Below, piece after piece: positions 1-33,439 of a stretch of DNA of 33,439 bases. The stretch covers positions 1 to 33,439 of the forward strand of contig CADDZN010000002.1 of assembly GCA_902812375.1 (NCBI GenBank), written 5' to 3'. Source of the stretch: a bacterium (GTDB lineage: Bacteria > Gemmatimonadota > Gemmatimonadetes > Gemmatimonadales > Gemmatimonadaceae). The translations under genes were made by a program, and so were the position numbers. The notes beneath the pieces are model-generated. The model was not told the DNA's origin. It ran no database searches and saw only the letters and a list, made by a program, of their open reading frames with translations. Within the stretch, counting starts at the first letter, position 1; every line of letters starts with the position of its first letter.

Positions 1-332
1 ACCGACGGTTCGAGCTGCCACCGGATATCGTTTCCGCCCCAGTTGTACTCGAGCGCCTTTGGAGCGTCCGCTCGCGTCACCTTCGTTTCCGTGACGTGTG
101 GGCTCGGCGCTCCAACTGTGGTGAGCTTGACCGTGGCTCCACGCGTACTGAGACTGCGATCGGCATCGAAGGGCGCCCATTCGCGGAGCTGCGCAGGATC
201 TGTAAGCGCTTTCCAGACTTTTTCGGGCGACTGGCGCAGCTCTCTGACCAGAACGAGCGTCCAGTTCTCTCCGTCCTTCTGTACTCGCGCATCACTGGCG
301 GGGCCCGGCGTGTACTGCTCGCGATCGGTCAT
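1..332 (-). CDS. SRPBCC (AHSA1-like) protein, 3' end cut by window edge
   Basis: The frame opens at an ATG (330-332) and stays open to base 1, so only the first 110 residues or so are present. The N-terminal part matches the Bet v 1-like SRPBCC/AHSA1 fold: a first strand (WTLVLVRELRQSPEKVW), then the helical KALTDPAQLREWAP motif typical of the family. These proteins bind hydrophobic ligands or act as Aha1-like domains; the ligand cannot be told. The start is supported by a strong Shine-Dalgarno (CGAGGAGAAAGAG) just upstream. Its ATG overlaps the arsR stop codon by the ATGA quartet, so the two are translationally coupled. ArsR-SRPBCC pairs are a common arrangement, which suggests the regulator controls its partner. 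The family call is firm; the substrate is unknown. Confidence 0.85.
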   Translation of the reverse strand, partial: MTDREQYTPGPASDARVQKDGENWTLVLVRELRQSPEKVWKALTDPAQLREWAPFDADRSLSTRGATVKLTTVGAPSPHVTETKVTRADAPKALEYNWGGNDIRWQLEPS

Positions 333-673
333 CTCTTTCTCCTCGTTTTTCGTTTGGTTGGTGGCGACCGATCCATTCGGTCGAGGTGGCGCTCGAGCGC
401 ATCGAGGTGAGTGGACCAGAACTGGCGGAAGGGCTCCAGCCAGTCATCGATCTCCTGAAGCGGTTCGGGCTTGAGCCGGTACAGGCGGCGCTGGGCGTCG
501 ACGGTTGCTTCCACAAATCCTGCCTCACGCAGTACTCGTAGATGCTTGGACACGGCCGGCTGCGGCATCCTCAAGCGACGCTCGATCTCTCCAACCGATC
601 GTTGTGACGACGCGAGAAGGCCCAGGATGGCGCGGCGGTTGGGCTCGGCGATGATTTCGAACACCGATTGCAT
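329..673 (-). CDS. ArsR/SmtB-family winged-helix repressor
   Basis: A 114-aa protein starting at MQSVFEIIAEPNRR. It has the classic ArsR layout: an N-terminal helix (IIAEPNRRAILGLL), a helix-turn-helix (VGEIERRLRMPQPAVSKHLRVLREAGFV, recognition helix PAVSKHLRVL) and a wing (VDAQRRLYRL). No cysteine metal-binding motif such as ELCVCD is present, so it belongs with the non-metal ArsR proteins that partner SRPBCC genes. A longer in-frame start 20 codons upstream exists, but it would put the -10 box inside the coding region, so the ATG at 671-673 is preferred. The gene overlaps the SRPBCC start by 4 bases. The -35 box of its promoter contains the stop codon of the upstream DUF2867 gene. Autoregulation through the dyad at 682-697 is inferred. 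Confidence 0.93.
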   Translation of the reverse strand: MQSVFEIIAEPNRRAILGLLASSQRSVGEIERRLRMPQPAVSKHLRVLREAGFVEATVDAQRRLYRLKPEPLQEIDDWLEPFRQFWSTHLDALERHLDRMDRSPPTKRKTRRKR

Positions 674-678
674 GGCTG

Positions 679-708
679 AACATACTGCTGGCGGTATATA
701 CGTGTCAA
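679..708 (-). promoter_or_regulatory. arsR promoter, probably leaderless
   Basis: On the minus strand a perfect -35 TTGACA (703-708) and a -10 TATGTT (679-684) are separated by 18 bp. Only five bases separate the -10 from the arsR ATG at 671-673, so transcription would start at or next to the A of ATG and no ribosome-binding site fits. The upstream DUF2867 stop codon (705-707) lies inside the -35 hexamer. Confidence 0.7.
682..697. promoter_or_regulatory. Dyad operator for the ArsR-type repressor
   Basis: The 16-bp sequence ATACTGCTGGCGGTAT is nearly self-complementary: ATAC/GTAT outer arms and GC/GC inner positions. It fills most of the -35/-10 spacer and overlaps the -10 box. That is where an ArsR dimer would block polymerase. 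The site is seen in the sequence; that ArsR binds it is inferred. Confidence 0.6.
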
Positions 709-1274
709 GGCATGTATTTCTCCAGCCAGGCACGCCGAATCCGGCGAAACATCAACGGATAGAGAATGAAACGCCGAAAGGGCTCGATCATCAGGAGATA
801 CAGGCCCGACACCGGTGACACGCGTCTGACATAGACCGCAAAGTAAAAACGGTAGCCATTCGCGATCGGCGAAAGCGCCACACTGACGTATCCGTGCACC
901 GTCGCATTCCGAATCTCACTCAGTGCCTCGGTCGGGTACTGATAAAGGACGAGGAACGAGCCGATGGTCGTGCCGGGAGTGACCTCTGAGTAACGGCGAT
1001 CTCGCTCAGACAGATGCGACACCAGAGAATCCGCTGGCTGCATCTTGATGCGGTCCCAGCCGAACGCGCGACCGAGGGAATAGCGCAGTCTCCAGAGCGT
1101 CTTTTCAATGGCGCCTGGCTTCGTCGAGGCTTCCAGCGCACGGATGTCAGCGATGGTTCGACCAACACCACCACCGGGAAGATCGACGGTAGATACGTCG
1201 TGAAGGGGCACGCCGCGCAGCAGCTCGTGCGCCCTAAGGGAAAGGCTCAGATACTCAGCCGGCGGAGCACGCAT
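705..1274 (-). CDS. DUF2867 family protein
   Basis: A 189-aa protein that resembles DUF2867, a domain found alone or fused to the C-terminus of SDR-type NAD(P)-binding proteins. Recognisable blocks are the TIADIRALEAS region, the central TPGTTIGSFLVLYQYPTEAL segment and the C-terminal RVSPVSGLYLLMIEPFRRFILYP stretch, where the domain ends in a hydrophobic helix. Its biochemical role is not known. An in-frame stop lies a few codons upstream of the ATG, which fixes the start region; no strong ribosome-binding site is visible. It follows the ABC permease by 35 bp on the same strand and probably belongs to that transcript. Its last codon sits inside the arsR promoter. Confidence 0.8.
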   Translation of the reverse strand: MRAPPAEYLSLSLRAHELLRGVPLHDVSTVDLPGGGVGRTIADIRALEASTKPGAIEKTLWRLRYSLGRAFGWDRIKMQPADSLVSHLSERDRRYSEVTPGTTIGSFLVLYQYPTEALSEIRNATVHGYVSVALSPIANGYRFYFAVYVRRVSPVSGLYLLMIEPFRRFILYPLMFRRIRRAWLEKYMP

Positions 1275-1309
1275 TGGGTGATTTCAGGGCGGTCAGCAGG
1301 AGCTTCCAT

Positions 1310-2065
1310 TCACTCCCAGCGGAATACTTTCGTTGAAATTGCTGTGAATACCGCAAACAAGATCAACAACGCCGCGACATTGACCAAGTGCGCACTCCAG
1401 CCCGATCCATCCCACACCCCATTCATGAGCGCGACCGCGTGCGTAACTGGCAAAACGTACGCGATCGCCTCGAGCCAGTGCGGAAGTCGAGCGACCGGAA
1501 AGAACAATCCCGACAGAGCCAGCATCGGATAAAGCACCAGTGCGCCGATCGGCTGCGCGAATCGCGCCGTCGGCACTAGACTCGCCAGCACAAATCCAAG
1601 TGATAGGATGCTGAACGTGCCTAGCAACACCGCGAGAGTAAAACTGAACACGTTCACTTGCATCACGCCGGGAAAGAGTCGCTTACCGGCAAGAACCAGT
1701 AGTGCCAGGCTGATGACCGTGAAACCGAGCTTCACCACCACCTGCGCACCCATGATCGTTACCGGCGAGAGCGGCGTCGACCGAAGGCGCTTGAGGATTC
1801 CGCCTTCTCTGTAGATCGAGATGATCGCGGTCAATGATTGCACCGCGCTGATCGCGATCAATACTGCTGCGAGGATCGCCGCATTGAACGGCATGTCGAC
1901 GGGCGGCGCGACCGCGGGCTTCCCGAGGCTGAACGCGCGACCCAACGCGATGAACACGAGCAACGGCATAACGAGCGTCCCGACGAAGCCCATTGGCTCG
2001 CGGGTGAAGATCTTGGTCTCGAGCCAGGTGAGCTTCCAGAATCCGCGCAGGAATCGAGGCGTCAT
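1310..2065 (-). CDS. ABC-2 type transporter permease
   Basis: A 251-aa integral membrane protein of the ABC2 membrane family. About six hydrophobic segments are visible, beginning with FVGTLVMPLLVFIALGRAF and ending with VNVAALLILFAVFTAIS. The SIYREGGILKRLRSTPLSP segment is the cytoplasmic coupling motif typical of DrrB/NodJ-like permeases, and the LVLYPMLALSGLFFPVARLP segment is the usual fifth-helix motif. The ATG overlaps the ATPase stop by one base (TGATG), so translation is coupled. The likely role is export of a drug, lipid or polysaccharide; the substrate is not determined by sequence. Confidence 0.93.
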   Translation of the reverse strand: MTPRFLRGFWKLTWLETKIFTREPMGFVGTLVMPLLVFIALGRAFSLGKPAVAPPVDMPFNAAILAAVLIAISAVQSLTAIISIYREGGILKRLRSTPLSPVTIMGAQVVVKLGFTVISLALLVLAGKRLFPGVMQVNVFSFTLAVLLGTFSILSLGFVLASLVPTARFAQPIGALVLYPMLALSGLFFPVARLPHWLEAIAYVLPVTHAVALMNGVWDGSGWSAHLVNVAALLILFAVFTAISTKVFRWE

Positions 2066-2916
2066 CAGTCCCTGATTCCGTGGCCCGTCAATTTCAGAAA
2101 AACATCTTCCAGCGTCGGCATCTCGGTACGAAACCCGCGCACGCGGATACCTTCGCGCGCGATCAGGTTGATCACGTCGGTCACGAAATCATCGCCGGCG
2201 CCGACGATCGTGTACATCGACGCGTTTCCATTCGAGCCCACAACGACTCCAACCCGCGCCATCCGCTGGGCTACGTTCGCGTCGTCGCTGGTAAACACGA
2301 CTGCGCGCTCTGGACAATGCTTATGCACCAGCTCGGCGGGCGTACCGCACTCGATGATCCGACCGTGCTCGATGATCGCTACCCGGTCGCAGAGTTTCTC
2401 AGCCTCTTCCATCAGATGTGTCGTCAGGAACACCGTCGTGCCGCGATCTCTGATTCCAGTGACGAGCGACCAGATCGCGCGCCGCGCCTGCGGATCGAGA
2501 CCAGTTGTGAGCTCGTCGAGGAACACCACTTCGGGCTCGTGAATGAGCGCGAGCGCGATGAACAGCCGCTGCTTCTGCCCGCCCGAGAGCGTCATGAACC
2601 ACGCGTTGCGCTTCGGTTCGAGACCGAGCCGGGCGAGGAGCGCGTCACTATCGACGACGGCGCGATCGTAGAGTGAGCGCCAGAGATCTACTGCTTCCCA
2701 GACCTTGATCCTCTTTTGGAGCTGCGCCTCCTGGTGCTGCACGCCGATGCGCTGCCGGAGCGCATGTGCATCGCGACGCGGGTCGAGGCCAAGCACCTTG
2801 ATAGTTCCTTTGTCCGGAACGCGATTGCCCTCGACGCATTCCATTGTCGTCGTTTTGCCGGCGCCGTTCGGGCCTATCAGGCCAAAGATCTCGCCCTCGA
2901 AAACTTCGAGTGACAC
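2065..2916 (-). CDS. ABC-2 transporter ATP-binding protein
   Basis: From the GTG at 2914-2916 the protein is 283 aa. It shows a Walker A (GPNGAGKT, residues 15-22), Q-loop (QHQEAQL), signature (LSGGQKQR), Walker B with catalytic Glu (VVFLDEL) and the H-loop His (LTTHLMEEAE), followed by the C-terminal extension common in DrrA-like subunits. The open frame continues upstream to about 3024 and encodes the first strand and A-loop of the domain (ITVSNLGKRYGDTVAVDD) without any ATG, GTG or TTG. The real start is therefore probably a rare codon (CTG at 2982, or GTC/ATC at 2973/2970). It is co-transcribed with the kinase upstream and the permease downstream. The family call is firm; the start is uncertain. 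Confidence 0.92.
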   Translation of the reverse strand: MSLEVFEGEIFGLIGPNGAGKTTTMECVEGNRVPDKGTIKVLGLDPRRDAHALRQRIGVQHQEAQLQKRIKVWEAVDLWRSLYDRAVVDSDALLARLGLEPKRNAWFMTLSGGQKQRLFIALALIHEPEVVFLDELTTGLDPQARRAIWSLVTGIRDRGTTVFLTTHLMEEAEKLCDRVAIIEHGRIIECGTPAELVHKHCPERAVVFTSDDANVAQRMARVGVVVGSNGNASMYTIVGAGDDFVTDVINLIAREGIRVRGFRTEMPTLEDVFLKLTGHGIRD

Positions 2917-3007
2917 ATCATCGACGGCGACTGTGTCTCCATAGCGCTTGCCGAGGTTGGAGACGGTGATGACGGGGAGCAGGACGAATCCGGTTTGCGG
3001 CGTTGCG

Positions 3008-4630
3008 TCAGACCCGCGCGAACGTTAGGTCCAAGCCTCGAACGGCGTCTGCAGTTGCGCCGCGATGTCCCTTCCACCATTCACTTGCCTGCTTCTCCCC
3101 CCATGCCTCTGTAGGTACCCAGCTCAAAGCATCCGAGAACTCCTTCGCGGATTGGGGACGATCGTTCGGATCCTTCGCGAGAGCCTTGATGATCAACCGG
3201 TCGAGCGCAGGTGGGATTGATTGCGTCGTGCGCTGGGAAGGCGGGACAGGTTCGGCCTGCAGATGCTTGGCGATCAGATTGATCGCTTTGTCGCCGCCAA
3301 ACACGAGCTCTCCAGTCAGGAGAAAATACGCGACGCAACCCAACGCGTAGATGTCCGTGCGTGCATCCACTGTCTCGCCGAGCGCCATCTCGGGCGACAT
3401 GTAAGCCGGAGTTCCGATCGCCATCTGGCCGGGAATAGTTGCAAGAGCTTCCTGCGGAGCGACGTCCGTGACCGCCTTCACGAGTCCAAAATCCATGACC
3501 TTGACGAAGTCGTGTTTTCGGCCAACGCGTCCCACATGGATGTTCGCGGGCTTGATGTCGCGGTGCACCAATCCATAACTGTGCGCCTCGTCCAGTGAAT
3601 CACACACCTGTCGCAGGATGTACGTGACACGCCCCGGAGAGAGCGGACCCTTTTGCTGAACGAGCGTCTCGAGGTCCATCCCGTCGAGATACTCCATCAC
3701 GAGGTACAGAGTATTGTCGGCGGTCACGCCGAAGTCGTACAGCTCCACCGTGTGCTCCGACCGAAGGTTTGCCGCCGCCTCTGCTTCTCGGCGAAAACGC
3801 GTGATGGCGAGCCGCGCTGTCTCTTCGTCCGCTGCGCCGAGCATCTCTGGCCGAATGAGTTTTATTGCGGCTGGACGAGCGAGCATGCGGTGCTTCGCTT
3901 TGTAGACTTCTCCCATTCCTCCGCGACCCAACAGCTCGCCGAGTTGATAGCTGCCCATCTCGCGGGCCTTCGTCACCTGCTGGCCGAGTCGGGTAACAAC
4001 GTGAGAGATCAGGACCGCAGCGCCGACCAGGATGAAGTCGGGGTAGTGCATGAGCAGCGCACCAATCGGTGGACCGAAATCCCAATGTCCCTGCGCGCGG
4101 GCGATCAGCATTGCGATTGGGTTCATAGATGCGGCAACGACTCCAACAGCCAACATCTTGAGTGGCGGAGTAGGAACGATTGCGGCGAACATCAGCAGCA
4201 GAGCGCCGACCCACGAGATCTGAGTAGTGAGCTGGTATTCTTTTGGTACATCGCCGACGTGCCACAGAATACCAAGCGCCAGCGAGCTCAGGATCAGGTA
4301 GCCGAGGCCGATGTCCAGAATCGTCTTCGGCTCGCGCCGACTCCGGCGCGTGTACGCGAAGAGTGCGAGCGACACGAGCACCATCACTACCGCAATGCCG
4401 TCGGTAGTGTCGAAAACTGCCCACGGAACGTTGTTCGCTGAGAGTGCGCCTGCTAAGTGACCGGTGACAGTGCCAATTATCCACAGGGCCGCGAACAGCA
4501 GCGCCAGGATCCCCAGCCTCAGCGAGGCCTCGCGCAGCAAATCTTCTGGAATCTCCTGTCTTCCGCCGGAGCGGCGTCCGCCGGACGGCGTCGAAGTCGG
4601 CGACGGAGCAATCAACTTCGCTAGCGACAT
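3008..4630 (-). CDS. Membrane-anchored Ser/Thr protein kinase
   Basis: A 540-aa protein with an N-terminal membrane part of about six helices (roughly residues 36-214) and a C-terminal Hanks-type kinase domain from about residue 228. Visible kinase motifs are the glycine loop (GRGGMGEVYKA, 235-245), catalytic Lys257 (AAIKLI), HRDIKPAN (356-363, catalytic Asp358), DFG (380-382) and GTPAYMSPE in the activation segment. All catalytic residues are intact, so it should be active. In most bacterial PknB-like kinases the order is reversed, with the kinase domain first and a single helix after it; here the membrane sensor is N-terminal. No extracellular PASTA domain is present. The gene leads into the ABC transporter genes on the same strand. 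Confidence 0.95.
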   Translation of the reverse strand: MSLAKLIAPSPTSTPSGGRRSGGRQEIPEDLLREASLRLGILALLFAALWIIGTVTGHLAGALSANNVPWAVFDTTDGIAVVMVLVSLALFAYTRRSRREPKTILDIGLGYLILSSLALGILWHVGDVPKEYQLTTQISWVGALLLMFAAIVPTPPLKMLAVGVVAASMNPIAMLIARAQGHWDFGPPIGALLMHYPDFILVGAAVLISHVVTRLGQQVTKAREMGSYQLGELLGRGGMGEVYKAKHRMLARPAAIKLIRPEMLGAADEETARLAITRFRREAEAAANLRSEHTVELYDFGVTADNTLYLVMEYLDGMDLETLVQQKGPLSPGRVTYILRQVCDSLDEAHSYGLVHRDIKPANIHVGRVGRKHDFVKVMDFGLVKAVTDVAPQEALATIPGQMAIGTPAYMSPEMALGETVDARTDIYALGCVAYFLLTGELVFGGDKAINLIAKHLQAEPVPPSQRTTQSIPPALDRLIIKALAKDPNDRPQSAKEFSDALSWVPTEAWGEKQASEWWKGHRGATADAVRGLDLTFARV

Positions 4631-4782
4631 AACTCTATAGTTTGGCGTTCAGGTGACATCACCCGCCAAATGGGCAGGCGCCAGCTACAATGCGAGCGAA
4701 GCTCGCCAATAGCAACACGTAAGTTTGCGGCGCAGGTCCAATCGACCGACACCGTGCGCGCGGGAACGAACGGCCCAGCTTT

Positions 4783-6186
4783 CTACTCTGCGAGGATTGT
4801 GGGCGGGCCCAAGGTCCGGCCTGCAACCGCGCTTTCTTTGCCGAGCACCCGCCGCACGAATTCCGGCCACCAGTTGGTCTGCGCATCACGAAATTTGTAA
4901 GCATCCAGCGCCGCCCAGGTGCGTTCATGGATCGCCCGGCCCAACTCGATCGCCTCGGCGCGACTTATACCCTCACGTTTGAGAGCACGGCGTCCGATCT
5001 GAGCGTGCAAAACTTCGTCGGCCCAGTCGTAGTCGTGAAAGTGCTCTGACAAGTCATCGCCCGCGGCAACCGCGGTCTCGTACTCGAAGCGCTTCCCGGT
5101 GTCGGCTGGCATCAGGGATTGCTCGATAGCGTAGAGAAGTATCTGCCGCTCCTCGGGCGTGGCGTGCAGGTTGAGCCGCAGCGAGAAGCCCACGTTGAGA
5201 GGTATTTGTGTCCAGTCGACAGCGCGGTCATTGAGAGCAACGGTGCCCATCATTGCATGCCGTGCTTCGTCCCAGAGCTGCCGCGAGTAGTCGTGATAGA
5301 ATTCCCACGGTTGGTCGCTGCGCTCGAACATGAACGAAGACATCACCTCCACGACGTCCATCTCGAGGGTGCGCTTGCAGAGAAGAGCCAGGTTTCGTTC
5401 GTCAGCGGGCACGGCCGGATCGTTGTAGACGACGTGCGGCGGGAATTCAAAGTTGTACAGCCCCTTGAACCGCTCGTCACGTTGCGGAGCGAAATCTGGC
5501 TGGAACGGCTCGCTCGCGCGTGGCCGGGGAAGCGGTGCCTCGACGTTGCGGATTATCACACCGCGACGTCCGTCGCCTTCGGCCAGCGATATACTTGGAT
5601 CACCGGCGATACCGCGCGCGGCGTCGAGATAACGCTCGAGGTGGTCACTCCATTCTGCGCGAAGCCCCGTTTGCGCCCGATCCGAAGTGAGCTTCTCGAG
5701 CGCGGCGGTTCCCCACTCGATCGCTTCGGTGACCTCGAGCAGGGCGAACCGCATGAATCGGCGCGTCGGATGGTCGACCAGCGGATTCGTTTTGTGCACA
5801 TGGTGTGAGTAGGCGTCGCGCAGCGCCGGCAATGCCACTGCGTAGATGCCCGTCAGCAGCTCGATGGTATTGCGGGAGCGCAGCAACTCCTCCAGGAAAG
5901 CATCGAGCGCGTCATCCGGCGGCTCGTCCAACGGCGGCGCGGGATGACGCATCTCGGTGATCCTCTTTCGCAACCAGTCGGCGTGCTCAGCGGCATACCA
6001 TTGATGGAGAGCCAGAGCGCATTTGACTTCCCACTCCGGCGTGTGACTCAGATGCGCAAGCATCACGTCCATCACGCGACGTTCGGCCCAATGAATTCGG
6101 ATAAGACGCCTTACATTCTCGTCCACGGAGTAGCCGATACGAGCGGCATCCTCATAAGTGGCGATCCCTGCGAGAGGAGCACACAT
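4783..6186 (-). CDS. Ferritin-like (diiron candidate) protein of unknown function
   Basis: A 467-aa soluble, helix-rich protein without a signal peptide. Two repeated helical halves carry possible iron ligands: an early LHQWYAAEHADW segment, a LLEVTEAIEW helix, a DEARHAMMG motif (the EXXH pattern of ferritin-like diiron sites) and a late DWADEVLHAQIGRRAL helix with another E..H pair. This matches the ferritin-like superfamily (DUF455-like architectures), but I cannot assign a reaction. It is much longer than a single four-helix bundle (about 170 aa), so a duplicated or extended fold is likely. Neighbours are a kinase gene 150 bp downstream and a TauE/SafE permease 50 bp away, all on the minus strand; no functional link is evident. 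Confidence 0.75.
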   Translation of the reverse strand: MCAPLAGIATYEDAARIGYSVDENVRRLIRIHWAERRVMDVMLAHLSHTPEWEVKCALALHQWYAAEHADWLRKRITEMRHPAPPLDEPPDDALDAFLEELLRSRNTIELLTGIYAVALPALRDAYSHHVHKTNPLVDHPTRRFMRFALLEVTEAIEWGTAALEKLTSDRAQTGLRAEWSDHLERYLDAARGIAGDPSISLAEGDGRRGVIIRNVEAPLPRPRASEPFQPDFAPQRDERFKGLYNFEFPPHVVYNDPAVPADERNLALLCKRTLEMDVVEVMSSFMFERSDQPWEFYHDYSRQLWDEARHAMMGTVALNDRAVDWTQIPLNVGFSLRLNLHATPEERQILLYAIEQSLMPADTGKRFEYETAVAAGDDLSEHFHDYDWADEVLHAQIGRRALKREGISRAEAIELGRAIHERTWAALDAYKFRDAQTNWWPEFVRRVLGKESAVAGRTLGPPTILAE

Positions 6187-6236
6187 AGCTGGAATTGCCC
6201 TCGGCTATTTGCGGTTTTTGTCTGCCATCCCTCTTC

Positions 6237-6971
6237 CTACCCGCGATACGCTGAGAATAACATGGCGCCGCGAAGTACCGCGAGAAGGATCGCGACAGTC
6301 CGGCGAAACGTGTTCGTGCGGAGCTTCGGAAGGACGCGCGTGCCTACCACAGTTCCAATCACTACACCAGCGGTAGCGACCGCGAGTGTCGGCCAGAGCG
6401 CTGCGATCTCTCGACCCTCTGTTGTGAGATATACAGGCATCCGGGCGCCATCGACAATGAGTGCGACCGTCGTGGCCGTTGCCACAAACGCGGTTGGTGA
6501 CACCCTGTAGGCAAGAAGCCCTGCCGTTCGAATACTGCCCTGATTTCCGACGAGCCCTCCGAGAAAGCCGGAAATCGCACCTGCCACCCAGCCGAAACTG
6601 CGACCCCAATTCACTCGCCGTATCCAGCCAGTCAGCTCCGCCATTGCGGTGAAGAGCAACAATAGACCGAAGACGATAACAAGACCCCGACTATCGAAAG
6701 CTCCATGCGTCAGGGCACCGGCCAGTCCGCCAACCGCGCTCGGAATCCCGAACTGAAGGAGCAGGCTGCGATCGACATCTGCTCGCATGGTCCAGAAGCG
6801 CAGCGCCGTCCCGACAAGGTGAGGCACCGACACCGCTGCGATTGCGAGGCGGGCGTCGACCTGAAGGGCGATGATCGGCGTCAGAAGGCTGCCGATGCCA
6901 AAGCCCGACACCGCAGCCACAAGCCCCGCGATCACACCCGTAATTGCCACCACGATCATGCTGAGAACCAT
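6237..6971 (-). CDS. TSUP family (TauE/SafE) membrane permease
   Basis: A 244-aa hydrophobic protein with about eight membrane segments in two halves, each starting with a glycine-rich motif: GVIAGLVAAVSGFGIGSLLTP in the first and GAISGFLGGLVGNQGSIRTAG in the second. These are the repeats of the TauE/SafE/TSUP family, which exports small organic or inorganic sulfur compounds. An open frame continues 34 codons further upstream, but that part is polar and unlike the family, so the ATG at 6969-6971 (or 6957-6959) is preferred. No clear ribosome-binding site is seen. Substrate is unassigned. Confidence 0.88.
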   Translation of the reverse strand: MVLSMIVVAITGVIAGLVAAVSGFGIGSLLTPIIALQVDARLAIAAVSVPHLVGTALRFWTMRADVDRSLLLQFGIPSAVGGLAGALTHGAFDSRGLVIVFGLLLLFTAMAELTGWIRRVNWGRSFGWVAGAISGFLGGLVGNQGSIRTAGLLAYRVSPTAFVATATTVALIVDGARMPVYLTTEGREIAALWPTLAVATAGVVIGTVVGTRVLPKLRTNTFRRTVAILLAVLRGAMLFSAYRG

Positions 6972-7114
6972 TGTCGAGTAGATCAAACGGACTAAAGGTG
7001 GTTGATTGCTGTGAGTAGGGGAGAATCTTAGCTGGATCAAAACGTGCGGCGGCACTCCGCACCAGGAGAGCATAGAATGCAGAAGCGAAAACTTGGAAAG
7101 AGCGGACTCGAGGC

Positions 7115-7699
7115 ATGAACGAGCTGGCCCCTGCAGGATTGTCGGGCTGGGACAACTTTTACGTCATCGTCGGATCCTCGGGCGCGGCGCTGATCGGATT
7201 GCAGTTCGTCGTGATCACGCTCATCACCGAGTCACGCCGCCGCACGACGCCCGCAACGCTTGGCGCCTTCGGCACACCGACCGTCGTCCATCTCGCGGGG
7301 GCGTTAGTCATCTCGGCCATCATGAGCGCGCCCTGGCGGTCGCTCTTGCCACTGTCGATTGTGCTCGCGGTGGGCGGGGTCGCGGGACTGGGGTATTGCG
7401 CACTCGTAATCAAGCAGGCCCGGACTCAGACGGTCTATCAGCCGGTGTGGGAAGATTGGCTCTTTCACATGATCCTGCCGACGTGCGCGTACACTGCGAT
7501 AACAATCTCCGCGGTGTTCCTGCACACCGATGGTCACGCGGTTGCTTTCGTGATCGCCGCCGCTGCGCTCGCGCTCCTTCTCATCGCGATCCACAATGCC
7601 TGGGATACGGTGACGTATATCGTCGTCGCGGACACTGATTCCGGAGAGGCGAACGATGATCCGCCTGATGACGCGCACGTGCGCTCTGGCGTCGAGTGA
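7115..7699 (+). CDS. Membrane protein of unknown function
   Basis: A 194-aa protein with about five hydrophobic segments, for example VIVGSSGAALIGLQFVVITL, VHLAGALVISAIMSAP and AFVIAAAALALLLIAI, and an acidic C-terminal tail (DTDSGEANDDPPDD). I do not recognise a named family. The first segment with its polar GWDNFYVIVGSSGAALIGLQ motif is of a type seen in uncharacterised bacterial membrane proteins. Its stop codon overlaps the start of the GNAT gene (GTGA), so the two are translationally coupled and open a plus-strand run of genes. Confidence 0.82.
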   Translation: MNELAPAGLSGWDNFYVIVGSSGAALIGLQFVVITLITESRRRTTPATLGAFGTPTVVHLAGALVISAIMSAPWRSLLPLSIVLAVGGVAGLGYCALVIKQARTQTVYQPVWEDWLFHMILPTCAYTAITISAVFLHTDGHAVAFVIAAAALALLLIAIHNAWDTVTYIVVADTDSGEANDDPPDDAHVRSGVE

Positions 7700-8190
7700 A
7701 GGGCGCGCCAGTCGACAGCATTCGCCAAGCGACGCCCGCGGACATGGCCGCAATTGGTAAACTTGGCGCGCTGCTGGTGCGCGCGCACCACGACTTCGAT
7801 CCGAAGCGGTTCATCGCGGCCACGCCGCAGACCGCACGCGGATACGGATCGTTTCTGGGAACGCAGCTCGACAACCCGGACGTTATCGTCCTCGTGGCTG
7901 AGCGAGGCGGCGAAGTCATTGGCTACACCTACTCCGGCGTCGAGGGAACGGACTACATGGAGCTCCGCGGACCCGCCGGTGTTGTGTACGATATCGTTGT
8001 CGATCCTGCACATCGCGGGCGGGGAGTTGGTCGGATGCTCATGGAGGCAACTCTCCAGGCTCTCAAGGCGCGCGGATCACCTCAGGTCGTGCTCTCGACA
8101 GCCGAGCGCAACGAGCCAGCGCAACGACTATTCGAGCGCGTTGGGTTTCGTCGCACGATGATCGAGATGACTCGCGAGCTCGACGACTAG
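7696..8190 (+). CDS. GNAT family N-acetyltransferase
   Basis: A 164-aa acyltransferase of the GNAT superfamily, which transfers acetyl from acetyl-CoA to an amine. It begins with SIRQATPADMAAIGKL (strand 1 and helix 1), has the acetyl-CoA pyrophosphate-binding motif A in DIVVDPAHRGRGVGRMLM (R-G-x-G-x-G pattern) and a typical C-terminal STAERNEPAQRLFERVGF segment. The start is a GTG that overlaps the stop of the membrane protein gene. The N-acceptor is unknown. The next gene starts 24 bp downstream. Confidence 0.92.
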   Translation: MKGAPVDSIRQATPADMAAIGKLGALLVRAHHDFDPKRFIAATPQTARGYGSFLGTQLDNPDVIVLVAERGGEVIGYTYSGVEGTDYMELRGPAGVVYDIVVDPAHRGRGVGRMLMEATLQALKARGSPQVVLSTAERNEPAQRLFERVGFRRTMIEMTRELDD

Positions 8191-8214
8191 CCGAGCAGGC
8201 AAAGGAGAGAAAAA

Positions 8215-8874
8215 GTGCGAATCGGAATTCTTGGTTCTGGCCTGATGGGCGGCAAGCTCGGGACGATTTTCGCGCGTGCTGGCCACGAGGTGGTGTTCAG
8301 TTACTCGCATAGTAAGGCGAAGCTCGAGAAACTTGCGCGCGACGCCGGTGGAAAATCTCGCGCCGGTACGCCGGCCGAGGCAGCGCGAGATGCGGACGCG
8401 GTGCTGCTTGCCGTGCACTGGACTCGCGTTGACGATGTCCTGAAGCAGGTCGGCGATCTATCGGGCAAGGTGATCGTGAGCTGCTCGCTGCCCATGAAGG
8501 CGGACGACAGCGGTCTGGCGATTGGGCACACCACGTCCGGCTCCGAGGAGTTGGCGAAGAAGGTTCCAAAAGCTCGGATCGTGTCGGCGTTCAACACGCT
8601 GCCGAGCGAGGTGCTTTTCAGCGTGTCCGCGGGCGACGCTGGCGAGGCGAAGCCAAGCGTGGTCTATTGTTCGGACGATGCACGGGCGAAGAAAGTCGCG
8701 GCGCAGTTGATAAGCGATGCTGGCTTCGAGCCCGTCGATGCAGGTCCGCTTCGGATCTCGCGATACACGGAGCCGTTCGCGTTGCTCATGGGACAGCTCG
8801 CGTACGAGGGTGATCGTGGACCCGCCGTCGCGTATCGGATGGAATGGTTCGAGGAACGCAAGGAGCCCGAATGA
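8215..8874 (+). CDS. NADPH-dependent F420 reductase-like NAD(P)-binding protein
   Basis: A 219-aa Rossmann protein. The N-terminus GILGSGLMGGKLGTIFARAGHEV has the GxGxxG dinucleotide-binding loop, and the sequence continues as in the F420_oxidored family (NADP oxidoreductase, coenzyme F420-dependent): AVLLAVHW, VSCSLPM, and the ARIVSAFNTLPSEVL block. Many bacterial members may not use F420, so the cofactor is not certain. The start is a GTG preceded by a strong AAGGAG site. Its stop overlaps the ATG of the TPR gene (ATGA), so translation of both is coupled. Confidence 0.9.
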   Translation: MRIGILGSGLMGGKLGTIFARAGHEVVFSYSHSKAKLEKLARDAGGKSRAGTPAEAARDADAVLLAVHWTRVDDVLKQVGDLSGKVIVSCSLPMKADDSGLAIGHTTSGSEELAKKVPKARIVSAFNTLPSEVLFSVSAGDAGEAKPSVVYCSDDARAKKVAAQLISDAGFEPVDAGPLRISRYTEPFALLMGQLAYEGDRGPAVAYRMEWFEERKEPE

Positions 8875-10400
8875 AGCGTATTGGTTTCGCTGGGATCGCT
8901 GTTTTGTCCAGTCTCTTCGCCACCGCCGTCTACGGGCAGGAGCACGAGCATCAGGTGTCCGCGGAGAGCGAAAAGTTGGGCACCGTTCACTTCGCAACTT
9001 CGTGCAGTCCCACCGTCGCACCGCAGCTCGATCGCGCTGTGGCACTGCTTCACTCCTTCGAATTCGGCGCGTCGATCGGGGAGTTCAATGAAGTTCTCGC
9101 CGTCGACTCCGCCTGTGCGATGGCTTACTGGGGGATTGCACTCAGTCGGTGGAGCAATCCCATGGCTGCCGGAAACCGGTCGGTGGCGCAGCTTCAGCAG
9201 GGCCAGCAAGCCGTCGATGCAGCGACGCGACTCGGCACCCACGCCACCGAGCGCGAGCGCGGCTACATCAATGCGGTGAGGCAGTTATACGATGACTTTG
9301 AGCACAAGGATCAGCGCAGTCGCGTGGTCGCTTACTCACAGGCAATGAATGAGCTGTCGATGCGGCAACCTGCGGACACCGAGGCGCTCATATTCTACGC
9401 GATCTCGCTCGTCGCCTCGGCCCCACCCACGGATAAGACATACGCCAATCAGCTCAAGGCAGGAAGCATTCTCGAGTCGTTATGGGCGAAGCAGCCGAAT
9501 CATCCCGGACTCGCGCACTACATCATCCACACCTACGACTCTCCCGCGCTCGCCCACAAGGCACGGGCAGCCGCGGAGCGATACGCGATGATCGCGCCGT
9601 CCGCCGCACACGCGCTCCACATGCCGTCGCATACGTTCACGCGTGTGGGGATGTGGGAAGAATCAGTCGACGCCAACAGTCGCTCGATCAAGGTTGCACT
9701 GAGCAGTGGCTCGATCGGGGAAGTATTGCACGCCTCGGACTACGCGATGTATGCGTACCTGCAGATGGGGAAGGAATCCGAAGCGAACGCAATTCTCGAC
9801 GGACTGCCGGCGCTCGCGGCACGCTTCGATCCCAAAGCTATCACCGGTGCAGCTCCGGGCTCCGCCGGTATCTTTGCACTCGCTGCAATTCCGGCGCGCT
9901 GGGTACTCGAGCGGAGAGCGTGGGCAGAAGCCGCCGCGCTCGAACCGAGGAGAAGCGGCTATCCGTACACTGAGGCTATGACTTACTTCGCGCGCTCATT
10001 GGGCGCTTCGCACACAGGTGATCCCGCCAGGGCGAAGGCTGCGATCGATTCGTTGGCGTCAATTCAGCAACGATTGAGCGCGACGGGCGAATCGTATTGG
10101 GCGGAACAGGTGGCAATCCAACGTCTTATCGCTCAGGCGTGGCTCGACTTGGCCGATCATCGGGAGAACGACGCTTTGCAGACAATGCGCGAAGCCGTGA
10201 CTCGCGAGGACGCGACCGACAAGAGTGCGGTGACACCCGGACCTCTCGCGCCCGCTCGGGAGCTACTCGGCGATATGCTCATGGATCTCCATCACGCCGA
10301 CGAGGCGCGAGCGGAGTATCGCGCGACGCTGTCGAAGGAGCCCAATCGGCGGCACTCTCTCCTGGCCCTGAGCGCGGCAACCACTCGCGCAGGCCACTGA
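8871..10400 (+). CDS. Secreted tetratricopeptide-repeat protein
   Basis: A 509-aa protein with an N-terminal signal peptide (MKRIGFAGIAVLSSLFATAVYGQ, cleavage after the AxA-like YGQ region). The mature part starts with a conserved VHFATSCSPTVAPQLDRAVALLHSFEF motif and then carries TPR-like helical pairs (EFNEVLAVDSACAMAYWGIAL; AAERYAMIAPSAAHALHMPSHTFTRVGMWEESVDANSRS). C-terminal repeats appear again around ARELLGDMLMDLHHADEARAEYRATL. TPRs mediate protein contacts; no enzyme domain is visible. The ATG at 8871 is chosen because it overlaps the upstream stop and has an AAGGAG site 4-5 bases before it. An in-frame start nine codons earlier lacks these and would lengthen the signal peptide. Confidence 0.88.
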   Translation: MKRIGFAGIAVLSSLFATAVYGQEHEHQVSAESEKLGTVHFATSCSPTVAPQLDRAVALLHSFEFGASIGEFNEVLAVDSACAMAYWGIALSRWSNPMAAGNRSVAQLQQGQQAVDAATRLGTHATERERGYINAVRQLYDDFEHKDQRSRVVAYSQAMNELSMRQPADTEALIFYAISLVASAPPTDKTYANQLKAGSILESLWAKQPNHPGLAHYIIHTYDSPALAHKARAAAERYAMIAPSAAHALHMPSHTFTRVGMWEESVDANSRSIKVALSSGSIGEVLHASDYAMYAYLQMGKESEANAILDGLPALAARFDPKAITGAAPGSAGIFALAAIPARWVLERRAWAEAAALEPRRSGYPYTEAMTYFARSLGASHTGDPARAKAAIDSLASIQQRLSATGESYWAEQVAIQRLIAQAWLDLADHRENDALQTMREAVTREDATDKSAVTPGPLAPARELLGDMLMDLHHADEARAEYRATLSKEPNRRHSLLALSAATTRAGH

Positions 10401-10412
10401 CATTGACGCTCT

Positions 10413-11531
10413 TTAAGGCCGCGTAGGATCCCACACCGCGACACCGACCCGCGAGTCTGCGGTTCCGTAGTACAGAAACCATCGGCCATTGAACGGCACC
10501 AATCCTTCGACGAAGGTCGTCCCCTCCTTGTACTGACCCGTGCGCTCGTAGTCTTCCGTTGGCTTGATGAACGGCTCATTCGTTCTGGCTAGAAGCTTGA
10601 TCGGATTGTGCGCGTCGAAGAGAGCCTGACCGCCGGTGTAGGCGCGCTCGGGAATTCCCACCTCGCCGAATTTCCCACTGTTGCCGGCGTTGTAGATCAG
10701 GATGATTCCGCGAGGCGTAATGATTGCGGGTGGACCCGCCTCGACCAGCCACGAGTCGAAGTATCCAGCGCGCGGCGACAAAACCTTCAACGGCTTTCCA
10801 CCGTTATCCGCGAGCGGAGTCCAGTCGATCAGATTGTCAGACGTCGCGACGAGGATGTCGGGGACGTTGAAGTACATCCAGTATTTTCCGTTGACTTTCG
10901 TCGCGACGAGCCTGTTGCCAACGACTCTCGTGACGATCGCGCCGGATTTCGTTTCCGTCTTCAGATACTTGCCACTGTCTGCATTCGCGAACGCAGGCCC
11001 ATGTTTTTTCCAGTGCACGAGATCCATGGACGTCGCAATTGCGAGCCGCGGCACATCACGATTCCACTGAGTGTAGGTCATCACGTAGTTGCCATCTTCC
11101 GTCTCGACCACCCGCGGATCTTCTACTCCGCCGGTCCACTCGTACCGCGCCTGAAAATCCTTATCAGGGTAAAGCACCGGCGTCGATCTGCGCGTGAAAT
11201 GCAATCCATCACTACTCTGGGCCATTCCGATCCGCGATGTGTGGAAGCCGATCTCGCGCTTGCCTGTGACGTCTTCGGCGCGATAGAGGACGTAGACCCT
11301 TCCCTCTCTGACCACGGCCGCGGGATTGAAAGTCGCAAGCTCTTCCCATTGGACAACGCTGTCCGTCATTGGTGACAGAAAGCTGCTCGATGTGCTGGGC
11401 GTGATGATCGGGTTGACCTGAGAAGGCTTCACGAATGGCCCGAAGGTCCAATCCTGCGCCGACGCGATCTCCGTGCGCAGCACAAGCGTCAGAAGCAGAG
11501 ACAGCAGCATGACGATTCGCGTTCGCCCCAT
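10413..11531 (-). CDS. Secreted GH130-type glycoside hydrolase/phosphorylase
   Basis: A 372-aa protein with a signal peptide (TRIVMLLSLLLTLVLRTEIASAQ). The mature part is a five-bladed beta-propeller of the GH130 type: NPAAVVREGRVYVLYRAED, a TGGVEDPRVVETEDGNYVMTYT block with the conserved E-D-P-R motif, YMYFNVPDILVATSDNLIDW and the C-terminal FLYYGTADSRVGVAVW signature. GH130 enzymes act on beta-mannosides or mannosylated glycans, by phosphorolysis or hydrolysis. Secretion favours hydrolysis, because phosphate-dependent enzymes are usually cytoplasmic. The gene converges on the TPR gene with 12 bp between stops. Confidence 0.85.
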   Translation of the reverse strand: MGRTRIVMLLSLLLTLVLRTEIASAQDWTFGPFVKPSQVNPIITPSTSSSFLSPMTDSVVQWEELATFNPAAVVREGRVYVLYRAEDVTGKREIGFHTSRIGMAQSSDGLHFTRRSTPVLYPDKDFQARYEWTGGVEDPRVVETEDGNYVMTYTQWNRDVPRLAIATSMDLVHWKKHGPAFANADSGKYLKTETKSGAIVTRVVGNRLVATKVNGKYWMYFNVPDILVATSDNLIDWTPLADNGGKPLKVLSPRAGYFDSWLVEAGPPAIITPRGIILIYNAGNSGKFGEVGIPERAYTGGQALFDAHNPIKLLARTNEPFIKPTEDYERTGQYKEGTTFVEGLVPFNGRWFLYYGTADSRVGVAVWDPTRP

Positions 11532-11587
11532 CGTGGAAATCTGCGAATCGACGTCGCTGAGCGTTAGAAGCTCACCAACGGCTACCG

Positions 11588-13453
11588 CTACTTATTGAGA
11601 AACTGCAGCACCGCGTCCAGGTCGAATGGCTTGGCGATGAAAGGGCGACCGGTGGAAGACAGAAATGCCTGGAGGTCCGCGCTCACGATATCGCCGGTGA
11701 GAAACACAACCTTGCGAGCCAGCCTTGGCTGCTCCTTCTGCCATTGCTCGAAAACGTTCTTCCCCGAAATATCCGGCATCCTGATGTCCAGGAAGATCGT
11801 GTCGAACGGTTGCTTGCTCGCCGCTGCGAGCGCGCCTGTTCCGCTATTCACGGTAACTACGGTGTGACCAGCCTTCTCCAGAAAGCGTGACAGCGCCTCT
11901 CGAATCGGCGCTTCGTCATCCGCCAGGAGAATGCTGAGCGATTGCGCAGGCGCCGCAACCGGCAGCGAAACGGGAGTCTTCGCGTTCGACGGTGGAGCGA
12001 CATGCGGCAAATCCACGCAGAATTTCGCGCCACCACCGGGTATGTTCTCTGCCCAGATTCGACCACCGTGCTCACTGATGATGCCGAGCGATATCGAGAG
12101 ACCGAGACCGGTGCCGTGCCCGACGGGTTTGGTCGTGTAAAATGGATTGAAGATCCGCTCGAGTCCGTCGGCGGGCAGGCCTGGACCAGTATCCTCGATC
12201 TCAATGCGAATCGTCCCGCGGTCCTGACGTGTTCGTACCGTGAGTCGGTGATGCGCTCGATCGACGCTCGCCATCGCCTGCTCCGCGTTGGTCACCAGAT
12301 TCAGCATCACCTGCTGTACCTGATATGAATCCGCCATCGTGCTCGGGGGCGGGTCCGCGTAGGCGCGCTCGATCTGGATGCCACGGACGCTCAGGTCGTA
12401 GCTGCGCAGCTCGAGGGTATTCTCGATCACCTGATTTATGTCAGCGTACGTCTTCTCGGCCTTATGTTGACGCGCAAAGGTCAGCAGGTTATGAACGATG
12501 CGCGCGGCGCGGCGCGACTCGCTCGCAATGACTTCAGTCGCGTGTTGATCATCAGCATTGAGATTGCCATCAGAGAGCATGAGCTGAGCAAACGCTGTGA
12601 TACTCGCGAGGGGATTGTTCAATTCGTGAGCGACACCGCTGACCAGTTGCCCGATGGCGCCCATCTTTTCCGATTGAACTAGCTGCTGTTGCAGAGTTTT
12701 TTCTTCGGTCGCGTCGCGAATGAGGCACAATACCTCTCGGCTTCGCTGCGGACAGGAATAGGTGATCGTGATGTGGCGGCGCTCGCCGTCCTTTCGCACG
12801 ACGACAGACTCGAACTGACCCGGTTGTCCGGACAGGGCTTTGCGGAATTCCAGAACCGCGCGCGGCAGCTCGGTTAACGGGAGCAGCGGGCCGAAGAAGC
12901 GGCCGGTCAACTCTTCACGGGTGTAGCCCGAGATGCGCTCGCCGGCGTCGTTGACACTGGTGAAGCGGCCCAGCGAATCAAAGGTCATGATCGCATCGCT
13001 GGCGTCCTCGAAGAGGTGACGATACCGCGACTCCGATTTTGCGAGCTCCTGATGGGCGCGACGCACGTCCGTAACGTCGCGGAGCGTAAGGATAGTTCCA
13101 ATCGAGCCGTCCGGTGAGTAAAGCGGCGCGGCGCCGACGCTCACACTGCATTCGTCGCGGCCGGCAACCTCTGCCTCGTACACCTGCGGCAGTCCATCGC
13201 GCGCCGCGCTTTGGCCGAATCGGATCGTCTCACCGCTCTCGCGCGCGAACAGATTCAAGAGCTGCTGGCCGATGAGCATGGGCCGCTCACGTCCAAACAG
13301 CGCGGCGGCAGAGTGGTTTGCGTAAGTGATTCGGTCGTTTACATCCGTTGTCAGAACACCGTCGCCGAGAGCGTCGAGGAGGAAACCCTCCTCGAAGGCG
13401 CCGGAGGGGTTTTGCGCGTCAGCGAGCGTACCCGGTTTGAAGAGCCTTAGCAT
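11588..13453 (-). CDS. Hybrid PAS sensor histidine kinase with C-terminal receiver
   Basis: A 621-aa cytoplasmic protein without membrane segments. Two PAS domains come first (about 25-130 and 141-253), then HisKA with H-box GVAHELNNPLASI (phospho-His276), then an HATPase_c domain with N-box (QVMLNLVTNAEQAM), G1 (DTGPG), F-box (FNPFYTTKP) and G2 (GTGLGLSI). A C-terminal receiver begins about residue 506 (LLADDEAPI) with phospho-Asp556 (IFLDIRMP) and the Lys in AKPFD. All catalytic residues are present. The ligand sensed by the PAS domains is unknown. The gene lies next to a heme-oxygenase-like gene and an HD-GYP response regulator, so it may form part of a phosphorelay with them; this is an inference. 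Confidence 0.95.
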   Translation of the reverse strand: MLRLFKPGTLADAQNPSGAFEEGFLLDALGDGVLTTDVNDRITYANHSAAALFGRERPMLIGQQLLNLFARESGETIRFGQSAARDGLPQVYEAEVAGRDECSVSVGAAPLYSPDGSIGTILTLRDVTDVRRAHQELAKSESRYRHLFEDASDAIMTFDSLGRFTSVNDAGERISGYTREELTGRFFGPLLPLTELPRAVLEFRKALSGQPGQFESVVVRKDGERRHITITYSCPQRSREVLCLIRDATEEKTLQQQLVQSEKMGAIGQLVSGVAHELNNPLASITAFAQLMLSDGNLNADDQHATEVIASESRRAARIVHNLLTFARQHKAEKTYADINQVIENTLELRSYDLSVRGIQIERAYADPPPSTMADSYQVQQVMLNLVTNAEQAMASVDRAHHRLTVRTRQDRGTIRIEIEDTGPGLPADGLERIFNPFYTTKPVGHGTGLGLSISLGIISEHGGRIWAENIPGGGAKFCVDLPHVAPPSNAKTPVSLPVAAPAQSLSILLADDEAPIREALSRFLEKAGHTVVTVNSGTGALAAASKQPFDTIFLDIRMPDISGKNVFEQWQKEQPRLARKVVFLTGDIVSADLQAFLSSTGRPFIAKPFDLDAVLQFLNK

Positions 13454-13488
13454 GTTGCCTCAAGCCAACCGAGTAATGTATTTGCCCC

Positions 13489-14412
13489 TCACCGAGTGCC
13501 TGTACGGAGCGCGCGAGGGTCAACGTATCGGTCGAGCGGGAAGCGCTCGCTTTCGATGATCTGACACGCCATGGCCGCGGCGAACAGCCGCAACGCATCC
13601 TCGGCGCGCGCGACGACCGCATTCTTCAGCGAGTTGGCCGTTTCGCTTCGATTGAGCGCGAGGCGGGACATGTCGAGATGCTTCTCCTCTGCGGTCCGTC
13701 CCCCGGAAGACTCTTCGCCCTTCGCGTGCTCAGTCCACCACCGGAGCGTGGCTGGTCCGCCATCGAGCTCCGGATGACCCAGCACGCCGGGCAGCACCGT
13801 CGTCGACACGACCGCGTAGATCGTCATCTCGATCGCGCTCTGACTGGCGAAGTGCTCCCAGTAGTCGATGTCGTCGTAGGTGGCGGTCATGAACAGTTGG
13901 TGGTAGAGCGCGATGATCGGCTCGGGAAAAGGCGGCTCGGGGAACGCGCCCGGGGAATAATTGTCGGGGTCCTTGGTGAGCGCCTCGATTACTTCGCGAG
14001 TCATTCGCTCGAGCTCGGCCGCCGAGAATCGGCTGAGATAATCGCGCAAATCCCAGTACAGCGCCTGATGATCGACGCCGAAGACATCGAGCTTGGTCCG
14101 CCAGATCTGGTTGTGGGTCTGCTCCTCGTGGAGCTGCTCCGCGAGATTCTTGATGAAAGAGCTGTGAAGGACGTGATCGACTTTGGCGACGCTTCGAATC
14201 AGTGCGCGATTGAAGCCGACGACACAGGGATAAAAGCTCGAGATGAAGGCCACATAACGCCTACGATCGAGGCGTCGCGATCTGAGCAGCGTTGCGAACT
14301 CGCAGTCGTTCATTTGAGACGAGTAGCGGCGGGCAACTTCGACGACGAAATCGCCGACGCGCTGGCGAGAATCGAGCGGCGCACGGGGGTGGAGCGGTAG
14401 GACGTTTGCCAT
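13489..14412 (-). CDS. Heme-oxygenase-like diiron (HDO-type) protein
   Basis: A 307-aa helical protein starting at MANVLPLHPRAPL. The middle part carries SFIKNLAEQLHEEQTHNQIW (residues about 85-104): an E..H pair typical of the heme-oxygenase-like diiron oxidase/oxygenase fold, followed by LYWDLRDYLSRFSAAELERM and later acidic/His positions (DYWEHFASQSAIEM; EEKHLDMSRLAL), which could complete a metal site. The fold call is reasonable; the substrate is unknown. The open frame extends much further upstream, but that part is antisense to the response regulator gene, so the ATG at 14410-14412 is used. The window thus holds two unrelated diiron-candidate proteins. Confidence 0.75.
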   Translation of the reverse strand: MANVLPLHPRAPLDSRQRVGDFVVEVARRYSSQMNDCEFATLLRSRRLDRRRYVAFISSFYPCVVGFNRALIRSVAKVDHVLHSSFIKNLAEQLHEEQTHNQIWRTKLDVFGVDHQALYWDLRDYLSRFSAAELERMTREVIEALTKDPDNYSPGAFPEPPFPEPIIALYHQLFMTATYDDIDYWEHFASQSAIEMTIYAVVSTTVLPGVLGHPELDGGPATLRWWTEHAKGEESSGGRTAEEKHLDMSRLALNRSETANSLKNAVVARAEDALRLFAAAMACQIIESERFPLDRYVDPRALRTGTR

Positions 14413-14625
14413 GGCTCGGACTGGGGAAAAGAAACGGCAGCAACTGGTATCAATTGACTCATCGCGGGGCGCCCCAGTAACAGATGAGCTGGCGGTCGTC
14501 GCTGCCCCGAAGAAAGACCGATGTCTCGGGGCGTCGCGCTCGGATACGCTGAGGGTTCCGAGTCGTCTTAGCTGAGAGGAAGTCAACGACGCTCCCTTAC
14601 CCCTTTCGCGAGCGCTATTCGCCGC
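14413..14625. other. Divergent intergenic region, diiron protein and HD-GYP regulator
   Basis: This 213-bp gap separates the minus-strand heme-oxygenase-like gene from the plus-strand HD-GYP gene. I see no convincing -35/-10 pair or repeats, only the position expected of a shared control region. Confidence 0.3.
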
Positions 14626-15729
14626 ATGTCGGCCCCAGTCCGCGCCGCTGAGCGCACCGAGCCCAACCCACAGACCCCCGGCGTCGCGCTCGTGCGCGTT
14701 GATATCGCGCGCGAAGCGCGGGTTCTCGTCATCGACGACCATCAGGCGAATATCGAGGCGCTCAAACGCATCATGCGGAGTGCCGGATTCGTGTCCGTGA
14801 ACAGCACCACTGATCCCGTGGCTGGGGTCGTGCTCGTTCAGACGTGGAATCCCGATGTCGTGCTGCTCGACCTGCACATGCCCGGACTCGATGGATTCGG
14901 CGTGCTCGACGCAATTCGGCCGCAGCTCGTTGACGGCGGGTATCTGCCTGTACTGATGCTCACCGCCGATTCCAGCGACGAGACAAAGCGGCGCGCGCTT
15001 GCCGGTGGCGTCAAGGACTTTCTCACCAAGCCGTTCGACGCCAACGAAGTAGTACTCCGCGTCGAAAACCTTCTCGAGACGCGCTCTCTGTACACTACCG
15101 TTCGTAGGCAAAACGAGCTGCTGGAGCAGCGGGTTGCCGAGCGTACTCGCGAGCTCGAGGAGGCCCAGGTGGAGATCTTACAGCGCCTCGCCGCGGCGGC
15201 CGAGTTTCGCGACGACGACACTGGCGAGCACACTCAGAGAGTCGGGCATCTCTCTGCTCTTCTTGCCATTGAAATTGGTCTGTCAGCGGCGCAGACAGAG
15301 TTGATTCGACGAGCAGCGACGTTGCACGATGTCGGCAAAATCGGCATTCCGGATTCGATCCTGCTCAAGCCGGGACGGCTGACGAACCGAGAGCGCACAG
15401 TGATGCGAAAACATGCATTGATCGGAGCAGCGATGCTGGCTGGTGGCCGGTCGGAGCTAGTCCAGACGGCGGAGCGTATTGCGCGCAGCCATCACGAACG
15501 ATGGGACGGAAAAGGATACCCCGACAAGAATTCGGGTGAGTGTATTCCGATAGCGGCGCGCATTGTGGCGGTCGCCGATTTTTTTGATGCGTTAAGCCAC
15601 AGACGGCCGTATCGCCCAGCGTGGTCGGTCGATAGGACGGTCGCGAAGATCGTTAAGGAACGCGGATACCACTTTGATCCCAAGGTTGTCGACGCCCTGG
15701 TCGCACTTCAGCGCGAGGGGATCGAATAG
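14626..15729 (+). CDS. Response regulator with HD-GYP domain
   Basis: A 367-aa protein. The N-terminal receiver (about 31-150) has DD at 37-38, phospho-Asp82 (VVLLDLHMPG) and Lys in TKPFD. A coiled-coil linker (NELLEQRVAERTRELEEAQ) leads to an HD-GYP domain with the HDVGKIGIPD motif (HD at 234-235) and HHERWDGKGYP (289-299), so the catalytic HD and GYP residues are both intact. HD-GYP proteins hydrolyse cyclic di-GMP, as in RpfG. It is transcribed divergently from the diiron protein and hybrid kinase genes, with 213 bp between, a plausible shared regulatory region. It could receive phosphate from the nearby hybrid kinase; that is inferred from proximity. Confidence 0.95.
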   Translation: MSAPVRAAERTEPNPQTPGVALVRVDIAREARVLVIDDHQANIEALKRIMRSAGFVSVNSTTDPVAGVVLVQTWNPDVVLLDLHMPGLDGFGVLDAIRPQLVDGGYLPVLMLTADSSDETKRRALAGGVKDFLTKPFDANEVVLRVENLLETRSLYTTVRRQNELLEQRVAERTRELEEAQVEILQRLAAAAEFRDDDTGEHTQRVGHLSALLAIEIGLSAAQTELIRRAATLHDVGKIGIPDSILLKPGRLTNRERTVMRKHALIGAAMLAGGRSELVQTAERIARSHHERWDGKGYPDKNSGECIPIAARIVAVADFFDALSHRRPYRPAWSVDRTVAKIVKERGYHFDPKVVDALVALQREGIE

Positions 15730-15779
15730 TCAGGTAAACCAACCTGTCGACATATTTGAGTATCTCCAACAAGTCGACT

Positions 15780-17276
15780 ATGAAAATCGATCGCCGTGGT
15801 TTCCTGGTAGCATCATCCTCCGCACTGGTGTTCGGCAAAACCAAGTCCGCTCCTGCCTCGCATCAGCAGCGGACCGAAAGTCCGGAGCCGCCCGCCATCG
15901 GCTATAACCTCCAGGGCAGCCAAGTAGCGGTCTACACAACGGCCGACAAAACGAGCTACCGTCTTTCCCGCACCGACACGCTGACCTTCAAGCCGATGGG
16001 TCAACCGCTCGAAACCCAGATCTGCGTCTTTGTCGATCCATCGAAAAGATTTCAAACGATGCTCGGTGTCGGTGGAGCACTCACGGATGCGTCGGCCGAG
16101 ACGTTTGCAAAACTCCCCGCCGCAAAACAGCGGGAGATTCTTGACGCTTACTTCGATCCGAGCAAGGGCATCGGCTACACGGTCGCGCGAACGAACATCC
16201 ATAGTTGCGATTTCTCGTCAGCGAGCTACACCTATGTCGACGAAGGCGACAAGGATCTCAGATCGTTCGGTGTCGCGCACGACAAGCAATACCGAATCCC
16301 GTTCATCAAGCAGGCGCAGGCGACTGCGGGCGGAAAGCTCACTCTCTTCGCCAGCCCGTGGAGTCCGCCGGCATTTATGAAAACCAACAACGACATGCTG
16401 CACGGCGGAAAGCTGAAGCCGGAGTTCTACCAGTCGTGGGCGAACTACTACACCAGGTTCATCAAGGCCTACGAGCGCGAAGGAATTCCAGTCTGGGGCA
16501 TCAGCGTGCAGAACGAACCGATGGCGACGCAGCGCTGGGAGTCGTGCATCTATACCGCCGAAGATGAGTGCGACTTCCTGAAGAACTATCTGGGCCCCAC
16601 GATGCAAAGGGCCGGACTCGGCGACAAGAAAATCATCGCCTGGGACCACAATCGCGATCTCATCTACCAGAGGGCCAGTACGATTTTGGCCGATCCGAAA
16701 GCGGCGCGATACGTGTGGGGCATCGGTTATCACTGGTACGAGCCGTGGAGCGGTGGCGACCAGATGTTCGAGAATGTCCGCCTCGTGCACGAAAGCTTCC
16801 CCGACAAGAAGCTGTTCTTCACGGAAGGCTGCGCCGACTCGTTCAAGGCAGAGGAACTTCACGACTGGAGATTGGGCGAGATGTACGGACGCTCGATGAT
16901 CAACGATTTCAACGACGGTGCGGTTGGCTGGACGGATTGGAACGTGTTGCTGGACGAGCGAGGCGGCCCAAATCACGTCGGGAACTTCTGCTTCGCGCCG
17001 GTGCACGCGGATACGAAGACGGGCGAGCTGATCTACACCAACTCGTACCACTACATCGGCCACATCTCGAAGTTTGCGCGTCCGGGTGCGCGGCGAATCG
17101 CGGCCTCACCCAGTCGGAGCGCGTTGCTTTCGACGGCGTTCGTGAATCCAGATGGAAGAGTCGCGGCGGTCGTGATGAACAGGGGTGACCAGAAGGTCGA
17201 CTACTTTCTTTGGGTGGGTGGGAACGCGGCGGCCGTCAGTAGCTTGCCGCATTCGATTCAGACGCTCGTCTTCTAG
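15780..17276 (+). CDS. Exported GH30 family glycosidase (glucosylceramidase-like)
   Basis: A 498-aa enzyme. The N-terminus (IDRRGFLVASSSALVFG) looks like a twin-arginine signal. The core is a GH30 (alpha/beta)8 barrel with GVGGALTDASAETFAKLP near the start, SPWSPPAFMKTN, acid/base Glu246 in WGISVQNEPM and nucleophile Glu349 in LFFTEGCA. The C-terminal ending is the beta-side domain (RRIAASP...NPDGRVAAVVMN). Both catalytic glutamates are present, so it should be active on a beta-linked substrate such as a glucosylceramide-like or xylan-like one; the exact specificity cannot be read. The ATG at 15780 is preferred to a TTG eight codons upstream. No clear ribosome-binding site is visible. Confidence 0.94.
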   Translation: MKIDRRGFLVASSSALVFGKTKSAPASHQQRTESPEPPAIGYNLQGSQVAVYTTADKTSYRLSRTDTLTFKPMGQPLETQICVFVDPSKRFQTMLGVGGALTDASAETFAKLPAAKQREILDAYFDPSKGIGYTVARTNIHSCDFSSASYTYVDEGDKDLRSFGVAHDKQYRIPFIKQAQATAGGKLTLFASPWSPPAFMKTNNDMLHGGKLKPEFYQSWANYYTRFIKAYEREGIPVWGISVQNEPMATQRWESCIYTAEDECDFLKNYLGPTMQRAGLGDKKIIAWDHNRDLIYQRASTILADPKAARYVWGIGYHWYEPWSGGDQMFENVRLVHESFPDKKLFFTEGCADSFKAEELHDWRLGEMYGRSMINDFNDGAVGWTDWNVLLDERGGPNHVGNFCFAPVHADTKTGELIYTNSYHYIGHISKFARPGARRIAASPSRSALLSTAFVNPDGRVAAVVMNRGDQKVDYFLWVGGNAAAVSSLPHSIQTLVF

Positions 17277-17289
17277 GTAAACGCAAGGT

Positions 17290-17622
17290 CAAAGTATGAC
17301 TACCGGCCTGGGGTTTTAGCTGCAAAATATGACTACCGGCCGGGGGCTCACGGCGTGCCGGCCCAGGGCCGCGCGCGGGCTCTCCCTCAGTGCTCAGGAG
17401 CGGAAGGGGAATGGGGAGATTTCTTTCTGTGTGTGCGACACGATTCTACCATAGAACCGACGTACCTTCGAGAACCGACGTACCTTCGCCTTACTTTCTG
17501 GTGCCCCCTTTGCCAGTGCGCGCGCAGGAACAGCCAGCGCGGAGCCACCGGCCGGCACGCCATCAGCCCTCGGCCGGTAGTTTTTATTTTGCAGTTAAAA
17601 CCAGCCCGGTAATCGCATTTGC
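17290..17622. mobile_element. MITE-like element with about 90-bp terminal inverted repeats
   Basis: The left arm (about 17290-17380) and right arm (about 17533-17622) are imperfect inverted copies. Shared blocks, in left-arm order, are ACTACCGG, TTTTARCTGCAAAATA, ACTACCGGCCG, GGGCT and GGCGTGCCGGCC. The about 150 bp between them have no gene; the only open frames there are low-complexity shadows. Such a noncoding, gene-free inverted-repeat unit fits a miniature inverted-repeat element or a large stem-loop. No clear target duplication is seen. It fills most of the gap between the GH30 and TonB receptor genes. Confidence 0.6.
17453..17488. repeat. Exact 18-bp tandem duplication
   Basis: The unit AGAACCGACGTACCTTCG occurs twice back to back (17453-17470 and 17471-17488) with no mismatch. 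It lies in the interior of the MITE-like element, between the two inverted-repeat arms. Confidence 0.9.
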
Positions 17623-17680
17623 AGTTCCCGATGATGACCCGGTTCCGTCAGCCGCTGGCACGGTCGCGTAATTTTCGCGC

Positions 17681-19759
17681 ATGCGCCTAACCCCGTTTCT
17701 GCTCTTCGCGCTCGTTGCACCAGTTGCACGCGCGCAGAATCCCGACACTGCCCGTCACTCGCTCCCAGGCGTGACGATTACCGCCGACCGAATCCCCAGC
17801 GATCTGGGCACCAGCACGGCGCCCGTGACGCGGGTATCCGCCGAGGATTTGCGCAGGCAACCGGTTCAGCATTTGACCGATGGATTGCGGAGCCTCCCAG
17901 GGTTGGTGGTGCTCGATGCGGCTGCGATGGGAGAGCAGCCGCGGCTCGTCATCCGCGGATTCTACGGCGGCGGGGAGACGGATTACGCAGCAGTGCTGAT
18001 CGATGGAGTGCCAATCACCACTCTCGCGACGGGTCTCGCGAATTGGGACATCATTCCGATCACGGCCGTGCGCGCGATCGAAGTGGTTCGCGGCAGCTCG
18101 TCGGCGTTGTACGGAGACGCGGCGCTTGGTGGAGTGATCAACATCCTTACGGTAGCGGACATTCCTTCACGACCGAGTTGGCGTTTCGCCGCTGGCGAGT
18201 ACGGAACGGTCGACGGCAGCGGCGCCTGGAGCGGCGCCAACGGCGACAGACGCGCTTCGCTCTTTGGTGGATATCGTCGCACGAACGGATTCAGAGGGCA
18301 CGAGCGAGGTGACGCGACGTCGATTGGTGGATCTCTCGATCTCTACCGCTCAGCGCGCGTAACGCTCTCGCTCTCCGCGCTCGATCACTCGAGGGATTAT
18401 GATGATCCGGGACCAGTTCCCGAATCGCTACTGGGTGATCCTCGCGCCAGCCTGCCGTTCTATCACTTCGACAAAAACGCCGAACAGCTCCGACGCGTGT
18501 CGCTCCGCGGCACGGCCAGAATCGGCGATCTCTCCAGCTTCTCCGGATACCTGACGGGCGAAAGTTTCAGCGGAGATGTCGTCCGGACACTGCAGCTTGC
18601 ACCCGATTTCGCCGACACCAAGTCTCGCGCGACAAGAGCGCGCAGGCTCATCGGCTCGGCGCAAATGTCCGGGGAGTTACCGCGAATGCCGTGGCCGCAG
18701 CGACTCGTGTTCGGCACGGACGTCTCTCTTGGGACTCTCAACTCCGCGTATCGACCGTTGCTGTTCGGTGATGCGAGTGCGTATGCTGTGCCCGCAGTAA
18801 ATGCTGGCGACATCGATGCGAGCGGTGCGGGAGGTCGCGATTCGTTCGCGGCGTTCGCCCACTGGGAGAACATCGTGACCTCGCGACTTCGTTTGGTCGC
18901 CGGCGGACGAATGGACTGGATGATCGACACGTATCGCGCCGATGTGCCGTCGGGTCTTACGCGCTTCCACTCCAATCCAAAAGCGTTCAGTCCCAAGCTC
19001 GGCGTGAATTTCAGCTACCTCGAGAACGCTTCGCAAAGCGGTCACGTCTACGCGTCGTTCACCCAGTCGTTCAAGGCGCCGACGCTCGACCAGCTCTTCG
19101 ATCAGCGACCACTTCCGATTCCGTTCCCGCCATACTCGACGACAATCTCCAATCCGAATCTGCGACCGCAACACGGTTCAGCGTTCGAAGCGGGAATCGA
19201 TCATCGGAGTGCCTTCGCCGAGGGGCGCAATCTCGACTTCACACTCGCCGCGCATCAGGAGCAAATGAGAGATGAGCTCGATTTCGACCTCGGCCTTTTT
19301 CGCTACGTCAACGTCGGCCGAAGTCGGCACCGAGGATTGGAGTTGGGCATCCGCGCCGATGCCGCGGCTGGCACTAGTGTGTTCGCGAGCGCTACCCGTC
19401 AGCAGGTCGTAGCGCTGAACGGAGACAATTCCGGGAAACAGCTCAAAGCAGTACCGCGCCAAATACTCTCTGCCGGCATTACAAGCGGGCCTCCGAGCTT
19501 GCAGGGAAGCGTCACCGTTTCGGACATTCGCGGAACGTACCTCGATGATGCGAACGCGCGCCGGCTTCCAGCTTACAGTCGGCTCGACACACGTCTCTCG
19601 AGCAGCATTGCATCACTACGGCTTTTTGTCGACGTGCTCAATCTGCTCGATCGAAAACTCGTTTCGACCGGATTCCCCGATGCGTCCGGGGCTGATGTCG
19701 CCTACTACTACCCGACTGCACGGCGCACTCTACAGGTCGGTATCGGTTCCACCTGGTAA
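17681..19759 (+). CDS. TonB-dependent outer-membrane receptor
   Basis: A 692-aa protein with a signal peptide (LTPFLLFALVAPVARAQ). A short segment PGVTITADRIPS precedes the plug domain: VTRVSAEDLRRQP, GLRSLPGLVVLDAA, RLVIRGFYGGG, AAVLIDGVPITT, and the EVVRGSSSALYGDAALGGVINI block typical of plug domains. The rest is a 22-strand barrel with a strong aromatic end motif (YYPTARRTLQVGIG, finishing in W). It imports siderophores, cobalamin or other large ligands with TonB energy; the ligand is unknown. It lacks the N-terminal carboxypeptidase-like domain of SusC proteins, so it is not a SusC-type receptor. It lies downstream of the GH30 gene, but the MITE-like element separates them. Confidence 0.94.
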   Translation: MRLTPFLLFALVAPVARAQNPDTARHSLPGVTITADRIPSDLGTSTAPVTRVSAEDLRRQPVQHLTDGLRSLPGLVVLDAAAMGEQPRLVIRGFYGGGETDYAAVLIDGVPITTLATGLANWDIIPITAVRAIEVVRGSSSALYGDAALGGVINILTVADIPSRPSWRFAAGEYGTVDGSGAWSGANGDRRASLFGGYRRTNGFRGHERGDATSIGGSLDLYRSARVTLSLSALDHSRDYDDPGPVPESLLGDPRASLPFYHFDKNAEQLRRVSLRGTARIGDLSSFSGYLTGESFSGDVVRTLQLAPDFADTKSRATRARRLIGSAQMSGELPRMPWPQRLVFGTDVSLGTLNSAYRPLLFGDASAYAVPAVNAGDIDASGAGGRDSFAAFAHWENIVTSRLRLVAGGRMDWMIDTYRADVPSGLTRFHSNPKAFSPKLGVNFSYLENASQSGHVYASFTQSFKAPTLDQLFDQRPLPIPFPPYSTTISNPNLRPQHGSAFEAGIDHRSAFAEGRNLDFTLAAHQEQMRDELDFDLGLFRYVNVGRSRHRGLELGIRADAAAGTSVFASATRQQVVALNGDNSGKQLKAVPRQILSAGITSGPPSLQGSVTVSDIRGTYLDDANARRLPAYSRLDTRLSSSIASLRLFVDVLNLLDRKLVSTGFPDASGADVAYYYPTARRTLQVGIGSTW

Positions 19760-19786
19760 ATCGCGGAAATTGCCAAGCCCAGTGAC

Positions 19787-20227
19787 TCAGTGCTGCGGCG
19801 CGGCGTGTTGGTAGTTGATAATGATTACGAGGTCTTCGGCGCCGAGCTGTCGGAGCCCGTGAGAGCTGCCCGCGCGAGTCAGGATCGCCGTACCTGGGCC
19901 GACGATTCGTTGCACGCCGTCCAAGGTGAGCTCGCCTCGTCCCGACACTACGTAATAGATCTCATCCACGTCGTTGCGGTGGTAGCCGATCGCCGATCCG
20001 GGATGGAGCGCCCGCTTGCGAAAGACGAGCGCTACCTGATTTTCATTCGCAAAGAATGGATACGCAGTGGTTTCGCCGCCGCCATTATGTGGACCCGGCT
20101 CCCGAACGGCAATGAGGGAGTCGTGCTGGATCAACGCGTGTATCGGCGACCGATGTGCGGTTGTGGCGCGAGAGCACGCGAATATAGAGACAGCCGCCGG
20201 CAAGCCGAGCAAGAGATGCGGTTTCAT
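19787..20227 (-). CDS. Cupin-domain lipoprotein
   Basis: A 146-aa protein. The N-terminus (HLLLGLPAAVSIFAC) has a hydrophobic core ending in a lipobox-like VSIFAC with Cys18, so it is probably a lipoprotein. The mature part is a small cupin barrel with motif 1-like HRNDVDEIYYVVSGRGELTL and motif 2-like GPGTAILTRAGSSHGLRQLG. Metal ligands are partly conserved (His, Asp/Glu, His), so the site may bind metal. The start overlaps the stop of the RibD-type gene (ATGA), so the two are translationally coupled. Confidence 0.85.
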   Translation of the reverse strand: MKPHLLLGLPAAVSIFACSRATTAHRSPIHALIQHDSLIAVREPGPHNGGGETTAYPFFANENQVALVFRKRALHPGSAIGYHRNDVDEIYYVVSGRGELTLDGVQRIVGPGTAILTRAGSSHGLRQLGAEDLVIIINYQHAAPQH

Positions 20228-20748
20228 TCGTACTGTATCTCGTATTCAACAGATACGCGCCCGATCTTCGACACCTCATGCGAGGTGAGCTTGAGCTTCG
20301 CTCGCGGTGCCGGCGATGGGAGGATCGGAATGCCGCCACCCAGCAAAATCGGCATGATCGCGACCTCGATAGTGTCGACGCCTCGCACCTCGAGAAGACT
20401 CCGAAAGAGCGAGCCGCCACCGAATAGCCAGATGTCCTTGCCCGGTTCCTCGCGAAGCGCGTTCAGGAATTTCTCGGAGGGCTCGGAGATGATCGACACC
20501 TCCGGGTGATTCTCCGGCCTTAGCGTTCGCGAGAAGACGATTACTCTCTTCCCCGGGATCGCGCCGCTGCCCTGCTGCTTCACCATGGTCTGCAGCGTGC
20601 CGCGACCCATCAGGAAAGTGTCGAACTGGTTGAAGAGCGCATCGAAGTCAACCTCCGGATCGTGCGGAATCCAATCGAACTCACCATGGGGACCAGCGAT
20701 GTAGCCATCGAGACTGGCAGCCACTTGATATCGGATTCGTCGCGCCAT
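20224..20748 (-). CDS. RibD C-terminal-type dihydrofolate reductase family protein
   Basis: A 174-aa protein of the RibD_C (dihydrofolate reductase-like) family. Visible features are RIRYQVAASLDGYIAGPHGEFDW at the start, a LMGRGTLQTM segment, VIVFSRTL, DIWLFGGGSLFRSLLE (nucleotide-binding loop) and VAIMPILLGGGIPIL at the end. This is the layout of stand-alone YyaP/YwjB-like members, whose substrates are mostly unknown. The ATG at 20746-20748 is used; a GTG four codons upstream is also open. It precedes and overlaps the cupin lipoprotein gene. Confidence 0.9.
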   Translation of the reverse strand: MARRIRYQVAASLDGYIAGPHGEFDWIPHDPEVDFDALFNQFDTFLMGRGTLQTMVKQQGSGAIPGKRVIVFSRTLRPENHPEVSIISEPSEKFLNALREEPGKDIWLFGGGSLFRSLLEVRGVDTIEVAIMPILLGGGIPILPSPAPRAKLKLTSHEVSKIGRVSVEYEIQYE

Positions 20749-20776
20749 AGTCGACTTCACTTCAGGATGCTTTTTC

Positions 20777-21961
20777 TCATAAGTTCCGGAACCTCACGCA
20801 AACGGGACTTGGGATCGCGATGCGCTGGCGAGTCGGCGTCAACCTGCCAGTCTTCTCATCGCGACTGAACACGACAATGGAATTGGAGACCTGATTCGCT
20901 GCGAGCAGCCACCGCTCCGTTGGATCGAGGCTGAAATTTCGAGGCGTGTCGCCTTCCGTAGAGACGACTTCCTCAAGTGCTAGCGCTCCGGTCGATTTAG
21001 CGACAGAAAAAACCGCGATGCTGTTGTGTCCGCGGTTCGAGACATAAACCGTTCGTCCTGATCGCGAGATGTGAATGTCGGCCGTGTCGTTCTTTCCTTT
21101 CCACCCGGCCGGAAGCGTCGAATGATTGTCGATCAGCGTCAGTCTCCCACGTACCGGATCGAAGCGTAATGTCGATACAGTCGAAGCGAGCTCGTTCGCT
21201 ACGTACACGAGTGGCAGCGCTGGATGGAAGACGATGTGCCGCGGACCCGAGCCGGGACGCATCACTGCTTCGCCGCCGTTGACGCGGGTGAGCGACTTCT
21301 TACCAACATCGAGACGGTAGACGAAGACTCGGTCAGCGCCAAGATCCGCGGCGAGGGCGAAACGATTTAAAGGATCGGCCAGGATGCAGTGAGCGTGAGC
21401 AGCAGCTTGGCGATCGGCGACCGGCCCGCTTCCCGTGTGGTGGATTACCTCAGTCGCTTGCGCGAGCGATCCGTCGCTCCGAACGGGAAGAACCGCGACA
21501 CTTCCGGCGTCGTAGTCAGCCACGAGAACGAGTCGCCCGCTGTGATCCAAGCTCATGTAGCACGGCCCGGCGCCTCCCGACGATTGCGAATTGCGGTGCG
21601 TTAACGCGCCGGTCTCGTTCGCGATGGAGAAAGAGCTCACTCCGCCCCCGGGAGCCCCATTGAACTTCTCCACTTCATTCACCGCGTAGAGCACCCGGCC
21701 CTTTGGATGGATTGCTAGATACGACGGGTTCGGCCCGACATCTACCGTGCCGATTTGCCTCAGTTGTCCGGAGCGCGTATCCATGCGAACGATGTAGACG
21801 CCCGCGCTCGGCGTTCCCACGGTGTAGGTCCCGACATACAGGAGCTGGCTACCGGACTCGGCGGGCCACGCGGTTTTCCACGCGTCACGAGAGAGCGCAA
21901 GAATTCCAGCGGCCGACGCGGCGAGAAATTCCCGACGAGTGAGGTTGTTCTGGTCAGTCAT
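20777..21961 (-). CDS. Tat-exported lactonase-type seven-bladed beta-propeller
   Basis: A 394-aa protein with a clear twin-arginine signal (LTRREFLAASAAGILAL). The mature part is a beta-propeller of the lactonase (6-phosphogluconolactonase, Pgl) family: LLYVGTYTVGTPSAGVYIVRMD at the start, GPNPSYLAIHPKGRVLYAVNE, SGRLVLVADYDAGSVAVLPV, AHAHCILADP, GSGPRHIVFHPALPLVYVANE, ADIHISRSGRTVYVSNRGHNSIAVF and GDTPRNFSLDPTERWLLAANQ. Secretion argues against a role in the pentose phosphate pathway and for another lactone or carbohydrate substrate. The gene has 15 bp between its end and the next gene upstream in coordinates. Confidence 0.92.
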   Translation of the reverse strand: MTDQNNLTRREFLAASAAGILALSRDAWKTAWPAESGSQLLYVGTYTVGTPSAGVYIVRMDTRSGQLRQIGTVDVGPNPSYLAIHPKGRVLYAVNEVEKFNGAPGGGVSSFSIANETGALTHRNSQSSGGAGPCYMSLDHSGRLVLVADYDAGSVAVLPVRSDGSLAQATEVIHHTGSGPVADRQAAAHAHCILADPLNRFALAADLGADRVFVYRLDVGKKSLTRVNGGEAVMRPGSGPRHIVFHPALPLVYVANELASTVSTLRFDPVRGRLTLIDNHSTLPAGWKGKNDTADIHISRSGRTVYVSNRGHNSIAVFSVAKSTGALALEEVVSTEGDTPRNFSLDPTERWLLAANQVSNSIVVFSRDEKTGRLTPTRQRIAIPSPVCVRFRNL

Positions 21962-22153
21962 GCGCGGCTCATCTCGATCTTGATCCTCATGGAGCGTCCT
22001 TTCGTCGATTTATGGTTTTCCATCGGCGTACCAACCAAGAGTCATAGTGATTGGAATGCGGCGTGCAGTTCGACGGTCCGCAAAACTTACTGCGGGAGTC
22101 AAAAGTATGGCTGAAGCGCGAGGAAGCGGCGATAAGCGGGGTGTGCGGCGTCA

Positions 22154-22921
22154 TCAGGTCGAGATCTCGACGAGTAGTGGATAATGGTCGGATGCTGTTC
22201 GTACTGCCTCCGGCATCCGCCGAACTTCGCACGCCATAAAACGTGAAGCGTACTCGGCCGGCGTGAAAACGTAGTCCAATCTCACGTGCGGGTCCCAAAC
22301 TGGAAATGTGTATCCCGGATCTTTTTCGTGATCCGCATACAGGGCCCGCCACGCATCGATATAGCCGTGCGACTGCATCATTTCGATAGTGGTACGCGCG
22401 ATGTCGCGCCCGCTCAGCCACACCATTCCGCGGATCCACGCCGGCATGTGCGATGAATCGAGCTTCTCACCTGGGGCCAGCGCGTTGAAATCACCCGCCA
22501 GAATGTGAAACGCAAATGCTTGCTCCTCTCGTTTCAGTTGCTCCTGGATTCCGTCGAGCAAGCCGCGAAGCTCGCGCGCGCGCTGGCGCTCCGTCCAGTT
22601 GGAGAACCACGCCCGAAGGTGCAACACGAAGAGCCGCGGAAATCCATCAGCAAGTGCAACCTCGAGCAGCGCGTGGCGGGTTCGTGGCGGATGCCGCCAT
22701 CCGTGGTTGATCACCGGCACGTTGCTGAGAAAGCCAGTCGAGTGGGATTGTCGGGAACCAAAAAAGCGAAATCCCGCCAGGCTGGCGATGCGCTTGACCA
22801 CTGCGGGGTTCCGTGCTTCCTGCAGCGCCACGACGTCTGGTCTCGCCGCGCCGATCACCTCGGCGATTTCTTCGGCGCGCCCCACTCCGCCTTCGCGAAT
22901 GTTGTAGGTGAGCAGCCGCAA
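22154..22921 (-). CDS. Endonuclease/exonuclease/phosphatase (EEP) family protein
   Basis: A 255-aa metal-dependent hydrolase. Family residues are visible: MRLLTYNIREGG (Asn at the start), DVVALQEARN (Glu), the ILAGDFNAL metal-binding Asp-Asn, a RLDYVFT motif near the C-terminus and the closing SDHYPLLVE with catalytic His. It has no signal peptide. Substrates in this family range from DNA to phosphoesters and sphingomyelin; the member cannot be placed more closely. It starts 2 bp after the nucleotidyltransferase gene, so it is co-expressed with it. Confidence 0.9.
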   Translation of the reverse strand: MRLLTYNIREGGVGRAEEIAEVIGAARPDVVALQEARNPAVVKRIASLAGFRFFGSRQSHSTGFLSNVPVINHGWRHPPRTRHALLEVALADGFPRLFVLHLRAWFSNWTERQRARELRGLLDGIQEQLKREEQAFAFHILAGDFNALAPGEKLDSSHMPAWIRGMVWLSGRDIARTTIEMMQSHGYIDAWRALYADHEKDPGYTFPVWDPHVRLDYVFTPAEYASRFMACEVRRMPEAVRTASDHYPLLVEIST

Positions 22922-22923
22922 TG

Positions 22924-23406
22924 CTATTTGCTTTTTTTCAGTAGCACGAGGTACGGCTGGTTCATTGCAATGTCCCGAATGTATTGCACGAGCGATGTCG
23001 TCGCCTGGAGATTCACGGAACGACCCGCTATCGCGCAGAGACGATCCCGGAGCGGGCCGAGGGTGGTGGACGCGAAGGGATGCTGCTCGCTGAGCGGGAC
23101 CGAATGGACACCCGGAATGTGAAATTCCCGAAACAGCATGACCATGTCACCGCCCACGAATGTTACATCGAGATCGCTGGTCCCTGGACCTTCGCCGTCA
23201 AAAGGCTCGGATGAAAGCCACTTGTGCCCAGTGACTGCGCTCCCGCGAAGAATGACGTCGACGCCGTCAGGAGTTGCTTCGCTCAACACGCGCACGAACT
23301 CGTTGAACCGTTCCGCGTTTCCGCGAAACGCGAGCCGGATGACGCGCTCGCGAATCTGATTTTGACTTTCAGAATCGGACGCATCCGTGGGCATTTCATC
23401 AGACAT
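22924..23406 (-). CDS. Nucleotidyltransferase-like protein
   Basis: A 160-aa protein from the ATG at 23404-23406 (MSDEMPTDASDS). It has the signature of the polymerase-beta nucleotidyltransferase superfamily: DVILRGSAVTGHKW (the GS motif) followed by a TSDLDVTFVGGD segment (D-x-D). The open frame continues upstream but it overlaps the DUF6328 gene there, and the MSDE start leaves a plain acidic N-terminus. The transferred nucleotide and target are unknown. Between DUF6328 and the EEP gene it forms part of the same minus-strand operon. Confidence 0.82.
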   Translation of the reverse strand: MSDEMPTDASDSESQNQIRERVIRLAFRGNAERFNEFVRVLSEATPDGVDVILRGSAVTGHKWLSSEPFDGEGPGTSDLDVTFVGGDMVMLFREFHIPGVHSVPLSEQHPFASTTLGPLRDRLCAIAGRSVNLQATTSLVQYIRDIAMNQPYLVLLKKSK

Positions 23407-23471
23407 GAGCGAGAGAGAAAGCAAGAAGCGCCGCAACGCGCCCGCTGACCGCTCCTCAGAGCTTACGGGCC

Positions 23472-23948
23472 TTAAAGATCGCCACCGCTCCTGTTTCGAA
23501 TAACCCTCGGCAGCACTAACCAGAACAACAGGAAAACGCAAAGGAGAACAAGCGCTATCGCGCCGGCGGCGGGGCCGGAGTCAACAGTGAGTCGCGCCAC
23601 TATGTAGACGTCCAGGCAGATTCCAACAGCTAAGGGAGCCATGCTCGCCATCAGGAGTCGTGACGAGATTGAGATGAATCGGACAGAAACTGTGCGCGGC
23701 TCGGTCTGACGATGCAGCGCGGCCGGAGCCATCACCAGCACGATCGCGATCGTCACGAGAACTATGGCCGCGAGATGCAGCACCCGCTCGCCCGGCGACA
23801 ACAGCCTCCTGAACTCGGTGCTGAAGACCGAGATGAGCTGAAATCCAAAGAGGGCCTGCATTCCCGGAACGACCGTCCGACATTCCTCGAGGACGTGTGA
23901 AGTCACGTCATTGAGGGAGAGTCTCTGGATTTCGTCGTTCTCGCTCAC
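23472..23948 (-). CDS. DUF6328 family membrane protein
   Basis: A 158-aa protein with a cytoplasmic N-terminus holding LEECRTVVPGMQALFGFQLISV, the hallmark of the DUF6328 family, then four membrane helices (VLHLAAIVLVTIAIVLVMAP; LLMASMAPLAVGICLDVYIV; AIALVLLCVFLLFWLVL). Function is not known. The start is a GTG overlapping the stop of the preceding 49-aa gene (GTGA). Confidence 0.88.
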   Translation of the reverse strand: MSENDEIQRLSLNDVTSHVLEECRTVVPGMQALFGFQLISVFSTEFRRLLSPGERVLHLAAIVLVTIAIVLVMAPAALHRQTEPRTVSVRFISISSRLLMASMAPLAVGICLDVYIVARLTVDSGPAAGAIALVLLCVFLLFWLVLPRVIRNRSGGDL

Positions 23949-24094
23949 CCGTGTTTGAAAAACTGGACAGCCTTCTCGTGCTTCTTGGCTGCAGCCAGCG
24001 TTTTGAACGTGCCCAGGTTGCGACGCTTTCCGGTCTTTCGATCCTTTTTCTTCGAGTAAAGTCGGTACTCGCCGGATTTTAGTTTTCGAATCAT
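23945..24094 (-). CDS. Small conserved basic protein (49 aa)
   Basis: A 49-aa, strongly basic protein starting MIRKLKSGEYRLYSKKKD and continuing with TGKRRNLGTFKTLAAAKKHEKAV. The pattern (IRKLKSGEYRLYS, then a basic linker, then NLGTF and an AAKKHE helix) is that of a small conserved hypothetical found in several bacteria, possibly nucleic-acid binding because of its charge. Its ATG overlaps the LVIVD lipoprotein stop (ATGA), and its own stop overlaps the DUF6328 start (GTGA), so it links three genes by coupling. Confidence 0.85.
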   Translation of the reverse strand: MIRKLKSGEYRLYSKKKDRKTGKRRNLGTFKTLAAAKKHEKAVQFFKHG

Positions 24095-26142
24095 TCTTTC
24101 CCTGCCTGAAGTCTCATCTCTCCAGCCGCGAGAGTCCGCACAGTCTCGGCAAGTGCACGAACCCTGGATGCGTCTCTCGAGGCATTCGCATCAATCTGCA
24201 ACTGCGCGACCAGCGCGCTCAATTCCGTCTGACGGCTACTCGGGTTGCTTTCTGCTACAGCGAGCGCCTGACGGAGCGCCGAGATCCTGGCGGCTGGAAG
24301 TCCGTTGGAGCGCTCGAGCTGATCGATGTAAGCGCCGGCAAGCGCGACCGTCGCCGGCCACACGAACTTCTGCTGACCCTGAACGTTGTAATATGCGAAG
24401 CGAACCGACTTCGCCGCATCGATCTCGTTCTGCGATATGAACGCACTGGGCGCCAGCTCAAACACGTCGAGCCCGCGCGTAATCTCGGAGCTGACGATCA
24501 CGCCGTTGTACCAGTACGCCGACCACGAGCCGCTCAACTTGAGTGCGGCGCTGTCGACCGGGCCGCGATCGAAATACGCGATCTCATGAGGATGCGCGGC
24601 GTCGGTCCAGTCGAACACCGAGATACCGCCCTGATACCAGGCCTGGACCATCACGTCGCGGCCAGGGATCGGGATGAGCGAGCCGTTGTGCGCAACGCAA
24701 TTCTCCGTGCGCGTCTGTGGCGCGGGAAGCTTGTAGTAACTCTGGAAATTCATCGCGCTCCCCGCAAGCGTGAAGATCGCGTCAGCACCCCACTCGCGTG
24801 GATCCGTTGCCCGACACTTCGGCTGCACACCGCCGCCCCATTCGTCGGAGAACAAAATCTTCGTTCCGTCGTTGTTGAACGTCGCCGAATGCCAGTAGGA
24901 GAAATTGGAATCCGCCGCGGCACTGAGACGAACCGGATGTGCGGGATCGCTGATGTCGAGCAGCAATCCGTAACCGCCGCAAGCACCGCCGGCTCTACCA
25001 ATGGCCGGATAGAGCGTGATGTCGTGGCACTGACTCGGACCCGGCTGCGGACCGGATTTGGCCGATGGGTCCTCACCAATCAGCTTCGCGACGATCGCCG
25101 GAAGCTCGCGCCGCAGTGTCGCGCTGTCGGCGGCGGTTGGCGCGCCGGTGCCGCCTCGCGCCTGGACGATCATCTTGAGCTGGTCGGCGACGAAATTGTC
25201 GGGCGCGACCTGCTCTTCCCCGAAGATCACCGCTGTGAAAGCGCCGCGCGCCTTCGCCGCTTCAATCATTTTCTTGTGCTCGGCCGCGTCCTGCGCTGTT
25301 TCACCGTGTTGCTTGGGCGCCGTGAGCCCCGTAAAAATTCTTGGTGATGCGATGATTGCCGCCTGCTCCGGATGAGCGAGTGGCACCTTGATGACTTCAA
25401 TACGGAAAAGTGCGGAGTTGGGATCCTTGTCCGGCGAAGCATTCACGCAGCCCGGCAACTCGTTGGGCGAGCGCACACCGGCGGAGCCAGAGACGTACAC
25501 GTAAACGTTCGCTGGATCTTTCGGATCCACGAGCAGGCTATGTGTATGTGAGCCGCGGCAGGTCTGAACGTTGGCGATGTTTTTCGGATTGTTGATATCG
25601 CTGATGTCGAAGATGCGAATGCCGCGCAGGCGCTCCCTGCTGACAGTGTCCTTCACACCCTGCGTGCCGCAGTCGAGTCTCGCGGCGAGATCCTCGCCCG
25701 AAACGAAAAGCAGATTCTGATACACCGAGACATCGCTCTGCGATGCCGGACACACGAATCCTTCTTTGAGGCTTGGTTGTTTCGGGTTGCTGATGTCCCA
25801 GACCTGGTAACCGTTAAAGCTTCCCTGGATCGCGTAGTTGCCCAGGAACGCCAGGTCGGAGTTGATGCCGCCGAGGAATTTTTCCGAGGGCTTTGTCTCC
25901 GAGAGCACTCGCAGATTCCACACAGCCTCGCCCGCGTCGAAGGCGCCAGCCCGCAATCCAACGCGAGGATCCGGCGTTGGCGGCAGAACCGAGAGCTTCG
26001 ATGTCGGATTCCTCGACGGGTTGGTTATGACGCTCGAAGACGCGCATCCCACCGCGGTGAACACGATCAATGCGATCGCCGTTGGCAGGAGTGAATCCGC
26101 ACACGAGCGTGAACGCGGGGCGACGTGATTGCTGAAGGTCAT
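24091..26142 (-). CDS. LVIVD-repeat beta-propeller lipoprotein
   Basis: A 683-aa protein. The N-terminus (LLPTAIALIVFTAVGCASSS) has a lipobox-like AVGC. The mature part carries LVIVD-type propeller repeats: DLAFLGNYAIQGSFNGYQVWDISNPKQP, GIRIFDISDINNPKNIANV, GGYGLLLDISDPAHPVRLS and GISVFDWTDAAHPHEIAYF. A Cys-containing HSHTHSLLVDP-like block and paired cysteines suggest disulfides. The C-terminal 100 residues are helical. Such proteins are cell-surface beta-propellers of unknown function. It heads the run with the 49-aa and DUF6328 genes, overlapping the former by four bases. Confidence 0.88.
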   Translation of the reverse strand: MTFSNHVAPRSRSCADSLLPTAIALIVFTAVGCASSSVITNPSRNPTSKLSVLPPTPDPRVGLRAGAFDAGEAVWNLRVLSETKPSEKFLGGINSDLAFLGNYAIQGSFNGYQVWDISNPKQPSLKEGFVCPASQSDVSVYQNLLFVSGEDLAARLDCGTQGVKDTVSRERLRGIRIFDISDINNPKNIANVQTCRGSHTHSLLVDPKDPANVYVYVSGSAGVRSPNELPGCVNASPDKDPNSALFRIEVIKVPLAHPEQAAIIASPRIFTGLTAPKQHGETAQDAAEHKKMIEAAKARGAFTAVIFGEEQVAPDNFVADQLKMIVQARGGTGAPTAADSATLRRELPAIVAKLIGEDPSAKSGPQPGPSQCHDITLYPAIGRAGGACGGYGLLLDISDPAHPVRLSAAADSNFSYWHSATFNNDGTKILFSDEWGGGVQPKCRATDPREWGADAIFTLAGSAMNFQSYYKLPAPQTRTENCVAHNGSLIPIPGRDVMVQAWYQGGISVFDWTDAAHPHEIAYFDRGPVDSAALKLSGSWSAYWYNGVIVSSEITRGLDVFELAPSAFISQNEIDAAKSVRFAYYNVQGQQKFVWPATVALAGAYIDQLERSNGLPAARISALRQALAVAESNPSSRQTELSALVAQLQIDANASRDASRVRALAETVRTLAAGEMRLQAGKE

Positions 26143-26248
26143 TTGGGAATCCTCTGGACGGGTCGATGCAAAGCTCCCAACAAAACTGGATGCGCGGCCT
26201 CCGTCTGCCTAGAGGGCTTAGCGCAGATGGACCTGAACGGCGCTCGCG

Positions 26249-26695
26249 CTACTGGTGATGCGCGGGACGTGGCCAGTCGAGCTCGCGCCAGACGAACAAC
26301 AGGCCGGCCACTGTCACGGCTGCGACAGCCAAGTCGACGACTCTGGGCGCGGTGTGATACCAAAGAGCAAACGCGAAAGGGTAAAGAGTAAGGACAAGGC
26401 CGAGGAGCGCACCGACTTTCGATCGTCGGGCAAGGAGGATCCCGGTCGCAAATAACGCCGCAGCCGTTGACAATACCACCACAAACGCGACGGGATAAGC
26501 CAACCCATTCGGTGGTGACGCCCATCCGAGAACTGCACCGATAAGGCCGAAGACCAACATGACAGCGAAGATGATTCCACCGATCTTGAAGTACCAGACA
26601 ATAACTCTCAGCAGCGCAGACGATGCGTGTCGCTGCACGCTTCCGTGAGGAGGCGGCGAGTTGGTCGCGATCGGATTAGCGCTCTCTAACACCAT
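26249..26695 (-). CDS. Small membrane protein of unknown function
   Basis: A 148-aa protein with about four membrane helices: IIFAVMLVFGLIGAVLGW, AYPVAFVVVLSTAAALFATGILL, VGALLGLVLTLYPFAFALWY and LAVAAVTVAGLLFVW. I recognise no named family. It is followed by a gap of 106 bp before the LVIVD gene on the same strand. Confidence 0.75.
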   Translation of the reverse strand: MVLESANPIATNSPPPHGSVQRHASSALLRVIVWYFKIGGIIFAVMLVFGLIGAVLGWASPPNGLAYPVAFVVVLSTAAALFATGILLARRSKVGALLGLVLTLYPFAFALWYHTAPRVVDLAVAAVTVAGLLFVWRELDWPRPAHHQ

Positions 26696-26728
26696 AGGTC
26701 ACTCCGAGTGGCTGACATCTCAACATAG

Positions 26729-27193
26729 TCAATCAACACGCGTGTAGGTCAGCGCGAGATCCGGTTCCCAAGTCGCGCCATCGCGCAACATTTCGCCGCG
26801 ACCAACAATCGTGCGCCCGTCGGGAGCGATCGTGCCAGTAAAACGCTGCGAAAAACCCGTAGCGTTCCGCCACCACTTCCACACGTTTTCCTGAAGACTA
26901 ACTTCATAGCGCCGCGATACTCCTCGCTCGTCAAAGTACAGCATCGAGATTTCGCCGGTCGCATCGTCGCTGCCGAAGACAGCGATACCGCTTGGAATTT
27001 CGGGCTCGTCGATCTGAGAATGCATCACCAGGAACGCACCGCCCTCGATCCACGCAAATGAAGTGCGGCCGTGAAACGTCGTCCCCGGAACGAGCGGATG
27101 TGCACCGATCGTATTCCACGTTCCGACCAACACGCTCAGCGCTCTAAGCGCGGGGTTTGGCTTTGCTGCTTCGTTGATGGCCGAGTGATCCAT
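26729..27193 (-). CDS. DUF1579-like beta-barrel protein
   Basis: A 154-aa protein with the lipocalin-like barrel pattern of the DUF1579/THAP4-type family: PALRALSVLVGTWNTIGAHP at the start (the GTW motif), GRTSFAWIEGGAFLVMHS, GIAVFGSDDATGEISMLYFD and RYEVSLQENVWKWWRNA, ending GEMLRDGATWEPDLALTYTR. No signal peptide. The ligand is unknown. It lies 3 bp after the neighbouring membrane protein gene, so it is probably in an operon with it. Confidence 0.78.
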   Translation of the reverse strand: MDHSAINEAAKPNPALRALSVLVGTWNTIGAHPLVPGTTFHGRTSFAWIEGGAFLVMHSQIDEPEIPSGIAVFGSDDATGEISMLYFDERGVSRRYEVSLQENVWKWWRNATGFSQRFTGTIAPDGRTIVGRGEMLRDGATWEPDLALTYTRVD

Positions 27194-27196
27194 AGG

Positions 27197-27661
27197 TCAC
27201 GGACGTTCGGCTGAGCGGGAACGTTCAGCTCTCCGATATCCGGTTGCACTGGCGGCGCCAAGTGATTCGCGCTCCATGCGATCGAGCAATTGCTGCACCG
27301 TCACCGGATGCGCTGCTTCGTCTCGCTGCGCAAGGATCATCGTGCCCGCCGCTGTAATCCCGCCGAACAAAGCTGAATAAACAGAGTCATCCAAAACGAG
27401 GTGCCAAGGTACCAGACCGCCGCCTGAAAGAAGGTTCATGGTCTGGAGGAACGTCGGTACGAAAAGACCGGCAACGACCGCTCCACCAACTCCGCAGCGC
27501 AACCAGTTGATTTCCGAGAGGCGCTTTCCGCGATAGGCGACGCTAATGAAGGCAAAGAAAGCTGTGGCGACGACAGATCCGAACGTGCCCCAGGCCACGC
27601 CCCATGCCAGAGAGTTCCTGAGCGTGGCGCGGAGACGTGTGACCGTGTTTTCACCAGACAT
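27197..27661 (-). CDS. Membrane protein of unknown function
   Basis: A 154-aa protein with about three membrane segments (WGVAWGTFGSVVATAFFAFISV; CGVGGAVVAGLFVPTFLQTM; ALFGGITAAGTMILA) and a basic C-terminal tail ending in RAERSRSAERP. It resembles no family I can name. The ATG is unambiguous, and the gene reads into the DUF1579-like gene with a 3-bp gap. Confidence 0.75.
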   Translation of the reverse strand: MSGENTVTRLRATLRNSLAWGVAWGTFGSVVATAFFAFISVAYRGKRLSEINWLRCGVGGAVVAGLFVPTFLQTMNLLSGGGLVPWHLVLDDSVYSALFGGITAAGTMILAQRDEAAHPVTVQQLLDRMERESLGAASATGYRRAERSRSAERP

Positions 27662-27726
27662 CAGAGCTCTCGGGTAGAGTTGAGGCGCCGCAATGTACTT
27701 TGTGCAATAAAGTAAGCCTCAACGGT

Positions 27727-27942
27727 CTAGCCGAGCGAGATTGAAACAACGACAAGGCCTGACAGGATTCCACCCGCACCTCTCACCGATTTCCCGTTCT
27801 CTAGGCCGGCGCCGGTCCTCCGCAGAACTGATCCAACCACGAGAGCGACGAGAAACGCCGGCACTCCAGCGAGAACGGGCCACAAGGGGAGCGAAAGCAC
27901 CGCAACGCGCCAGAAATCGCTCGCACCCCAATGGCTGCGCAC
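27727..27942 (-). CDS. Small two-helix membrane protein (71 aa)
   Basis: A 71-aa open frame from a GTG preceded by AGGA at suitable spacing. It encodes two hydrophobic stretches (VLSLPLWPVLAGVPAFLVALVVGSVL and GGILSGLVVVSISLG). It is just downstream of the VOC gene stop (8-bp gap), on the same strand, which favours a real gene. No family is recognised, so it is a weak call. Confidence 0.45.
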   Translation of the reverse strand: MRSHWGASDFWRVAVLSLPLWPVLAGVPAFLVALVVGSVLRRTGAGLENGKSVRGAGGILSGLVVVSISLG

Positions 27943-27950
27943 CGGTCCTA

Positions 27951-28382
27951 CTATGGCGAGCGCGATTGCGCAGAGCTTGCCGTCCGAGCTTCGTGAAGCA
28001 GCATCCAGGAGGCGCCGAATCTATCGCGGAGCATCGCGAAGCGATTCGCGAAGAAGGTCTTCTCCATCTTCATGAAAATCTGCCCCCCTTCCGACAGGAC
28101 CGCGTAAACTCGCTCGGCTTCCGCCTCGGTATCCAGCGTGAGCGTCAGGTACGCGCTGCGCATTGGCTCGCTTTTCGGAATGTCCGCGCCCATGACGACT
28201 GTATTACCAATTTCGATGCGGGCGTGGAGAATCGCGTTTGCCTGGTCAGCCGGTAAGTTCGCGGCGTTCGGTCCGTGGCCATGCTTCATCATCATCGTGA
28301 TCTTGCCGTCGAGTTCCTGCTCGTAGAAGCGAAAAGCCTGCTCGCAGTTCCCAGCGTAATTGACATAGATGTCCAGTTTCAT
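27951..28382 (-). CDS. VOC/PhnB-like glyoxalase-fold protein
   Basis: A 143-aa member of the PhnB-like VOC (glyoxalase/bleomycin resistance) family. It opens with LDIYVNYAGNCEQAFRFYEQEL and continues with GNTVVMGADIPKSEPM and LTLDTEAEAERVYAVLSEGG, then FGASWMLLHE, the usual sequence layout of this group. It has a short acidic metal-ligand set in the family, but its reaction is unknown. It is followed by the small membrane protein. Confidence 0.9.
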   Translation of the reverse strand: MKLDIYVNYAGNCEQAFRFYEQELDGKITMMMKHGHGPNAANLPADQANAILHARIEIGNTVVMGADIPKSEPMRSAYLTLTLDTEAEAERVYAVLSEGGQIFMKMEKTFFANRFAMLRDRFGASWMLLHEARTASSAQSRSP

Positions 28383-28416
28383 TGATTCCGCTCAGGGTTG
28401 ACGGTTTGTCCAGCCG

Positions 28417-28782
28417 CTAGGCGAGCGGAGCGTGGTCATCGATGCCAGCGCGCCGCCCTAGCATCGCGCCCACAACCGCGCCAATGCCGACGAGTGCCGT
28501 GCTCACGATCGGCCCAACGGGACTCGAGAGAGTTCTGACTGCTACAGCAACGGCCGCAAGAAATCCGACCGCAGCACCAATCGACGTGGAGGTGAATTGC
28601 GACGGCGCGATCCACGCCCGCCGCCTCGCGATAGCGACGCTAGCCACGGCACCGATAAGGCCTCCCAGAATGCCGCCGATCGACAAGCCGGTCTGGCCAA
28701 GCGCGTGACCGAGAATGGAGCCGACCGCGCCACCCAATCCCGCCAGGAGACAACTCGTAACGAAGAGAAGCAGCGTCGGCAT
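28417..28782 (-). CDS. Glycine/alanine-rich small membrane protein
   Basis: A 121-aa protein with four helices rich in glycine and alanine (LLLFVTSCLLAGLGGAVGSIL; IGGILGGLIGAVASVAIA; IGAAVGFLAAVAVAVRTL; VSTALVGIGAVVGAMLG). No family is recognised. It has a plain ATG; the only notable sequence nearby is a GACTACCGGCCG copy at 28798, which also occurs in the MITE-like element. Confidence 0.7.
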   Translation of the reverse strand: MPTLLLFVTSCLLAGLGGAVGSILGHALGQTGLSIGGILGGLIGAVASVAIARRRAWIAPSQFTSTSIGAAVGFLAAVAVAVRTLSSPVGPIVSTALVGIGAVVGAMLGRRAGIDDHAPLA

Positions 28783-28825
28783 TCGTTAGCGCGGCGTGAC
28801 TACCGGCCGCCTGCTTTCTCGAGGC

Positions 28826-28845
28826 GACCGCGCCTATGCGCGGTC
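28826..28845. terminator. Perfect stem-loop at the end of the VOC gene
   Basis: GACCGCGC and GCGCGGTC form an 8-bp stem with a 4-base loop. It overlaps the VOC stop codon (28834-28836). No T-run follows on the minus strand, so it may be a pause or mRNA-end structure, not a classical terminator. Confidence 0.4.
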
Positions 28846-29286
28846 ACTGGACCTGAGCTCCTGGGCGAGTCCGATGAGAATTCCTTCGGGTCCGCGGATG
28901 TAGCAGAGCCGATATGACTGTTCGTACTGAACGATCTCGCCAACGAGCTGCGCGCCGCAGTTGCCGAGCCTCTCGAGCGTGTCGTCGAGGTCGTCGACAG
29001 CGAACATGACGCGCAGATAGCCGAGTGCGTTCACCGGGGCAGTTCGGTGATCGGCGATGACGGGCGGGGCGAGGAATCGCGAAAGCTCGAGCCGGCTGTG
29101 GCCGTCTGGCGTGACCATCATAGCGATCTCGACGCGCTGGTTTCCCAGTCCGGTGATGCGACCTGCCCATTCTCCTTCGATCATTGCTCGCCCTTCGAGC
29201 TTCAGGCCAAGCTCGGAGAAGAAGGAGATGGCGGTATCGAGGGATTCTACCACGATGCCCATGTTATCCATCCGCTTAACAGTCAT
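28834..29286 (-). CDS. VOC family (glyoxalase-like) protein
   Basis: A 150-aa protein from the ATG at 29284-29286, which has a strong GAGGAG site upstream. Family features are VKRMDNMGIVVESLDTAISFFSELGL at the start (with the metal-binding-side strand), IEGEWAGRITGLGNQRVEIAMM, and the later YLRVMFAVDDLDDTLERL, RLCYIRGPEGILIGLAQEL. The E near the end is a plausible metal ligand. This resembles methylmalonyl-CoA epimerase- or glyoxalase-like VOC proteins; the substrate is unknown. The frame opens earlier, but that extension runs through the attC-like sequence at 29339 and is not preferred. Confidence 0.9.
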   Translation of the reverse strand: MTVKRMDNMGIVVESLDTAISFFSELGLKLEGRAMIEGEWAGRITGLGNQRVEIAMMVTPDGHSRLELSRFLAPPVIADHRTAPVNALGYLRVMFAVDDLDDTLERLGNCGAQLVGEIVQYEQSYRLCYIRGPEGILIGLAQELRSSDRA

Positions 29287-29338
29287 TCCATCTCCTCTCG
29301 TGCGTGACCGTAACGTCCGGCATCTCCATGCACGTCGC

Positions 29339-29395
29339 GTGTAACGCCCAGGATCAGCAGCAGCAGGCACTCGGCCTGGCTTTACTGGTTTACAA
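29339..29395 (-). repeat. Possible degenerate terminal attC
   Basis: A 57-bp stretch at the end of the lipoprotein gene. On the plus strand it begins GTGTAACGCCCAGGATCAG, like the conserved CTAACGCCCAAGTTCAG block but with four changes. The other end (GTTTACAAC) could pair with it as TGTAA against TTACA, and CCAGG/CCTGG pair inside. The lipoprotein stop codon lies in it. It is shorter than the other attC sites and diverged, so this is a tentative call. Confidence 0.35.
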
Positions 29396-29804
29396 CCAAA
29401 GATCGCTCTACCGTTATCAGTCCGGGCTGTGAGTCACTCCTGCCCTTCACTCGTATGGTCGCCGCCCCTGCCTGGCCAAAACTGAGCTCCACAACGCGAG
29501 GATATGCTTTCAAATAATGGAGGCATACGCCCTCCCCTGTGACGACATCGTAGGGAGTGATCGTGGCAACAAGTCCATCGACCGTCACGTCAGCTCCAGC
29601 GGCTTGTACGCAGCTATCCCCGAATGTGGAGACCGTAACGCTGAAGGACTGACCGAGTGACGCTTCGGTGGGAGCATTGATGACTTGTGAAAGCGTTTGG
29701 CCAGCGTCGATAATTCCAATTACTCGTGCGGGCTCGACTGGTGAGGAGTGGCAGGCGATTGATAGAGCGGCCAGTGTGATTGGAAACTGACGAGGAATGC
29801 GCAT
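29382..29804 (-). CDS. Small lipoprotein, last cassette gene
   Basis: A 140-aa protein from the ATG at 29802-29804, preceded by GGAGG at good spacing. The N-terminus (IPRQFPITLAALSIACHSS) has a lipobox (LSIAC, Cys near residue 18). The mature part has beta-rich segments (GQSFSVTVSTFGDSCVQAAG; ATIRVKGRSDSQPGLITVERS) and resembles an Ig-like or immunoglobulin-type fold protein; no named family can be assigned. It follows the attC at 29848 directly, so it reads as the last cassette of the array. Confidence 0.8.
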   Translation of the reverse strand: MRIPRQFPITLAALSIACHSSPVEPARVIGIIDAGQTLSQVINAPTEASLGQSFSVTVSTFGDSCVQAAGADVTVDGLVATITPYDVVTGEGVCLHYLKAYPRVVELSFGQAGAATIRVKGRSDSQPGLITVERSLVVNQ

Positions 29805-29847
29805 ATAGCCTCCGATTCCTTGCAAGGTACTTACATATTGTTCGCCT

Positions 29848-29940
29848 GGCTAACTGCCGAGTTCAGACTAGCAATCACTGTACAACCACTGCGTGAAATC
29901 CCATTCAAAAAAGGGTTGTCAGTTGCAACGTTTGTTAACG
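29848..29940 (-). repeat. attC recombination site (diverged)
   Basis: A 93-bp site. The plus strand begins GGCTAACTGCCGAGTTCAG, matching the conserved CTAACGCCCAAGTTCAG end with two changes, and ends in GTTGCAACGTTTGTTAAC, the equivalent of the other sites' left half. Core GTTAGCC sits at 29848-29854. The two ends are inversely complementary as in other attC sites. It separates the terminal lipoprotein cassette from the NTF2-like cassette. Confidence 0.75.
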
Positions 29941-29953
29941 GTGCGGGCGGAGT

Positions 29954-30484
29954 CTATCGGCGAGGTCCGGGCTCGGCGTCTGGTCGAGGAGCAAGGTGGA
30001 GATACCAAACACCCTGGCCACACCAATAACCCCCTTTACCAACTCCGGAGAGCGCCGTATCGCCCAGGTCGTTCGCTGACCGCGTGAAATAAATAGGATC
30101 CCATTGTAATACTCGCCCGCGCCAGCCGTCGAACCTCACTTCCTGGACCCTAATGCGCTCACGCTGCGGTGCCCTTTCCCGCGCATAGGCGAGCAGTTCC
30201 TCAAAAGTGCGAGTACGAATGAATTTGTCCGAAGGCGCGAATTTCCCGACGGTGAGTACGAACCGGCCGTTAGGTGTAGCCGAAGCCTTTGCTAGCCCCG
30301 CTGAATCCGCGTTCGTGAACGCCTTGAACCACGCACTGATCGCGGAAATCCCCTTCGCGGCGCTGCAGCCGCGCGGCGCGCCCGTCGTGTCGCCGCGGAT
30401 CTTCACGGGCGTTGACTGTTGCGCGGATGCGGATCCGATGAGGATGAGCTGAAAACCAACAGCGGCGCAGAAGATACGAACCAT
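29954..30484 (-). CDS. Secreted NTF2-like protein in a gene cassette
   Basis: A 176-aa protein with a signal peptide (VRIFCAAVGFQLILIGSASAQ). The middle has AISAWFKAFTNADSAGLAKA and GRFVLTVGKF, which look like the NTF2-like (SnoaL-type) fold; this is a fold-level call, no active site is assigned. The ATG at 30482-30484 is preferred, with GGAGG about 5 bases upstream; a farther start 46 codons upstream would lack a signal peptide. It ends 13 bp before the attC and is the second gene of a two-gene cassette. Confidence 0.75.
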   Translation of the reverse strand: MVRIFCAAVGFQLILIGSASAQQSTPVKIRGDTTGAPRGCSAAKGISAISAWFKAFTNADSAGLAKASATPNGRFVLTVGKFAPSDKFIRTRTFEELLAYARERAPQRERIRVQEVRFDGWRGRVLQWDPIYFTRSANDLGDTALSGVGKGGYWCGQGVWYLHLAPRPDAEPGPRR

Positions 30485-30618
30485 CATTCCCTCCATCACA
30501 TTCTTCCGAATACGTCCAACACGCGAGAGGCGGTCAACCTTCGAGTAAGTCTCATCCAACAAAGTTGCCCGAAGTCCCAGCGTGCTTTGCGAACCTCGCC
30601 GCGCGCTGCTACGTGTCT

Positions 30619-31156
30619 TCATTTATTGTTTCTGAACCGATGAAGTTCCAGCGTCAAGCCACCCATTTTCACCCAGCGATCTTCGTTGACGGAATACCCG
30701 ACAAACTGCTCACGGCTGTTATACCGGCCGCTGACAATGTTCACGCCGTATCCGCGGTGGTCTTGTACACCGAGCTGGACATACGGCATACGGCGGCCAG
30801 TTGGAACATCGGCTTGCAGTCCGACGCCGCCAGCAACGCGCCCCAGCAACTTGGGAGGAACCTGGACGTATACGTCCACTGCCACGGCGTCCTGCGTGGG
30901 TCCCTGCGCGCCGATACGAATGGCCGGTAGCGATCCGTTTTCAGATCGCCAACCATACGCGGCGTTCAGGAGGAGCGCCCCGAAATAAAACGGACCGGGA
31001 TCGTCACCATTTTCATACGTCGGCCCGCGACCCAGTGCTGCGCTGGCTCCAAGGCTAAGTCCTGGAATTCACGTCAGGCCCATGTGAAATCATTGGCGCG
31101 CATGCGGTGGCTAGAAGCACTCCCGCGGCTGCTATGACAAGCTTGGTCTTATGCAT
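30619..31156 (-). pseudogene. Frameshifted barrel-like lipoprotein gene
   Basis: The ATG at 31154-31156 (with AGGGG upstream) opens a lipoprotein signal (LVIAAAGVLLATAC) and continues to HGPDVN, then hits a TAG at 31055-31057 after 33 codons. A second frame from about 31067 continues without a stop to 30619: IPGLSLGASAALGRGP, PFYFGALLNAAYGW, then AVDVYVQVPPKLLGRVAGG, PYVQLGVQDHRGYG and a C-terminal RFRNNK. Removing one A in the GAATTCC stretch near 31068 fuses the two into one reading frame of about 179 aa (GPDVIPGLSLGASA). The joined protein looks like a small outer-membrane barrel lipoprotein. It is either a real pseudogene or a one-base error. It directly follows the attC at 31172, as a cassette gene should. 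Confidence 0.65.
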
Positions 31157-31171
31157 GGCCCCTTTTGGTCG

Positions 31172-31268
31172 GCCTAACGCCCAAGTTCAGCTGCGAGCGA
31201 CTCACCATAGCTGCGATCATATCTAATTCCTTAAAGCGGGCGCTCGTCTGCTGCAACGTTTGTTAGCT
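31172..31268 (-). repeat. attC recombination site
   Basis: A 97-bp site. The plus strand runs from GCCTAACGCCCAAGTTCAG to CTGCTGCAACGTTTGTTAGC. On the minus strand the ends pair as imperfect inverted repeats (CGCTCG on both sides, GCTGAACTTGGGCGTTAG against GCTGCAACGTTTGTTAG). The core GTTAGGC is at 31172-31178. The stop codon TAA of the upstream cassette gene lies inside the other core, GCTAAC. Confidence 0.9.
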
Positions 31269-31499
31269 GGCTTTTTGAAGCGCCAAGATCTTTTTGCTGG
31301 CAGCCTGCGGGAAACTGACCAGGACGAACTGCTCCTTGTCGAAGAGATAGTCCTCGCCGCTTTCGTCTACTACTCGGACAAGGTTGTCTCTCGCCGCTCG
31401 AGCGTCTGGCAGGACCCTGTAAACTTTGCCGAGGATCAGCGACGCTTCGTTCCCATCGTTACTGACGCAGACCGCGAATTTCTTTGTCAGACGTTTCAT
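31263..31499 (-). CDS. Small cassette protein, unknown function (78 aa)
   Basis: A 78-aa protein starting MKRLTKKFAVCVSNDGNEAS. It has the pattern of a short beta-rich domain: ASLILGKVYRVLPD, DNLVRVVDESGEDYLFDKEQFVLVSF. The ILGKVYRVLPD...VRVVDESGEDYLF pattern is like a small SH3-like or KOW-type barrel, but I cannot name a family. The ATG overlaps the preceding gene's TGA (ATGA). The stop codon TAA falls inside the attC core, as often seen in cassettes. Confidence 0.75.
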   Translation of the reverse strand: MKRLTKKFAVCVSNDGNEASLILGKVYRVLPDARAARDNLVRVVDESGEDYLFDKEQFVLVSFPQAASKKILALQKAS

Positions 31500-31729
31500 A
31501 AGAGGTAACGCTTAATTTTGATGTCGCGCTTCCCGATACCATGTGCCTCGTACCAATGTAACTCAACGCGTCGAACGCGCCCGTTTGCCAATCGAACTGT
31601 GGCAACGCCCTTCAACTTCCGCCAGCGTCCCGGACCGTGGGCTTTGATCAGGAGTGCACGAACCCTGAGACTCGGGCCTTGTGCGATGACTACTGTTTGC
31701 TCAATCGGGCCTAGGAGTTCGAATTTCAC
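31496..31729 (-). CDS. Small cassette protein, unknown function (77 aa)
   Basis: A 77-aa protein starting from GTG with the sequence KFELLGPIEQTVVIAQGPS and a basic middle (LIKAHGPGRWRKLKGVATVRLANGRVRRVELHWYEAHG). It is beta-rich and basic with no family that I recognise. It is the first gene of a two-gene cassette, 39 bp after the attC core, and is coupled to the second by an ATGA overlap. The start is a GTG without a strong ribosome-binding site, so expression may depend on read-through from upstream. Confidence 0.65.
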   Translation of the reverse strand: MKFELLGPIEQTVVIAQGPSLRVRALLIKAHGPGRWRKLKGVATVRLANGRVRRVELHWYEAHGIGKRDIKIKRYLL

Positions 31730-31767
31730 CCGACATTTTCGTTGAACTTCAACTCGTCAGCAAGTCC

Positions 31768-31860
31768 AGCTAACGCCCAAGTTCAGCCGCGGGCGATTCT
31801 CCTCTGAACATACACAACCCAACGACTTGGGCGCGCCGTCTGCTGCAACGTTCGTTAGAT
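31768..31860 (-). repeat. attC recombination site
   Basis: A 93-bp site. The plus strand starts AGCTAACGCCCAAGTTCAG and ends in GCTGCAACGTTCGTTAGAT. On the minus strand it opens with a consensus RYYYAAC (ATCTAAC) and ends with CTGAACTTGGGCGTTAG. The ends pair as GCCCGCGGCTGAA against TTGCAGCAGACGGCGC. It follows the 159-aa exported protein gene. Confidence 0.9.
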
Positions 31861-31877
31861 GGCACACGAGAGCGTGA

Positions 31878-32357
31878 TCACAGCGCTCCCGATGCAAGCA
31901 ACCGAAAGAGCCTGTCGACACGTTCCCAGTAAGTCTCGCTTTCGGGCGTTCGGTGTGGACACTCCTCCTGAGCAAATTGAGCGCGACCACCACGCCTGAA
32001 CTCAATGTGAGTAAGAATCACGTCGGCACAGATTGGGAGCAGGAGCCCTGTATCCGCTGGTATCCGCGGGGGCGCGTTGACCAATGACTCGATCACCGCG
32101 AGGCTCGAATCCAGCGTCGCTTTGGGCAGCCGAACGGTTCGCGATCGATTCTCGTTGCTCAATTGCCTGGTAGCCACCGGCTCACCGCCCTTTGACGAGA
32201 TCCGGATCGTCTCAGTGATCCCGCTGAGCCCGCCCCCGCGACTGAGAATCGCTTCCACCGCAGAGTCCGGAGAAACGGAGGCCGAAGCGCAAGAAAGCAC
32301 GCCGAGCCCAACGACTATTTGGCCTATTGTTCTTGAGACCATACCCGTGAGTGCCAT
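31878..32357 (-). CDS. Exported protein of unknown function, cassette gene
   Basis: A 159-aa protein whose N-terminus (SRTIGQIVVGLGVLSCASA) is a hydrophobic segment with a lipobox-like VLSC, so it is probably a lipoprotein or secreted protein. The mature part (GGGLSGITETIRISSKGGEP; AVIESLVNAPPRIPADTGLL) shows no named family. The first ATG overlaps the attC core GTTAGATG; a second ATG five codons downstream (32342) fits a signal peptide better, so the start is uncertain. It ends 18 bp before the attC. Confidence 0.72.
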   Translation of the reverse strand: MALTGMVSRTIGQIVVGLGVLSCASASVSPDSAVEAILSRGGGLSGITETIRISSKGGEPVATRQLSNENRSRTVRLPKATLDSSLAVIESLVNAPPRIPADTGLLLPICADVILTHIEFRRGGRAQFAQEECPHRTPESETYWERVDRLFRLLASGAL

Positions 32358-32485
32358 CTAACGCCCAAGTTCAGCCTGCCAGCGCACGATTCAACATGCG
32401 CGATGGATTCTGCAGGACGCAAGATCTCTACGAGCGAGAAACCCAACGATTAACCAGCGCTCGTCTGTTGCAACTATCGTTAGGT
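32356..32485 (-). repeat. attC recombination site (long variant)
   Basis: A 130-bp site, longer than its neighbours (93-97 bp). The plus strand begins ATCTAACGCCCAAGTTCAG and ends CTGTTGCAACTATCGTTAGGT. The minus strand starts with a consensus ACCTAAC core. The variable central part has a longer arm, a normal property of attC sites. Confidence 0.88.
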
Positions 32486-32502
32486 AGATGGGCGCGCGAT
32501 GG

Positions 32503-32952
32503 TTAAGCAATTAACACATCGGCCGGGATTCCTAATTCATCTCTGAGGCTGCGGACCTGACCAATTGAAAGTGCGCGCTTTCCATTCAGGAACTCCGACA
32601 AACGGCTTCTTCCACCGAGGATCTCTGCCAAGTCGCCTTGGGCCATGCCGCGCTGCTCGGACATGAATTGAACGATTTCTTGAGGCGTCGCATCAGGTAG
32701 CTCAGGAACGTTCTTACTTTCGTAGTCCTGTACCAGAATCGCCAGGACTTCTAATACGTCATAAGCGACGGAGCCTTCAGGATGCGGTTCTCGCAAAAGC
32801 TGCCGGATGACCTGCTGCGCATGATCGTATTCGTCCTCGGTACGAATCGGTCGCGTCGCATAGACAGCCGCCTTCTCGGCGAATGATTGCGTGTCCGCGT
32901 CCCTCGGTTGTTTAACGCGCTTGTTGCGATGTGAAGTAGCGGTACCAGGCAT
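32503..32952 (-). CDS. higA: HigA-type antitoxin (XRE HTH)
   Basis: A 149-aa protein. The C-terminal half is a helix-turn-helix domain of the XRE type: RGMAQGDLAEILGGRSRLSEFLNGKRALSIGQVRSLRDELG, the arrangement of HigA antitoxins. The N-terminal part (YDHAQQVIRQLLREPHPEG) is the short region before the HTH seen in this antitoxin group. A strong AAGGAG site lies before the ATG. It lies 33 bp downstream of higB, in the toxin-first order usual for HigBA. It should bind and neutralise HigB and repress the operon. The stop is close to the attC. Confidence 0.9.
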   Translation of the reverse strand: MPGTATSHRNKRVKQPRDADTQSFAEKAAVYATRPIRTEDEYDHAQQVIRQLLREPHPEGSVAYDVLEVLAILVQDYESKNVPELPDATPQEIVQFMSEQRGMAQGDLAEILGGRSRLSEFLNGKRALSIGQVRSLRDELGIPADVLIA

Positions 32953-32985
32953 TTCTTCTCCTTTGTCCGACGAGACTGCTCGCTG

Positions 32986-33288
32986 CTAAGAGCCTAACAA
33001 CCCTACTCTAGTGAGTCGATCATACTCGACATGCGTATAGACGCCCTCGATGAAAACCGTTCGCATCGAGTACACGATATTGACGACTAATCGATACTTG
33101 TTGCCGCCGATGTTGAACGCGGTCGTCTCGCCTCCCAGGAATGAGGCAGTTGGGAAGTCCTTTTTCAATGCGCTTGGGTTCTCGTAGCTCTTGGCTCTCA
33201 TGAGTTTCCACCAGGCGCTGAGCGCTGATTGAGAATCCGGATAGAGGCGGGCGAACTCGTTGAGGGGCTTCCGAGAAATGACTCGCAT
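32986..33288 (-). CDS. higB: HigB-type mRNA interferase toxin
   Basis: A 100-aa protein of the HigB toxin family (RelE superfamily, PF09907-type). The sequence RVISRKPLNEFARLYPDSQSALSAWWKLM, then ASFLGGETTAFNIGGNKYRLVVNIVYSMRTVFIEGVYTHVEYD is the full-length pattern of the family. HigB cuts ribosome-bound mRNA. The start at 33286-33288 fits the promoter and operator just upstream. It is in the first visible cassette of the array, with higA directly after. Confidence 0.94.
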   Translation of the reverse strand: MRVISRKPLNEFARLYPDSQSALSAWWKLMRAKSYENPSALKKDFPTASFLGGETTAFNIGGNKYRLVVNIVYSMRTVFIEGVYTHVEYDRLTRVGLLGS

Positions 33289-33290
33289 TT

Positions 33291-33317
33291 CCTATGTTCC
33301 CAATATGGGAACATAGG
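33291..33317. promoter_or_regulatory. Palindromic operator of the higBA cassette
   Basis: Two perfect 11-bp arms (CCTATGTTCCC and GGGAACATAGG) are separated by 5 bp. It covers the -10 box and ends 2 bases before the higB ATG. HigA binding here is inferred from autoregulation of toxin-antitoxin operons. Confidence 0.75.
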
Positions 33318-33330
33318 AGTCACAAGTCAA
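33302..33330 (-). promoter_or_regulatory. higBA promoter inside the cassette
   Basis: The minus strand has a TTGACT -35 (33325-33330) and a CATATT -10 (33302-33307) with 17 bp between. The -10 is in the centre of the operator palindrome. The leader to the higB ATG is about ten bases. Confidence 0.65.
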
Positions 33331-33343
33331 TGCCGTTCCAGCT

Positions 33344-33439
33344 ATCTAACGCCCAAGTTCAGTTGCAAGCGATCGACTAAATGGGCGCCCAGAAGATCGC
33401 TTCTCGAAACATCTCGAGGAGTGACCACCTCTCTTCATT
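33344..33439 (-). repeat. attC recombination site, cut by window edge
   Basis: The plus strand begins ATCTAACGCCCAAGTTCAG, identical to the other sites in the conserved 17-bp block, and continues with TTGCAAGCGATCG. The left half core and the rest lie beyond the edge. Its core GTTAGAT is at 33344-33350. It belongs to the cassette just outside the window. Confidence 0.85.

Follow-up and report, generated by a model that had tools for sequence, protein, structure and literature searches.

A probable leaderless, autorepressed arsR-SRPBCC operon with a conserved operator-promoter in a member of the Gemmatimonadaceae

The 33,439-nucleotide stretch of gemmatimonadotal DNA analysed here (hereafter the window) carries near one end an arsR gene whose start codon lies only five bases beyond a -10 box, which raises the question of whether the message begins with the start codon itself and whether the encoded regulator controls this same promoter. 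RNA polymerase commonly starts about 7 nt past the -10 box, and with that spacing arsR transcription would start on or beside the start codon. An earlier note on this DNA had described a TTGACA and a TATGTT box followed by the ATG after five bases, the lack of a ribosome-binding site and the stop codon of the upstream DUF2867 gene within the -35 box. All three observations are confirmed: the features fall as listed in Table 1, and the best Shine-Dalgarno duplex in the 20 nt upstream of the ATG has an energy of 0.0 kcal/mol. The next possible arsR start in the window is codon 4 (GTG), where a start codon is found in 17 of the 44 genes compared below.

Table 1. Coordinates of the features at the arsR locus, in positions of the window
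Feature	Position	Strand	Description
-35 box TTGACA	703..708	minus	exact in 36 of 44 compared arsR genes
-10 box TATGTT	679..684	minus	18-nt spacer (702-685) from the -35 box; TAT equidistant in 42-43 of 44
Gap CAGCC, -10 box to ATG	674..678	minus	5 nt
arsR ATG	673-671	minus	transcription predicted to begin at A673 or next to it
Operator-promoter core	680..716	minus	half-sites TACATGC (716-710), GTATATAC (701-694) and GTATGT (685-680)
Dyad I	696..715	minus	arms 715-710 and 701-696, centre 705.5; straddles the -35 box
Dyad II	680..699	minus	arms 699-694 and 685-680, centre 689.5; over spacer and -10 box
arsR coding sequence without stop	332..673	minus	114 aa; stop TGA 331-329; ArsR-type winged-helix regulator
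SRPBCC/AHSA1 gene	3..332	minus	cut by the contig end; PF10604 34.1 bits, PF08327 33.7 bits
DUF2867 gene	705..1274	minus	PF11066 65.9 bits; stop TGA 707-705 in the arsR -35 box

The regulator belongs to the ArsR family according to several profiles (PF01022, 57 bits with a cut-off of 22; PF12840, 52.2; NF033788, 80.9 with a cut-off of 55), and it scores 59.3 against the SdpR-type autorepressor profile NF033789, below the 100-bit cut-off of that profile. The window protein has no cysteine, and so no cysteine-based sensing site; cysteine is likewise absent from the first 130 residues in 40 of 44 orthologues, the window included, and thiol-type sensing by this ArsR is unlikely for that reason. Directly after arsR comes the SRPBCC/AHSA1 gene, the arrangement of the ArsR-COG3832 modules discussed below, with its ATG (332-330) overlapping the arsR stop by four bases (ATGA) and a strong Shine-Dalgarno sequence of its own (-8.4 kcal/mol). 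An SRPBCC match was found within 800 nt downstream of arsR in 28 of the 44 loci and within 400 nt in 23, counts to which 5 loci contribute less than 900 nt of downstream sequence. Three other next genes were scanned, and proved to be glyoxalase-family in L031 and L064 and DoxX-like in L033. Neighbourhoods built from longest open reading frames (ORFs) were set aside, since antisense ORFs confounded them in the GC-rich DNA.

On the upstream side, the DUF2867 gene is a neighbour and stands outside the unit. A stop codon in the -35 box was not seen as general to the unit, for the ends of upstream ORFs vary across the 44 loci compared; the one other upstream gene identified, at L002, encodes a GNAT acetyltransferase. 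Preceding DUF2867 in the window, the minus strand of 1310-4630 holds an ABC-2 permease and an ABC ATPase, both recognised by profiles, and a protein-kinase-like ORF recognised by eye.

The loci fetched for the comparison (L001-L089) comprise that of the window and 88 relatives, and 44 arsR genes including that of the window were kept. Of these, 43 share at least 60% identity over a match that begins no later than residue 5; the remaining one is L070, whose start was taken from the peptide-pattern fetch of relatives. Three loci that match in part (L066, L073 and L074, 77-82%) were dropped, as were the 42 below 60% identity. The 43 others kept are 66-85% identical to the window gene. By title they comprise 27 Acidobacteriota, 4 Gemmatimonadota, 2 Chloroflexota, 2 Vulcanimicrobiota, one each of Bacillota, Binatota and Verrucomicrobiota, L064 (Candidatus Sericytochromatia, given without phylum in the table) and 4 kin of the window's genome, with the qualification that most are metagenome bins whose phylum labels may be wrong; the titles of KBS 96 (Acidobacteriaceae, L031) and Dictyobacter kobayashii (L044) do not describe them as such. 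The starts of L043 and L054 were shifted by one codon to an adjoining GTG (for the information profile and identity analyses, that of L043 only). Start codons in the 44 genes are GTG in 26, ATG in 16 and TTG in 2, and their conservation is partly selected since the peptide patterns used for fetching included the N-terminus, which does not apply to the promoter.

Taken by itself, the window gives little reason to believe in the promoter. A consensus promoter scan of 2.4 kb of it returned one match, the arsR promoter, and shuffled sequences returned 0.8 +/- 0.9, which means that the boxes in the window sequence alone are no better than chance; the promoter owes its significance to conservation and to the way in which site and gene go together, and not to single-sequence statistics. 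When the 44 promoters are aligned on the -35 box, columns -100 to -21, a randomised flank, average 0.036 bits, and 25 of the 29 columns of the core TATATnCCTTGACAnGYATATRC-N8-GTATAT hold 0.9-1.95 bits. Pairwise identity among the 44 genes falls from 0.81 in the core to 0.34 within the inner spacer and 0.26 in the flank, and the core of the window has a mean identity of 83% to the other promoters. Because the core identity exceeds that of fourfold-degenerate codon sites in the same genes (0.81 versus 0.50), the control block is, judged by this comparison, constrained and not merely recent. A GAAACC(G)TTGCC-like stretch was seen by eye about 50-75 nt before arsR in the Acidobacteriota copies L032, L035, L036, L037, L039 and L052, the remaining flank being dissimilar.

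The distances within the block are fixed as well. Relative to the -35 box, the TAT of the -10 block occupies columns 24-26 (T in 42, A in 43 and T in 43 of 44), and, with an 18-nt spacer, 37 of the 44 genes have a gap of 6 nt from -10 box to start codon, 4 have one of 7 nt, 2 (the window being one) have 5 nt and 1 has 9 nt. A search confined to spacers of 16-19 nt, in which 17 and 18 were slightly favoured, returns the 18-nt spacer in 43 of 44 genes. When TATAAT is simply matched across spacers from 14 to 21 nt, the best match falls on 18 alone in 15 genes and on 20 alone in 11; in 17 genes, 18 ties with 20 or 21, and 1 gene prefers 19. The -10 register is not unique in the relatives, and in those of the TATATA type the hexamer may lie two bases nearer the start codon.

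The neighbourhood of the promoter offers a different account of how arsR is expressed. DUF2867 shares the strand of arsR and stops 31 nt short of it, for which reason read-through messages into arsR are likely too, and with the ABC-type genes also co-oriented, arsR might be transcribed mainly from the upstream ABC transporter and DUF2867 genes, with a leader, the conserved block being merely an operator. As the main route of expression we consider this unlikely: between loci with different upstream ORF ends and a randomised flank, the -35 box, the TAT block and their spacing from the start codon stay fixed, and a read-through message in the window would carry no Shine-Dalgarno sequence for arsR.

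The same alignment indicates where the regulator would bind. The two best symmetry centres of the 44 promoters lie 18.5 and 2.5 nt from the start of the -35 box (0.59 and 0.57 complementary, with a median of 0.24 over all centres). They correspond to two dyads of similar build, ATATnC-N8-GYATAT and ATATRC-N8-GTATAT, which have GYATATRC in common and whose centres are 16 bp apart, and the bases between the arms of dyad II vary across the promoters. Here the earlier note needs amendment: the "near-perfect 16-bp dyad" that it had placed at 682-697 is a real site, its centre at 689.5 being that of conserved dyad II, and its description is generous, since ATACTGCTGGCGGTAT (682-697) pairs at 6 of 8 positions; nor does it simply fill the spacer, as it takes 685-697 of the spacer 685-702 and runs three bases into the -10 box. 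The predicted operator is larger than that segment and consists of two overlapping 20-bp dyads, very probably bound by the protein of this arsR. In other words, conserved dyads predicted as operator overlap the gene's own promoter, the arrangement of an autorepressed operon, and bound ArsR would be expected to cover the promoter by analogy with its family member Rv2034. Other ArsR-family genes of the phylum (L008, L010, L011, L014) carry AACC/GGTT-type palindromes near the start, which apparently form a second operator class; in L009, at about 1469-1484, a palindrome GTAACCCAATGGTTAC encloses an ATG.

Leaderless genes can be recognised as a class from the spacing of their promoters, TAnnnT-type signals close to the start having been read in this way in passages of PMC3160421. 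Across 252 ORFs with 455 candidate starts, from 399 kb of the window's genome, TAnnnT is most frequent 12 nt upstream of starts, with 16 occurrences versus about 2.8 per distance over 14-49 nt (maximum 7), and it occurs at 11-13 nt in 24 genes versus 4-12 at seven control offsets. A Shine-Dalgarno sequence is present in 1 of these 24 genes versus 62 of 252 overall. These counts show a leaderless spacing class in the window's genome. The window arsR has the TA-led pattern, with TAnnnT at a distance of 11 nt from its start and the duplex of 0.0 kcal/mol, and most relatives have the 6-nt gap given above; its particular distance of 11 nt is not enriched in its own genome (3 versus about 2.8). Among the 42 loci below 60% identity, TAnnnT is found at 11 nt in 4 and at 13 nt in 8, with mostly 0-3 and at most 5 elsewhere, an enrichment set aside as weak as at least 3 of the 13-nt matches are TAACCT and part of another palindrome.

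In the orthologues, the picture is less uniform. Of the 44 genes, 21 have a Shine-Dalgarno duplex of -5 kcal/mol or better within 20 nt upstream of arsR. Part of this signal comes from GGAG in the spacer or -10 box, present in 12 genes, and from Shine-Dalgarno four-mers between -10 box and start, present in 10. With transcription from the start codon, such upstream motifs would be absent from the message. The duplexes and the GGAG near the -10 box would fit a short leader in many orthologues, with a start some 15-25 nt upstream and the -10 box a by-product of an AT-rich half-site. This we regard as very improbable: the window lacks a signal of this kind, 36 of 44 genes have an unaltered TTGACA, and the TAT block keeps its distance from both the -35 box and the start codon, which the half-sites alone would not demand. 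Both modes of initiation may nevertheless coexist in the Gemmatimonadetes, given that this class is among those with an SD:antiSD profile in the relevant part of PMC10783764.

Whether the dyads serve this arsR or some other regulator can be judged from where the site occurs. In 298 genomes of the phylum, 18 of the 19 arsR matches of at least 60% identity have it at a distance of 8-18 nt on their upstream side, as against none of the 7 weaker ones. The exception is G275 (L134, G275:C8; also L066), an arsR without its first 12 residues and promoter; in L134 and L066, unrelated sequence replaces both, which amounts to truncation or misassembly. Locus sets overlap in places (L069 and G238 are the same position, and L066 is probably on the same contig as G275). 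Searched directly in the 298 genomes, the exact site occurs at 10 places, all before this arsR, and with at most one mismatch 14 of 16 places are before it; at most two mismatches give 47 rows versus 10 for a reversed-pattern control. In 61 related genomes, the site with at most two mismatches is present in 10, occurring once in the window's own, and the reversed control gives none.

A wider regulon was considered on the basis of the 27 of 47 rows that lie away from arsR matches. Fifteen off-arsR places were read (13 of these rows and 2 from the 61-genome set), and at 5 of them an ORF of at least 60 aa starts no more than 70 nt away. Two of these 5 are ArsR-like (L135 by a homology match, L131 by eye), and on the places read a regulon is not put forward.

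Since two more distant ArsR genes of the 61-genome set carry the site (L007, 49% identity, 2 mismatches; G006:C66, 48%, 1 mismatch), the site is not confined to close orthologues; this, and the fact that ArsR binding is predicted only, would suit a different protein acting on the dyads at a leaderless promoter without autoregulation. We hold that to be decidedly improbable, because the site tracks this arsR across the 298 genomes and is single in its own, a pattern that points to a dedicated autoregulator.

The best explanation is a leaderless, autorepressed arsR-SRPBCC operon, to which we assign a probability of roughly 0.75. More specifically, RNA polymerase would use TTGACA-18-TATGTT and start at or within 1-2 bases of A673, so that the ArsR message would begin with the start codon and be translated without a Shine-Dalgarno sequence. 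Dimers of ArsR on the two overlapping ATATRC/GYATAT dyads would cover the -35 box, the spacer and most of the -10 box and thus exclude polymerase until some signal, probably not a thiol-bound metal in view of an ArsR without cysteine, lifts the repression. SRPBCC would be made from the same message, by way of the 4-base overlap and its own Shine-Dalgarno sequence. The compact, self-regulated leaderless unit proposed in the earlier note is supported, at the level of comparative sequence, in that promoter, operator and start distance are conserved together and the flank is not, and in the 14 of 16 site places. Counting against it are the gap of 5 instead of 6 nt in the window, the unenriched 11-nt distance, the -10 register and the Shine-Dalgarno duplexes of 21 orthologues.

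Several parts of such a unit have precedents. Two-gene modules of ArsR and COG3832 (Aha1/SRPBCC) were described by Makarova et al. 2009, with metal-binding motifs missing in that ArsR subfamily (passages of PMC2701414); the gene pair is the same as here, as is the non-uniform distribution, and those passages on ArsR-COG3832 describe no operator, promoter or leaderless start. Unlike those modules, some units here have a glyoxalase-family or DoxX-like gene beside arsR. The closest experimental parallel is Rv2034 of Mycobacterium tuberculosis (Rv2034-Rv2036), an ArsR autorepressor demonstrated by experiment with a footprint from -30 to +3, for which one half-site is enough and paired sites bind better (PMC3338718, in the parts consulted). 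There too an ArsR-like regulator is followed by a Polyketide_cyc2-domain gene and the footprint extends to the start codon, whereas the operator arms are CCGTAAGT with a 4-nt spacer, as against ATATRC-N8-GYATAT here, and the main text of that paper has no mention of leaderless, transcription start or Shine.

TA-led leaderless genes, with TAnnnT about 12 bp before the start, occur in 3 of 3 Acidobacteria genomes and make up 9.7-19.4% of genes in the pertinent sections of PMC3160421; they share the TAnnnT spacing but form a genome-wide class without a built-in operator, and Gemmatimonadota are not mentioned in the main text. Regulators with leaderless messages are known in lambda cI, Tn1721 tetR and CvkR, which the authors tie to mobile elements (part of PMC9938897), but these are other systems. 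The present operator-promoter was not found described in the literature searched, which leaves most subscription journals outside. Known, then, are the ArsR-SRPBCC pair, autorepression at the start codon and leaderless genes; new is an unusually well-conserved example with this operator-promoter.

The distribution of the gene bears on its history. Within the phylum it is patchy, with an arsR match at 1e-25 or better in 24 of 298 genomes. The window protein is 85% identical to that of L037 (Acidobacteriota), 84% to L033 and 83% to L048 (both Gemmatimonadota-titled), and 70-76% to L002-L004, three genomes of its genus and family; copies in the same-family genomes G222 and G262 reach 80-82%. A single clade of nine Gemmatimonadota-type rows is weakly rejected (p-AU 0.033) in a tree that excluded L007, L008, L009, L068 and L070. 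Transfer of arsR between phyla is likely, with the reservations that the window gene stands about equally close to Gemmatimonadota-titled and to Acidobacteriota copies, that few branches are well supported (5 of 45) and that the records are mostly bins. A more speculative proposal, which we put forward as doubtful, is that of a host-independent cassette: with promoter, two operators and start locked in about 45 bp and no Shine-Dalgarno sequence needed, the unit might work on arrival across phyla, and the block would have stayed nearly unchanged over many transfers, in contrast to drifting flanks and silent sites.

At a general level, the locus illustrates that a promoter call at chance level in one sequence can be decided by comparison of the same gene across genomes. 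For the widespread ArsR-SRPBCC subgroup to which it belongs, the analysis gives a precise prediction of operator and start point, and it offers a candidate system for asking whether leaderless regulators cross phyla more easily.

Follow-up and report, generated by a model that had tools for sequence, protein, structure and literature searches.

A higBA toxin-antitoxin cassette with a promoter of its own and a predicted HigA operator in a Gemmatimonadota integron

Does the toxin-antitoxin (TA) gene pair at the end of a Gemmatimonadaceae contig form an integron cassette that brings its own promoter and operator, and where would such a promoter have come from? The window analysed here, a stretch of 33,439 nucleotides, is the entire contig C2 of a MAG that consists of 437 contigs and is 84.7% complete. 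The sequence-only reading had placed at 32503-33350 a HigBA cassette that carries a promoter and an operator of its own, regarded the promoter as unusual for a cassette and proposed that the module may hold the array in place. The open reading frames, the TTGACT/CATATT promoter with its 17-bp spacing and the palindrome were all found where it had located them.

The gene higB (33288-32986, minus strand) encodes a toxin of 100 aa that matched the PF09907 profile HigB_toxin with 85.2 bits (cutoff 27) over 72 of 74 profile positions, and its best solved relative was E. coli HigB (5IFG, E 8.5e-10). The gene higA (32952-32503, minus strand) encodes an antitoxin of 149 aa with a C-terminal HTH, which matched HTH_3 with 28.8 bits (cutoff 23) and had E. 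coli HigA (5IFG chain B, E 3.8e-4) as best solved relative. With higB upstream of the HTH antitoxin gene higA, the pair has the gene order of a type II TA system. A strong ribosome-binding site, AGGAGAAGAA, precedes higA; the sequence there reads AGGAGAAGAAATG.

The borders of the cassette were obtained from repeats. Copies of GCYATCTAACGCCCAAGTTCAG at 32353 and 33341 lie 988 bp apart, and related copies occur further left; together with the partner GTTGCARC...GTTAG the repeat has the form of an attC site, with inverted R boxes and L boxes with one extrahelical base. In attC the extrahelical base shows which strand is the recombinogenic bottom strand. Here its place in the plus strand's 3' half gives that role to the plus strand, so that the array is read on the minus strand, in agreement with the direction of the genes; a plus-strand reading of the array was ruled out by the same two features. 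Orientation and borders together, with the G^TTAGAT crossover points of two attC sites and the repeat spacing, delimit a complete cassette of 988 bp from 33349 to 32362 (minus strand), which has G^TTRRRY borders at both positions and the order promoter, higB, higA, attC. The range proposed earlier thus held the gene pair and the promoter but left out the cassette's own attC (R'' ACCTAAC ... R' GTTAGAT, about 32485-32356, minus strand).

More attC sites, all in one orientation, were found in the window and on contig C206. The attC of the preceding cassette (33341-33439, minus strand) is interrupted by the contig end and completed on C206. Downstream, on the minus strand, follow the attC of the next cassette (31771-31857), that of a further cassette (31175-31265) and a degenerate attC (29846-29943; repeat families D1 and D2, 74%) that is the probable distal end of the array. 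The window end and contig C206 overlap over 232 bp that differ in a single 1-base indel; C206 has six attC left-hand repeats, from which it follows that the array extends for at least 5.6 kb more. The one-base difference, GCCGTTCC versus GCCAGTTCC at 33325-33340 of the window, lies just upstream of the -35 element and probably reflects variation between strains, at which the assembly broke. Elsewhere in the window, a repeat cluster was observed in one short stretch (17290-17346, 17453-17488 and 17332-17581), with two 24-nt direct repeats separated by 33 nt, an 18-nt sequence duplicated perfectly in tandem and an imperfect inverted repeat of 78 nt.

The C206 part of the array (L023) contains a RelE/HTH pair, a DUF4258/DUF2283 pair and a HicB-like gene; DUF4258 is listed among RelE-superfamily toxins (PMC11980606). 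The RelE (PF06296) gene and its HTH antitoxin gene make up a second TA-like cassette (2337-1650, minus strand), and in front of the toxin gene TACGCCAATGGCGTA lies directly next to TATATT, again a palindrome beside a -10-like hexamer. At the HicB-like cassette (1575-1495, minus strand) the attC R' box supplies a -35-like TAGACA 18 bp before TATAAT. An IS110-family element (about 3745-5190; DEDD_Tnp_IS110, Transposase_20), with its frame split into 3842-4216 and 4213-4908, seems to separate an attC into a left half at 3721-3745 and a right half at 5193-5271; it resembles the IS1111-attC elements, which have cassette sites as their targets.

Within the cassette border and directed towards the toxin, the promoter scan gave a -35 element TTGACT (33330-33325, minus strand) and, after a spacer of 17, a -10 element CATATT (33307-33302, minus strand). 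The promoter score alone was at chance level (one found versus 0.7 +/- 0.9 in shuffles), and for this uncultured MAG the sigma-factor preferences were assumed. The -10 hexamer forms the centre of a perfect palindrome, the predicted operator TCCTATGTTCCCA-TAT-TGGGAACATAGGA (33318-33290), with a conserved core GTTCCC-N5-GGGAAC at 33312-33296. The earlier description of a -10 embedded in a perfect palindrome before higB was accurate except for the arms, which measure 13 bp with 3 nt between them and not 11 bp. No other palindrome in the window has arms of at least 10 bp, and 13-bp arms occurred in none of 30 simulated windows. The end of the -10 element lies 13 nt from the higB ATG; from its position we infer a 5' leader of about 7 nt (ATAGGAA, 33289-33295, minus strand), in which AGGA is too near the ATG for a normal Shine-Dalgarno sequence.

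Relatives of the toxin gene gave a comparative test of both elements. Counting the window copy, the comparison set comprised 38 distinct higB relatives; most were supplied by a phylum-wide search, and an exact-peptide-seed scan of the genome contigs with HigB gave 8 matches. At a threshold of at least 10 of 11 scored positions, GTTNCC-N5-GGNAAC was found upstream of higB in 20 of the 38, against 0.025 expected in mononucleotide shuffles, a figure that is approximate since the motif was picked by eye before scoring, though the margin is very large. In 9 of the 20 operator-bearing relatives TTGAC precedes the hexamer in the middle of the palindrome by exactly 17 bp, so that the -10 element, with CANNTT as the equivalent of CATATT in relatives, falls inside the palindrome in these nine; in three more the distance is 18-19 bp. 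The operator core is situated 8-11 nt from the start in two relatives (L031 and L035) and further upstream in others. Operator types (GTTCCC, GTTACC, CATCCC and GCTCCC) follow the HigA HTH: over 32 loci the co-variation amounted to r 0.55, with a partial r of 0.47 given toxin identity, and none of 2000 permutations reached as high a value. Because the conserved operator co-varies with the HigA HTH beyond the relatedness of the toxins, autorepression by HigA is strongly supported, as far as sequence comparison can speak to it. Promoter and operator are, by the same comparison, real and conserved across relatives in the phylum, and the proposal of a HigBA cassette with both gains from their fixed spacing there. 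Two more PF09907 higB paralogues are present in the genome itself, on contigs C32 (L020/L027) and C77 (L022/L028). The C77 copy has GTTCCATATTTGGGAAC and TTGACT upstream, close to the window operator, and cross-regulation between the two is conceivable.

Nearly all of the higB relatives compared are plain chromosomal higBA operons, and the attC pattern used found no site around relatives other than the window copy and one same-genus relative. Since many relatives lacking attC share the promoter-operator layout, the promoter reads as native to the higBA operon, with which it travelled into the cassette, and not as a cassette invention. The idea that a promoter of its own sets this cassette apart was therefore not borne out: this promoter is the one that higBA operons normally have, and the rule that cassettes are promoterless has a standing exception in TA cassettes (PMC11023631, PMC11014356). 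The closest named relative of HigB (86% identity) belongs to a Gemmatimonadetes MAG of the same genus (L059, QHUA01000027.1). Here the homologous block runs from the -35 element through higA into the attC, with 77% DNA identity from the -35 element through the attC start; promoter, operator, higB, higA and a complete downstream attC are kept, and no upstream attC was recognisable. The palindrome core and the spacing are alike in both copies, whereas the attC loop and the outer palindrome arms differ.

Taken together, we assign a probability of roughly 0.9 to the reading that a PF09907 higBA operon of the E. coli ygjNM type was captured whole as a cassette, together with its own HigA-repressed promoter. 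RNA polymerase would initiate just inside the cassette edge, from TTGACT and CATATT, and a HigA dimer on the palindrome would cover the -10 element and repress the operon. HigA would also mask HigB, whose family membership predicts cleavage of mRNA under translation. Weak translation of the toxin and strong translation of the antitoxin are likely, because the predicted leader of higB is only about 7 nt long and the ribosome-binding site of higA is strong; translation would then be biased to the antitoxin.

Compatible with the captured-operon reading, and possible though on balance somewhat doubtful, is the proposal that cells losing the cassette are killed by it, that it thereby actively stabilises the array, and that this is why it has been kept. 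After loss of the cassette HigA would decay and leave HigB unopposed, so that excision could be penalised. TAs of the V. cholerae integron have their own promoters and make excision costly (PMC11023631, PMC11014356), and 'cassette loss killing' has been shown for those of the superintegron (PMC11023631). Consistent with such a role, at least one more TA-like cassette (RelE with its HTH antitoxin) and the DUF4258/DUF2283 and HicB-like cassettes adjoin on C206, and the same-genus relative retains higBA and its attC without an upstream attC. Against it, the two higB paralogues might buffer the loss if their antitoxins cross-neutralise, and excision may have ceased, as the sole integron-integrase match in the genome is a C-terminal remnant covering 72 of 315 positions. 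The proposal that the cassette holds the array in place is thus not supported by the sequence analysed here; array stabilisation is possible, by analogy with Vibrio, and may concern the past.

The integrase remnant lies on contig C260 (L026, 1779-1994), is frame-disrupted upstream, with traces of the upstream part in another frame, and is directly preceded by an unrelated gene that, from reading the sequence only, was labelled acetyltransferase-like. An attI-like segment after the remnant (2199-2254) is 95% shared with 1950-2005 of L024 on contig C332, where a one-cassette unit is found. A link between the remnant and the higBA array is not proven, and an intact copy of the integrase could lie in the missing 15% of the genome. 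Other integrase matches in the genome score like Xer recombinases, which match control genomes too; among 19 same-genus genomes, four had an integron-integrase match above the family cutoff. A more speculative extension, which we consider improbable, is that in this genus the higBA cassette outlives its integron: as an addiction module that expresses itself, it would persist after integrase decay and, in a relative, without an upstream attC, and its almost leaderless toxin mRNA would be tuned by an operator directly adjoining the start codon.

The palindrome might instead be the site of another regulator, or a hairpin or terminator in the transcript of the preceding cassette: as RNA, the inverted repeat would fold into a hairpin with a 13-bp stem and a 3-nt loop, and it sits 31-59 bp inside the cassette, just past the preceding attC. 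Such an origin is very improbable, as the palindrome co-varies with the HigA HTH and the conserved element looks like a pair of DNA-type half-sites, with N5 and the TTGAC distance both fixed, also in loci without an upstream cassette. No T-run follows it and the terminator scan called none there; the missing T-run and the fixed spacing in relatives lead us to reject the terminator or hairpin form. A phage-defence module of the PD-Lambda-2 kind is just as hard to credit, for although HigB matched the PADLOC profile PD-Lambda-2_A with 95.6 bits and HigA matched positions 4-118 of PD-Lambda-2_B, HigA (149 aa) covers only the start of that 402-position profile, the full-length B component is missing, and the cassette ends after higA without a third gene.

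As an operon whose own promoter is predicted to be repressed by HigA, the cassette can be set beside two known systems. V. cholerae higBA2, a TA operon of the superintegron, has the toxin first and its own promoter like the window pair, and the two share the layout of an operator over the -10 element: HigA2 protects a 7-bp inverted repeat with an N5 spacer, from after the -35 over the -10 element (PMC11006873). By this analogy HigA2 is a close functional precedent. However, HigB2 belongs to Pfam RelE (PF06296) (PMC11980606) and the window HigB to PF09907, the toxin-binding part of HigA2 is N-terminal and disordered, and the operator sequences differ. E. coli K-12 higBA (ygjNM) has a PF09907 toxin like that of the window, and its HigA likewise combines an N-terminal toxin-binding part with a C-terminal HTH; HigA and HigBA autoregulate there via promoter palindromes (PMC11980606). 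It differs in lying outside an integron and has low sequence identity to the window pair.

The self-regulated TA cassette is a kind already known, as in V. cholerae, to which a documented case from Gemmatimonadota integrons is added here. The comparison also provides a testable operator code for PF09907 HigA, in which GTTNCC-N5-GGNAAC stands against the CATCCC and GCTCCC types. Should the array-stabilising model prove valid outside Vibrio, the higBA cassette would be a natural place to test it.
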